Shown: in pieces, positions 1 to 39,052 of the stretch
How the letters are laid out: every line of letters begins with the position of its first letter
How positions within the stretch are numbered: the stretch's first letter is position 1
Assembly: GCA_009839485.1 (NCBI GenBank)
Contig: VXPQ01000020.1
Location: 1 to 39,052 of the forward strand
Direction of reading: 5' to 3'
Source: Bacteroidetes bacterium SB0662_bin_6
GTDB taxonomy: Bacteria > Bacteroidota > Rhodothermia > Rhodothermales > VXPQ01
Length of the DNA stretch: 39,052 nt
Notes under the pieces: generated by a model
The model's input: the letters and a program-made list of their open reading frames with translations, nothing else
Told to the model about the DNA's origin: nothing
The model's database searches: none
Translations under genes and position numbers: made by a program

Positions 1-1
1 G

Positions 2-784
2 GTTGCTTGGGTTTTACTCCAAAAGGGAGATGCGCAGGGGCAACTTGGCGAATTCTCGTCAGCGATTGAGACCTACGATGAAGCGATTACACGCATTGGC
101 GACAGCGATACACCAGAATTGCTTCGCTGGATCAGTTTGGTTTTATCCCAAAAGGGAGATACGCAAGGGAAACTAGGTGAATTCGCGTCAGCGATTGCAA
201 CCTACGACGAAGCGATTGCACGCATTGGCGACAGTTCCAATCCTCAAGATATGGTCATCTTGGTGTTGGCTCGAAAAGGGATGAGACAAATCGAGATGGG
301 ACATACGGGAGAAGCTCTACACACATGTGAGGAGATTGAGCGAAAACTTGGGGTTTTGGCGGATGATGACAAGATGCGGTTCGCATTGCGGGTAATCTGG
401 ATGCGGATGCAAGTGCTGTTGGTTCAGGGGCAACACCAAGCCGCCATGGATACGTTCCGTTCTGCGTATGCCGTATTTGTCCCCGGTAATGAGACAATGA
501 TGTATTGGATGCAAAGGATTGTACTTGACTTAGTTGTGGCTGGTGCTTCGACTCGTGAACTTGTTGAGATATTAGAGAGTGATAGTGTGAAATCCGATGC
601 ATTGGTGCCTCTGATCGTTGCCCTCCGCCGGTATACGGGCGAAGCCGTTCGCGCACCGGAAGAAATCTTTGAGGTCGCAACGGATATTCTCAAGCGTATT
701 GGGGAAAGGATGGCGGGAGACGCTGGCGTGGATTCGGACGATTTGGCCTCTTTGTCCGACTTCGTGGAGGGGGATCGGGAGTGA
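2..784 (+). CDS. TPR-repeat protein, 5' end outside window
   Basis: The frame is open from base 2 with no start codon that clearly begins the protein, so this is the C-terminal part of a longer gene; the stop is TGA at 782-784. Two near-identical 43-residue units (129 nt apart) are visible at the start, each with a QKGD..GQLGEF..AI..YDEAI.RIGDS pattern, which is tetratricopeptide-like helix-turn-helix. The later part is helical (for example EALHTCEEIERKLG and QHQAAMDTFRSAYAVF) and looks like diverged repeats with an acidic C-terminus. TPR proteins are protein-interaction scaffolds; the partner cannot be told from here. A TTG at 119 could start an internal product, but the repeat continues upstream of it, so a longer protein is much more likely. 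Base composition is less GC-rich than the metabolic genes further along, as in the neighbouring restriction system. Confidence 0.75.
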   Translation, partial: VAWVLLQKGDAQGQLGEFSSAIETYDEAITRIGDSDTPELLRWISLVLSQKGDTQGKLGEFASAIATYDEAIARIGDSSNPQDMVILVLARKGMRQIEMGHTGEALHTCEEIERKLGVLADDDKMRFALRVIWMRMQVLLVQGQHQAAMDTFRSAYAVFVPGNETMMYWMQRIVLDLVVAGASTRELVEILESDSVKSDALVPLIVALRRYTGEAVRAPEEIFEVATDILKRIGERMAGDAGVDSDDLASLSDFVEGDRE

Positions 785-888
785 TGGGCGTGCGCCGCCT
801 CTGTCGAGGTAATACTTGGTGGCCGTATCGAATGGTTGCTTCCGCCGATTTTTTCTCGACATTTGCATTGCAATCCTCATTGAAAAAG

Positions 889-911
889 ATTACTATGAGT
901 AGCGTAGTAAT
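889..911. promoter_or_regulatory. Inverted repeat upstream of methyltransferase, possible controller site
   Basis: A 7-bp perfect inverted repeat (ATTACTA at 889-895, TAGTAAT at 905-911, 9-nt spacer) ends 32 bp before the methyltransferase start. The spacer contains GAGTAGC (897-903), which also occurs at 4042-4048 upstream of the controller gene. A binding site for the controller protein is an inference from position and this shared 7-mer only. Confidence 0.3.
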
Positions 912-943
912 TCCTGTGCCGGAAGCTTTTAGGAGGAGATGTA

Positions 944-2689
944 ATGAGTGAGGCCCGTCAGTTGCGCTCCGCAGAGCGTTATCAATTCACTACCGAAGAA
1001 AAGGCCGCAGGGGCTACCTACACACCCAAAGTCCTTGCCGATTTTGTTGCGGACAAGATTATCGCGATCGCTGCCGAACTGCCAACCCATCGCCGGATCC
1101 GCATTCTCGATCCTGCTATCGGGCATGGAGAACTGCTGGTCAGCCTGCTCAAGGGCTTGGCTAACCGGTCAAACCTCGCCATTGAGGTGCATGGTTTCGA
1201 GACGAATCGTGAGGCACTTGCTACCGCAACTGCGCGAATCGAGCAACAATTTCCGAACGCTTCGCTCCATTTCAGGCCGGACAACTTCCTCACGTTTGTT
1301 CTCAAACACTGTGGATATGGTGGTCAAAGCAACCTTTTTAATTCCGCTGCCCCCGCGGCCTACGATCTCATCATTGCCAATCCTCCCTATGTCCGCACTC
1401 AGATCATGGGGGCCGCACAGGCGCAACTTCTGGCTAGGCAGTTCGGTCTGTCAGGTCGCGTGGATATGTATTACGCCTTCATGCTGGGCATATCCCATGT
1501 ACTTGAGCCCAAGGGCATTGCCGGAATTATTGTTTCGAACCGCTTTATGACCACCAAGTCCGGGGCTGCTGTTCGACAAGCCTTGCTGGAGCGTTTCAAT
1601 ATTCGGCACGTGTGGGATTTGGGCGATACGAAGCTATTCGACGCAGCAGTGCTACCCGCCGTTTTGCTCGTCGAGAACCGGAACGGTCATGCACCGAAGC
1701 CCCCGGCCTTCACATCAATCTATCAAACCACCGAGCCGATACGCCAACGAGCCACGGATCCAATCAGCGCCCTAACTGAGGAAGGCGTCGTCGGGATCGA
1801 CGACGGGCGACGTTTCCATGTTCGGCATGGCAAGCTGGATACAAGCGGCACATTCAATGGCGTTTGGCGGATTGCCACCAAAGATGCCGATACTTGGCTA
1901 ACCGCAGTGGAATCTCATAGTTGGGGCACATTCGGCGACATCGGCAAAATCCGTGTCGGCGTCAAGACCTGCGCCGACAAAGTGTTCGTCCGAAACGATT
2001 GGCACAGCATGCCCGAGGCTGGCCGCCCCGAATTGCTCAAACCGCTTACAACGCACCACATTGCTCGTCGCTTCAAGCCGCTGATTGCGGAGAAGCCAAC
2101 CAAAATTCTCTACCCGCACGAGGTTTCCAACGGTCGTCGTCGGGCCGTCGATCTTGCGCAATATCCTCGTAGCAAGGCCTATCTCAACACGCATCGTGCC
2201 ACGCTCGAAAGGCGCCGATATGTTACCGAGGCAGGTCGCGAGTGGTACGAAATATGGGTGCCTCAAGACCCCAATGCTTGGCAGCGTCCCAAACTTGTTT
2301 TCCGGGACATTGCTAACGAACCCACGTTCTGGATCGATCTGGACGGCTCCGTCGTCAATGGCGACTGTTACTGGCTCACCTGTCAAAATCCGGAACAGAC
2401 CGACTTGTTATGGATCGCAGCGGCTGTCGGTAACTCGACCTTCATTGAGCGGTTCTACGATTACCGCTTCCATAACAAGCTCTACGCGGGCCGTCGCCGT
2501 TTCATCACCCAGTATGTCGAGAAATTTCCCCTTCCTGCTCCCCAAACCATTCTTGGCAGAAAGATTGTCGCTCATGCAAAGCGGATATACGAAAACATCA
2601 CATCCCCGGATGTCGTCCATCTCCAAAGGGAACTGGATGCCATGATTTGGGAATCATTCGGTTTAGTCATCGAAGAAATCGGCAGGTAG
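944..2689 (+). CDS. Type II DNA N6-adenine methyltransferase (Eco57I/TaqI-like)
   Basis: A 581-residue S-adenosylmethionine-dependent methyltransferase that would protect host DNA by methylating adenine in its recognition site. Visible motifs are GATYTPKVLADF at about 23-34 (motif X region), the SAM-binding ILDPAIGHGE at about 54-63 (motif I), and the catalytic ANPPYV with NPPY at 146-149, typical of N6-adenine enzymes. The C-terminal half, from about 310, resembles the TaqI-like target-recognition region of Eco57I-class enzymes and carries no nuclease motif that I can see, so this is a stand-alone methylase. The ATG at 944 is preceded by a strong AGGAGGAG at 931-938. Its 3' end overlaps the 3' end of the endonuclease gene on the other strand by 27 bp, making a compact convergent methylase/controller-endonuclease unit. 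Confidence 0.9.
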   Translation: MSEARQLRSAERYQFTTEEKAAGATYTPKVLADFVADKIIAIAAELPTHRRIRILDPAIGHGELLVSLLKGLANRSNLAIEVHGFETNREALATATARIEQQFPNASLHFRPDNFLTFVLKHCGYGGQSNLFNSAAPAAYDLIIANPPYVRTQIMGAAQAQLLARQFGLSGRVDMYYAFMLGISHVLEPKGIAGIIVSNRFMTTKSGAAVRQALLERFNIRHVWDLGDTKLFDAAVLPAVLLVENRNGHAPKPPAFTSIYQTTEPIRQRATDPISALTEEGVVGIDDGRRFHVRHGKLDTSGTFNGVWRIATKDADTWLTAVESHSWGTFGDIGKIRVGVKTCADKVFVRNDWHSMPEAGRPELLKPLTTHHIARRFKPLIAEKPTKILYPHEVSNGRRRAVDLAQYPRSKAYLNTHRATLERRRYVTEAGREWYEIWVPQDPNAWQRPKLVFRDIANEPTFWIDLDGSVVNGDCYWLTCQNPEQTDLLWIAAAVGNSTFIERFYDYRFHNKLYAGRRRFITQYVEKFPLPAPQTILGRKIVAHAKRIYENITSPDVVHLQRELDAMIWESFGLVIEEIGR

Positions 2690-3718
2690 TGGAATCTGTA
2701 TCTTCCAGTTCGATAAATTGCCTTGGAATTGCGGAAACCGTGAGAAAAACTTTGCACCCGTCGTTAGGAAAAAGTGTGTCAACGTAACACATTGCCCGTC
2801 CGTCATTGCATAGAACAGAGCGTAGCGAACGTCGCAGTGTCGGATATTTTGGCCATTGATCTGCGGTATATCAAGGACTTCCTCACTATCTGGACACACA
2901 AGCCCAAGGTCTATGGTTGGCGATGTCTGCAATTTGACTTCAAGAAGCTGATGCAGTATATCCGGGAATTGCCCATCGTCCCGGTAATCAACATATCCTA
3001 AACGCTTACATACCAACCGGTGCAAAGCCGCTCCCCGGTTGCGTTCCTGGTCGTGGCCCGCATCTGGAAAGCTTTCGCCGATCAGAGCTTTTAGCTCTTC
3101 AAAAATCTGCTTGATCGGCAATAGGTTTCCTGCTTCAGGATAACTGGCCGGATCTGATGTAATGGATTCAAGGCTGGTTCTGGGCCTAACAATGTGCCGG
3201 AGACGCTCTGTGTCCTCTGTGGCGATTAACTCCGCACTGCTTTCACCGGAAATGAGCCGGGCCTGATATTTATGAGTTAGTGCGCCCGTGGTATCAAACT
3301 GCGCCAGGACATTCCCCGTAACGACCTTCACCTTAGTGATGGTGTCATCCTCGTCAAGTCGGATGATCACGTAGCGCCGTACCGGGGTAATCTCCTCATT
3401 CCAAATCTGCAAATTGTTAGATTTCTGGATGTACGTGTCAAAACGTTGGCCCGGAAACCTGGGATGTGTTTTTCTGAAACTTGACGGCACCGGATAACCG
3501 AGCGCTTGACAAATCCGTTCCTTTACAACCTTGGACCGGGTCCGTAGCGGCAAGCCTTCAAGAGGTGCGCCCGTTATCTTCGCATTGAGCAGTTTCTCGA
3601 GTTTCGGGGCAGGAATCCAAAGTTCTGGATCGCCAATCTCTATGGGATCGTAGATCGTCAGACCACTGCGCCGAATCGCTTCGGCGTATGAATCCGGTCC
3701 ATTGCCGTTAGTCGCCAT
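2663..3718 (-). CDS. Type II restriction endonuclease, PD-(D/E)XK type
   Basis: A 351-residue protein of unrecognised family, assigned as the restriction partner from context and its catalytic signature. Near residues 250-263 it reads GQFPDILHQLLEVKLQ: P252-D253, then E260-V-K262, which fits the PD...(D/E)XK metal-binding core shared by most type II endonucleases. The N-terminal 200 residues contain no familiar domain and may hold DNA recognition. It starts with ATG at 3718, overlapping the end of the controller gene by 11 bp, so the two are translationally coupled. It ends inside the tail of the methylase gene. Cleavage would make unmethylated incoming DNA the target. The recognition sequence cannot be predicted from what is visible. 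Naming it endonuclease is well supported by gene order; a different nuclease role is unlikely. Confidence 0.8.
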   Translation of the reverse strand: MATNGNGPDSYAEAIRRSGLTIYDPIEIGDPELWIPAPKLEKLLNAKITGAPLEGLPLRTRSKVVKERICQALGYPVPSSFRKTHPRFPGQRFDTYIQKSNNLQIWNEEITPVRRYVIIRLDEDDTITKVKVVTGNVLAQFDTTGALTHKYQARLISGESSAELIATEDTERLRHIVRPRTSLESITSDPASYPEAGNLLPIKQIFEELKALIGESFPDAGHDQERNRGAALHRLVCKRLGYVDYRDDGQFPDILHQLLEVKLQTSPTIDLGLVCPDSEEVLDIPQINGQNIRHCDVRYALFYAMTDGQCVTLTHFFLTTGAKFFSRFPQFQGNLSNWKIQIPLPADFFDD

Positions 3719-3965
3719 CTTCGAACGCTTTTCTGGTCAAGAGCTTTGGGACATCCGTTCCAAGTGCCGCAGCCAGAATCTCCAGCGTACTTAGCGTGGC
3801 ATTCCTTTCTCCTCTCTCCAGCGAACCCACATACGTCCGATGGAGACTACACATTTCGGCAAATCTTTCCTGGGATATGTCCTTGGATTTTCTGTAAGCG
3901 CGGATATTATCCGCAAGAATCTGTCTCAATTCCGCACTTGGAACTCTAAGTCTTTTGTTGCCCAC
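3708..3965 (-). CDS. Controller (C) protein of the R-M system, XRE-type HTH
   Basis: An 85-residue single-domain DNA-binding protein. Residues about 15-75 form a Cro/C1-type helix-turn-helix, with the segment HRTYVGSLERGERN typical of restriction-modification controller proteins; the size also fits. In known systems the C protein dimer first activates its own gene and the downstream endonuclease, then represses at high dose, delaying nuclease until the methylase has acted. The gene lies directly upstream of the endonuclease and overlaps it by 11 bp. The start is GTG at 3965, since no in-frame ATG lies between it and the upstream stop codon at 4023-4025. A controller dyad candidate lies about 55-85 bp upstream. 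Confidence 0.92.
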   Translation of the reverse strand: MGNKRLRVPSAELRQILADNIRAYRKSKDISQERFAEMCSLHRTYVGSLERGERNATLSTLEILAAALGTDVPKLLTRKAFEDGD

Positions 3966-4018
3966 TTTATTCCGGTAGTGCTCTGAAAACGCGAATACAT
4001 AATAGTTTATTGAATATG

Positions 4019-4050
4019 ATGCTTATAAGTCTACACACCAAGAGTAGCAT
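4019..4050. promoter_or_regulatory. Candidate controller operator upstream of the C gene
   Basis: An imperfect dyad with outer arms ATGCT (4019-4023) and AGCAT (4046-4050) lies in AT-rich DNA upstream of the controller gene, within the 234-bp space between it and the Fic gene. It includes GAGTAGC, shared with the methylase upstream region. Autoregulatory C-boxes normally lie here, but the match to published C-boxes is not clear. The rest of 4051-4199 shows no convincing gene; a short minus-strand open stretch past the Fic stop is unlike the Fic family. Confidence 0.35.
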
Positions 4051-4199
4051 AACCTAAACGTGCCGAGCCTTCACGTACTCGTTATACCGAACAGTTTCTC
4101 GCGGAATCACTTCTACCAACCCGATCAGGAGCGCCCATTTTTCCGCCCCTCCGGGCGTCGTCGATGCGGAGTTGCTGGATACCGGCGGCGTCCAGCATA

Positions 4200-5090
4200 T
4201 CAGATCCCGTAAACGAATTCCGTTCCGATCTTCCACACGCCCTTCTCGCGAAACGCGGGAATGGTCTGGCGACGGGCGGCGTTGGTGATCGCAGGCGCTG
4301 AAAGCCCATGCCGCCTGATGTAATCCGACAGCCGGATAATGACCTCTCCCCGCAAATAGCTCAGCCTTTTGTGCAGGGACTCTGTGAGCGCCGCCGCCAG
4401 CATATTTTCCATCGCCTTGGTCGCCTGGCGATTTCCGTATTCCCTGAACGCCTGGTAGTACCGTTCCTTATCCGCATTGCGAAGAATAAGGCCCGGCAGG
4501 CCCAGCTGGATGAGTTGAAAATTTATGAGTACGCGCCCCAGGCGGCCGTTGCCGTCGCAAAAAGGATGAATGGTCTCGAAATCGAGATGAAACCGGGCAA
4601 TCTTGTCAAGGAAGTAGGAGCCGAGATCGCTGGAATATTCGACAAGCAGATCGTCCATCATGCGCTCCACGCGTTCGGGCGCGGGCGCAATGTGCATCCC
4701 CACCCGCACGTATTCCCCCGGGTGACGAAAACGTCCGGCGATGTTGTCGTCGATGCCGCCGATGAGCATTCGATGCAAACGGAGTATCAGGTCTTTGTTC
4801 AACTCGCTGTTCCCGGCTTTGGCGCGTTTGTATTCCATGACCCTGGCCAGGTTTTTCGCCTCGAAGATTTCCCGTACAGACACGTTGCGGGACAGCATCT
4901 GCTCCAAGAGGATTCGCTCCGTTTCCTCGAGCGTAAGGGTTGAATTCTCGATCGCGTTCGAGTTGTACACGGTTTCGGGAATCTCCACTTCGTCGATCAT
5001 GGCCAGCAGCGATTCTTTGCCTTGGCGCAACGTATCGTACGCCCGCTTCAAGTCCTGGATACGGTTTTTTATGGGTCGGGTGATCGCCAT
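4200..5090 (-). CDS. Fic family protein with N-terminal inhibitory helix
   Basis: A 296-residue Fic-domain protein. The catalytic motif HPFCDGNGRLGR is at 175-186 and is intact (HPFx[D/E]GNGRxxR), so AMP transfer from ATP to a protein target is the expected activity. Residues 44-49 read SNAIEN, matching the (S/T)xxxE(G/N) inhibitory motif; placed before the Fic core it makes this a class II (intramolecularly inhibited) Fic. After the core, residues about 245-296 look like a winged-helix end (LSAPAITNAARRQTIPAFREKGVWKIG), common in this group and suggestive of DNA binding or autoregulation. The protein ends abruptly at TEFVYGI, a little shorter than I would expect. It reads in the same direction as the controller-endonuclease pair but with its own upstream region. 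Role beyond this, such as toxin-like or housekeeping modifier, is open. Confidence 0.92.
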   Translation of the reverse strand: MAITRPIKNRIQDLKRAYDTLRQGKESLLAMIDEVEIPETVYNSNAIENSTLTLEETERILLEQMLSRNVSVREIFEAKNLARVMEYKRAKAGNSELNKDLILRLHRMLIGGIDDNIAGRFRHPGEYVRVGMHIAPAPERVERMMDDLLVEYSSDLGSYFLDKIARFHLDFETIHPFCDGNGRLGRVLINFQLIQLGLPGLILRNADKERYYQAFREYGNRQATKAMENMLAAALTESLHKRLSYLRGEVIIRLSDYIRRHGLSAPAITNAARRQTIPAFREKGVWKIGTEFVYGI

Positions 5091-5105
5091 GTCGTTGCCA
5101 CATTG

Positions 5106-5138
5106 TATTCATGGTAAATATAAAATTATGCATGAATA
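5106..5138. promoter_or_regulatory. 8-bp inverted repeat before the Fic gene
   Basis: TATTCATG (5106-5113) and CATGAATA (5131-5138) form a perfect 8-bp inverted repeat with a 17-nt AT-rich spacer, starting 15 bp upstream of the Fic start codon. Class II Fic proteins with a winged-helix tail are sometimes autoregulated, and this spacing fits a dimer operator; that function is inferred. The remaining AT-rich stretch to 5266 probably holds the promoter. Confidence 0.4.
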
Positions 5139-5266
5139 TACGCCGAAAAACCGATGTGATTCACGATTTTTTGGCAAAAATACATTAATAGATAGCCAGC
5201 CAGCCGGGCGGATGTTTCCCTGAAAGCGTGTCGGGCCTCTATGCGGCGAACTGTCCCGATCCCGAC

Positions 5267-6109
5267 CTACCCCTTCTCCACAGGCGCGCCCACCAGATTT
5301 CCCCACTCGGTCCAGGAGCCGTCGTAGTTGATGACCTCGTTATACCCGAGCAGGTATTTCAATGCAAACCACGAATGGCTGGACCGTTCGCCGATTCGGC
5401 AATAGGTGATGATCGGTTTGGCGCCTGTGATGCCCTCTCTGGCGTAGATTTCCCGAAGTTCGTCGGCGGATTTGAAGGTCCCGTCCTCGGCGCACGCCTT
5501 GCTCCAGGGGATATTGCCGGCGCCGGGGATATGTCCTCCGCGCTGGCAGGTTTCGGGGAGACCCTCCGGGGCGAGCAGTTCGCCGCTGAATTCGGCCGGA
5601 CTCCGAACATCCACCAGTTCAGCGGATTGCCCCTCGAGCGTTGCGCTGACCTGGGGCAAAAACGCCCGGATCGAATTATCCGGATCCGAGGCCGTGTAAC
5701 GGGATTTGGCCGGATTCGGGGGATCGGTGGACAGGATGCGCTCTTCGGCCAGCCATTTGCTGCGCCCGCCATTCATCAGCCGTACATCCGCGTGTCCGTA
5801 AATCTTCATTTGCCAGAAGGCCCATGCGGCAAACCAGTTGTTGCTGTCTCCGTACAGCACGACAGTGGTATCGTTGGAGATGCCGCTGTCGGCCATGAGC
5901 TGCTCAAACCCGGCTTTCGGGACGATATCGCGCCGAACCGTATCGCAGAGTTGGGTATCCCACGCCCAACCAACGGCGCCCGGGATGTGTCCTTCGTCAT
6001 AGGAGGCGGTATTTACGTCTACTTCAACGATGCGCACGCGGGCGTCATCGATATGGTTCTGTACCCAATCGGTACTGACCAGCACTTCGGGGTGAGCGTA
6101 TTCGGACAT
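5267..6109 (-). CDS. Thiosulfate sulfurtransferase (two-domain rhodanese)
   Basis: A 280-residue tandem rhodanese. The first domain (about 10-125) is the non-catalytic copy (VEVDVNTASYDEGHIPGAV). The second (about 150-275) carries the active loop CRIGERSS with the sulfane-carrying cysteine at 237; a CRxGxR[T/S] loop is the signature of thiosulfate:cyanide sulfurtransferases rather than mercaptopyruvate enzymes (CGSGVTA). It moves sulfur from thiosulfate to thiophilic acceptors and has no signal peptide, so it is cytoplasmic. It stands alone, reading away from the neighbouring MITE. The ATG at 6109 has only a weak ribosome-binding site. With two sulfatases and thioredoxin in the window it may serve sulfur handling, but no operon link supports that. 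Confidence 0.93.
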   Translation of the reverse strand: MSEYAHPEVLVSTDWVQNHIDDARVRIVEVDVNTASYDEGHIPGAVGWAWDTQLCDTVRRDIVPKAGFEQLMADSGISNDTTVVLYGDSNNWFAAWAFWQMKIYGHADVRLMNGGRSKWLAEERILSTDPPNPAKSRYTASDPDNSIRAFLPQVSATLEGQSAELVDVRSPAEFSGELLAPEGLPETCQRGGHIPGAGNIPWSKACAEDGTFKSADELREIYAREGITGAKPIITYCRIGERSSHSWFALKYLLGYNEVINYDGSWTEWGNLVGAPVEKG

Positions 6110-6392
6110 GATCGTTTCCGGTTATTTCAGGGGTTGGCGGGACGGCTACGGGCGTTACAATGTGAACCTGCGGCGCAACATGCCTGGACGGCGTTTGCCG
6201 GAATGCGAAAGTACACACACAATGGGGGTACATTTGGTGTAGTTGGCGTGAATTTTCGACGTTACCCGTCCTCATCGGTGTAGCGGTGCGATCCGACGGA
6301 AAGCGGTCAGTGGTCGCTGGATTCGTTTTCGCATGCCTCCGTCTCCTGTCTGCCTGTTATGCCACCCATGTTCGTGTTCTGTTTCTTTCCTA
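6110..6392. other. Gene-free stretch before MITE copy 1
   Basis: About 280 bp with no frame that looks like a protein and no tRNA-like fold. It should hold the promoter of the sulfurtransferase gene. I see no clear -35/-10 pair or repeat in it. Confidence 0.5.
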
Positions 6393-6657
6393 GGGCCTGT
6401 TACCACTATGCAGCAATGCTCTGTTCCGTCAGGCACGGCGTCAATCAAGGCGCGAGGAGTGAAGTTTGGTGGTTCCAAATGAGCGACGAGCAACGAAGAG
6501 TGACGCCGTGACCGGCGGAACCCGAAGGGCGGGGCCTGTTTTCCCGCCATGCGGCGTTGCCGCTCGCTTATGTGGCTGGGCCACACTGCGCTCGCGGCGC
6601 CTGGCCTGGCAGAAAAATAGGCCCCGCAGAGCGCCGCTGCATAGTGTTAACAGGCCC
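6393..6657. mobile_element. MITE-like structured element, copy 1 (265 bp)
   Basis: A 265-bp element bounded by near-identical inverted ends of about 32 bp that begin GGGCCTGTTA and close TTAACAGGCCC. It is flanked by TA on both sides (6391-6392 and 6658-6659), consistent with a TA target. Inside are two more inverted repeats: a perfect 10-bp pair (6434-6443 / 6501-6510) and a 20-bp pair with three mismatches (6529-6548 / 6608-6627). It has no transposase; the open frames that cross it are identical in copy 2 and have no protein character. A non-autonomous transposon mobilised by an IS elsewhere is the best reading; the IS family is not determined. Confidence 0.8.
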
Positions 6658-6746
6658 TAATATCCTGCATGCCTCCACGCCAAAGAATCTGTACATTGCA
6701 GGCAACCCGGTCCGCACTACCCCAACACCCTCCATTCCCCAACACC

Positions 6747-7670
6747 ATGACCATCCCCGTTTTTTCCCTGTTGATGAGTCTGCTGAGTCTGCCGGGCCTT
6801 GTGCTGACGGCATGCAACCCGGAGACACCCGTAGGGCCGGAGGGAAGCGCACGAGATACGCTTCGCGTTCTGTCGTTCAATATCCGGTACGACAACCCGG
6901 AAGACGGCCCGGACGCCTGGCCCCATCGCAAGGAGGCGGTGGCGGACATGATCCGGTCCCAGGCGGTGGATGTTGCGGGACTTCAGGAAGCGCTGAAGAG
7001 GCAGATCGATGATCTGGAAGCGTTGCTGCCCGACTACGCATGGCTGGGCGTGGGCCGCGAGGACGGCATGGAACAGGGAGAGTTCGCCCCGATTTTCTAC
7101 CGGCGCGACCGCCTGGATACCCTGCGGTGGGGCACATTCTGGCTGTCCGAAACGCCGGATATCCCCGGGAGCCGGTCATGGGATGCGGCGCTGGAGCGCA
7201 TTGCAACCTGGGCGGTGCTGCGCGACCGGCAGACAAGCGAGGCGTTTCTGGCGGTCAACACGCATTTCGATCACCGGGGCGCGGAGGCCCGGACCCGCAG
7301 CGCGGAACTGATAGTCGAACGCCTCGACGAACTGGCAACCGCACAGTCGGGAGAACAGGGTGACGAAGGGACCGGGAGCCTGCCCGTCTTGCTTACGGGG
7401 GATTTCAATGTGCGAGAGGGTAGTGCTCCTTACGCTGTACTCGCAGATGCGTTTTCCGATGCCCTGTATGCTTCGGAGCAGCCCCACGAAGGGCCTATGT
7501 CCACCTGGAATGGTTTCGAGGCCATTGTGCCCGGGGGCCGAATAGACTACATCTTCGTCGGCGATGGCGTGCGTGTGTACGCCCATCGCATTCTGCCGGA
7601 TAAGACTGCCAACGATCGCTTCCCGTCCGATCATCTGCCGGTGCTGGCGGAGATAGGATTTGGGAAGTAG
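6747..7670 (+). CDS. Endonuclease/exonuclease/phosphatase family lipoprotein
   Basis: A 307-residue exported hydrolase of the metal-dependent EEP superfamily (DNase I/sphingomyelinase/inositol phosphatase fold). The start is set at ATG 6747, because this gives a lipoprotein signal with lipobox LTAC (Cys23); the frame is open further upstream but that part is unlike a protein. Family motifs are in order: LSFNIRYDN (about 42-50), LQEA with the metal-ligand Glu at 81, NTHFDH, GDFNV, and SDHLPV near the C-terminus, so the catalytic set looks complete. Bacteroidota members often act on phosphorylated sugars, lipids or nucleic acid outside the cytoplasm; the substrate is not decidable here. It is followed by a hairpin and appears to be a single-gene unit. 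Confidence 0.9.
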   Translation: MTIPVFSLLMSLLSLPGLVLTACNPETPVGPEGSARDTLRVLSFNIRYDNPEDGPDAWPHRKEAVADMIRSQAVDVAGLQEALKRQIDDLEALLPDYAWLGVGREDGMEQGEFAPIFYRRDRLDTLRWGTFWLSETPDIPGSRSWDAALERIATWAVLRDRQTSEAFLAVNTHFDHRGAEARTRSAELIVERLDELATAQSGEQGDEGTGSLPVLLTGDFNVREGSAPYAVLADAFSDALYASEQPHEGPMSTWNGFEAIVPGGRIDYIFVGDGVRVYAHRILPDKTANDRFPSDHLPVLAEIGFGK

Positions 7671-7697
7671 GGCGCAAATCCATTCATGATTGCGCCC
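7670..7697 (+). terminator. Hairpin after EEP gene
   Basis: A perfect 8-bp stem (GGGCGCAA at 7670-7677, TTGCGCCC at 7690-7697) with a 12-nt loop begins on the last base of the stop codon. There is no strong T-tract after it, so it may be a weak or factor-dependent terminator. The rest of the space to 7894 shows nothing definite. Confidence 0.45.
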
Positions 7698-7894
7698 ATT
7701 GAGTCATGCACCCGTATTTCTTCCCGTGTATGCATTCCCATAAACGGAATACGTGTCACGGCGGTGGATAAATACGTGGACAACGGGTGGAGAAAGAGTG
7801 GAGAAACCAGACGAAACGCAATATTCTGGCGCGTACCTTTCGGGATACGAATTTTTCCGAGCGCCTGCTCCCTGTCTCCTCTGATCAATTAAAT

Positions 7895-9064
7895 ATGTCC
7901 GATTCCTATCGCCCGCAGCCTGAAGACAAGTTCACCTTCGGTCTCTGGACCGTCGGAAACGTGGGCCGGGACCCGTTCGGAGAACCGGTCCGCGCGCCGT
8001 TCTCCCCCGTCGAAATCGTCCACATGTTGGCCGATGTGGGCGCCTTCGGGGTCAATTTCCATGACAACGATCTGGTGCCCATCGATGCGACGGCTCGGGA
8101 ACGGGACGAAATCGTGCGTTCCTTCAAACAGGCGCTCGACGAGCGAGGCCTGAAGGTGCCGATGGCTACCACGAACCTGTTCACGGACCCGGCCTTCCGG
8201 GACGGAGCTTTCACCGCCAACGACCCGGCGGTCCGGGCGTACGCCATCCACAAAACCATGCGCGCCATGGATCTCGGCGTGGAATGCGGAGCCACGACGT
8301 ATGTCTTCTGGGGAGGCCGCGAAGGGACCGAATCCGACGCCACGAAGAATCCGGTGGATGCGTTGGGCTGGATGCGGGAGGCCCTGAATTTTCTGTGCGA
8401 ATATGCGGTGGATCAGGGGTACGACCTGCGTTTCGCGCTGGAGCCGAAGCCGAACGAGCCGCGCGGCGACATCTATTTTCCCACGGTGGGCTCCATGCTG
8501 GGATTCATCGGTACGCTGGATCGCCCCGACATGGTGGGCCTGAATCCCGAGGTGGCCCACGAACACATGGCCGGGCTGAACTTCACGCATGCCGTAGCGC
8601 AGGCGTGGGATGCGGGCAAGCTGTTCCATATCGACCTGAACGATCAGAATCCGGGCCGCTACGACCAGGATTTCCGGTTCGCCGCACACAACCTCAAGCC
8701 CGCGTTTTTCCTCGTGAAACTGCTGGAAGAGGTCGGCTACGACGGCCCGCGCCATTTCGACGCGCATGCCTATCGGACCGAAGATGCCGAGGGAGTCAGG
8801 GATTTTGCGCGCGGGTGCATGAGGAGTTACCTGATCCTCAAGGAGAAGGCGCAGGCGTTCGCGGAAGACGAGGCCATCCAGGCATTGCTTGCCGAGGCGC
8901 AGCAGGCCTCCGCCGAATTCCCGTCGTATGCGGGCGGCTATTCCCGGCAGGCGGCGGAAGCGCTGCGGGAGCATTCCTTTGACCGGGGCCAGTTGGCCTC
9001 TCGGGGCCTGGCCTACGAAAAAATCGACCAGTTGCTTACCGATCTCCTGCTCGGCGTGCGTTGA
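7895..9064 (+). CDS. xylA: Xylose isomerase
   Basis: A 389-residue class I (actinomycete-type) xylose isomerase, converting D-xylose to D-xylulose (and D-glucose to D-fructose) with two divalent metals in the cytoplasm. Recognisable conserved stretches: FHDND with catalytic His56 and Asp59, [25 protein letters not shown] (metal Glu), [18 protein letters not shown] (paired metal Asp) and HFDAH, so all metal ligands are in place. The ATG at 7895 matches the usual family N-terminus; the open frame upstream is not family sequence. No xylulokinase or xylose transporter is adjacent, so the kinase must be elsewhere. The MazG-like gene follows 78 bp later on the same strand. Confidence 0.97.
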
Positions 9065-9142
9065 GCGGGCCGATTTCTGTTTCCTTCACTGCGTTTGTCC
9101 GAACCACCGCTCATTCCGGTTTCATCTCAGACCATTATCGCC

Positions 9143-9535
9143 ATGTCCTCCCATTCCTCGTCCAGTTATCAGTCCGACGCCCTGCGCACCTTGTCCCGGC
9201 AGTTTCACATAGGGAACGGCAGCGATGAAGGCGCCGTATCGCCCGAACTCCTGCACGGGGCCATCGGCCTTGCCACCGAAGCGGGCGAGTTGCTGGACGC
9301 CATAAAGCGTGCGCTCTACTACGGAGGCACGCTCGACAAACCCAATCTGGTCGAGGAGTTGGGCGATCTCGAATGGTACATGGCCGTGATCCGGGATGCG
9401 CTGGGTGTCGATCAGGAAGAAGTCCAGCGCATCAACATTGCGAAACTGCGGGCGCGCTATCCGGAGAAGTTCACCAGGGAAGAGGCCTACAACCGGGACC
9501 TCGACAGGGAACGGAAGATTGTAGAAAGGGGTTGA
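9143..9535 (+). CDS. MazG-like nucleotide pyrophosphohydrolase
   Basis: A 130-residue all-alpha NTP pyrophosphatase. The metal-binding signature is visible as E46-A-G-E49 on one helix and E72-L-G-D75 on the next (ExxE...ExxD), which is diagnostic of the MazG/dUTPase-like all-alpha superfamily. It hydrolyses nucleoside triphosphates to monophosphate and pyrophosphate, usually for nucleotide-pool cleaning; the single short domain is like phage and small bacterial members rather than two-domain MazG. The start at ATG 9143 gives the normal family length. Its stop codon is followed immediately by a 20-nt sequence found again at 12917. Confidence 0.88.
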   Translation: MSSHSSSSYQSDALRTLSRQFHIGNGSDEGAVSPELLHGAIGLATEAGELLDAIKRALYYGGTLDKPNLVEELGDLEWYMAVIRDALGVDQEEVQRINIAKLRARYPEKFTREEAYNRDLDRERKIVERG

Positions 9536-9554
9536 CCCCATGTCCTTAACTATA
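9535..9554 (+). repeat. 20-nt repeat shared with 12917-12936
   Basis: A 20-nt sequence starting ACCCCATGTCC and ending CTATA is identical at 12917-12936. Here it begins on the last base of the MazG stop codon. There it forms the outer end of a large palindrome and overlaps the stop codon of a minus-strand gene. Too long to be chance in this window; perhaps a dispersed intergenic repeat. Confidence 0.6.
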
Positions 9555-9570
9555 CGCCGATTTCATTGAC

Positions 9571-9599
9571 TTGACATTGCCCTATCCAATTATTATTTT
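9571..9599 (+). promoter_or_regulatory. Sigma-70-type promoter for thioredoxin/receptor operon
   Basis: TTGACA (9571-9576), a 17-nt spacer, then TATTTT (9594-9599) in an AT-rich island, 33 bp before the thioredoxin start. The -35 is consensus and the -10 is four of six. It is the clearest promoter in the window. Confidence 0.6.
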
Positions 9600-9632
9600 A
9601 GTCATGGCTAAAAAAATTTTTATGCGATTAAA

Positions 9633-10112
9633 ATGCAATTCCACGCTACCCTGTTCCGGTCCGTATGCAGGCGGCTCGTCCCTGCAATACTTCTTTTTCT
9701 GATTCCGACCGTCGAGGCAACGGCTCAGGGGGCGGAGACCGAGTGGCTGGGGTTTACCGAAGCCCTCGAGAAAGCCGCGGAAGAACACAAACCTCTCTTC
9801 GTATACGTGCGCGCTCCCTGGTGCGGCCCCTGTTACCGTATGGAGACCGATGTGCTTCCGGAATTGGGAAACCGGCTGCGTGGGTTCGTCAAGGCCAAAA
9901 TGGATCTGTCCGAGCGGCCCGAGCCGGGTTCCTTTGCGGATCAACGCGCTTTCCTGTGGGTGCGGGCCGAAGGATTGCAGACACCCCCTGCATTCGCAGT
10001 GATTTCTCCGGACGGGGTTACGGTGGTGGCGCTGCGCGGCTTCACGCAAGCCGGTCCGCTGGAACGCACGCTGCGTCTTGCCGAACGTCACATCGCGTCA
10101 TCGACCCCGTGA
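9633..10112 (+). CDS. Exported thioredoxin-fold protein
   Basis: A 159-residue protein with a signal peptide (about 1-31, ending ATAQ) followed by one thioredoxin fold of the thioredoxin_7/DUF255-like kind. The redox motif is APWCGPC with cysteines at 64 and 67, and the cis-proline segment is TPPAFAV at about 113-119. It would act in the periplasm as a thiol-disulfide oxidoreductase. It ends 6 bp before the TonB receptor gene, so the pair is an operon. That receptor carries an unusual CGVC in its plug, a plausible client or partner. Reductase versus oxidase direction cannot be told. Confidence 0.88.
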   Translation: MQFHATLFRSVCRRLVPAILLFLIPTVEATAQGAETEWLGFTEALEKAAEEHKPLFVYVRAPWCGPCYRMETDVLPELGNRLRGFVKAKMDLSERPEPGSFADQRAFLWVRAEGLQTPPAFAVISPDGVTVVALRGFTQAGPLERTLRLAERHIASSTP

Positions 10113-10118
10113 TCCGCC

Positions 10119-12395
10119 ATGCGCACCGTTCCGATCCTGTGCGTGCTGGCGGCGCTGGCTGTACTGACTGATGCTTCCTTAGCCCAGATGCCGGCGGAGG
10201 GATCCGTTGCCCGTACGCTTGTTACGGGCACCGTCACGTCCGGCGGTCTGCCGGTTCCGTTTGCCCATGTGGGGGTGGCGGGCGCAACGTACGGCGCCGC
10301 GGCCGATGCGGACGGCGCGTACCGTCTCGAAGGAATCCCTGCCGGAACGTGGACGCTGGTTGTTTCCGCCGTAGGGTACGAAACCGCCGAATACGTTATT
10401 GTACTGGAAGAGGATGAACACCTCGAACAGCCCATCCGGCTCCGGGAGGCCGTGATCGAGAACGAAGGCGTGGTGGTCACCGGCACGCTTGTGGAAACGT
10501 TTGTCCGGGATTCCCCGGTGAAGGTGGATGTCGTTTCGTCAAGCTACCTGGCGAAAACCTCCACCTCGAACATTATGCAGGCGATCGACCGGGTAAACGG
10601 TTTGCGCCAGCAGATCGATTGCGGGGTGTGCGGCACGAACAACATTCGCATCTACGGCATGGATGGGCCGTACTCCGCCGTACTGATCGACGGGATGCCC
10701 GTAATGAGCAGCCTTGCCACCGTGTATGGCCTGAACGGCATCAGCCCGGCGCTCATTCGGCAGGTGGAAGTGGTCAAGGGGCCGATGTCCACATTATACG
10801 GAACGGAGGCGCTCGCGGGCGTCATCAATATCATCACGAAATCCCCGCGCGTTTCGCCGAGATTCAGCGCCGCCGCCTTCGCCAACGATCATGGAGAATA
10901 CTCGGCGGATTTCGGCTTCGTCCCGTTGCGGGGTTCCTGGAGCGGTTTGCTGTCGGGAACGCTTGCATACAACCAGCGCTTCGTGGATCAGAACAGCGAC
11001 CGCTTCACGGATATTCCGCTGAACAAGCGCATCTCGTTATTTGCAAAACTCGGGAAAACAGACCGCCAGGGCCGGCAGCGCCTGAGTCTTTCCGGGCGCT
11101 ATTATGCGGAGGACCGGCTCGGCGGCACTCGTTCTTTCGTGGATCGCTTCCATACCGCGCTGCGCGGATCTACGGAGTACTATGGCGAAACCATCCGCAC
11201 GGAGCGCGCCGAATTGCTCGGTATGTATGCGCTGACGCCGGATCGGGGCGCGTGGCTGGAATTTGCGGCCAACGATCATGTACAGGACAGTTATTACGGA
11301 GACCAGTATTACCGGGCGCGTCAGGGCGGCGTCTTCGGTCGGTTGGCGCGGCAATACCGGCCCGGAACCCGCCAGTCCGTACTTGTCGGCGCGGACTTGC
11401 GCGGACACAGTTATGACGATAACACCGGATCGACCGGGCGTTTCGACCCTGCGGGCCGCCTGCTTGAAAATCGCCCCGACAGACGCTGGATCCCCGGCGT
11501 ATTCACGCAGCACGAAGTGTCGTTTGCAAGGACCATGCGCCTGCTTTCAGGACTCCGGGTGGATCGTCAGCGCGACCATGGCTGGATATTTTCTCCGAGA
11601 CTTGCTTTCAAGGCGCGGCCTCATGATCGCACGACGCTGCGTCTGAACGCCGGCACCGGATTCAGGGTTGTCAATCTGTTCACGGAAGATCATGCCGCCT
11701 ACGCCGGGACGCGCGCGACCGTTGTGCTGGAAGATCTGGATCCGGAACGATCCTGGAGCGCTGCGGCCAGCGGCGAGCAGATCGTGCCGTTCGGCGGGAA
11801 TCCGCTGACCCTTGGCGTGGATGTCTTCCATACGCATTTCTCGAATAAGATCGAACCCGATTACTCGGTCCCCGGCGAGATCCGGTACGCGAATCTGGAC
11901 GGCTTTGCCGTGACACGCGGTGTGTCCGCAACCCTGTCGCAGAATTTCGGCAGGCCGTCCCTGCGTTATTCGGTCGGCTTCACGGCGATGGATGTGTTTC
12001 GGGAAGAATACGGGCAGCGCTCGCCGATCGAGTTCGCTTCTGATTATCAGGGCAATGCAAGCGTTACGTGGACGCATTCCAAACGCTGGACCGTCGACTA
12101 CACGGCCGTGTTGACCGGCCCGATGAAACTTCCCGAATATCCGCCGCCTTTCTCCAGACCGGCATGGTCTCCTGCATTCGCCACGCACGATGTGCAGGTT
12201 ACGTACGACCTGGATATCGCCGGGTCAGGCGTCGTGCAGATCTACGGGTCGGTCCGCAATGTGTTCGGATATGCCCAGCCCTCGCCGCTCGTTGACCCGG
12301 ACCGTCCGTTCGGCGAATCCTTCGACACGACCTATGTATACGGTCCGCTGTACGGGCGCACCGTCAGTTTGGGATTGCGGGTGATGGCCCTTTAG
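10119..12395 (+). CDS. TonB-dependent outer-membrane receptor with CarboxypepD-like domain
   Basis: A 758-residue receptor that moves a ligand across the outer membrane using energy from TonB. Order: signal peptide (1-22, cleaved near SLAQ), a carboxypeptidase-like regulatory beta-sandwich (about 33-110), the plug (about 125-240, with IRIYGMDGPYSAVLIDG and VEVVKGPMSTLYGTEALAGVINIIT), then the barrel. The plug holds CGVC at 168-171 just before the IRIYG segment; similar cysteine pairs occur in a Bacteroidota subgroup of receptors. With the thioredoxin gene 6 bp upstream this suggests a redox- or metal-linked ligand, which is inference. The stop codon is TAG at 12393-12395, whose G is the first base of MITE copy 2, so the last residues (RVMAL) may not be original; barrels usually end in an aromatic residue. 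Confidence 0.93.
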   Translation: MRTVPILCVLAALAVLTDASLAQMPAEGSVARTLVTGTVTSGGLPVPFAHVGVAGATYGAAADADGAYRLEGIPAGTWTLVVSAVGYETAEYVIVLEEDEHLEQPIRLREAVIENEGVVVTGTLVETFVRDSPVKVDVVSSSYLAKTSTSNIMQAIDRVNGLRQQIDCGVCGTNNIRIYGMDGPYSAVLIDGMPVMSSLATVYGLNGISPALIRQVEVVKGPMSTLYGTEALAGVINIITKSPRVSPRFSAAAFANDHGEYSADFGFVPLRGSWSGLLSGTLAYNQRFVDQNSDRFTDIPLNKRISLFAKLGKTDRQGRQRLSLSGRYYAEDRLGGTRSFVDRFHTALRGSTEYYGETIRTERAELLGMYALTPDRGAWLEFAANDHVQDSYYGDQYYRARQGGVFGRLARQYRPGTRQSVLVGADLRGHSYDDNTGSTGRFDPAGRLLENRPDRRWIPGVFTQHEVSFARTMRLLSGLRVDRQRDHGWIFSPRLAFKARPHDRTTLRLNAGTGFRVVNLFTEDHAAYAGTRATVVLEDLDPERSWSAAASGEQIVPFGGNPLTLGVDVFHTHFSNKIEPDYSVPGEIRYANLDGFAVTRGVSATLSQNFGRPSLRYSVGFTAMDVFREEYGQRSPIEFASDYQGNASVTWTHSKRWTVDYTAVLTGPMKLPEYPPPFSRPAWSPAFATHDVQVTYDLDIAGSGVVQIYGSVRNVFGYAQPSPLVDPDRPFGESFDTTYVYGPLYGRTVSLGLRVMAL

Positions 12396-12659
12396 GGCCT
12401 GTTACCACTATACAGCGGCGCTCTGTTCCGTCAGGCACGGCGTCAATCAAGGCGCGAGGAGTGAAGTTTGGTGGTTCCAAATGAGCGACGAGCAACGAAG
12501 AGTGACGCCGTGACCGGCGGAACCCGAAGGGCGGGGCCTGTTTTCCCGCCATGCGGCGTTGCCGCTCGCTTATGTGGCTGGGCCACACTGCGCTCGCGGC
12601 GCCTGGCCTGGCAGAAAAATAGGCCCCGCAGAGCATTGCTGTATAGTGTTAACAGGCCC
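12395..12659. mobile_element. MITE-like structured element, copy 2 (265 bp)
   Basis: The same length and core orientation as copy 1 at 6393-6657, with nearly identical sequence. It is preceded by TA but followed by TG, so a clean TA duplication is missing on the right. At the tips the two arms are exchanged relative to copy 1: copy 1 has CAATGC on the left arm and CGGCGC on the right, and copy 2 the reverse. Both arms here read CTATACAG where both in copy 1 read CTATGCAG, so arms within one copy match each other. It provides the last base of the receptor stop codon. Confidence 0.8.
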
Positions 12660-12738
12660 TGTAGACGATTCGTCTATATTTCCAGGAATACTCCGGTTAA
12701 ATTCGCGTACTTCTCGCAGCCTCCTGAAAGGGCATGAG

Positions 12739-12783
12739 ATGCGCATTTTCAGGTAACGCAGGGCCCGGGAAGCGCCTGCGAAC
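12739..12783. repeat. Direct repeat unit A (pair with 12833-12877)
   Basis: A 45-bp unit beginning ATGCGCATTTTCAGG and ending GCCTGCGAAC is repeated with six differences at 12833-12877, 94 bp downstream. Unit B also forms the left arm of the palindrome described next. The stretch 12660-12931 holds these repeats and a short dyad (TAGACGA / TCGTCTA, 12662-12676); I see no gene in it. Confidence 0.7.
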
Positions 12784-12825
12784 GGGAGATCGTGGAAAGG
12801 GACTGACGCGGTTGTCCGGTAGGGG

Positions 12826-12924
12826 CATGGGGATGCGTATTTTCAGGTAACGTAGGGCCCGAGACACGCCTGCGAACCGGTAGAATGCCGCACGTTTACG
12901 TTACCTGAAAATACGCACCCCATG
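12826..12924. repeat. Long palindrome between receptor and TIM-barrel gene
   Basis: A 21-bp perfect inverted repeat (12834-12854 / 12897-12917, arms containing TATTTTCAGGTAACG and its complement) extends outward by seven more pairs (CATGGGG 12826-12832 / CCCCATG 12918-12924) if base 12833 is bulged. The loop is 42 nt. It sits at a convergent junction, 8 bp from the stop codon of the minus-strand gene. No T-tract follows, so a simple terminator is doubtful. A REP-like element or transcript-end stabiliser is possible. Confidence 0.7.
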
Positions 12925-12931
12925 TCCTTAA

Positions 12932-13768
12932 CTATATCCGCAATTCCTTGAACCGCCTCGCTTGCGCCTCGATAGCCGGTTCGGTGGCGAGCCGTTCCAC
13001 GCTGGACGCGCCGAAGAACCCGACGATGCCTTCTGTGTGGTCGAAAATGTACTGCACATCGTCCGGCTCCGCGATGGGACCGCCGTGGCATAGCACGAGC
13101 ACATCGGGATTGACGGCTTTCGCTGCGTCGTGAATCGCCTGTACGCGTTTTGCGGATTCCGCGAGTGTCGGCGCCGTATCGGGATTCACCCCGATGGATC
13201 CCTTCACCGTGGTATTCATGTGCGCCACGACGATATCCGCGCCGGCCTCGGTCAGGGCAGTGGCCTGGGCTTCATCGAAGGCGTACGGACAGGTGAGCAT
13301 GTCGAGTTCGTGCGCCACGCGGATCATTTCGATTTCGAGGTCGAAACTCATGCCCGTCTCCTCCAGAATCTGCCGGAAATTCCCGTCGATCACGCCCACG
13401 GTGGGGAAGTTCTGGACGCCGTCGAAGCCCATTTCCTTGAGTTGCTTCAGGAAGACGGGCATCAGCCGGAAGGGATCGGTGCCGCATACGCCCGCCAGCA
13501 CAGGGGTATCCTGGACGACCGGCAGGACCTCGCCGGCCATGTCCATGACGATGGCGTTCGCATCGCCGTAGGCCATCAGGCCCGCCGCGCTGCCCCGGCC
13601 CGCCATGCGGTAGCGCCCGGAATTATAGATGATGATGAGATCGACGCCGCCGCGCTCGGCGAACTTGGCGGAGATGCCGGTTCCGGCGCCGGCGCCTATG
13701 ATCGGTTTGCCCGCCGCTGCCTGATTGCGAAGGCGTTGCAGGCACTCCTCGTATGGAATGAATGGCAT
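12932..13768 (-). CDS. PEP-hydrolase-like TIM-barrel protein
   Basis: A 278-residue TIM barrel of the phosphoenolpyruvate-hydrolase-like / TIM_br_sig_trns family (PF09370-type). Typical sequence is visible: GAGAGTGISAKFAE at about 25-38, IIIYNSGRYRMAG at about 45-57, GVCGTDPFR, FDGVQNFPTVGVIDG, and LCHGGPI near the C-terminus. The fold is related to the PEP mutase/isocitrate lyase group, but the physiological reaction of bacterial members is not settled. It is the last gene of a minus-strand operon, 13 bp after a UPF0261 gene. The two families are commonly neighbours, and in plants and fungi they occur fused in one protein, so a joint function is likely. The stop codon overlaps the 20-nt dispersed repeat. 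Confidence 0.9.
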   Translation of the reverse strand: MPFIPYEECLQRLRNQAAAGKPIIGAGAGTGISAKFAERGGVDLIIIYNSGRYRMAGRGSAAGLMAYGDANAIVMDMAGEVLPVVQDTPVLAGVCGTDPFRLMPVFLKQLKEMGFDGVQNFPTVGVIDGNFRQILEETGMSFDLEIEMIRVAHELDMLTCPYAFDEAQATALTEAGADIVVAHMNTTVKGSIGVNPDTAPTLAESAKRVQAIHDAAKAVNPDVLVLCHGGPIAEPDDVQYIFDHTEGIVGFFGASSVERLATEPAIEAQARRFKELRI

Positions 13769-13781
13769 GGGTCTATGTGTT

Positions 13782-14987
13782 TTACGTCATCAGGGCGATC
13801 AGCCGTTCGAAGACCGCGTCGGCGAAGGCTGTGTCGTTGATGTGGAGGTCCAGTTCCACGAGTTCGACAGGAGGGCGTACGTGCCGGCGCAGCGCATCGA
13901 ACAGGGCTTCATCCGCTTCCGGGTCATGGAAGGGTTCGCCTTCCCGGTCGAGCATACTGACTCCCTTGAGCGGCAGCATGAGCACCGTCGGGCCCGTGGT
14001 CTTGTTCAGGTTTTCCGCGATGCGCTGCCCGATTTCCCGGCATTCTCCGGCGGTCGTGCGCATCAGCGTTACATTGGGGTTGTGCCGGTACAGGGTGCGT
14101 TCGCGAAAAGGTTCGGGCACGGTATGCATGGCCCGGAAATTCACCATATCGAGCGCTCCGCACGAGACGACCTGGGGGATGCCCGCTTCGCCTGCCGCCG
14201 TGAGGCGATCCGGACCGGCGGAAAGCACGCCGCCCACCACCTCGTCGCACCATTCCGTAGTGGTCATATCCGCCACGCCGGCCACGTAGCCGTCCCGGAT
14301 CAGTCCTTCCATGGAGCGTCCTCCGGAGCCTGTGGCGTGAAAAACGAGCATCTCGTACCCGGCCTTTTCCATGCGCTCACGAATGTTGTTCACGCAGGGG
14401 GTCGTCACGCCGAACATGGAGGCGGCCACGATGGGACGGTCTTTCGCCGCAGGCATGTCCTGTCCGACCATCCCGCAGATGGCGCCGGCGGCATTGGCGA
14501 GAATACGTCGCGACAGCGGGTTCAGGCCCGCAATATCGACCGCCGAATACATCAGCGTTACGTCCTTTACGCCCACATAAGGGGTTACATCCCCCGAGAC
14601 GACCGTCGAAACCATCAGTTTCGGAACGCCGACGGGCAGCGTCTGCATCGCTGCGGCGGCGATGTTCGTGCCGCCCCCTCCGCCGAGCGCCAGCACACCG
14701 TGGAACCGGCCCGCCTCGTACAGTTCCGGCGTGAGACGGCAGACGCCGCGAATCATGACATCGACGGCTTCTCCCCGGTCTGCCCGCTCCCGCAGCGCTG
14801 CCAGAGAACCGCCTCCGGCCACCGCTACCTCGTCCGCCGGAATGTCCGGAATGAAGCCGGGCTCGCCGAGCACGCCTGCATCCATGGTCAGCGTGCCGAA
14901 ACCCCGATCCCGGATGAGATCGCGCACGTACTCGTATTCCGTGCCTTTCGTGTCGAGCGTGCCGATGAGCAGGATGGTCCGGGGCAT
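13782..14987 (-). CDS. UPF0261 / Tm-1-like ATP-binding protein
   Basis: A 401-residue cytoplasmic protein of the UPF0261 family, related to the ATP-binding N-terminal domain of tomato Tm-1, which blocks tobamovirus replication. Landmarks are GTLDTKGTE at 9-17, a glycine-rich loop LGGGGGT at 101-107 likely to hold nucleotide phosphate, and STVVSGDVTPYVG followed by MYSAVDIAGLN. Length matches the family's two-domain form. It lies 15 bp after the cupin gene and 13 bp before the TIM-barrel gene. Its biochemical role in bacteria is not established; the constant pairing with the TIM barrel suggests a two-protein enzyme or sensor. No signal peptide. Confidence 0.9.
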   Translation of the reverse strand: MPRTILLIGTLDTKGTEYEYVRDLIRDRGFGTLTMDAGVLGEPGFIPDIPADEVAVAGGGSLAALRERADRGEAVDVMIRGVCRLTPELYEAGRFHGVLALGGGGGTNIAAAAMQTLPVGVPKLMVSTVVSGDVTPYVGVKDVTLMYSAVDIAGLNPLSRRILANAAGAICGMVGQDMPAAKDRPIVAASMFGVTTPCVNNIRERMEKAGYEMLVFHATGSGGRSMEGLIRDGYVAGVADMTTTEWCDEVVGGVLSAGPDRLTAAGEAGIPQVVSCGALDMVNFRAMHTVPEPFRERTLYRHNPNVTLMRTTAGECREIGQRIAENLNKTTGPTVLMLPLKGVSMLDREGEPFHDPEADEALFDALRRHVRPPVELVELDLHINDTAFADAVFERLIALMT

Positions 14988-15002
14988 GGCCGCCGCGAGC
15001 GT

Positions 15003-15437
15003 TCAGTTCGACGAGGGGTAGTCGATGGGCGTTTTGAGGGAACGCCAGGGTTCTTCCTCATGCATATCCACGGTGGCAGGCCCTTCGAAGGTTGCGGGGG
15101 ACAGGATAGCGAGGAAGATCAGAGGTTCGTCCCCCGCATTCCAGGTGGCGTGCACCACATCTTTCGGAATGTGGGCCATTTCGCCGGGACCGAGCAGGTG
15201 CTTTTCTTCGTCCACCCATTGCTCCGCCATTCCGGAAATCACGTAGATGATTTCTTCGAGGGCCGGATGGCGATGAAACTGGTGCGCATCCCCGGGCGGC
15301 ATGTGCACCCGCACCATAAGAAGGTCTTCGGCCTCGGTCAGTCCGGGGCGGCACAACCAGTGATGGGGCCCCCAGGGGGCTTCTTCCACCTCCGCCTCTG
15401 CGGCGGTGACAAAACGCAGGGTTCGATCGTCGGGCAT
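15003..15437 (-). CDS. Cupin-domain protein
   Basis: A 144-residue single cupin. Motif 1 is visible as H55-R-H57-PALEE with Glu61/62 and motif 2 as PKDVVHATWN with His96, so a mononuclear metal site looks complete. Small cupins act as sugar isomerases/epimerases, dioxygenases or ligand sensors; sequence does not choose between them. It lies within the operon, 15 bp after the dehydrogenase-fusion stop and 15 bp before the UPF0261 start. That context favours a role on the same substrate, perhaps an oxidised sugar; this is inference. Confidence 0.85.
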   Translation of the reverse strand: MPDDRTLRFVTAAEAEVEEAPWGPHHWLCRPGLTEAEDLLMVRVHMPPGDAHQFHRHPALEEIIYVISGMAEQWVDEEKHLLGPGEMAHIPKDVVHATWNAGDEPLIFLAILSPATFEGPATVDMHEEEPWRSLKTPIDYPSSN

Positions 15438-15452
15438 GGGTTTAGGGCCTGG

Positions 15453-18400
15453 TCAGTTATCTCCTTCTGGCTCCTCTTCCGGATCCAGCGAAACCAGCAC
15501 GCCCTGCATCGCCACATAGTGGCCCCCGTAGGTGCAGATGAACGGGTAGTCGCCGGGGGGCGGCATGGTGAATGTCACCTGCACCTTTTCTCCGGGCCCC
15601 GCCGTGGGGGTGAAGGCGAGTATTTTTTCCTCGTGTTCCGGCGGGATGTAGTCGTGCTCCGCTGCGGCGAGCGCCGTCAGGCCCACCGGGTTGATGTATT
15701 CCCAGTGCTCCAGGATGACCACGTTATGCGTCATGGCCGGCGAGGTGGCGTTATTCACGAACCGGATGGTGACGAGTTCGCCGGCTGTGGCCTCGATGAG
15801 CCGGGTGTCGAAGGCCATCTCATCCCCTACGGAAGCGATCATAATCACCCCGTCCCGGTCCGGGCGCGTACCTCCCCGCGAAACACCTGCTTCTTCCTCT
15901 GTACTCCCGGTCATGTCCATCGCCGTGATTTCCCCGGCCAGGATGCCGCTCATGCGGTGGAACGAGGCATGACCGACGGCCTCCTTGACGGCGCCCGTCA
16001 AGACGTCCGCGTTGTTTGCGGCCCGCAGGAATCCTCGCGCGTGTTTCGCTCCCGCCGCCGTGGCGGCGTGCGGAATCCACGCATCCTGAGCGTTTTCGGG
16101 CGCGGTGAGCATGGCGAACACGGCCGCACCTGTCTCGTCGGAGGGAGGAGCATCCGCGAGGGCGAGCAATGCGGCAAGCCGCACGCGCGCGTCCTCATCT
16201 TCCAGCACGTTGTTCGCCATCAGCGCGTTGCGCGAGGCGTCGGTCGGCGGCAGAACCTTGGCGGCGGCTCGGCGCACGGCTGCGGAGGGATGGTTCAGTG
16301 CTTCTGCAGCCACTCCGAAGGCTTCGTCATGGGAGCCGTCCAGCATGCCCAGGCCGTGCAGCGTCCACAAGGCATGCAATGCGCCCGGATTGAGGCCAAG
16401 GCCATCCATGGACGTATCGCGCACGAGGCCGTACAGGTCCGTTGCCACATCCTGTTCGCCCCGTTCCACAAGGAGCCGCTGGGCCGTTTGTCGCCAGAAC
16501 ATGTTGTCGTGCCGGAGCGCGGCGACGAGTTCCTGCGGCGAAGCGCCGGAGAGGTCCATGGACTCGCCCGGATCCGCATCCTTGTGCACGATGCGGTAGA
16601 TGCGGCCGTGCTCGCGGTCCCGCAGATCGGTCACGTACGCATTGTTTTGTCCGTGTTCCCAGCCTTCCCGGAACGGGCCGAGGTTATGCTGCGGGATGTA
16701 GTTGTACCAGTCGACCATCCACAAAGCGCCGTCGGGGCCCACCTCGGCAAGGATGGGAATGGTCCACTCGTCGTCGCTGGCAAGCATGTTCCACTTGTTG
16801 AGCGCCTTGTAGTCGCTGCCGTCGGATTCCATAGCGAATCGTCCCAGCGTGCGGACGGTCGGCCCGGCGACGAATGCGATGCGGTTCCAGTATTCCTCGG
16901 GGAAATCGCGCGCCGTGTACAAGGCGTGTCCGGACGCGGCCGTGTAATTTCCTTTAAAGTCTCCCTGGCGGGTGCGGGTCGTCACGGGGTGTACGCGCCG
17001 GTCTTCGGCAATCGTGCCGAGCCGGACGGGGGTCCAGCCGCGCACCGCCTCGTAATACCGGTTCGGGACGGGCATGTACACGCTGGGATTGTTGTTGGCC
17101 GTCGAGGCGAAGGGGATGCCTTCCTCGCTGAAGCCGAATCCCCAGGTGTTGTTGTTCGTCATCCGCACGAATTCAAGTTTGGACCCGTCCGGCTTGAAGC
17201 GGAAGAAGCCCATCGGGAATCGATGGGCTTCGCCGCCGACCGTTCCGTCGAAGCCCGAATAGCCCAGGACGCCCCATATCCAGTTGTCGAAGCCCATCCG
17301 GATGTTGTTGGGCCCCGCGTGGGTGTCGAACGTTCCCCAGCCTTCGAAGAGGACCTCCTGCACATCGGCTTTGTCGTCTCCGTCGGTGTCTTTCAGGAAG
17401 AAGGTGTACGGGGCCTGCACCACCACCACACCACCGTTCGCAAAGGCGAATCCGGTCGGGATGCTCAGGTTCTCGGCGAACACGTTGAACGAGTCGGCCC
17501 GGCCGTCTCCGTCGGTGTCTTCCAGAATCGTGATGCGGTCGTTGCCCTGCCCGACTTCTTCATGGAGCTGGTTCGGATAATCGATGGTTTCTGCAATCCA
17601 CAGTCTTCCGCGTTCGTCCCATGCCATGTAGATAGGCTTGACGATGTCGGGCTCCGCCGCAAAGAGCTCGATTTCGAAGCCCGGCGGCACGACCATGCGG
17701 GACATGGATGTTTCGATGTCCAGGGGCAACTGCATGGGGCGTAGTTTGCGCTCGTTTTCCGGGTTCGAGTTGTATTCGAGGGAAGGCAGTACGGCGTCGA
17801 CGTATTCGTACAGCATCGATCTGGGTACGACATCGAGCGCCCAGTCTCCAGCGGCCCATTTTATGCCCCGCGCAACCAGTTGCTGGAATCCCGGTTGCGA
17901 CCAGGTCCGCTCGTCGTGCCCCCAGGCCGTGTAGAAAACTCTTCCCTCGCCGTGCGTCCGCACCCATGTCCAGGGTTCGGTATGATCCCCCTCGTGGCGT
18001 ACTTCGAGCACGGTGCGGTCGGGGTTGTGGTGCTTGTGGATGTACGTTTCGTCCCAGCTTTCGAATTCCGGGACGCCGAGGATGGCGGGATGGGTTGCAT
18101 CCGTGCGTTCCGTACGCACGACGCCGATGCCGTGGCTGTCGAAGGCCGCGCCGACGAGCGCGATGTAGGCCTCCGAGTTGCGGAACATGCCCGAGGCGCT
18201 ATGCAGGGGAACGAATCCGCCGCCCTCCGCGACGTAATCGAGGAGGGCCTGTTCCTGTGCGTCCGTCATCTCCATATAATTGGCGTAGAACACCACCGCG
18301 TCGAATTGACGCAGGTTTTCGAGATTTACGGCCTCGACTTCGTCCGTGTAGAAGATGTCCACGCCCATTGTGTACAGTGCCGAGATGATTTGCTGGGCAC

Positions 18401-18551
18401 GGGCTGCGGGTTGGTGGTGCCCGTGGTCACCGAGGAACAGGGCGGACACGGTAGATTTGTCGTCCGGCCGGGGCGCTGGCGAGGCGGTGGCGGCGGAGCA
18501 GAAAACGGCGGCGAGAAGAAGAACGCCTGCAAGGGAAGCAAAACGACGCAT
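15453..18551 (-). CDS. ThuA / PVC-type dehydrogenase / HEAT / cupredoxin fusion
   Basis: A 1032-residue exported multidomain protein. The start is ATG 18551, giving signal peptide MRRFASLAGVLLLAAVFCSAATA; the frame stays open upstream but without protein character. Order: ThuA glutamine-amidotransferase-like domain (about 30-265, LFLGDHGHH, FVPLHSASG), a PVC-type membrane-bound dehydrogenase beta-propeller (about 282-655, from PPGFEIELFAAEPDIVKP through RLWIAETIDYPNQ to GRIYRIVHKD), HEAT-like repeats (about 660-840), and an azurin-like C-terminal domain (about 900-1020). The copper site has His942, Cys1006, His1011 and Met1015; the Cys-(5)-His-(4)-Met spacing equals azurin. This architecture suggests periplasmic sugar or alcohol oxidation with electrons leaving through copper. 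The ThuA lipoprotein gene is 49 bp upstream and the cupin 15 bp downstream. Confidence 0.92.
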   Translation of the reverse strand: MRRFASLAGVLLLAAVFCSAATASPAPRPDDKSTVSALFLGDHGHHQPAARAQQIISALYTMGVDIFYTDEVEAVNLENLRQFDAVVFYANYMEMTDAQEQALLDYVAEGGGFVPLHSASGMFRNSEAYIALVGAAFDSHGIGVVRTERTDATHPAILGVPEFESWDETYIHKHHNPDRTVLEVRHEGDHTEPWTWVRTHGEGRVFYTAWGHDERTWSQPGFQQLVARGIKWAAGDWALDVVPRSMLYEYVDAVLPSLEYNSNPENERKLRPMQLPLDIETSMSRMVVPPGFEIELFAAEPDIVKPIYMAWDERGRLWIAETIDYPNQLHEEVGQGNDRITILEDTDGDGRADSFNVFAENLSIPTGFAFANGGVVVVQAPYTFFLKDTDGDDKADVQEVLFEGWGTFDTHAGPNNIRMGFDNWIWGVLGYSGFDGTVGGEAHRFPMGFFRFKPDGSKLEFVRMTNNNTWGFGFSEEGIPFASTANNNPSVYMPVPNRYYEAVRGWTPVRLGTIAEDRRVHPVTTRTRQGDFKGNYTAASGHALYTARDFPEEYWNRIAFVAGPTVRTLGRFAMESDGSDYKALNKWNMLASDDEWTIPILAEVGPDGALWMVDWYNYIPQHNLGPFREGWEHGQNNAYVTDLRDREHGRIYRIVHKDADPGESMDLSGASPQELVAALRHDNMFWRQTAQRLLVERGEQDVATDLYGLVRDTSMDGLGLNPGALHALWTLHGLGMLDGSHDEAFGVAAEALNHPSAAVRRAAAKVLPPTDASRNALMANNVLEDEDARVRLAALLALADAPPSDETGAAVFAMLTAPENAQDAWIPHAATAAGAKHARGFLRAANNADVLTGAVKEAVGHASFHRMSGILAGEITAMDMTGSTEEEAGVSRGGTRPDRDGVIMIASVGDEMAFDTRLIEATAGELVTIRFVNNATSPAMTHNVVILEHWEYINPVGLTALAAAEHDYIPPEHEEKILAFTPTAGPGEKVQVTFTMPPPGDYPFICTYGGHYVAMQGVLVSLDPEEEPEGDN

Positions 18552-18600
18552 GGCAGGGGTTGTGCGTTGGATGAGAAGCAATGCTATTGTGTGCGAGAGA

Positions 18601-19365
18601 CTATGGGGTGCGGCGGGCGGCCCATTCCACGCTGTTGCGAAGGATACGGGCGTACGCAGGGTGCTGGTGCGCTGCGCCGTCGTGGCCCAGCGTGTTGACG
18701 ACGATCCGCCCGTTCGTATGGTGGACGGTCCACACGATGGGGTATGTTTCGCCGGTTTCGACTTCTTCCGCTTCGGCGAGCACATGAATGGACGAGCCTT
18801 CGGGGTCCCGTTCGGAGCGGTACAATTCATCTTCGATAGTGAATTCGGCCGGCACGTCCGCCATCACCGGATGGTCGGGTTCGATCACCTGCACCGTGAA
18901 GGTGCCGTATTGCCGGTGGCTCCGGGCCCCTCCGCCCACGAGTTCCTGGTTGTATTCCGGCCAGTTCAACCAGTTGTACCATGCTCCCGGATGGCCGATC
19001 ACAAGCCCTTTGCCCGCCCCGACGAAATAAAACACGCCCTCGTGCAATTCCGGGTCGGTCATCGGCTGGTTCGTCACGATGCGGAGTACGTCGAGCGTGT
19101 CGAGGGCGGGAAGTATGTGGGCGGGTACGTCGGTATAGGCCGCATGGATACCGGCTTCTTCAAGGATATCCGCATCTTCTTCATGGAACCACCGGTCGAA
19201 GTCGTGGGAAGAGCCCCCTCCAGCCGTGAGGACAGTGATGGGGTCGGGCGCCTCGGACGAAGGGGTCTGCGCCTGCACGCAGGCGGACACGGTCAGGGCC
19301 GCAAGCAGCAACAGGAGCTTCTGTTTTTGCGGAAGCAGGTGCATTATCCTGTGCATTCGTATCAT
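18601..19365 (-). CDS. ThuA-domain lipoprotein
   Basis: A protein of about 254 residues with one ThuA domain (trehalose-utilisation type, class I amidotransferase-like fold): TVLTAGGGSSHDFDRWF, FYFVGAGKGLVIGHPGAWYNW and HTNGRIVVNTLGHD. The N-terminus is a lipoprotein signal with lipobox VSAC. Three in-frame ATGs (19365, 19356, 19344) could start it; 19344 has the better upstream AGGA, 19365 is chosen as the longest with a signal. Still longer frames would overlap the divergent sulfatase gene. It heads the five-gene minus-strand operon. ThuA proteins occur with sugar dehydrogenases and sugar-metabolising operons, and a ThuA domain is also part of the next gene product, so the two may handle the same sugar. 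Enzymatic activity is not established. Confidence 0.85.
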   Translation of the reverse strand: MIRMHRIMHLLPQKQKLLLLLAALTVSACVQAQTPSSEAPDPITVLTAGGGSSHDFDRWFHEEDADILEEAGIHAAYTDVPAHILPALDTLDVLRIVTNQPMTDPELHEGVFYFVGAGKGLVIGHPGAWYNWLNWPEYNQELVGGGARSHRQYGTFTVQVIEPDHPVMADVPAEFTIEDELYRSERDPEGSSIHVLAEAEEVETGETYPIVWTVHHTNGRIVVNTLGHDGAAHQHPAYARILRNSVEWAARRTP

Positions 19366-19405
19366 AAAATCCACGTTCAGAACCCTAAGATAGATAATTA
19401 CTGCC

Positions 19406-20902
19406 ATGCGTTTGCCGGACGCCTGCGTCATTTTCGCCGTTTCCCTGACTTTGGCCGGATTTACCCCCGGAGATTCCATTGCCCAGGCAGATGCATCCCC
19501 CGATCGGTCCAACCGCAACATCGTGCTCTTCGTCGCCGACGATCATGGACAGGACACGGGGGCGTACGGGAATCCGGTCCTTCAAACCCCGCATCTCGAC
19601 GCGTTCGCCGACGCGAGCATGCTGTTTACGCACGCGTTCGCGACGACCGCCAGTTGCAGCGCCAGCCGCTCCGTGTTGCTTACCGGGTTGCACAACCACC
19701 GCAACGGGCAATACGGCCATGTGCATGATTTCCATCACTTCATGGCGTTCGACAATATCCTCTCTTTGCCGGTATTGCTGGAGGAAGCAGGCTACCGCAC
19801 CGCCCGCGCCGGGAAATACCATGTGGCGCCGGAGGCCGTTTTCCGTTTCGGAGAAACCATTCCCGGGGATACCCGCGACGTCGTGACGATGGTGGACCAT
19901 GCCCGTCCTTTCCTCGAAGCGGAAAGCGAGCGCCCTTTCTTCTTTTATATCGCCACCAGCGACCCGCACCGGGGAGGGGGCGCCACCTCGGATGAGGCGT
20001 TGGCGCCGGATCGTTTCGGCAACCGTCCGGCGGGTTATCCCGGCATCGATCCCGTTATCTATGATCCGGAGGAAGTGGTCGTGCCGCCCTGGCTTCCCGA
20101 TACGCCGGCTGCGCGCGCCGAACTGGCGCAGTATTACCAGTCCGTATCGCGTATCGATCAGGGATTCGGATATCTGGTGCAGGTGCTGAAGGAAGCGGGC
20201 CGCTACGACGACACGCTCATGCTGTACCTGTCGGACCATGGGATCGCCATGCCGGGCGCCAAAACGACCGTGTACGAACCCGGTTTGCGTTCTCCGCTGA
20301 TCGTTCGCCATCCCGATGCGGCGGAACGCGGCGTGGTGACCGGCGCCATGGTGAGTTGGGCGGATATTACCCCGACGATCCTGGACTTCGCCGGGATCGC
20401 CGAGCCGACGTATTCGCAGCAGGTGCAGTCGGAAGGGATTCGTATGCATTTGCCGGACGAGCACGGCTTGCACGGACGTTCCTTCCTTGGCGTTCTGGAA
20501 GGGGGCGGCGGGGCCGGATTCGATCGCGTCTACGCATCGCACACGTTCCACGAGATTCAGATGTATTACCCGATGCGCGTGGTGCGGGATCGGGACTACA
20601 AACTCATCTGGAATGTGGCGCACGACCTTCCCTTCCCCTTCGCCACGGATTTGTGGGCGGCGTCCACCTGGCAGCAGGCGTACCGGCAAGGGGCGGATGC
20701 GCGCTACGGGGTACGCTCCGTGCAGGATTACATACATCGCCCCGAATTCGAGTTGTACGACATGCGCGCCGATCCGTGGGAATCGGAAAATCTGGCGTAT
20801 CTTCCGGAGTACGCGGAGGTACTGGCTGCCTACCGGGACATGCTGTGGGATTTCGAGGTGCGCACGTCGGATCCGTGGCTTCTTAAACAGGAATACGAAT
20901 AG
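19406..20902 (+). CDS. Sulfatase, N-sulfoglucosamine sulfohydrolase-like
   Basis: A 498-residue exported sulfatase of the alkaline-phosphatase superfamily with a signal peptide (about 1-27). Metal ligands DD are at 45-46. The formylglycine site reads C84-S-A-S-R88 followed by SVLLTGLHNHRNG, and the next segment (YGHVHDFHHFMAFDNILSLPVLLEEAGYRT) closely resembles human heparan N-sulfatase (SGSH). The site is CxAxR rather than CxPxR, a form known to be accepted by anSME-type maturases. It would remove N- or O-sulfate from a glycan outside the cytoplasm. It starts 40 bp from the divergent ThuA gene and ends 13 bp before the second sulfatase. No maturase is in the window. Confidence 0.92.
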   Translation: MRLPDACVIFAVSLTLAGFTPGDSIAQADASPDRSNRNIVLFVADDHGQDTGAYGNPVLQTPHLDAFADASMLFTHAFATTASCSASRSVLLTGLHNHRNGQYGHVHDFHHFMAFDNILSLPVLLEEAGYRTARAGKYHVAPEAVFRFGETIPGDTRDVVTMVDHARPFLEAESERPFFFYIATSDPHRGGGATSDEALAPDRFGNRPAGYPGIDPVIYDPEEVVVPPWLPDTPAARAELAQYYQSVSRIDQGFGYLVQVLKEAGRYDDTLMLYLSDHGIAMPGAKTTVYEPGLRSPLIVRHPDAAERGVVTGAMVSWADITPTILDFAGIAEPTYSQQVQSEGIRMHLPDEHGLHGRSFLGVLEGGGGAGFDRVYASHTFHEIQMYYPMRVVRDRDYKLIWNVAHDLPFPFATDLWAASTWQQAYRQGADARYGVRSVQDYIHRPEFELYDMRADPWESENLAYLPEYAEVLAAYRDMLWDFEVRTSDPWLLKQEYE

Positions 20903-20915
20903 AGATTTTTCAGCT

Positions 20916-22376
20916 ATGAGACTTGAATCGCTTCGATGGGAAAGGCCGCGTTTGGCCGTACTGCTCACGCTGTTTCTGACGGCATGGGGGCTTGCCGGAT
21001 GCGGCGCGTCCGACCGTGGAGGGGACGGAGCCGCTGGCGAGGGAGTTGCCGGCGCTCCGCCGAACATCGTATTTATTCTGGCCGACGATCTCGGCTACGC
21101 AGATGTGGGGGTTTTCGGGCAGACCCGCATCGCGACGCCCAGCCTCGACCGCATGGCGGCGGAAGGCCTCCGGTTCACGCAGTTTTATTCGGGTTCTACC
21201 GTGTGCGCTCCGTCACGCAGCGTGCTCATGGACGGGCGGCACACGGGGCATACCTACATCCGGGGCAACAGGGAAATACTCCCTTACGGGCAGGAGCCCA
21301 TCCCCGATTCGGTCGTGACCTTTGCCGAAGTGCTCAAGGGGGCCGGGTACCGGACCGGCCTGGTGGGCAAGTGGGGGCTGGGCGGTCCCGATACGCCGGG
21401 GCACCCGAATCTCCAGGGGTTCGATTATTTTTTCGGTTATCTCGGGCAGCGGCACGCCCATAATTACTATACCGAATTTCTTTTCCATAACGAGGACAGC
21501 GTATCGGTAGCCGGCAACAGAATGCCCGAACCGCGCCGAGGGGACGGCGCCGGCGAAGCCATCGACAAGATCACCTACAGCCACGATCTTTTTGCGGATT
21601 CGGCGCTGGCCTTCATCGACCGGAACCGGGAAGGGCCGTTTATGCTCTATTTCGCGTTGACGATTCCCCACGCCAACAATGAAGCGGGACCCCGCGGCAT
21701 GGAAGTCCCTGACTACGGGCGCTACGAGCACATGGACTGGCCGGAGGCCGAGAAGGGGATGGCTGCGATGGTTACCCGGATGGACGCCGACATAGGCCGT
21801 GTGCTTGATCGGCTGGAAGAACACGGCATTGCCGAAAACACGCTCGTTTTCTTCACCAGCGACAACGGCCCGCACCGCGAAGGGGGGCATGATCCGGAAT
21901 ATTTCGATTCGAACGGAGCGCTTCGAGGCTTCAAGCGGGACCTGTACGAAGGCGGCATCCGCGTGCCGACCATTGCCTGGTGGCCGGGAAGCGTGGAGGC
22001 GGCCGCCTCCACGGATCATGTAGGATATTTTACCGATATGCTGCCGACCTTTGCCGGTCTGGCCGGGGTTGCTTCCCCGGAGGGTATCGACGGGATCGAC
22101 ATGACCCCGACGCTGCTGGGCCGCTCCGGGGATCAGCGCGAGCACGAGTATCTGTACTGGGAGTTCCACGAGGACGGTATGGCGCAGGCCGTACGGATGG
22201 GTTCGTGGAAGGGGGTGCGTACGCCAGTGCATGACGCGATCGAGGTATATGATCTCGATGCAGACATCTCGGAAACGACCGACGTGGCCGCGCAGCATCC
22301 CGATGTGGCGGCGCGCCTCGACAGCATCATGCAGGCGGCCCACCGCCCGTCATCCATTGAGTGGAGAAAAAGGTAG
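20916..22376 (+). CDS. Arylsulfatase-type sulfatase lipoprotein
   Basis: A 486-residue sulfatase anchored as a lipoprotein (lipobox LAGC, Cys29). Metal-binding DD is at 57-58 (FILADDLGYAD) and the formylglycine motif is C97-A-P-S-R101, the classical CxPxR. Further family sequence includes VGKWGLGG, TIPHANNEAGP and FTSDNGPHREGGHDPEYF. It hydrolyses sulfate esters, probably of a polysaccharide, at the cell envelope. The ATG at 20916 lies 13 bp after the first sulfatase stop, so they are co-transcribed; the frame is open upstream inside the previous gene but the lipoprotein start decides. Two sulfatases of different subfamilies in tandem suggest stepwise desulfation. The stop codon lies inside a 26-bp palindrome. 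Confidence 0.94.
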   Translation: MRLESLRWERPRLAVLLTLFLTAWGLAGCGASDRGGDGAAGEGVAGAPPNIVFILADDLGYADVGVFGQTRIATPSLDRMAAEGLRFTQFYSGSTVCAPSRSVLMDGRHTGHTYIRGNREILPYGQEPIPDSVVTFAEVLKGAGYRTGLVGKWGLGGPDTPGHPNLQGFDYFFGYLGQRHAHNYYTEFLFHNEDSVSVAGNRMPEPRRGDGAGEAIDKITYSHDLFADSALAFIDRNREGPFMLYFALTIPHANNEAGPRGMEVPDYGRYEHMDWPEAEKGMAAMVTRMDADIGRVLDRLEEHGIAENTLVFFTSDNGPHREGGHDPEYFDSNGALRGFKRDLYEGGIRVPTIAWWPGSVEAAASTDHVGYFTDMLPTFAGLAGVASPEGIDGIDMTPTLLGRSGDQREHEYLYWEFHEDGMAQAVRMGSWKGVRTPVHDAIEVYDLDADISETTDVAAQHPDVAARLDSIMQAAHRPSSIEWRKR

Positions 22377-22394
22377 ACCGATCGGTCTACCTTT
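22369..22394. promoter_or_regulatory. 26-bp perfect palindrome, possible TetR-type operator
   Basis: A perfect 13+13 bp palindrome centred between 22381 and 22382 with core TAGACCGATCGGTCTA. It includes the sulfatase stop codon and ends 39 bp before the PhoD-like start. The core looks like operators of TetR-family repressors such as E. coli NemR, from memory of that site. A hairpin terminator is the alternative, but no spacer loop or T-tract is present. Confidence 0.5.
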
Positions 22395-22433
22395 CCGCTT
22401 TATCGCGTATCGGAAACAGATTTTTGCGTACCC

Positions 22434-25055
22434 GTGAACACATCCCGACTGATTTTTTTGGCCCTGTGCGCAGTGATTGCCCTTGCATGGGCCGGTTGCG
22501 GTCCGGCGGACCGGGCGGCGTTTCATGCGGCGCACCCTGCGGTCGAACGCCCATGGATCGGGCCGGAATACTGGTCGAATCCGCTTCAGGACTGGCGAAT
22601 CCGGGAAGGGCGTATCGAAAGCCTGACCCGCCGTGAAAACCGGAATGTGGCGTTGCTTGTACGGGAAGTGGCCGAAGGAAAGGGAGACGTGCATATGCGG
22701 GTCCGCCTCGGGGCCATCGCTTCCGATACGCCGCTGCCGGATTCGGGCCGGGCGGGTTTTCGTATCGGCGCGCGCGGCGCGTTTCATGATTACCGGGACA
22801 CCGCGCTGCGGGGATCCGGACTGGATGCAGGCGTGACGGCCCTGGGCAGTTTGTTTATCGGCGGGTCTTCCGAAACCGCGGGGGGCGTATCTTCGCCTGC
22901 GCTGTTTACGGATGGGGTTTTTCCTGAGGAGGGTGTGTTTCTGGATATGCGGGCGATAGAACAGGAGGACGGGCGGTATACCCTCCGGTTGCGGCTGGGA
23001 AATCCGGATGGGGAGGTGCTTGGGTCTATCGAAGCGCCGGTGGATGCCGATGCGTTGACCGGGGGGCTGGCGCTGGTGGTCGATTTCGACACCGACGGAT
23101 TGTCCGGCGAGGACACGAACCGCCCGAGTTTCTGGTTCGAGGACTGGCAGGTGAACGGCACACGGGTGCGGGCATACCCCGAGCGTGCGTTCGGTCCTGT
23201 GCTGTTCGCCATGCACACGCTGAGCAAGGGCAGCCTCTCCATGACGGCTCAGATGCCGCCGCTCTCGGAGGACGATGCACAGGAGGTACGGCTGACGGTT
23301 CGTAACAGGGGACAATGGGAAGAGGTCGGACGGGCCCCGATCGATCCTATGGCGCGCACGGCAACCTTTTCCGTGGCCGATTGGCCCGATTCGCTGGACG
23401 TTTCCTATCGCCTTGCGTACGATCTGACAAGCGCGGCGGGGCAGCCGGTCGAGCATATCCTTGAAGGTACGGTACGCCGCGATCCGGTGGACCAGGAAGA
23501 GATCGTGGTGGCGGGCTTCACGGGAAACAACGACCTCGGGTTTCCTCATGCCGATCTGGTGCGGCGCGTCGCATGGCATGACCCGGACATTCTGCTTTTC
23601 ACCGGGGACAACATCTACGAGAGCATAGGCGGATACGGCTATGTGGAAGGGCCGCTCGACACCGCGATGCTCGATTATCTGCGCAAGTGGTATCTCTTCG
23701 GCTGGGAATACGGCGAGCTTACGAAAGATATCCCCACGGTCGCCATTCCGGATGACCATGACGTGTATCACGGCAACGTATGGGGAGCCGGGGGCAAGGC
23801 CACCGGGCCCGGGGCCACGAAGAAAGAGCGACAGGATACGGGCGGGTACTTCATGCCGCCGTCCTGGGTGAACGCCGTACAGCGGACGCAGACCGCACAC
23901 CTGCCGCCGCCGTATGATCCTGAACCTGTGGAACAGGGTATTGGCGTCTATTATACCGATCTCGTGTACGGGGGCATCAGTTTCGGGATCATCGAGGATC
24001 GCAAGTGGAAAGATTCGCCGAAGATGGTGTTGCCTGCTTACCTCGAGATCGAAAACGGGTGGGCGGAAAACCGGCCGACGAACCCGCCCGAAGCGCTGCG
24101 CGCCCCGAACGCCGATCTTCTGGGGCAGCGGCAACTTGATTTTCTGGAGCATTGGGCCGCGGACTGGTCGCATGGCGCATGGATGAAATTTCTCATGTCC
24201 CAGACGATTTTCGTCAATGTAGCGACACTGCCGCAGACGGCCCCGAGCGATGTGGTGGTGCCCCGTCTCGAAATCTTCGACGTGAGCGAGTATGCTCCCA
24301 ACGACCGCATCGTGCAGGATATGGATTCCAATGGCTGGCCGAAGCACGGGCGGGATGCCGCGATCCGGGCCATCCGCAAGGGGTTCGCTTTCCATCTTGC
24401 GGGAGATCAGCATCTCGGAAGCACGATCCGGTACGGCGTGGACGCCTGGGGCGATGCGGGCTATGCACTGTGCGTGCCTTCCGTGGCCAATTTCTATCCC
24501 CGGCGGTGGTATCCCCCCGTTGCCGGCGCCAACCGCCCGGAAGGCGCTCCGAAGAACACGGGCGACTTTCTGGATGGATTCGGCAATCACATGACGGTGC
24601 TTGCGGTCTCTAACCCCTATGAGACCGGCATGGAGCCGAGAAATCTGTACGACCGGGCCCCCGGCTACGGGATTGTGCGACTGAACCGGGAAGCGCGTAC
24701 CCTGAATATCGCCAACTGGCCTCGCCACGTGGATCCGGAAGACGGCGCGCCGTACCCCGGGTGGCCCATCACCATCGGGCAGATGGACAATTACGACAGA
24801 GAGGCGGCAGCCTGGTTGCCGCAGATACAGGTGCAGGGTATGGAAGACCCTGTCGTGCAGGTGATCGACGAAGTTTCCGGCGAGATCGTCTATACGCTGC
24901 GCATTGCCGGGGCGACATTTTCCCCGAAGGTGTTCGCCGCGGGTTCCTACACGCTGCGCGTCGGCGACCCGGACGGCGCCATGCAGACATTCACAGGCGT
25001 TCGGAGCGCTGCATCTCCTGATGCTTCTGTGCTGGACATCGTGTTTGGAGGGTAA
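22434..25055 (+). CDS. PhoD-like metallophosphatase lipoprotein
   Basis: An 873-residue exported protein starting at GTG 22434 with a lipoprotein signal (lipobox WAGC, Cys22). The first about 270 residues form a beta-rich region resembling a laminin-G-like or family-specific module, then a short linker, then the phosphatase domain (about 355-740) of the PhoD/alkaline phosphatase D kind: LLFTGDNIYE, IPDDHDVYHGNVWG, and AGDQHLG supply the metal ligands. It should hydrolyse phosphomono- or diesters at the cell surface or periplasm. It follows the sulfatases on the same strand, separated by 57 bp containing a palindrome, so it may be in the operon or have its own control. The context fits a glycan carrying both sulfate and phosphate; this is inference. 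Confidence 0.88.
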   Translation: MNTSRLIFLALCAVIALAWAGCGPADRAAFHAAHPAVERPWIGPEYWSNPLQDWRIREGRIESLTRRENRNVALLVREVAEGKGDVHMRVRLGAIASDTPLPDSGRAGFRIGARGAFHDYRDTALRGSGLDAGVTALGSLFIGGSSETAGGVSSPALFTDGVFPEEGVFLDMRAIEQEDGRYTLRLRLGNPDGEVLGSIEAPVDADALTGGLALVVDFDTDGLSGEDTNRPSFWFEDWQVNGTRVRAYPERAFGPVLFAMHTLSKGSLSMTAQMPPLSEDDAQEVRLTVRNRGQWEEVGRAPIDPMARTATFSVADWPDSLDVSYRLAYDLTSAAGQPVEHILEGTVRRDPVDQEEIVVAGFTGNNDLGFPHADLVRRVAWHDPDILLFTGDNIYESIGGYGYVEGPLDTAMLDYLRKWYLFGWEYGELTKDIPTVAIPDDHDVYHGNVWGAGGKATGPGATKKERQDTGGYFMPPSWVNAVQRTQTAHLPPPYDPEPVEQGIGVYYTDLVYGGISFGIIEDRKWKDSPKMVLPAYLEIENGWAENRPTNPPEALRAPNADLLGQRQLDFLEHWAADWSHGAWMKFLMSQTIFVNVATLPQTAPSDVVVPRLEIFDVSEYAPNDRIVQDMDSNGWPKHGRDAAIRAIRKGFAFHLAGDQHLGSTIRYGVDAWGDAGYALCVPSVANFYPRRWYPPVAGANRPEGAPKNTGDFLDGFGNHMTVLAVSNPYETGMEPRNLYDRAPGYGIVRLNREARTLNIANWPRHVDPEDGAPYPGWPITIGQMDNYDREAAAWLPQIQVQGMEDPVVQVIDEVSGEIVYTLRIAGATFSPKVFAAGSYTLRVGDPDGAMQTFTGVRSAASPDASVLDIVFGG

Positions 25056-25254
25056 GGGAAGAGGGCGTGCTTTCCGGCGCAGTCCGGCATGTTTCTTGCC
25101 CCGGGAACGTGTAGCCTCACAGGCGTTTATCTGAAAGCCGCGGCGCGTTACTATTCCAGACCTTTCTGCGGCTTACTCATAACCACAGGACCACGGGAAG
25201 CGCAGGAGCGAAAATCTCCCCAACGAAGATTATACCACCCGGAAGGAGAATGCT

Positions 25255-26229
25255 ATGCAGCGTTTAATCATGATCGCATGTCTGACGGCTCTCGCGGCGG
25301 TTTCGCCGGTTTTTGCCCAGGAGAATACCAATGAAGCGGACGAATCGATGTCGGACCCGGCGGTCTGCCTGATCGGGGATCATGGGGATTTGCCGGAAGC
25401 CGACGCGCACACCTCGGCTTTTCTGGTGTGCCGGGAACTGCGCGATCAAGGTATACAAGTGGGCGAACCCGTGTACGATGCTCCGGCGTCAGCGATTGCG
25501 TACCGTGTTACGTTACACGTTTTGGGCCAGAATATCCTGGTTCGCCTAAGCGAGGAAGCCCCTGTCGGGACCGTCGTTATCGAGCGGGAACTCCTCCTGG
25601 CAGGCATCGAGGAAATGGTCTCAGCCGCGCCGAGACTGGTCGATGCGCTGGTCAACGAGACCTCGCTTGCTACTACGGTCGACATGGAGAATCTCGTCGA
25701 AGAGGAAGCCCGGGAGTTGCGGAAGATACCCGGCGAGTTCATGTGGCGTCTGGGGATGATTGGAACTTCCGTGTCCAACAACTCTGAATTCGGCGCCGAG
25801 TGGGGGTGGTTCTATGAGACGCCATCCTATGCTGTAGGAACCGAATTTCGGGGCTCCGGGGGCAGTAACGATAACGACGAGCGATTCACGTTTTTTGCCT
25901 GGTCGATCGGCGGGCAGTACTTTTTCAACAAGAAGAATATATCGCCCTATGTGGGCGGCGGTATCGCCAGATCCTGGGGTAGCCGCGATTACTACGAGGA
26001 AGAAAATTTCGACGACGATTACTATTACAGCTACACCGAGACCGATAGCGAGAGCGGCATGGGGATATATGTTGTTGGCGGGGTGGAAGCCCTTCGCCTC
26101 AGCAGAGCTCGTCTGAAACTCGAGTTGCGTATAGATCAACCATTTTACAAAGTAGGGAACCGAGCCATGACTCCGGTGTCGGTGGGCGCCTCCGTTTCCC
26201 TGCCGAGTTTTGTGACGCGGATTTTTTAG
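25255..26229 (+). CDS. Outer-membrane beta-barrel-like protein, unknown
   Basis: A 324-residue protein of no recognised family. It has a clear signal peptide (MQRLIMIACLTALAAVSPVFAQ) and a strong GGAAGGAG ribosome-binding site at 25241-25248. The N-terminal half (about 35-165) is soluble-like with two cysteines and an acidic helix; the C-terminal half (about 165-324) has alternating aromatic/polar strands, glycine-rich turns (YVGGGIARSWG) and a final Phe, typical of a small outer-membrane barrel. A very acidic Tyr-rich loop (about 244-262) would face outside. It ends 3 bp before the decarboxylase gene, so they are likely co-transcribed, though a functional link is not obvious. Confidence 0.75.
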   Translation: MQRLIMIACLTALAAVSPVFAQENTNEADESMSDPAVCLIGDHGDLPEADAHTSAFLVCRELRDQGIQVGEPVYDAPASAIAYRVTLHVLGQNILVRLSEEAPVGTVVIERELLLAGIEEMVSAAPRLVDALVNETSLATTVDMENLVEEEARELRKIPGEFMWRLGMIGTSVSNNSEFGAEWGWFYETPSYAVGTEFRGSGGSNDNDERFTFFAWSIGGQYFFNKKNISPYVGGGIARSWGSRDYYEEENFDDDYYYSYTETDSESGMGIYVVGGVEALRLSRARLKLELRIDQPFYKVGNRAMTPVSVGASVSLPSFVTRIF

Positions 26230-26232
26230 TTG

Positions 26233-27681
26233 ATGTCTGATCTCCCCGAATCTCCGCCGACAGGCGACCTGGAATCCGAAGAATTCCGTCGTGCGGGGCA
26301 CGCCGTCATAGACTGGATCGCCGACTACATTGCACATCCGGAACGGCTGCGTGTACAGCCCGATGTCGAGTCCGGGGCGCTGCTCGACAAGTTGCCGGAG
26401 GAAGCGCCTGTTCACCCGTCTCCGTATGGCGATATTCTCGCCGATTTCGAGCACACGATTCTGCCCCATGTGATGCACTGGAATCATCCCGGTTTCATGG
26501 GATACTTTTCCGCAGGCGGGTCGTCTCCGGGGGTGCTGGCGGAAACCCTGAGCGCTGCGCTGAACAACGTCGGCCTGATGTGGAATTCGTCGCCTGCCCT
26601 GACCGAACTCGAAGAAAGAACATTGCAGTGGCTGGCCCGGCTTTTGGGGCTGCCGCTGTCCTGGTTCGGCATGATTCATGGAACGGCTTCCACGGCCAGT
26701 CTTCATGCGATGATCGCTGCGCGCGAATTTGCCGCCTCCAATGCCGAAAAGGCAGGATCGACGCTGGATCTGAACCGCCTTGTCATTTATACGTCCGAGC
26801 ACGCGCACTCCTCTGTCGAAAAAACCACGGCGGCCCTTGGCCTCGGATGGGAAGCGTGTCGCAAGATCGCGGTGGACGAACGGTACGCCATGAAGCCCGA
26901 TGCGCTGCGCGAGGCGATCGCTTCGGACCTGCGGAACGGTTTTGCTCCCATTGCCGTCGTCGCCACGGTGGGGACTACGGGGTCTACGGCGGTGGATCCG
27001 GTTCCCGCCATTGCAGATATTGCCGCCGAACATGCGCTCTGGCTGCACATCGATGCGGCCTATGCGGGCGCATCCGCCATGCTTCCGGAGATGCGCCATC
27101 ACTTTGCAGGGTGCGATCGCGCCGATTCGTTCGTCGTCAATCCGCACAAGTGGATGTTCGTCCCCATGGACCTGACGGCATTCTATACCGCGCGCCCGGA
27201 ATACCTGCGCAATGCGCTCTCGCTTGTGCCGGAGTACCTGCGGAGCCGCGAATATTCCCGCACCGTCAATTATATGGAGTACGCCGTCCCGCTGGGGCGC
27301 CGGTTTCGCGCCCTCAAACTCTGGTACGTACTGCGCTCATTCGGTTCCGAACGCATTGCGGACGCCCTGCGCGAGCACATCCGGCTTGCCCGCTTGCTTG
27401 CCGGCTGGGTCGATGCTTCTCCTGACTTCGAGCGCATGGCCCCGACCGATTTTTCGCTTGTCTGCCTGCGTTTCCGGCCCGAGGGAGCCAGTGAAGAAGA
27501 GACCGATGCCGCCAACGAGCGCCTCATGCACGCGATTAACGCAACCGGCGAGTTCTTCCTTTCCCATACCAAATTGCGGGGACGGTACACGATACGGGTT
27601 GCCATCGGGAATCTGCGTACGACGGAAGAGCATGTCCGCCGTCTTTGGGAACTCCTGCAGGGGAAAGCCATCTATGCATAA
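26233..27681 (+). CDS. Aromatic-L-amino-acid decarboxylase family (PLP)
   Basis: A 482-residue group II pyridoxal-phosphate decarboxylase. The cofactor lysine is K306 in NPHKWMF; D274 in HIDAAYAG binds the pyridine nitrogen, and H190 in TSEHAHSS stacks on the ring. The N-terminal FRRAGHAVIDWIADYI and WNHPGFMGYFSAGGSSPG match aromatic decarboxylases (DOPA, tyrosine, tryptophan) rather than glutamate decarboxylase. The product would be an aromatic amine and CO2, in the cytoplasm; some plant relatives make aldehydes instead, and the residues seen here do not exclude that. ATG 26233 is preferred to the TTG just before it. The stop codon (27679-27681) lies in a nested hairpin. Confidence 0.93.
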   Translation: MSDLPESPPTGDLESEEFRRAGHAVIDWIADYIAHPERLRVQPDVESGALLDKLPEEAPVHPSPYGDILADFEHTILPHVMHWNHPGFMGYFSAGGSSPGVLAETLSAALNNVGLMWNSSPALTELEERTLQWLARLLGLPLSWFGMIHGTASTASLHAMIAAREFAASNAEKAGSTLDLNRLVIYTSEHAHSSVEKTTAALGLGWEACRKIAVDERYAMKPDALREAIASDLRNGFAPIAVVATVGTTGSTAVDPVPAIADIAAEHALWLHIDAAYAGASAMLPEMRHHFAGCDRADSFVVNPHKWMFVPMDLTAFYTARPEYLRNALSLVPEYLRSREYSRTVNYMEYAVPLGRRFRALKLWYVLRSFGSERIADALREHIRLARLLAGWVDASPDFERMAPTDFSLVCLRFRPEGASEEETDAANERLMHAINATGEFFLSHTKLRGRYTIRVAIGNLRTTEEHVRRLWELLQGKAIYA

Positions 27682-27721
27682 ATTGCATAAAAAAGGAGGG
27701 CATTATGCAAAAAATGCATAG
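27672..27721 (+). promoter_or_regulatory. Nested hairpin with exposed Shine-Dalgarno
   Basis: Outer stem CTATGCAT (27672-27679) / ATGCATAG (27714-27721), a symmetric AAA/AAA internal loop, inner stem TTGCATAA (27683-27690) / TTATGCAA (27703-27710), both perfect, and a 12-nt loop containing AGGAGGG. It overlaps the decarboxylase stop codon. As DNA it could be a double dyad operator; as RNA it could be a translational or attenuation structure. Confidence 0.6.
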
Positions 27722-27725
27722 ATGA
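27705..27725 (+). CDS. Possible six-codon leader ORF (MQKMHR)
   Basis: ATG at 27705 lies 5 nt after the loop AGGAGGG and encodes MQKMHR before TGA at 27723-27725. The start codon is in the closing half of the hairpin. It lies 117 bp before the YceI start. Translation is unproven; the good ribosome-binding site and the hairpin make a leader peptide possible. Confidence 0.25.
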   Translation: MQKMHR

Positions 27726-27842
27726 CGATTTTTTGCGAGGCTGTCTGGAAAATGGTGTAGCCTTATGTTCGCAGAACCGCACAGCCCGAATGCGGTAGAA
27801 CGCACTCATTTATTTCGTTTGCTCACAGCCCTTTTTCGCACC

Positions 27843-28460
27843 ATGAAACCTGTTCGTTTTCTTACCGTCGCCATTTTGGCCACCGCTTTCCTGCTGACCG
27901 GCGCAGTGCTTCCGGTTCATGATCGCGCCGAGGTCGTCACCTTCCATCCGGACAAGACCCATTCCAACGTCGGGTTCAAGGTGCGTCATCTCGGTATTTC
28001 CAATGTGCGCGGCGCTTTCGGCGAGTACGAAGCCACGGTACAGTTCGATCCGGAAGACCTGAGTACGCTCTCGGTGGACGCGACCATTCAGACAAGCAGC
28101 GTTGACACCGGGAATGAGCGCCGCGACAACCATCTTCGCTCGGACGATTTTTTCAATGCCGAGGAATTCCCGGAACTGCGGTTCGTGAGCAAGGAGGTTC
28201 GCGATCTCGACGGCGGCGAATTCAAACTCGTCGGCGATCTGACCATCCGGGACGTTACGAAGGAGATCATGCTGGACGCCGAATTTCTGGGCATGGCCGC
28301 AGGTCGAGAGGGACGTAAGGCCGGGTTCGAAGCGAGGACGACGATCAACCGCTTCGAGTACAATCTGAAATTCGACGCCCTGACGGAAACCGGCGGGCTG
28401 GTGGTAGGAAGCAGCGTGGAGATCATTCTGGAAATGGAACTCGACGAACAAGCGGGATAA
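27843..28460 (+). CDS. YceI family protein
   Basis: A 205-residue exported YceI-domain protein. The signal peptide is MKPVRFLTVAILATAFLLTGAVL, which fixes the start at ATG 27843 (the frame is open upstream to 27765). The lipocalin-like barrel contains the family patterns HSNVGFKVRHLGISNVRG, FDPEDLSTLSVDATI, NERRDNHLRSDDFFNAEEFPELRF and GDLTIRDVTKEI. YceI proteins bind long isoprenoids or other lipids in the periplasm and are linked to polyisoprenoid transport, stress or base induction. It stands alone here, with its own leader region and the DoxX gene 155 bp later under separate control. Confidence 0.95.
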   Translation: MKPVRFLTVAILATAFLLTGAVLPVHDRAEVVTFHPDKTHSNVGFKVRHLGISNVRGAFGEYEATVQFDPEDLSTLSVDATIQTSSVDTGNERRDNHLRSDDFFNAEEFPELRFVSKEVRDLDGGEFKLVGDLTIRDVTKEIMLDAEFLGMAAGREGRKAGFEARTTINRFEYNLKFDALTETGGLVVGSSVEIILEMELDEQAG

Positions 28461-28552
28461 TCCGTCCCCAAAGTGCGTAGCCCGCCCCCGGTGTTCGACG
28501 TGCTCGTGGAAAAAATTCTTTGCCGGGGAAGGGAGGGAATCGTAATCCGGGC

Positions 28553-28581
28553 TTGCTTTTGTAAGCGCTTTCACCTAATTA
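28553..28581 (+). promoter_or_regulatory. Promoter with LacI/cre-type operator before DoxX
   Basis: TTGCTT (28553-28558), a 17-nt spacer and TAATTA (28576-28581) could form a promoter. The spacer holds TGTAAGCGCTTTCA (28560-28573), a near-perfect palindrome matching the general operator form of LacI/GalR-family regulators and the catabolite-responsive element pattern. A repressor bound there would cover the promoter. Which regulator is unknown. Confidence 0.45.
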
Positions 28582-28615
28582 AATAGGGTGCTTCTTAACC
28601 AATCCCCCGAGAAAG

Positions 28616-29029
28616 ATGTCGAGTTTTCTGAATTCGCCCACCGGTCGCTCTATCCGGAGCTTCACCCATGCGTTTGCCCGTATTCTGATCGGCTTGTTGT
28701 TCATGCAGCATGGCGCGCAGAAGCTTTTCGGCTGGTTTGGCGGCATGGGCGAGTCCGGCGGTACGGCGGAATTGTTTTCGCTCATGGGGCTTGCAGGCGT
28801 GCTTGAATTCTTCGGCGGCCTGCTTGTCGTCGTGGGTCTTCTGACCACACCGGTTGCAGCCATCCTTGCACTCCAGATGCTTGTAGCCTATTTCATGGCC
28901 CACGCGCCGCAAGGCGGCCTGCCGATTGAAAATCGTGGAGAACTTGCCCTGCTGTATATGGCTGCGTTCGCTTTTCTCGCAGTGTCCGGCTCCGGTCCGG
29001 CCAGCCTGGACGGGAAATTGAAGAAGTAG
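28616..29029 (+). CDS. DoxX family membrane protein
   Basis: A 137-residue integral membrane protein with four hydrophobic segments (about 20-38, 58-78, 80-98, 108-125). The family signature is RILIGLLFMQHGAQKLFGWFGG at the first helix. DoxX was first described as a subunit of the archaeal thiosulfate:quinone oxidoreductase, but most bacterial members are small proteins of uncertain role in redox or thiol stress. Start ATG 28616. It is preceded by a LacI-type site and followed by a decayed DUF4199 copy, and looks monocistronic. Confidence 0.9.
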   Translation: MSSFLNSPTGRSIRSFTHAFARILIGLLFMQHGAQKLFGWFGGMGESGGTAELFSLMGLAGVLEFFGGLLVVVGLLTTPVAAILALQMLVAYFMAHAPQGGLPIENRGELALLYMAAFAFLAVSGSGPASLDGKLKK

Positions 29030-29200
29030 GTATGGAGTCAGCGCATGCCGCTTTACTACGGCGGGATCGGCGCTCCTTGCCACCTTTATCTGCCTGGTCA
29101 GGGAATGTCGCGATAAGGAATCCAGCGGCGTCTCTTTCGGGAAAATCCGGCTAATCGGCATCGTCTGTACATGCCGGTTGCATTACTGCCAGTCGCCTGC
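29029..29200 (+). pseudogene. Decayed copy of the DUF4199 gene
   Basis: From about 29029 the DNA aligns with 30552 onward, including upstream GGTATGGA and coding TACTACGGCGGGAT. The copy lacks 4 nt including the start codon (AGTCAGCGC against AATCATGAAGCGC) and about 106 nt of the interior corresponding to roughly 30604-30709. It then resumes at CTTGCCA and continues through TTTCGGGAAA to about 29200. No continuous reading frame survives. Similarity fades just where the 16-bp inverted repeat starts at 29203. Confidence 0.75.
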
Positions 29201-29202
29201 TT

Positions 29203-29243
29203 TACCTTGAAAATTGGACGACACCCTTCCAATTTTCAAGGTA
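29203..29243. promoter_or_regulatory. 16-bp perfect inverted repeat before DUF4143 ATPase
   Basis: Arms TACCTTGAAAATTGGA (29203-29218) and its complement (29228-29243), 9-nt loop, ending 19 bp before the ATPase start and followed by TTTTCG. It could be an operator, a terminator for read-through from DoxX, or the edge of an inserted module. Confidence 0.55.
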
Positions 29244-29262
29244 TTTTCGTATCATTCCGATT

Positions 29263-30411
29263 ATGATTCGGCGTGATGCACATATAAAGGCTCTGGAGCA
29301 GCTCATATCCCGGAATCCGGTGGTTGCCTTGCTTGGGGCGCGGCAGGTGGGCAAAACGACCCTTGCCCGTGAACTTGCCGGGCGACGAAGCGGGCCGACG
29401 CACCTCTTCGATCTCGAATCCACTGCCGATCTGGCGCGTCTTGCCGATCCTCTGCTCGCGCTTTCCTCCTTGCGCGGATTGATCATACTGGACGAAATAC
29501 AGCACCGTCCCGAACTCTTTCCGACACTCCGGGTGTTGTCGGATCGAGCGCCGGCGCCAGCCCGTTTTCTTGTGCTTGGCAGCGCATCCCCAAGCTTACT
29601 CCGGCAAAGTTCGGAGAGCCTGGCGGGTCGCATCGCCTATTACGAACTTCCCGGCCTTTCCCTGTCCGAGGTTACTGTGGACAAGGCCGATCTCCTATGG
29701 CTTTGGGGTGGTTTTCCGCGTTCTTTTACCGCACACAGCCATCAGGAAAGCTATCGCTGGCGTGGAGACTTTTTGCAAACTTTTCTGGCGCAGGACATCC
29801 CCCAATTCGGCATTACCGTCTCCGGTGCACTGCTGGATCGCTTCTGGTCCATGCTTGCTCATTATCATGCTCAGACGTGGAACGGTTCGGAGTTGGGGCG
29901 TGCATTCGGCGTCTCTCACCACGCCGTACGCCGGTACCTGGATATTCTTGAAGCCACCTTCATGGTACGGAGTTTGAAACCCTGGAGCGCCAATCTGGCC
30001 AAGCGCCAGGTCAAATCGCCAAAGATTTATTTGCGCGATTCCGGGTTGCTGCACCGCTTTCTGAACGTAACCACGCGCCTGGAACTGGCGCGGCATCCCA
30101 AAATCGGCGCGTCATGGGAGGGATTCATTCTCGAAAACCTGATTCAGGCGCTCGGCGTCGAAGATCGGCAATGCTATTTTTGGGGAACGCATTCCGGCGC
30201 GGAAATAGACCTCGTGGTGCAGCAAGGGGCCGGATTGCGCGGCTTCGAGATCAAACGTACGACGGCTCCTGCCGTGACTCCTTCCATGCGGTCGGCGCTC
30301 GACGATCTGAAACTGAATCGCATTGATGTGATTCATGCCGGCGCAGAGAGTTTTCCCCTCGCGAAACGAATCCATGCCGTGGCCGCCTCCCGGCTCCTGA
30401 AGGATATTTGA
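29263..30411 (+). CDS. AAA ATPase with DUF4143 domain
   Basis: A 382-residue P-loop ATPase. Walker A is GARQVGKTT at 25-33 and Walker B is LIILDEIQ at 73-80, followed by the sensor-like LVLGSASPSLL. The C-terminal part (about 200-340) is the DUF4143 domain, with FWGTHSGAEIDLVV and GFEIKRTT resembling a PD-(D/E)XK nuclease-like core (D in AEIDLV, E-I-K). This family is widespread, strain-variable and of unknown function; DNA binding or defence-type roles have been suggested. It lies between a decayed and an intact DUF4199 copy, next to a MITE end, consistent with insertion. Single gene. Confidence 0.9.
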   Translation: MIRRDAHIKALEQLISRNPVVALLGARQVGKTTLARELAGRRSGPTHLFDLESTADLARLADPLLALSSLRGLIILDEIQHRPELFPTLRVLSDRAPAPARFLVLGSASPSLLRQSSESLAGRIAYYELPGLSLSEVTVDKADLLWLWGGFPRSFTAHSHQESYRWRGDFLQTFLAQDIPQFGITVSGALLDRFWSMLAHYHAQTWNGSELGRAFGVSHHAVRRYLDILEATFMVRSLKPWSANLAKRQVKSPKIYLRDSGLLHRFLNVTTRLELARHPKIGASWEGFILENLIQALGVEDRQCYFWGTHSGAEIDLVVQQGAGLRGFEIKRTTAPAVTPSMRSALDDLKLNRIDVIHAGAESFPLAKRIHAVAASRLLKDI

Positions 30412-30485
30412 GGGGAATTTCCCGGGAGTGCGGCCAGCTAACGGCGTGCGAAACTTTTGCTTTTTCCGACGCCCAAAAGATTCTG

Positions 30486-30533
30486 CGCCGTGCCTGACGG
30501 AACAGAGCATTGCTGCATAGTGTCAACAGGCCC
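30486..30533 (-). mobile_element. Solo end of the MITE
   Basis: About 48 bp match the left end of the 265-bp elements in reverse orientation, from CGCCGTGCC to CAGGCCC, with one obvious change (TGTCAACA against TGGTAACA). No second end is nearby, so this is a remnant from a deletion or one-ended event. It lies just upstream of the DUF4199 gene. Confidence 0.75.
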
Positions 30534-30564
30534 TGGATTTTCCATCACGAATCGGTATGGAATC

Positions 30565-31110
30565 ATGAAGCGCATGCTGCTTTACTACGGCGGGATTGGC
30601 GCCGCCATCATGATCGGCGTCAACCTGCTCGTACTGCTCATCACGGGCATCCCCGATGCGGAGGATTTCGCGATGGGCGAGGTCATCGGGTACTCGACGA
30701 TCGTGGCTGCCCTTGCCATTCCCATCTATCTCGGCGTCAGGGAGTACCGGGACAAGATGTCCGAGGGCAGCATTTCCTTCGGGAAAGCCTGGTTGGTCGG
30801 TCTCGTCATTACCGAGCTTCCCGCCCTTGCCTTCGCCGCCTACAACCTTCTCTATGTGAAAGTCATCGATCCCGATTTTACGCAGAAGTACATGGAGTAC
30901 CAGACGGAGTTGGCCCGCGCATCCATGACGGCGGAAGAATTTCAGGCATTCGAAGCCACGATGGGAGCCCAGAGCCCTCTCTTAACCAATATCGCCTTTC
31001 AAACGGTCGTGATGTATGTGACCGTGCTGCTGATCGGGATCGGGATTTCTCTCCTTCTGGCAATTTTTCTGAGGCGCAAGGCGCAATCGGAGGAAGGCGC
31101 ACTTACCTGA
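30565..31110 (+). CDS. DUF4199 membrane protein
   Basis: A 181-residue membrane protein with four hydrophobic segments (about 8-27, 41-58, 74-93, 145-168). The middle holds the family pattern GVREYRDKMSEGSISFGKAWLVGL, typical of DUF4199 proteins of Bacteroidota; function unknown. Start ATG 30565, chosen because upstream codons run into the MITE remnant. A decayed paralogue lies at 29029-29200. It ends with a charged tail RRKAQSEEGALT. The 99 bp to the convergent oxidoreductase hold no clear terminator. Confidence 0.82.
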   Translation: MKRMLLYYGGIGAAIMIGVNLLVLLITGIPDAEDFAMGEVIGYSTIVAALAIPIYLGVREYRDKMSEGSISFGKAWLVGLVITELPALAFAAYNLLYVKVIDPDFTQKYMEYQTELARASMTAEEFQAFEATMGAQSPLLTNIAFQTVVMYVTVLLIGIGISLLLAIFLRRKAQSEEGALT

Positions 31111-31209
31111 TCTTCCCTCTCGTTTTTCCCCTGGCGATTTTTCGAGGCGCAAGACGAAGGCGCCGCCGCCACAGGCATCCCCTCGCAATCGCGTGCAGGA
31201 CAGTCGATA

Positions 31210-32907
31210 TTACCTTGCCCTGCGCGCAGGGTCCGGCCAGCGAATTTCAACGCCCTGTCGTCGCAGGGACTGTTGAAAATCTTCCAGCAATTGCGGGTTG
31301 GCGCGTACTTGCCGGGGTACGTGATCCCCGTGCTTGCAGAATGCCGCCAGTTGGCCCACGGCTTCCCCGATATTCCACTCCACGGGATGCAGGCGATAGC
31401 ACCCGTTCGTAATGTGCGTCGTCCCGATGTTCTTGGCGGCGGGCAGCAGGTTCTCCATGCGCACGGGAAGCAGGGCGCCCAGAGGAATTTCAAAGGGCAG
31501 CGAACCGATGTCGATGTAATTGTCCCCGCCGGTGGACGGATGCAGGTCGATGCGGTAACTGCCGATCCCTACGGAGTCCGGGAAAGCCGCGGCGGTAACT
31601 TCTCCTTGCGGCAAGCCTGTCTCCGCCATGCGCGCCTCCAGCCCCACATGCTGTTCGAGCACGGTGAATTCGGCCCGGATGCGCCGGGCCTCCCGGATGT
31701 AAGGCCGTTTCGCCAACCCGTGCCGCGTACCCGTCAGATCGCCGCGCAGTCGTAGTCCGGGCCAGCCTTCGCCTCCATCGGGTCGGGGGGCTTCCGTTTG
31801 CAACCAGTAGAAGAGGGACCGGCTCAAACCCAGCGCCCCGTCGAGATGCCGGGCTTTTTCCGCCTCGCCGACATCCACGAAATTGCCGAGGAGGTAATCG
31901 TTCTGCGGCCAGTTGACCAGGGTGATGCCGCCCGGGTACGTTCCCGGCGCGAAGTTGGCCGGGTCAATGAGGCGCCGGTAGGTCCACCACCCCCCGTCGT
32001 TCGTCCGCGGGTCGAACGGCAGCGTGCGGGGTTCGAGCGTGATCGGATGGCTGTAGGTGAAACTCAGCAAGGGGCCGGGCCAGGGGGGAGCGAGGTCGGG
32101 TACGTAATCGCGCCAGAATGCGTACTCCGCCGGCCGTTCGATGACGTGATTTTCTCCATCCACATGCTCCATGGCGAAGCACCAGGTGGCCGCTTGCATA
32201 TTCTGCGGCTGCGGCTCGGCGGGCGCATGCGGCTCGCCGGTCTGATCCATCGATTCCGCGCCGGTAACGTACTCGACGCCGGCCAGCGGGAGCACATCTC
32301 CCGGTTCCGTGGCGTCGATAAAGAAGGGGGCGGTCAACTCGGTTTCGTTTCCCGTGCGTTCGTCGCGCACGCGCACGGATTCGATGCGGTCGCCCGTCAC
32401 GCCCGCCGAAATGCACACATGCTCCAGCAATACGGTAAGCTGCCCATTGCTTACATACCGGGCCAGCATTTCTTCCAGCACTGCCAGCGCGACGCGCGGT
32501 TCGTGGCAGATGCGCGAAACCCCGCAGTTTCCCGGGTTGAACGGGTCCGAGGCGTCCCCGGCAAGCGGATACGTCCCGCGGTAAAAGGCCCGCACCCGCC
32601 GCCGGAAATCGAGGTACGAAGCGGGTGCTCCGAACTGTTCGATCCACGGGTGTTCATCAGGAGGAACCGCCTGCTGAGTCAATTGCCCGCCAATCCAGTC
32701 CGTTTCTTCGGTCAGAATAACCCGGGATCCGCTGCGCAAGGCGCCCAGCGCTGCTGCAACGCCGCCTGTGCCGCCGCCAATGATCACTACATCGGCGTGT
32801 CGCTCGCGGGCCGGGGGATACGGACCGTCGAACAGGGCATGGCGCGCGCCCAGTGTCCCGACCCCGGCGACCGCAGCCAGATTGCAAAGAAAATTCCTGC
32901 GATTCAT
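31210..32907 (-). CDS. FAD-dependent oxidoreductase, exported
   Basis: A 565-residue FAD_oxidored-type protein. It begins [17 protein letters not shown], a Tat-like signal (RRNF), then the dinucleotide-binding [21 protein letters not shown] (GGGTGG about 44-49), [27 protein letters not shown], and the C-terminal [32 protein letters not shown]. The family is frequent in sugar- and sulfatase-rich bacteria, and members are presumed to oxidise or dehydrate sugar-like substrates, but the substrate is unknown. ATG 32907 is chosen for the Tat signal; a TTG at 32922 is possible. It diverges from the DUF5686 gene across 105 bp. Confidence 0.88.
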
Positions 32908-33012
32908 CGAATCGGCAACCAATATCCTTCAAACAGGGATAAAAACCCTCTCGGATGACCCTGCCGTCCATGATACGAACCACGCCGGTGTTTCGTTAAC
33001 GTATTTTGTTGC

Positions 33013-35406
33013 ATGGTTTACAGTGTGATCCGATACATCCCCTATATCTTCCTGCTCTCGACCGGCGTCGCCTGGACGGCTGCCGCGCAGGTGCGCATCG
33101 GGGGAACTGTTCTGGACGGACAAACCGGTAGCCTCCTGTCCGGCGCGCATGTGTTCACGGAAGACATGGCGCAGGGCGCCATTACGAATGCGGAGGGGCG
33201 TTTCGTCCTCGAATTGTCTGCGCTTCCTGAAGCTATCGTCGTCCAGCACCTCGGGTATGCTCCTCGTGTATTCCCGGTGCCCCCGGAAGCCCCGGAATCG
33301 CTTGTCATCCGGCTGACCCCTATTGTGATTCCGCTGGAGGAGGTGCTCGTGTCCGGCGAGGGTTTTGCGTCCAGCCTGATGGAGCAGGTGATCCGCCGCA
33401 AACAGCGCATGTTCGCGGACATATCGTCGCTTCGCATGGTGGGCCAGACCCGGCTCATACTCGAAGACGACGAACGCATCGTTCATCTCGGCGATACCGC
33501 ATTCGACCTGCTGTGGCTTTATGGCGAGACCGAACCAACGGACCGCACGCATCATACCTACCGCGCCGAGGTGAGCGCCGTAAGCCGAACCGGTGCGTGG
33601 GACGAGGAACTTCCCCTGCCCGCTCCGCACGACGTGGCGAACCTGTACGAGGACTTCGTGACCGTTCAGGGGCAGCGGATGATCGGGCCCACCCATCCCG
33701 ACGCACTGGAACACTATGTCTTCCGGGTGGCTGCGGAGCGTACGCTCGGCGACCGCACGATCTATGATCTGAACGTTTCCCCCATCGGCGAAGAGGAGGC
33801 TGCGTTTATAGGCCAGATTTCCGTGATGGACGAGGAGTTCGTTCTGCTGGAAGCGCGCCTTTTCCCGGCGCGGCACGTGGTTTTTCCCGCTCCGACATCC
33901 GGCTGGAATGTCCGGTACGTGCAGCATTTCCGGGAGGTGACCGACGGATTCTGGGCCCCTGTCCATCTCGACATGGAGGGGACGCTCCGCGCCGCTGTCG
34001 GTATGCAGCGTCTGCGTACGGTGAGGTTCAGCCGGCGCACCCTGCTGGCGGGGCACACCGCCAACATTCCGGAAGAGCAGCTTGCATCGGTAACCACGCC
34101 CTGGTCCGACCCGGATTTTCGATACGGGCAGGTGCTGATGCCGATGACCGCGCGCGAACTGGACGCGGTCGCGGATCTTCGCGCCGCCAACCTGACATTG
34201 AGCGAAGCGTTTCCTCCCGAACGGCGGGCGGGGCGTTTTATCGGTTTTCTGGATCCGGAGATTCCTGGCCAACTGCAATGGCCCGTGGTCATGGGATACC
34301 GGTTCAAATTCCGGTATAACCGGGTGGATGGCCTGTTGAGCAGCGTAGGGAACGAACTGGACCTGTTTTCCGGCATCCGTATGTCGTGGCGTCTCGGTCA
34401 GGCGACCGGACTCGAGCAGACCCGGTCCTATGTTTCCCTGGCGAGACCGCTTGGCGAACAGTTTCTTTTTCGTATTTCGCGTGAACGGGATGTTGCTTCA
34501 CAGGGCGCCTGGTCCGGACACAGCGAGGCGCTCGCTTCAGTGCAAGCGGCGCTCGGCGGACAGGATTACTTCGATTATTTCCGACGGACCCGGTACGGAG
34601 CCGGCATGGAAGCGAGATGGCGGGGACTGCATTTCACCGCCGGCGTCGAGCAGGAAAAGGCAGAATCAATAGACCGGCAGGTGGCCCGTTCCTGGCCGTA
34701 CGCACAGACCTTTCGGGCCAATCCGCCCGTTCGGGACGGTACGTTCCGGTCGGTGTATGCTACTCTTGCGTTGCCTCGCCGCGCAACCCGAACCATCCGG
34801 TCCGCTGTGCTTCGCGTCGAGCACGGTTCGCCGCAGCGGCTTGCGGGCAATGCGGCATTCACCTTGCTGGGAGGCCATATCGACCTTGCGCAACCCACCC
34901 TGCACAGGCATCGCCCGACGCCCGCGGGCCTGCATATCCGCCTGCAAGGCGGTACGTCCTTCGGCGATCTTCCGCCGCAGCGGGCCGTGCTGCTCGATAC
35001 CGGCCTCGAACTTTTCGACGGCCTCCGGCTGAACCGGCATCATGCCTTCCGTTCCCTGCACGGACGGCCGTTGCAAGGAGCGCGGTACGCCGCCGTCTTC
35101 TGGCGACACGACTTCACGACGCTCCCGTTCGAATGGGTCCGGCTGTGGCCGCTTGTCCGCCTGCGCATGGGGATTACCCTGTTCGGGGCCCACGGGCGTG
35201 TCCGGGGACAGCCTGCCGCGCCTCCTGACGAAGGGTTTTCCTGCATCCCCCCGGGGTATTGCGGGGATAATTCCCTCCACGAGGTCGGAGTTTCCCTGAC
35301 CCGGATCGGCGGCACGCCGTTCCGCATGGACATCACCCGTCGCCTCGGGGATTTCGGGGATATTCCCGGTTCCCGCGTGGTGCTGGGGTTCGGGGTGGAG
35401 TTGTGA
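33013..35406 (+). CDS. DUF5686 outer-membrane protein with CarboxypepD-like domain
   Basis: A 797-residue outer-membrane protein. Order: signal peptide (1-25, AAAQ), a carboxypeptidase-like regulatory beta-sandwich (about 28-100, GTVLDGQTGSLLSGAHVFTED and NAEGRFVLEL), then the DUF5686 region with an N-terminal soluble part and a C-terminal barrel. The family is common in Bacteroidota and of unknown function; a TonB-independent envelope role is likely as no plug domain is seen. It faces the TonB gene tail to tail. Parts of its 3' half recur downstream: 35001-35142 at 38010-38151, and 35301-35331 at 36341-36371. Confidence 0.82.
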   Translation: MVYSVIRYIPYIFLLSTGVAWTAAAQVRIGGTVLDGQTGSLLSGAHVFTEDMAQGAITNAEGRFVLELSALPEAIVVQHLGYAPRVFPVPPEAPESLVIRLTPIVIPLEEVLVSGEGFASSLMEQVIRRKQRMFADISSLRMVGQTRLILEDDERIVHLGDTAFDLLWLYGETEPTDRTHHTYRAEVSAVSRTGAWDEELPLPAPHDVANLYEDFVTVQGQRMIGPTHPDALEHYVFRVAAERTLGDRTIYDLNVSPIGEEEAAFIGQISVMDEEFVLLEARLFPARHVVFPAPTSGWNVRYVQHFREVTDGFWAPVHLDMEGTLRAAVGMQRLRTVRFSRRTLLAGHTANIPEEQLASVTTPWSDPDFRYGQVLMPMTARELDAVADLRAANLTLSEAFPPERRAGRFIGFLDPEIPGQLQWPVVMGYRFKFRYNRVDGLLSSVGNELDLFSGIRMSWRLGQATGLEQTRSYVSLARPLGEQFLFRISRERDVASQGAWSGHSEALASVQAALGGQDYFDYFRRTRYGAGMEARWRGLHFTAGVEQEKAESIDRQVARSWPYAQTFRANPPVRDGTFRSVYATLALPRRATRTIRSAVLRVEHGSPQRLAGNAAFTLLGGHIDLAQPTLHRHRPTPAGLHIRLQGGTSFGDLPPQRAVLLDTGLELFDGLRLNRHHAFRSLHGRPLQGARYAAVFWRHDFTTLPFEWVRLWPLVRLRMGITLFGAHGRVRGQPAAPPDEGFSCIPPGYCGDNSLHEVGVSLTRIGGTPFRMDITRRLGDFGDIPGSRVVLGFGVEL

Positions 35407-35576
35407 GGGGGAGATAAGGATGGTGAGGGGTATTGTTCAAAAGCCGTGCCTGGGAGAAATCCGCTGCTTTGCTGCGTACGGATCTTGCCGTAGCGCCTCC
35501 AGGGTGTACGTACGCTGGACAAGCGCGTAAAACGATACCCGTGGACATTTCTCCCGGGCGCCGCGCACTCTGCCGT

Positions 35577-36242
35577 TTATTGCAGCTTGAAGTTAATTGG
35601 CAGCGACATCCGCACCGGGACGGCCCTGCCCCGCTGCTTGCCGGGCGTAAACTTTGCCTGGCTCACGACGCGGATGGCTTCTTCGTCGCAACCGGCGCCA
35701 ATGCCATAGCCCGGTTTTACCACCACATCCTGTACGTTGCCCTGTTCGTTGACGACGAATTGCACGGTTACGCGCCCTTCCACGCCGGCCCTGCGGGCGA
35801 TCTCGGGATATTTCACTTCACTGACTATAGAGGCGTAACCTCCAATCAACTCGGGCATCTGTTCCACGATCAGGAATATCTCAGGCTCGTCTTCCTCTTC
35901 TTCCTCCGGGGCTGGGGGCGGAGGAAGGGCGGCCGCAGGGGCGTCAAGGTCCAGCGAAGCATCGAGGTCGAGGATATCGTCCTCGAGGATTTCATCGTTC
36001 GGCACCTCTACGGGTACGGGCGGTTTCGGCGGCGGAGGGGGTTCTTCTATTTGCTGCGTCTGCTGGATTTCTTCCATGGTGATCTGCTCCTGTTCCGGAA
36101 GCACGATCTCGAAATCGCTCTTGTTGGACCAGTCGGCGCGGAAGGCAACGATAAGAACACCCAGCGTGACGATCAGGCCCATCTCCATATACAGTGTGTA
36201 CTTGTTCTTCAGGTTGAACCTGTCTTCCTTGTGCAAAGCCAT
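35577..36242 (-). CDS. TonB energy transducer
   Basis: A 221-residue TonB-family protein linking the proton-motive force to outer-membrane receptors. There is one N-terminal transmembrane helix (about 17-34), an acidic and proline-rich periplasmic spacer (PPPPPKPPVPVEVP near 68-83, PPPPAPEEEEEDEPE near 106-120), and the C-terminal TonB domain (about 130-221) with YPEIARRAGVEGRVTVQFVV and the final VRMSLPINFKLQ. ExbB/ExbD are not in the window. The gene lies close to the DUF5686 gene, and the thioredoxin-linked receptor at 10.1 kb is a possible client. Confidence 0.95.
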   Translation of the reverse strand: MALHKEDRFNLKNKYTLYMEMGLIVTLGVLIVAFRADWSNKSDFEIVLPEQEQITMEEIQQTQQIEEPPPPPKPPVPVEVPNDEILEDDILDLDASLDLDAPAAALPPPPAPEEEEEDEPEIFLIVEQMPELIGGYASIVSEVKYPEIARRAGVEGRVTVQFVVNEQGNVQDVVVKPGYGIGAGCDEEAIRVVSQAKFTPGKQRGRAVPVRMSLPINFKLQ

Positions 36243-36340
36243 GTCGATGTCCCGGATAGTTTGAAGTACGGATCAGGGGGTCGGAAAGATTAGGACATTA
36301 TATACCAAAGTTGCAAGGGTGACTATTTCCGAGATTTGTG

Positions 36341-36371
36341 CCGGATCGGCGGCATGCCGCTCCGCATGGAC
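36341..36371 (+). pseudogene. Short fragment of the DUF5686 gene (fragment a)
   Basis: 31 nt match 35301-35331 of the DUF5686 gene with two changes (CCGGATCGGCGGCATGCC against ...GGCACGCC). Both flanks diverge. It is preceded by ATTTCCGAGATTT (36325-36337), which recurs at 37774-37786, and lies in a 506-bp gene-free stretch (36243-36748). That stretch also contains the 76-nt repeat and otherwise shows nothing coding. Confidence 0.55.
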
Positions 36372-36439
36372 CACGGCTTGCGTTGGGGATGTCTCTCTCC
36401 TTGGACAGGACTGTGATCTGGCTCGTTTTGAGACAATCG

Positions 36440-36515
36440 ATTATTCAAGAATTTTTTCAAGATATCTGAAAAACGTGATAGGACCTCCAATGCCTAACCT
36501 TAGGGTGCGTTTTGA
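36440..36515 (+). repeat. 76-nt repeat, copy 1
   Basis: A 76-nt segment from ATTATTCAAGAA to GGGTGCGTTTTGA recurs at 38171-38246 with about a dozen differences. Both copies lie shortly after a fragment of the DUF5686 gene and upstream of AT-rich secreted-protein genes. Both are followed at some distance by CCATGGAG and an ATG. Downstream of this copy the ATG opens only MNNKPP. Confidence 0.7.
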
Positions 36516-36748
36516 GCGTGGCCCGGTTCGACCGGGGTTTCCAGGCTCGTTGGAGACAACCCAAACCATGGAGGAAAAAATGAACAACAAACCGCCCTAA
36601 TAAGCTGCTTTGTTTTTTCGCCTCGAGGTCGTCGCGGTGCCGTACTGGCCTCAGAGGTTTTAACACTGTCCGGACCGCCGGTTAGGTTTGGGGTGTTGTG
36701 CTTGGCTTCGGCTGGGTGTCGTGTCTGTTTCGTCTTTTTTGTTGACCC

Positions 36749-37189
36749 ATGAAATATTTCCTTCTTTCCTTCGTTATGGTTGGTGTTCTTTGCTTCCCTG
36801 GTGTGGATGATGCCATGGCACAGAATGCTTCAACGTACTGTCAATCGTATTCGGATGTTAGACCTAATCCCTGGTCTCAATCCCCGCGTGAGAGATGTGA
36901 AGCTGCCTGTAATGCAGGTAATTGTCCTAATGCTCCAGATTCCAATTCAGGGTCTAGTGGATCAGGGACTGCAGGAAGTAACCCTAACTATCCGAATTGT
37001 AGTTCTTGTGGAAAATGCGACAGCCATTTAGCGAATTATAATAGGTGTGTAAATGATCTTCGAGCAAGGTGTGGCTCAGGGGAGTATGATCACTGTACTT
37101 TCCGTGAAAGATCATATACTGAATGGGTGTGGACCCCTATTCCGATTCGCCGTAGGTATTATCAAGCTGATTGTATTTTTCAGTATTGA
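36749..37189 (+). CDS. Secreted cysteine-rich small protein, unknown
   Basis: A 146-residue protein matching nothing I recognise. The signal peptide MKYFLLSFVMVGVLCFPG...AMAQ is cleaved near 24-25. The mature part has about 11 cysteines, spaced as in disulfide-rich domains (RCEAACNAGNCPN, NCSSCGKC), a Gly/Ser linker (about 66-76) and a Trp/Arg/Tyr-rich C-terminus (WVWTPIPIRRRYYQ). It is much more AT-rich than the core genes around it, suggesting recent transfer. A lipoprotein gene follows 57 bp later with similar composition. An extracellular binding or effector role is only a guess. Confidence 0.75.
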   Translation: MKYFLLSFVMVGVLCFPGVDDAMAQNASTYCQSYSDVRPNPWSQSPRERCEAACNAGNCPNAPDSNSGSSGSGTAGSNPNYPNCSSCGKCDSHLANYNRCVNDLRARCGSGEYDHCTFRERSYTEWVWTPIPIRRRYYQADCIFQY

Positions 37190-37246
37190 TGGAGGTTCAA
37201 TACGAACTTCAATTCATCTTATTCTCCATCTTAACCTGAGGTTATC

Positions 37247-37636
37247 ATGAAACGGCTGCTTTCTCTTCGTCTATCTATCATCCTTCCTTTTGCCTCTGTT
37301 CTCTTTCTACTGTCTGCCTGTGATCAGGCTGATTCGTTGAATGGTCCTTCTCAAGAAGTTGAGGATCAGTTGAATGGTAAGATATCAGATCTTTCCATGC
37401 ATAATGGATCTAGATATGCGGTGTTATATCATACTCCTGATAATCTTGATGAGATCGCTAAGAATTCTTCCTGTAGAATTTGGAATGATGATGGTGATGT
37501 CATTATACGTGAACCTTGTGCTACTTTGCAGTTAGGAGGTGATGCTCCTTCTCGAGCTTATCTTGCTTTTGCAATTACTCTTGAGCACGAGTCTGGGTTT
37601 ACTGATTATGAGGCTACATGGAGTTTTGTTTGGTGA
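37247..37636 (+). CDS. Small lipoprotein, unknown
   Basis: A 129-residue lipoprotein with signal MKRLLSLRLSIILPFASVLFLLSAC (lipobox LSAC, Cys25). The mature part, about 105 residues, has two further cysteines and no family I can name (HNGSRYAVLYHTPDNLDEIAKNS). AT-rich like the preceding gene, from which it is separated by 57 bp; the two probably form an operon and may act together at the cell surface. A hairpin lies 66 bp after the stop. Confidence 0.75.
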   Translation: MKRLLSLRLSIILPFASVLFLLSACDQADSLNGPSQEVEDQLNGKISDLSMHNGSRYAVLYHTPDNLDEIAKNSSCRIWNDDGDVIIREPCATLQLGGDAPSRAYLAFAITLEHESGFTDYEATWSFVW

Positions 37637-37702
37637 TTCTTTATAAGCTCTTCCTTTTCGGTATCTCCTTCCGGAACGGATTTGCTCTCTGAGTGGAAAA
37701 TG

Positions 37703-37739
37703 GCGCCCATTTCGGCCCCGATCAGGCTGAAATGGGCGC
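37703..37739 (+). terminator. Strong hairpin after the lipoprotein gene
   Basis: A perfect 11-bp stem GCGCCCATTTC (37703-37713) / GAAATGGGCGC (37729-37739), extended inward by a G-T wobble and three G-C pairs, with a 7-nt loop. It probably ends the two-gene AT-rich unit; no T-run follows on the plus strand. From here to 38009 I see no intact gene; a minus-strand frame without a start (about 37785-38000) may be a remnant. Confidence 0.5.
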
Positions 37740-38009
37740 TCGCGTTTGCGATAGATCGTACCCCCTAACCCGGATTTCCGAGATTTACAGGCTCTGAGGG
37801 CCTTCCTTTTCGACGATTTCGAGCACGCCGCGCTCCATGCCTGTTAAGCCGCGGTACGAGCTCGTGATTTGTAGATGTTCGGGACGTGGCTTGGTTATTG
37901 ATCTCCCGGGTTCAGCTACCAGGATCCGCCAGCGCATCCAGTTAACAACGACATTCGGCTCCGGTAACGCGGGCCGTAGAAGACTTGTAAATCTCCGGAT
38001 TCCTCGAAT

Positions 38010-38151
38010 CGGCCTCGAACTTTTCGACGGTCTCCGGCTGAACCGGCATCATGCCTTCCGTTCCCTGCACGGCCGGCCGTTGCAAGGGGCGCGGCACGCC
38101 GCCGTCTTCTGGCGCCACGACTTCACGACGCTCCCGTTCGAATGGGTCCGG
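38010..38151 (+). pseudogene. 142-nt fragment of the DUF5686 gene (fragment b)
   Basis: Aligns without gaps to 35001-35142 with 5 differences in 142 nt (96.5% identity). Four of the five are synonymous in the DUF5686 frame and one changes Tyr to His. The fragment keeps the frame internally (LFDGLRLNRHHAFRSLHG) but lacks start, signal and barrel end. It was probably copied from a functional paralogue rather than decaying from the neighbouring gene. Confidence 0.85.
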
Positions 38152-38170
38152 TTCACTTCGAGGACAACAC

Positions 38171-38246
38171 ATTATTCAAGAAATTATTCAAGATTTTTGA
38201 AAAACAAAATAGAGCCTCCAATCGCTAACGTTAGGGTGCGTTTTGA
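38171..38246 (+). repeat. 76-nt repeat, copy 2
   Basis: The counterpart of 36440-36515, beginning 19 nt after DUF5686 fragment b. Downstream are CCATGGAG and the start of the deleted transposase at 38316, so the repeat could include the leader of that insertion sequence. Confidence 0.7.
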
Positions 38247-38315
38247 ATCGATAAATTTAGTTCTGGAGACTTTTATCTCGGGGATATGCGAACCGATAAC
38301 CATGGAGATCGCCGC

Positions 38316-38528
38316 ATGAAGATTCACAAGAATGCCCGATTGATGCCGAAAGGTCGAGAGATTCTGGTTTATCGCATCGTTAACGAGGGGCGTTGCGGCG
38401 AGCACCTACCCCGGTGGCTACACCAATACAACTGGCACAGACCACAACCACGCGCAAGCCTGAAATACCGAACACCCATACAATTCCTCAATATTCCCCT
38501 GAACAACGTGGTGGGTTTACACAGATAG
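38316..38528 (+). pseudogene. Internally deleted IS481-type transposase
   Basis: A 70-residue frame that joins the start of an IS481-family transposase (MKIHKNARLMPKGREILVYR, the normal N-terminus of the family) directly to its C-terminal end (LPRWLHQYNWHRP, then TPIQFLNIPLNNVVGLHR). The intact protein is usually over 300 residues; the DDE catalytic centre between is gone. The join, near NEGRCGEH, is in frame. No clear terminal inverted repeats are visible on either side. Not active as a transposase. Confidence 0.75.
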
Positions 38529-38546
38529 TTTAAAGGGCTGTACAAT
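38516..38546 (+). promoter_or_regulatory. Possible promoter for the last gene
   Basis: TTTACA (38516-38521) and TACAAT (38541-38546) are good hexamers but 19 bp apart. The -35 lies within the end of the transposase remnant and the -10 is 75 bp before the next ATG, so the insertion-sequence end may drive that gene. Confidence 0.35.
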
Positions 38547-38621
38547 ATATGCTTTGTGTCATGCGTTAGTAGTGTGCGGCTCTGCTTAGCTTGGACTCCC
38601 TTTTTCTTTTTGAAGTTTGTT

Positions 38622-39020
38622 ATGGGAAATCTTGTTCTATCCGTTATTTTGATCGTCGGGATAATTTCTATATTTCCCGGCTATGTCAGTGCTCAAAATA
38701 CGGATGTAAATCAATATATGAAATTTTCTATTGGCTGGGATGCTTCTAAAACTTCGGCTTTAGATTATGATGGGATGGATGTTGGTGGGGGCATTTCTTA
38801 CAGTGGTTTTTCTATGGGCGCAAATTATGACTTTGGTATTGGAATTAGTCCTCTTGTTCAAATATCTTATTATGGTGTAAAAGAACTCTTTTTGGGTGTT
38901 GATTCTGAGTCTAAAATATGGTATTTTATGGGAGGGATTCGTCTTCAGTCTCCCAGCTCTTCTGTCTATCTTAATATTCTTTCCGGATTAAATAGACAGG
39001 GAATTATATATTTAAGTTGA
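38622..39020 (+). CDS. Secreted or outer-membrane small protein, unknown
   Basis: A 132-residue protein with signal peptide MGNLVLSVILIVGIISIFPGYVSAQ, fixing the start at ATG 38622. The mature part has short alternating strands with glycine turns (YDGMDVGGGISYSGFSMGANYDFGIGI, IWYFMGGIRLQ), like a partial or small outer-membrane barrel. It ends in NRQGIIYLS without the usual terminal aromatic, so a shortened barrel is possible. Very AT-rich compared with the core, like the two genes at 36.7-37.6 kb. A terminator follows directly. Confidence 0.7.
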   Translation: MGNLVLSVILIVGIISIFPGYVSAQNTDVNQYMKFSIGWDASKTSALDYDGMDVGGGISYSGFSMGANYDFGIGISPLVQISYYGVKELFLGVDSESKIWYFMGGIRLQSPSSSVYLNILSGLNRQGIIYLS

Positions 39021-39022
39021 CA

Positions 39023-39047
39023 GCCGGGGTTTCCAGCCCGGTTTTTT
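39023..39047 (+). terminator. Rho-independent terminator
   Basis: CCGGG (39024-39028) pairs with CCCGG (39037-39041), closely followed by six T residues (39042-39047), 3 bp after the stop of the last gene. The clearest intrinsic terminator in the window. Confidence 0.75.
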
Positions 39048-39052
39048 ATCGA

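Follow-up and report, generated by a model that had tools for sequence, protein, structure and literature searches.

The window, by which we mean the whole 39,052-nucleotide stretch of DNA that was analysed, carries an element at 27673-27720, at the junction of genes for a pyridoxal-dependent decarboxylase and a YceI-family protein. The junction is made up of the following features:

26230-27681, + strand: pyridoxal-dependent decarboxylase gene (PF00282, Pfam E 8e-96); its final codons and stop codon overlap site 1
27673-27689, no strand assigned: candidate operator site 1, TATGCATAAATTGCATA, a palindrome of T-N11-A / ATGC-N7-GCAT form and an exact match to the genus-wide motif
27690-27703, no strand assigned: 14-bp spacer AAAAAGGAGGGCAT, which sets the two sites 31 bp apart
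27704-27720, no strand assigned: candidate operator site 2, TATGCAAAAAATGCATA, an exact match to the genus-wide motif
27705-27725, + strand: six-codon ORF (MQKMHR-stop), its ATG at 27705 lying inside the site 2 palindrome
27843-28460, + strand: YceI-family gene (PF04264, Pfam E 3e-46), starting 122 bp after site 2

The first-pass annotation had read this element as a nested hairpin of two perfect 8-bp stems separated by an AAA/AAA internal loop, with AGGAGGG as the apical loop. Folding of 27662-27735 (-22.3 kcal/mol, z -4.9; none of 200 shuffles folded as well) returned the inner 8-bp stem and the AAA/AAA loop, together with an outer stem of 11 bp, the extra base pairs of which fall at the altered decarboxylase junction. 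The AGGAGGG word is present, in a computed fold whose apical loop is 12 nt. What had been overlooked is that the arms constitute two complete 17-bp palindromes in tandem, TATGCA-N5-TGCATA, 31 bp apart, and this arrangement is enough to allow the nested fold, since the two outer arms can pair with each other and so can the two inner ones. The six-codon ORF is present as described, as is the overlap with the decarboxylase stop codon (TAA, 27679-27681, within the element), which is found in this genome only among the six genomes of the genus; the five relatives have 34-82 bp between the end of the decarboxylase and the element. Elsewhere in the window there is a lone imperfect palindrome without a partner (TATGCAGCGTCTGCGTA, 34002-34018), where 0.75 such matches with ≤2 mismatches are expected by chance.

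The exact palindrome was detected in 8-26 copies per genome in all six genus genomes (G000 to G005) and its reversed control in none, so that its symmetry exceeds what chance would provide. Pairs with ≤3 mismatches numbered 10, 24, 25, 12, 13, and 11 in G000, G001, G002, G003, G004, and G005, respectively (control, 0), and there were none in the other 108 of the 114 genomes of the order that were searched. G003 and G004, each a single contig, have their pairs scattered chromosome-wide. Sequences were retrieved for every pair in G000, G003, G004, and G005; for G001 and G002 the set consists of the exact-palindrome clusters listed. The decarboxylase-yceI locus, the only one found by protein (the other copies were mostly selected by motif), holds its sites in all six genomes, with four sites in G001 and G002. 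It is one of ten loci common to at least four genus genomes: decarboxylase-yceI, adk, and a gene beside a ROK kinase in six; the gene of a LysR-type regulator (LTTR), ruvA, and exonuclease I-like, egtD-like, and gyrA genes in five; and genes for a TPR protein and a hydantoinase-like protein in four. Except for the LTTR and the window genes, which were identified by Pfam, these names are our reading of the translations, with gene borders from a custom codon model. The contexts of the pairs are mixed, some being between convergent genes, some between divergent genes, and others at gene ends or inside coding sequence, and the neighbouring genes form no obvious regulon.

Gene calls and translations place the pairs at two loci within coding sequence in 6/6 genomes, with 2-3 mismatches: adk (L170, L171, L154, L163, L098, and L121) and the gene beside the ROK kinase (L112, L129, L155, L162, L096, and L122). 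G004 also has an identical pair sequence twice (at 41161 and 44625; L043 4550-4597 and 5438-5755, and L145), close to a second C-terminal decarboxylase fragment (91% identity); this is probably a recent local duplication.

Over 94 distinct pairs, taken in both orientations and selected by motif, the base frequencies are 1.00 for T3 and 0.99 for A15. These two bases lie in ATGC-N7-GCAT and give the site the T-N11-A form that is the signature of LysR-type sites. In pairwise comparisons within nine locus groups, the core TATGC/GCATA differed at 13/900 positions compared, position 6 at 28/180, the central five bases at 91/450, the spacer at 184/630, and the flanks at 359/900. Both the core conservation and the base frequencies are inflated, because most copies were found by the motif itself. 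The nine groups exclude adk and the ROK-kinase neighbour (both in coding sequence) and the hyu group, the never-compared thiD-, folB-, def-, and methyltransferase-like groups, and the copies L095, L115, L101, L114, L113, and L124 of the arrays, along with L106. When the adk, ROK-neighbour, and hyu groups were added, half-sites differed at 65/1824 positions. At the decarboxylase-yceI locus there were no core changes in 120 comparisons covering both sites among G000, G003, G004, and G005.

The distance between the two sites is essentially fixed. At each of the 38 loci retrieved through one exact palindrome, the partner lay exactly 31 bp away with ≤3/12 mismatches. In a larger set, to which the 31-bp pattern itself contributed some loci, 80 distinct cases had this same distance and one had 32 bp. 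Spacings were followed out as far as 149 bp, and the longer ones, which are not independent of the 31-bp spacings, fall near multiples of 10.45 bp. In four-site arrays the gaps between pairs are 63, 63, 53 (52 in an orthologue), 73, and 83 bp. Their register at a 10.5-bp pitch has a P of about 1e-4 with five loci and 1e-3 with four, in a test that omits between-cluster distances (2036 bp in L100, 529 bp in L116) and counts L105 with its look-alike L097; the series 53, 63, 73, 83 fits a 10.0-bp step equally. Of the two clusters so separated in L100 and L116, one is the LTTR gene's pair and the other an array of four sites beside a thiD-like gene. The constant 31 bp and the gaps in register put the two presumed dimer sites of a pair on the same face of the helix, and the occurrence of arrays in the 31-bp register suggests that local duplication lies behind them.

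The LTTR gene among the shared loci (G000:C39:4470-5366) encodes a 299-aa protein with LTTR domains by Pfam. In all five genus genomes in which the gene was found (G000 to G004), a pair is located 22-29 bp before its start codon, with 2 mismatches in site 1 of this pair. PF00126 matches number one each in G001 to G004 and three in G000; in G005, which is 87% complete and has 11 pairs, there was no match to PF00126 or to the LTTR. The best NCBIfam score of the protein is to AlsR (250 bits, below the cut-off of 430), and in the PDB it matches BenM chains and the 1ixc/7d98 group, which we take to be CbnR.

The pattern TGCAT-N16-ATGCR-N5-YGCAT was sought in 16 genomes, in which the control gave 0-1 matches. 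It has 11-34 strand matches in each genus genome, one match each in G024, G067, G086, and G089, and none in G014, G036, G018, G008, G009, or G079. All four matches outside the genus are just upstream of an LTTR homologue of 51-55% identity, and these genomes, which belong to two other families, are the sole non-genus genomes among the 244 searched to have a homologue in that range. These sites have the sequence GATGCR-N5-YGCATC, and a TGCATT half-site lies at a distance of 31 bp, site 1 being no more than a half-site in the outgroups. Scores for the pair at the outgroup loci L178, L192, L193, and L194 were reached by 1, 11, 3, and 1 of 300 shuffles, respectively, and at L192 and L194 the scoring chose another register; at these two loci a divergent SnoaL-like gene (named by eye) is on the other side of the site. 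G014, whose homologue is 40% identical, has a variant at 30-bp spacing (2/300 shuffles) that the exact pattern missed, and none of 11 homologues at 30-39% identity had a pair better than 32/300 shuffles. The candidate operator is thus found at the promoter of its presumed cognate gene in 5/5 genus genomes, and as a half-pair in the 4/4 non-genus genomes with a 51-55% homologue. We regard these single outgroup sites as the decisive result.

On this basis we consider it very likely that the element is the two-dimer operator of an LTTR, and that it has multiplied in the genus, in part with a REP-like repeat. A dual operator for a dimeric regulator was among the proposals of the first-pass annotation, and it draws support from the tandem palindromes, the fixed 31 bp, and the presence of a pair at the LTTR gene. 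Counting against it are the mixed gene contexts with no obvious regulon, the want of an LTTR match in G005, and the two mismatches in site 1 of the LTTR gene's own pair. The 299-aa LTTR is the most likely regulator; it may bind as a tetramer and has the same pair before its own start codon. A single autoregulatory site at the LTTR gene, as seen in the genomes of two other families, would be the ancestral state, from which the operator would have multiplied to 10-25 pairs per genome, some of them in phased arrays of four or five sites and some carried along with the REP-like repeat. At the decarboxylase-yceI junction, the bound LTTR may control yceI, the likeliest local target, although we hold this assignment tentatively, at somewhat under an even chance, and an effect on the decarboxylase is conceivable as well. 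A scan of 27600-27900 returned no sigma-70-type site; promoters of this bacterial group may differ. A bolder proposal is that the autoregulatory LTTR became a genome-wide DNA-architectural or global regulatory protein in the genus, both a mobile REP-like repeat and duplication in helical register having multiplied its operator, with phased tetramer arrays at gene ends, inside genes, and at promoters. We think this unlikely.

The strong predicted fold would also suit an RNA element working through the nested hairpin, whether a leader-peptide switch, as the first-pass annotation had suggested, an attenuator, a terminator, or a processed 3' end. Consistent with this are the six T at 27729-27734, about 4-5 nt past the predicted stem, and a T-rich stretch 8-12 bp beyond the element in the family (T about 0.4), which a terminator would also have and which is kept at the decarboxylase-yceI locus in G003, G004, and G005. 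In these same genomes the Shine-Dalgarno (SD) word and short ORF are largely kept, the ORF reading MQKMHR in G005 and G003 and MQKTHR in G004, and the SD-like word being retained in G005 and G004 but not in G003; the frame that starts at site 2 in G001 and G002 is longer and has no SD. However, the arms do not covary. Covariation in related genomes had been proposed as the check, and among the 94 distinct pairs, which are phylogenetically non-independent, the nested pairing has undergone 128 one-sided and 11 two-sided changes, with 3 compensated versus 5.6 expected in shuffles. For pairing within each palindrome, 7/8 two-sided changes were compensated, against a shuffle mean of 8.2. The arms therefore change one-sidedly, with compensation no more frequent than in shuffles. 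Also against an RNA element are the absence of any Rfam match at gathering score, the presence of an SD-like word in the spacers of only 6/188 strand-oriented elements, so that an SD with a short ORF is not a conserved trait of the family, the location of some elements between divergent genes, and the register of the gaps. We take the short ORF as a by-product because the palindrome itself supplies the ATG and most of the codons, and the SD-like word in AAAAAGGAGGGCAT is probably incidental. The terminator scan found none, though it considered loops of 3-8 nt only and hence was blind to this 12-nt loop; an intrinsic terminator here seems to us unlikely. A switch with a leader peptide was set aside on the uncompensated arm changes, the Rfam result, and the rarity of the SD, and an RNA element of any of these kinds seems to us very improbable.

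A dispersed mobile repeat of REP, REPIN, or MITE type, whose palindromes serve their own spread with no regulator involved, would account for pairs in all gene contexts. The G005 pair flanked by ribBA- and coaE-like genes sits in a segment of about 190 bp. G003 lacks this segment at the exact site, G004 and G000 have different short sequences in its place, and part of it recurs elsewhere in G003 and G004. Furthermore, L126, L130, and L158 share a tail that matches an abundant REP-like family, and L218/L219 have a variant of it. Since the segment partly recurs and the tails match, it seems that a repeat carried some of the pairs along. Nevertheless, the whole unit is not conserved between copies, as the spacer and flanks diverge and only a subset shares the tail; copies at different loci mostly have just the half-sites in common. 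The single operator-like copies at the LTTR gene in four other genera and the gaps in register speak against such a repeat, and the REP-like sequence GCGGACTTAATCAGAGTATCC has no copy in the window. Such a repeat is in our judgement improbable as the explanation of the element. As an observation in its own right, GCGGACTTAATCAGAGTATCC represents a second dispersed REP-like family in G000 to G005, often in facing copies, with 83, 94, 100, 309, 241, and 113 strand matches (≤3 mismatches) in G000, G001, G002, G003, G004, and G005, respectively. A different dimeric or oligomeric protein, such as an NtrC-like or Lrp/AsnC protein, could instead use the element as its operator or enhancer, a reading considered from geometry only. 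These families also use palindromes about three turns apart, so the geometry fits them too, and the register of the arrays is in accord with such a protein. The outgroup match at the LTTR gene in 4/4 non-genus genomes with a match, and the T-N11-A form typical of LTTR sites, argue against it, and we rate it as quite improbable.

The proposed two-dimer LTTR operator links a DNA motif with its likely regulator through comparative evidence alone. It also offers a view of a regulon before and after growth, with one site at the regulator gene in four genomes of other families versus 10-25 dispersed pairs in the genus, which makes it testable how a regulator passes from a local to a global role. A more general caution is that tandem operators can mimic RNA switches. 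Literature searches returned nothing for LTTR sites three helical turns apart or for the motif string, and among the matches listed for regulon growth by mobile repeats none bears on it.

The paired sites can be compared with three known systems. Like REP, BIME, and REPIN sequences, they are dispersed, palindromic, mostly intergenic, and genus-restricted, and some copies ride with a REP-like family; unlike them, mainly the half-sites are conserved, the geometry is that of an operator, and other families have a single copy, at the gene of the regulator. NtrC-type paired enhancer sites are 17-bp N5 palindromes about three turns apart, as are the sites here, which differ in that their gene linkage is to an LTTR. 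With the paired recognition and activation sites of LTTR operators (CbnR, BenM/CatM, AlsR, OxyR) they share T-N11-A palindromes, two dimer sites in register, and a position before the LTTR's own gene. PMC11329422 describes a full-length CbnR tetramer solved with a 55-bp DNA fragment and gives about 60 bp of DNA as proposed for CysB. In contrast to LTTR operators, the present pairs consist of two exact and nearly identical sites, are in some cases grouped in arrays of four or five sites, and number 10-25 per genome, dispersed in mixed contexts that include gene ends and coding sequence.
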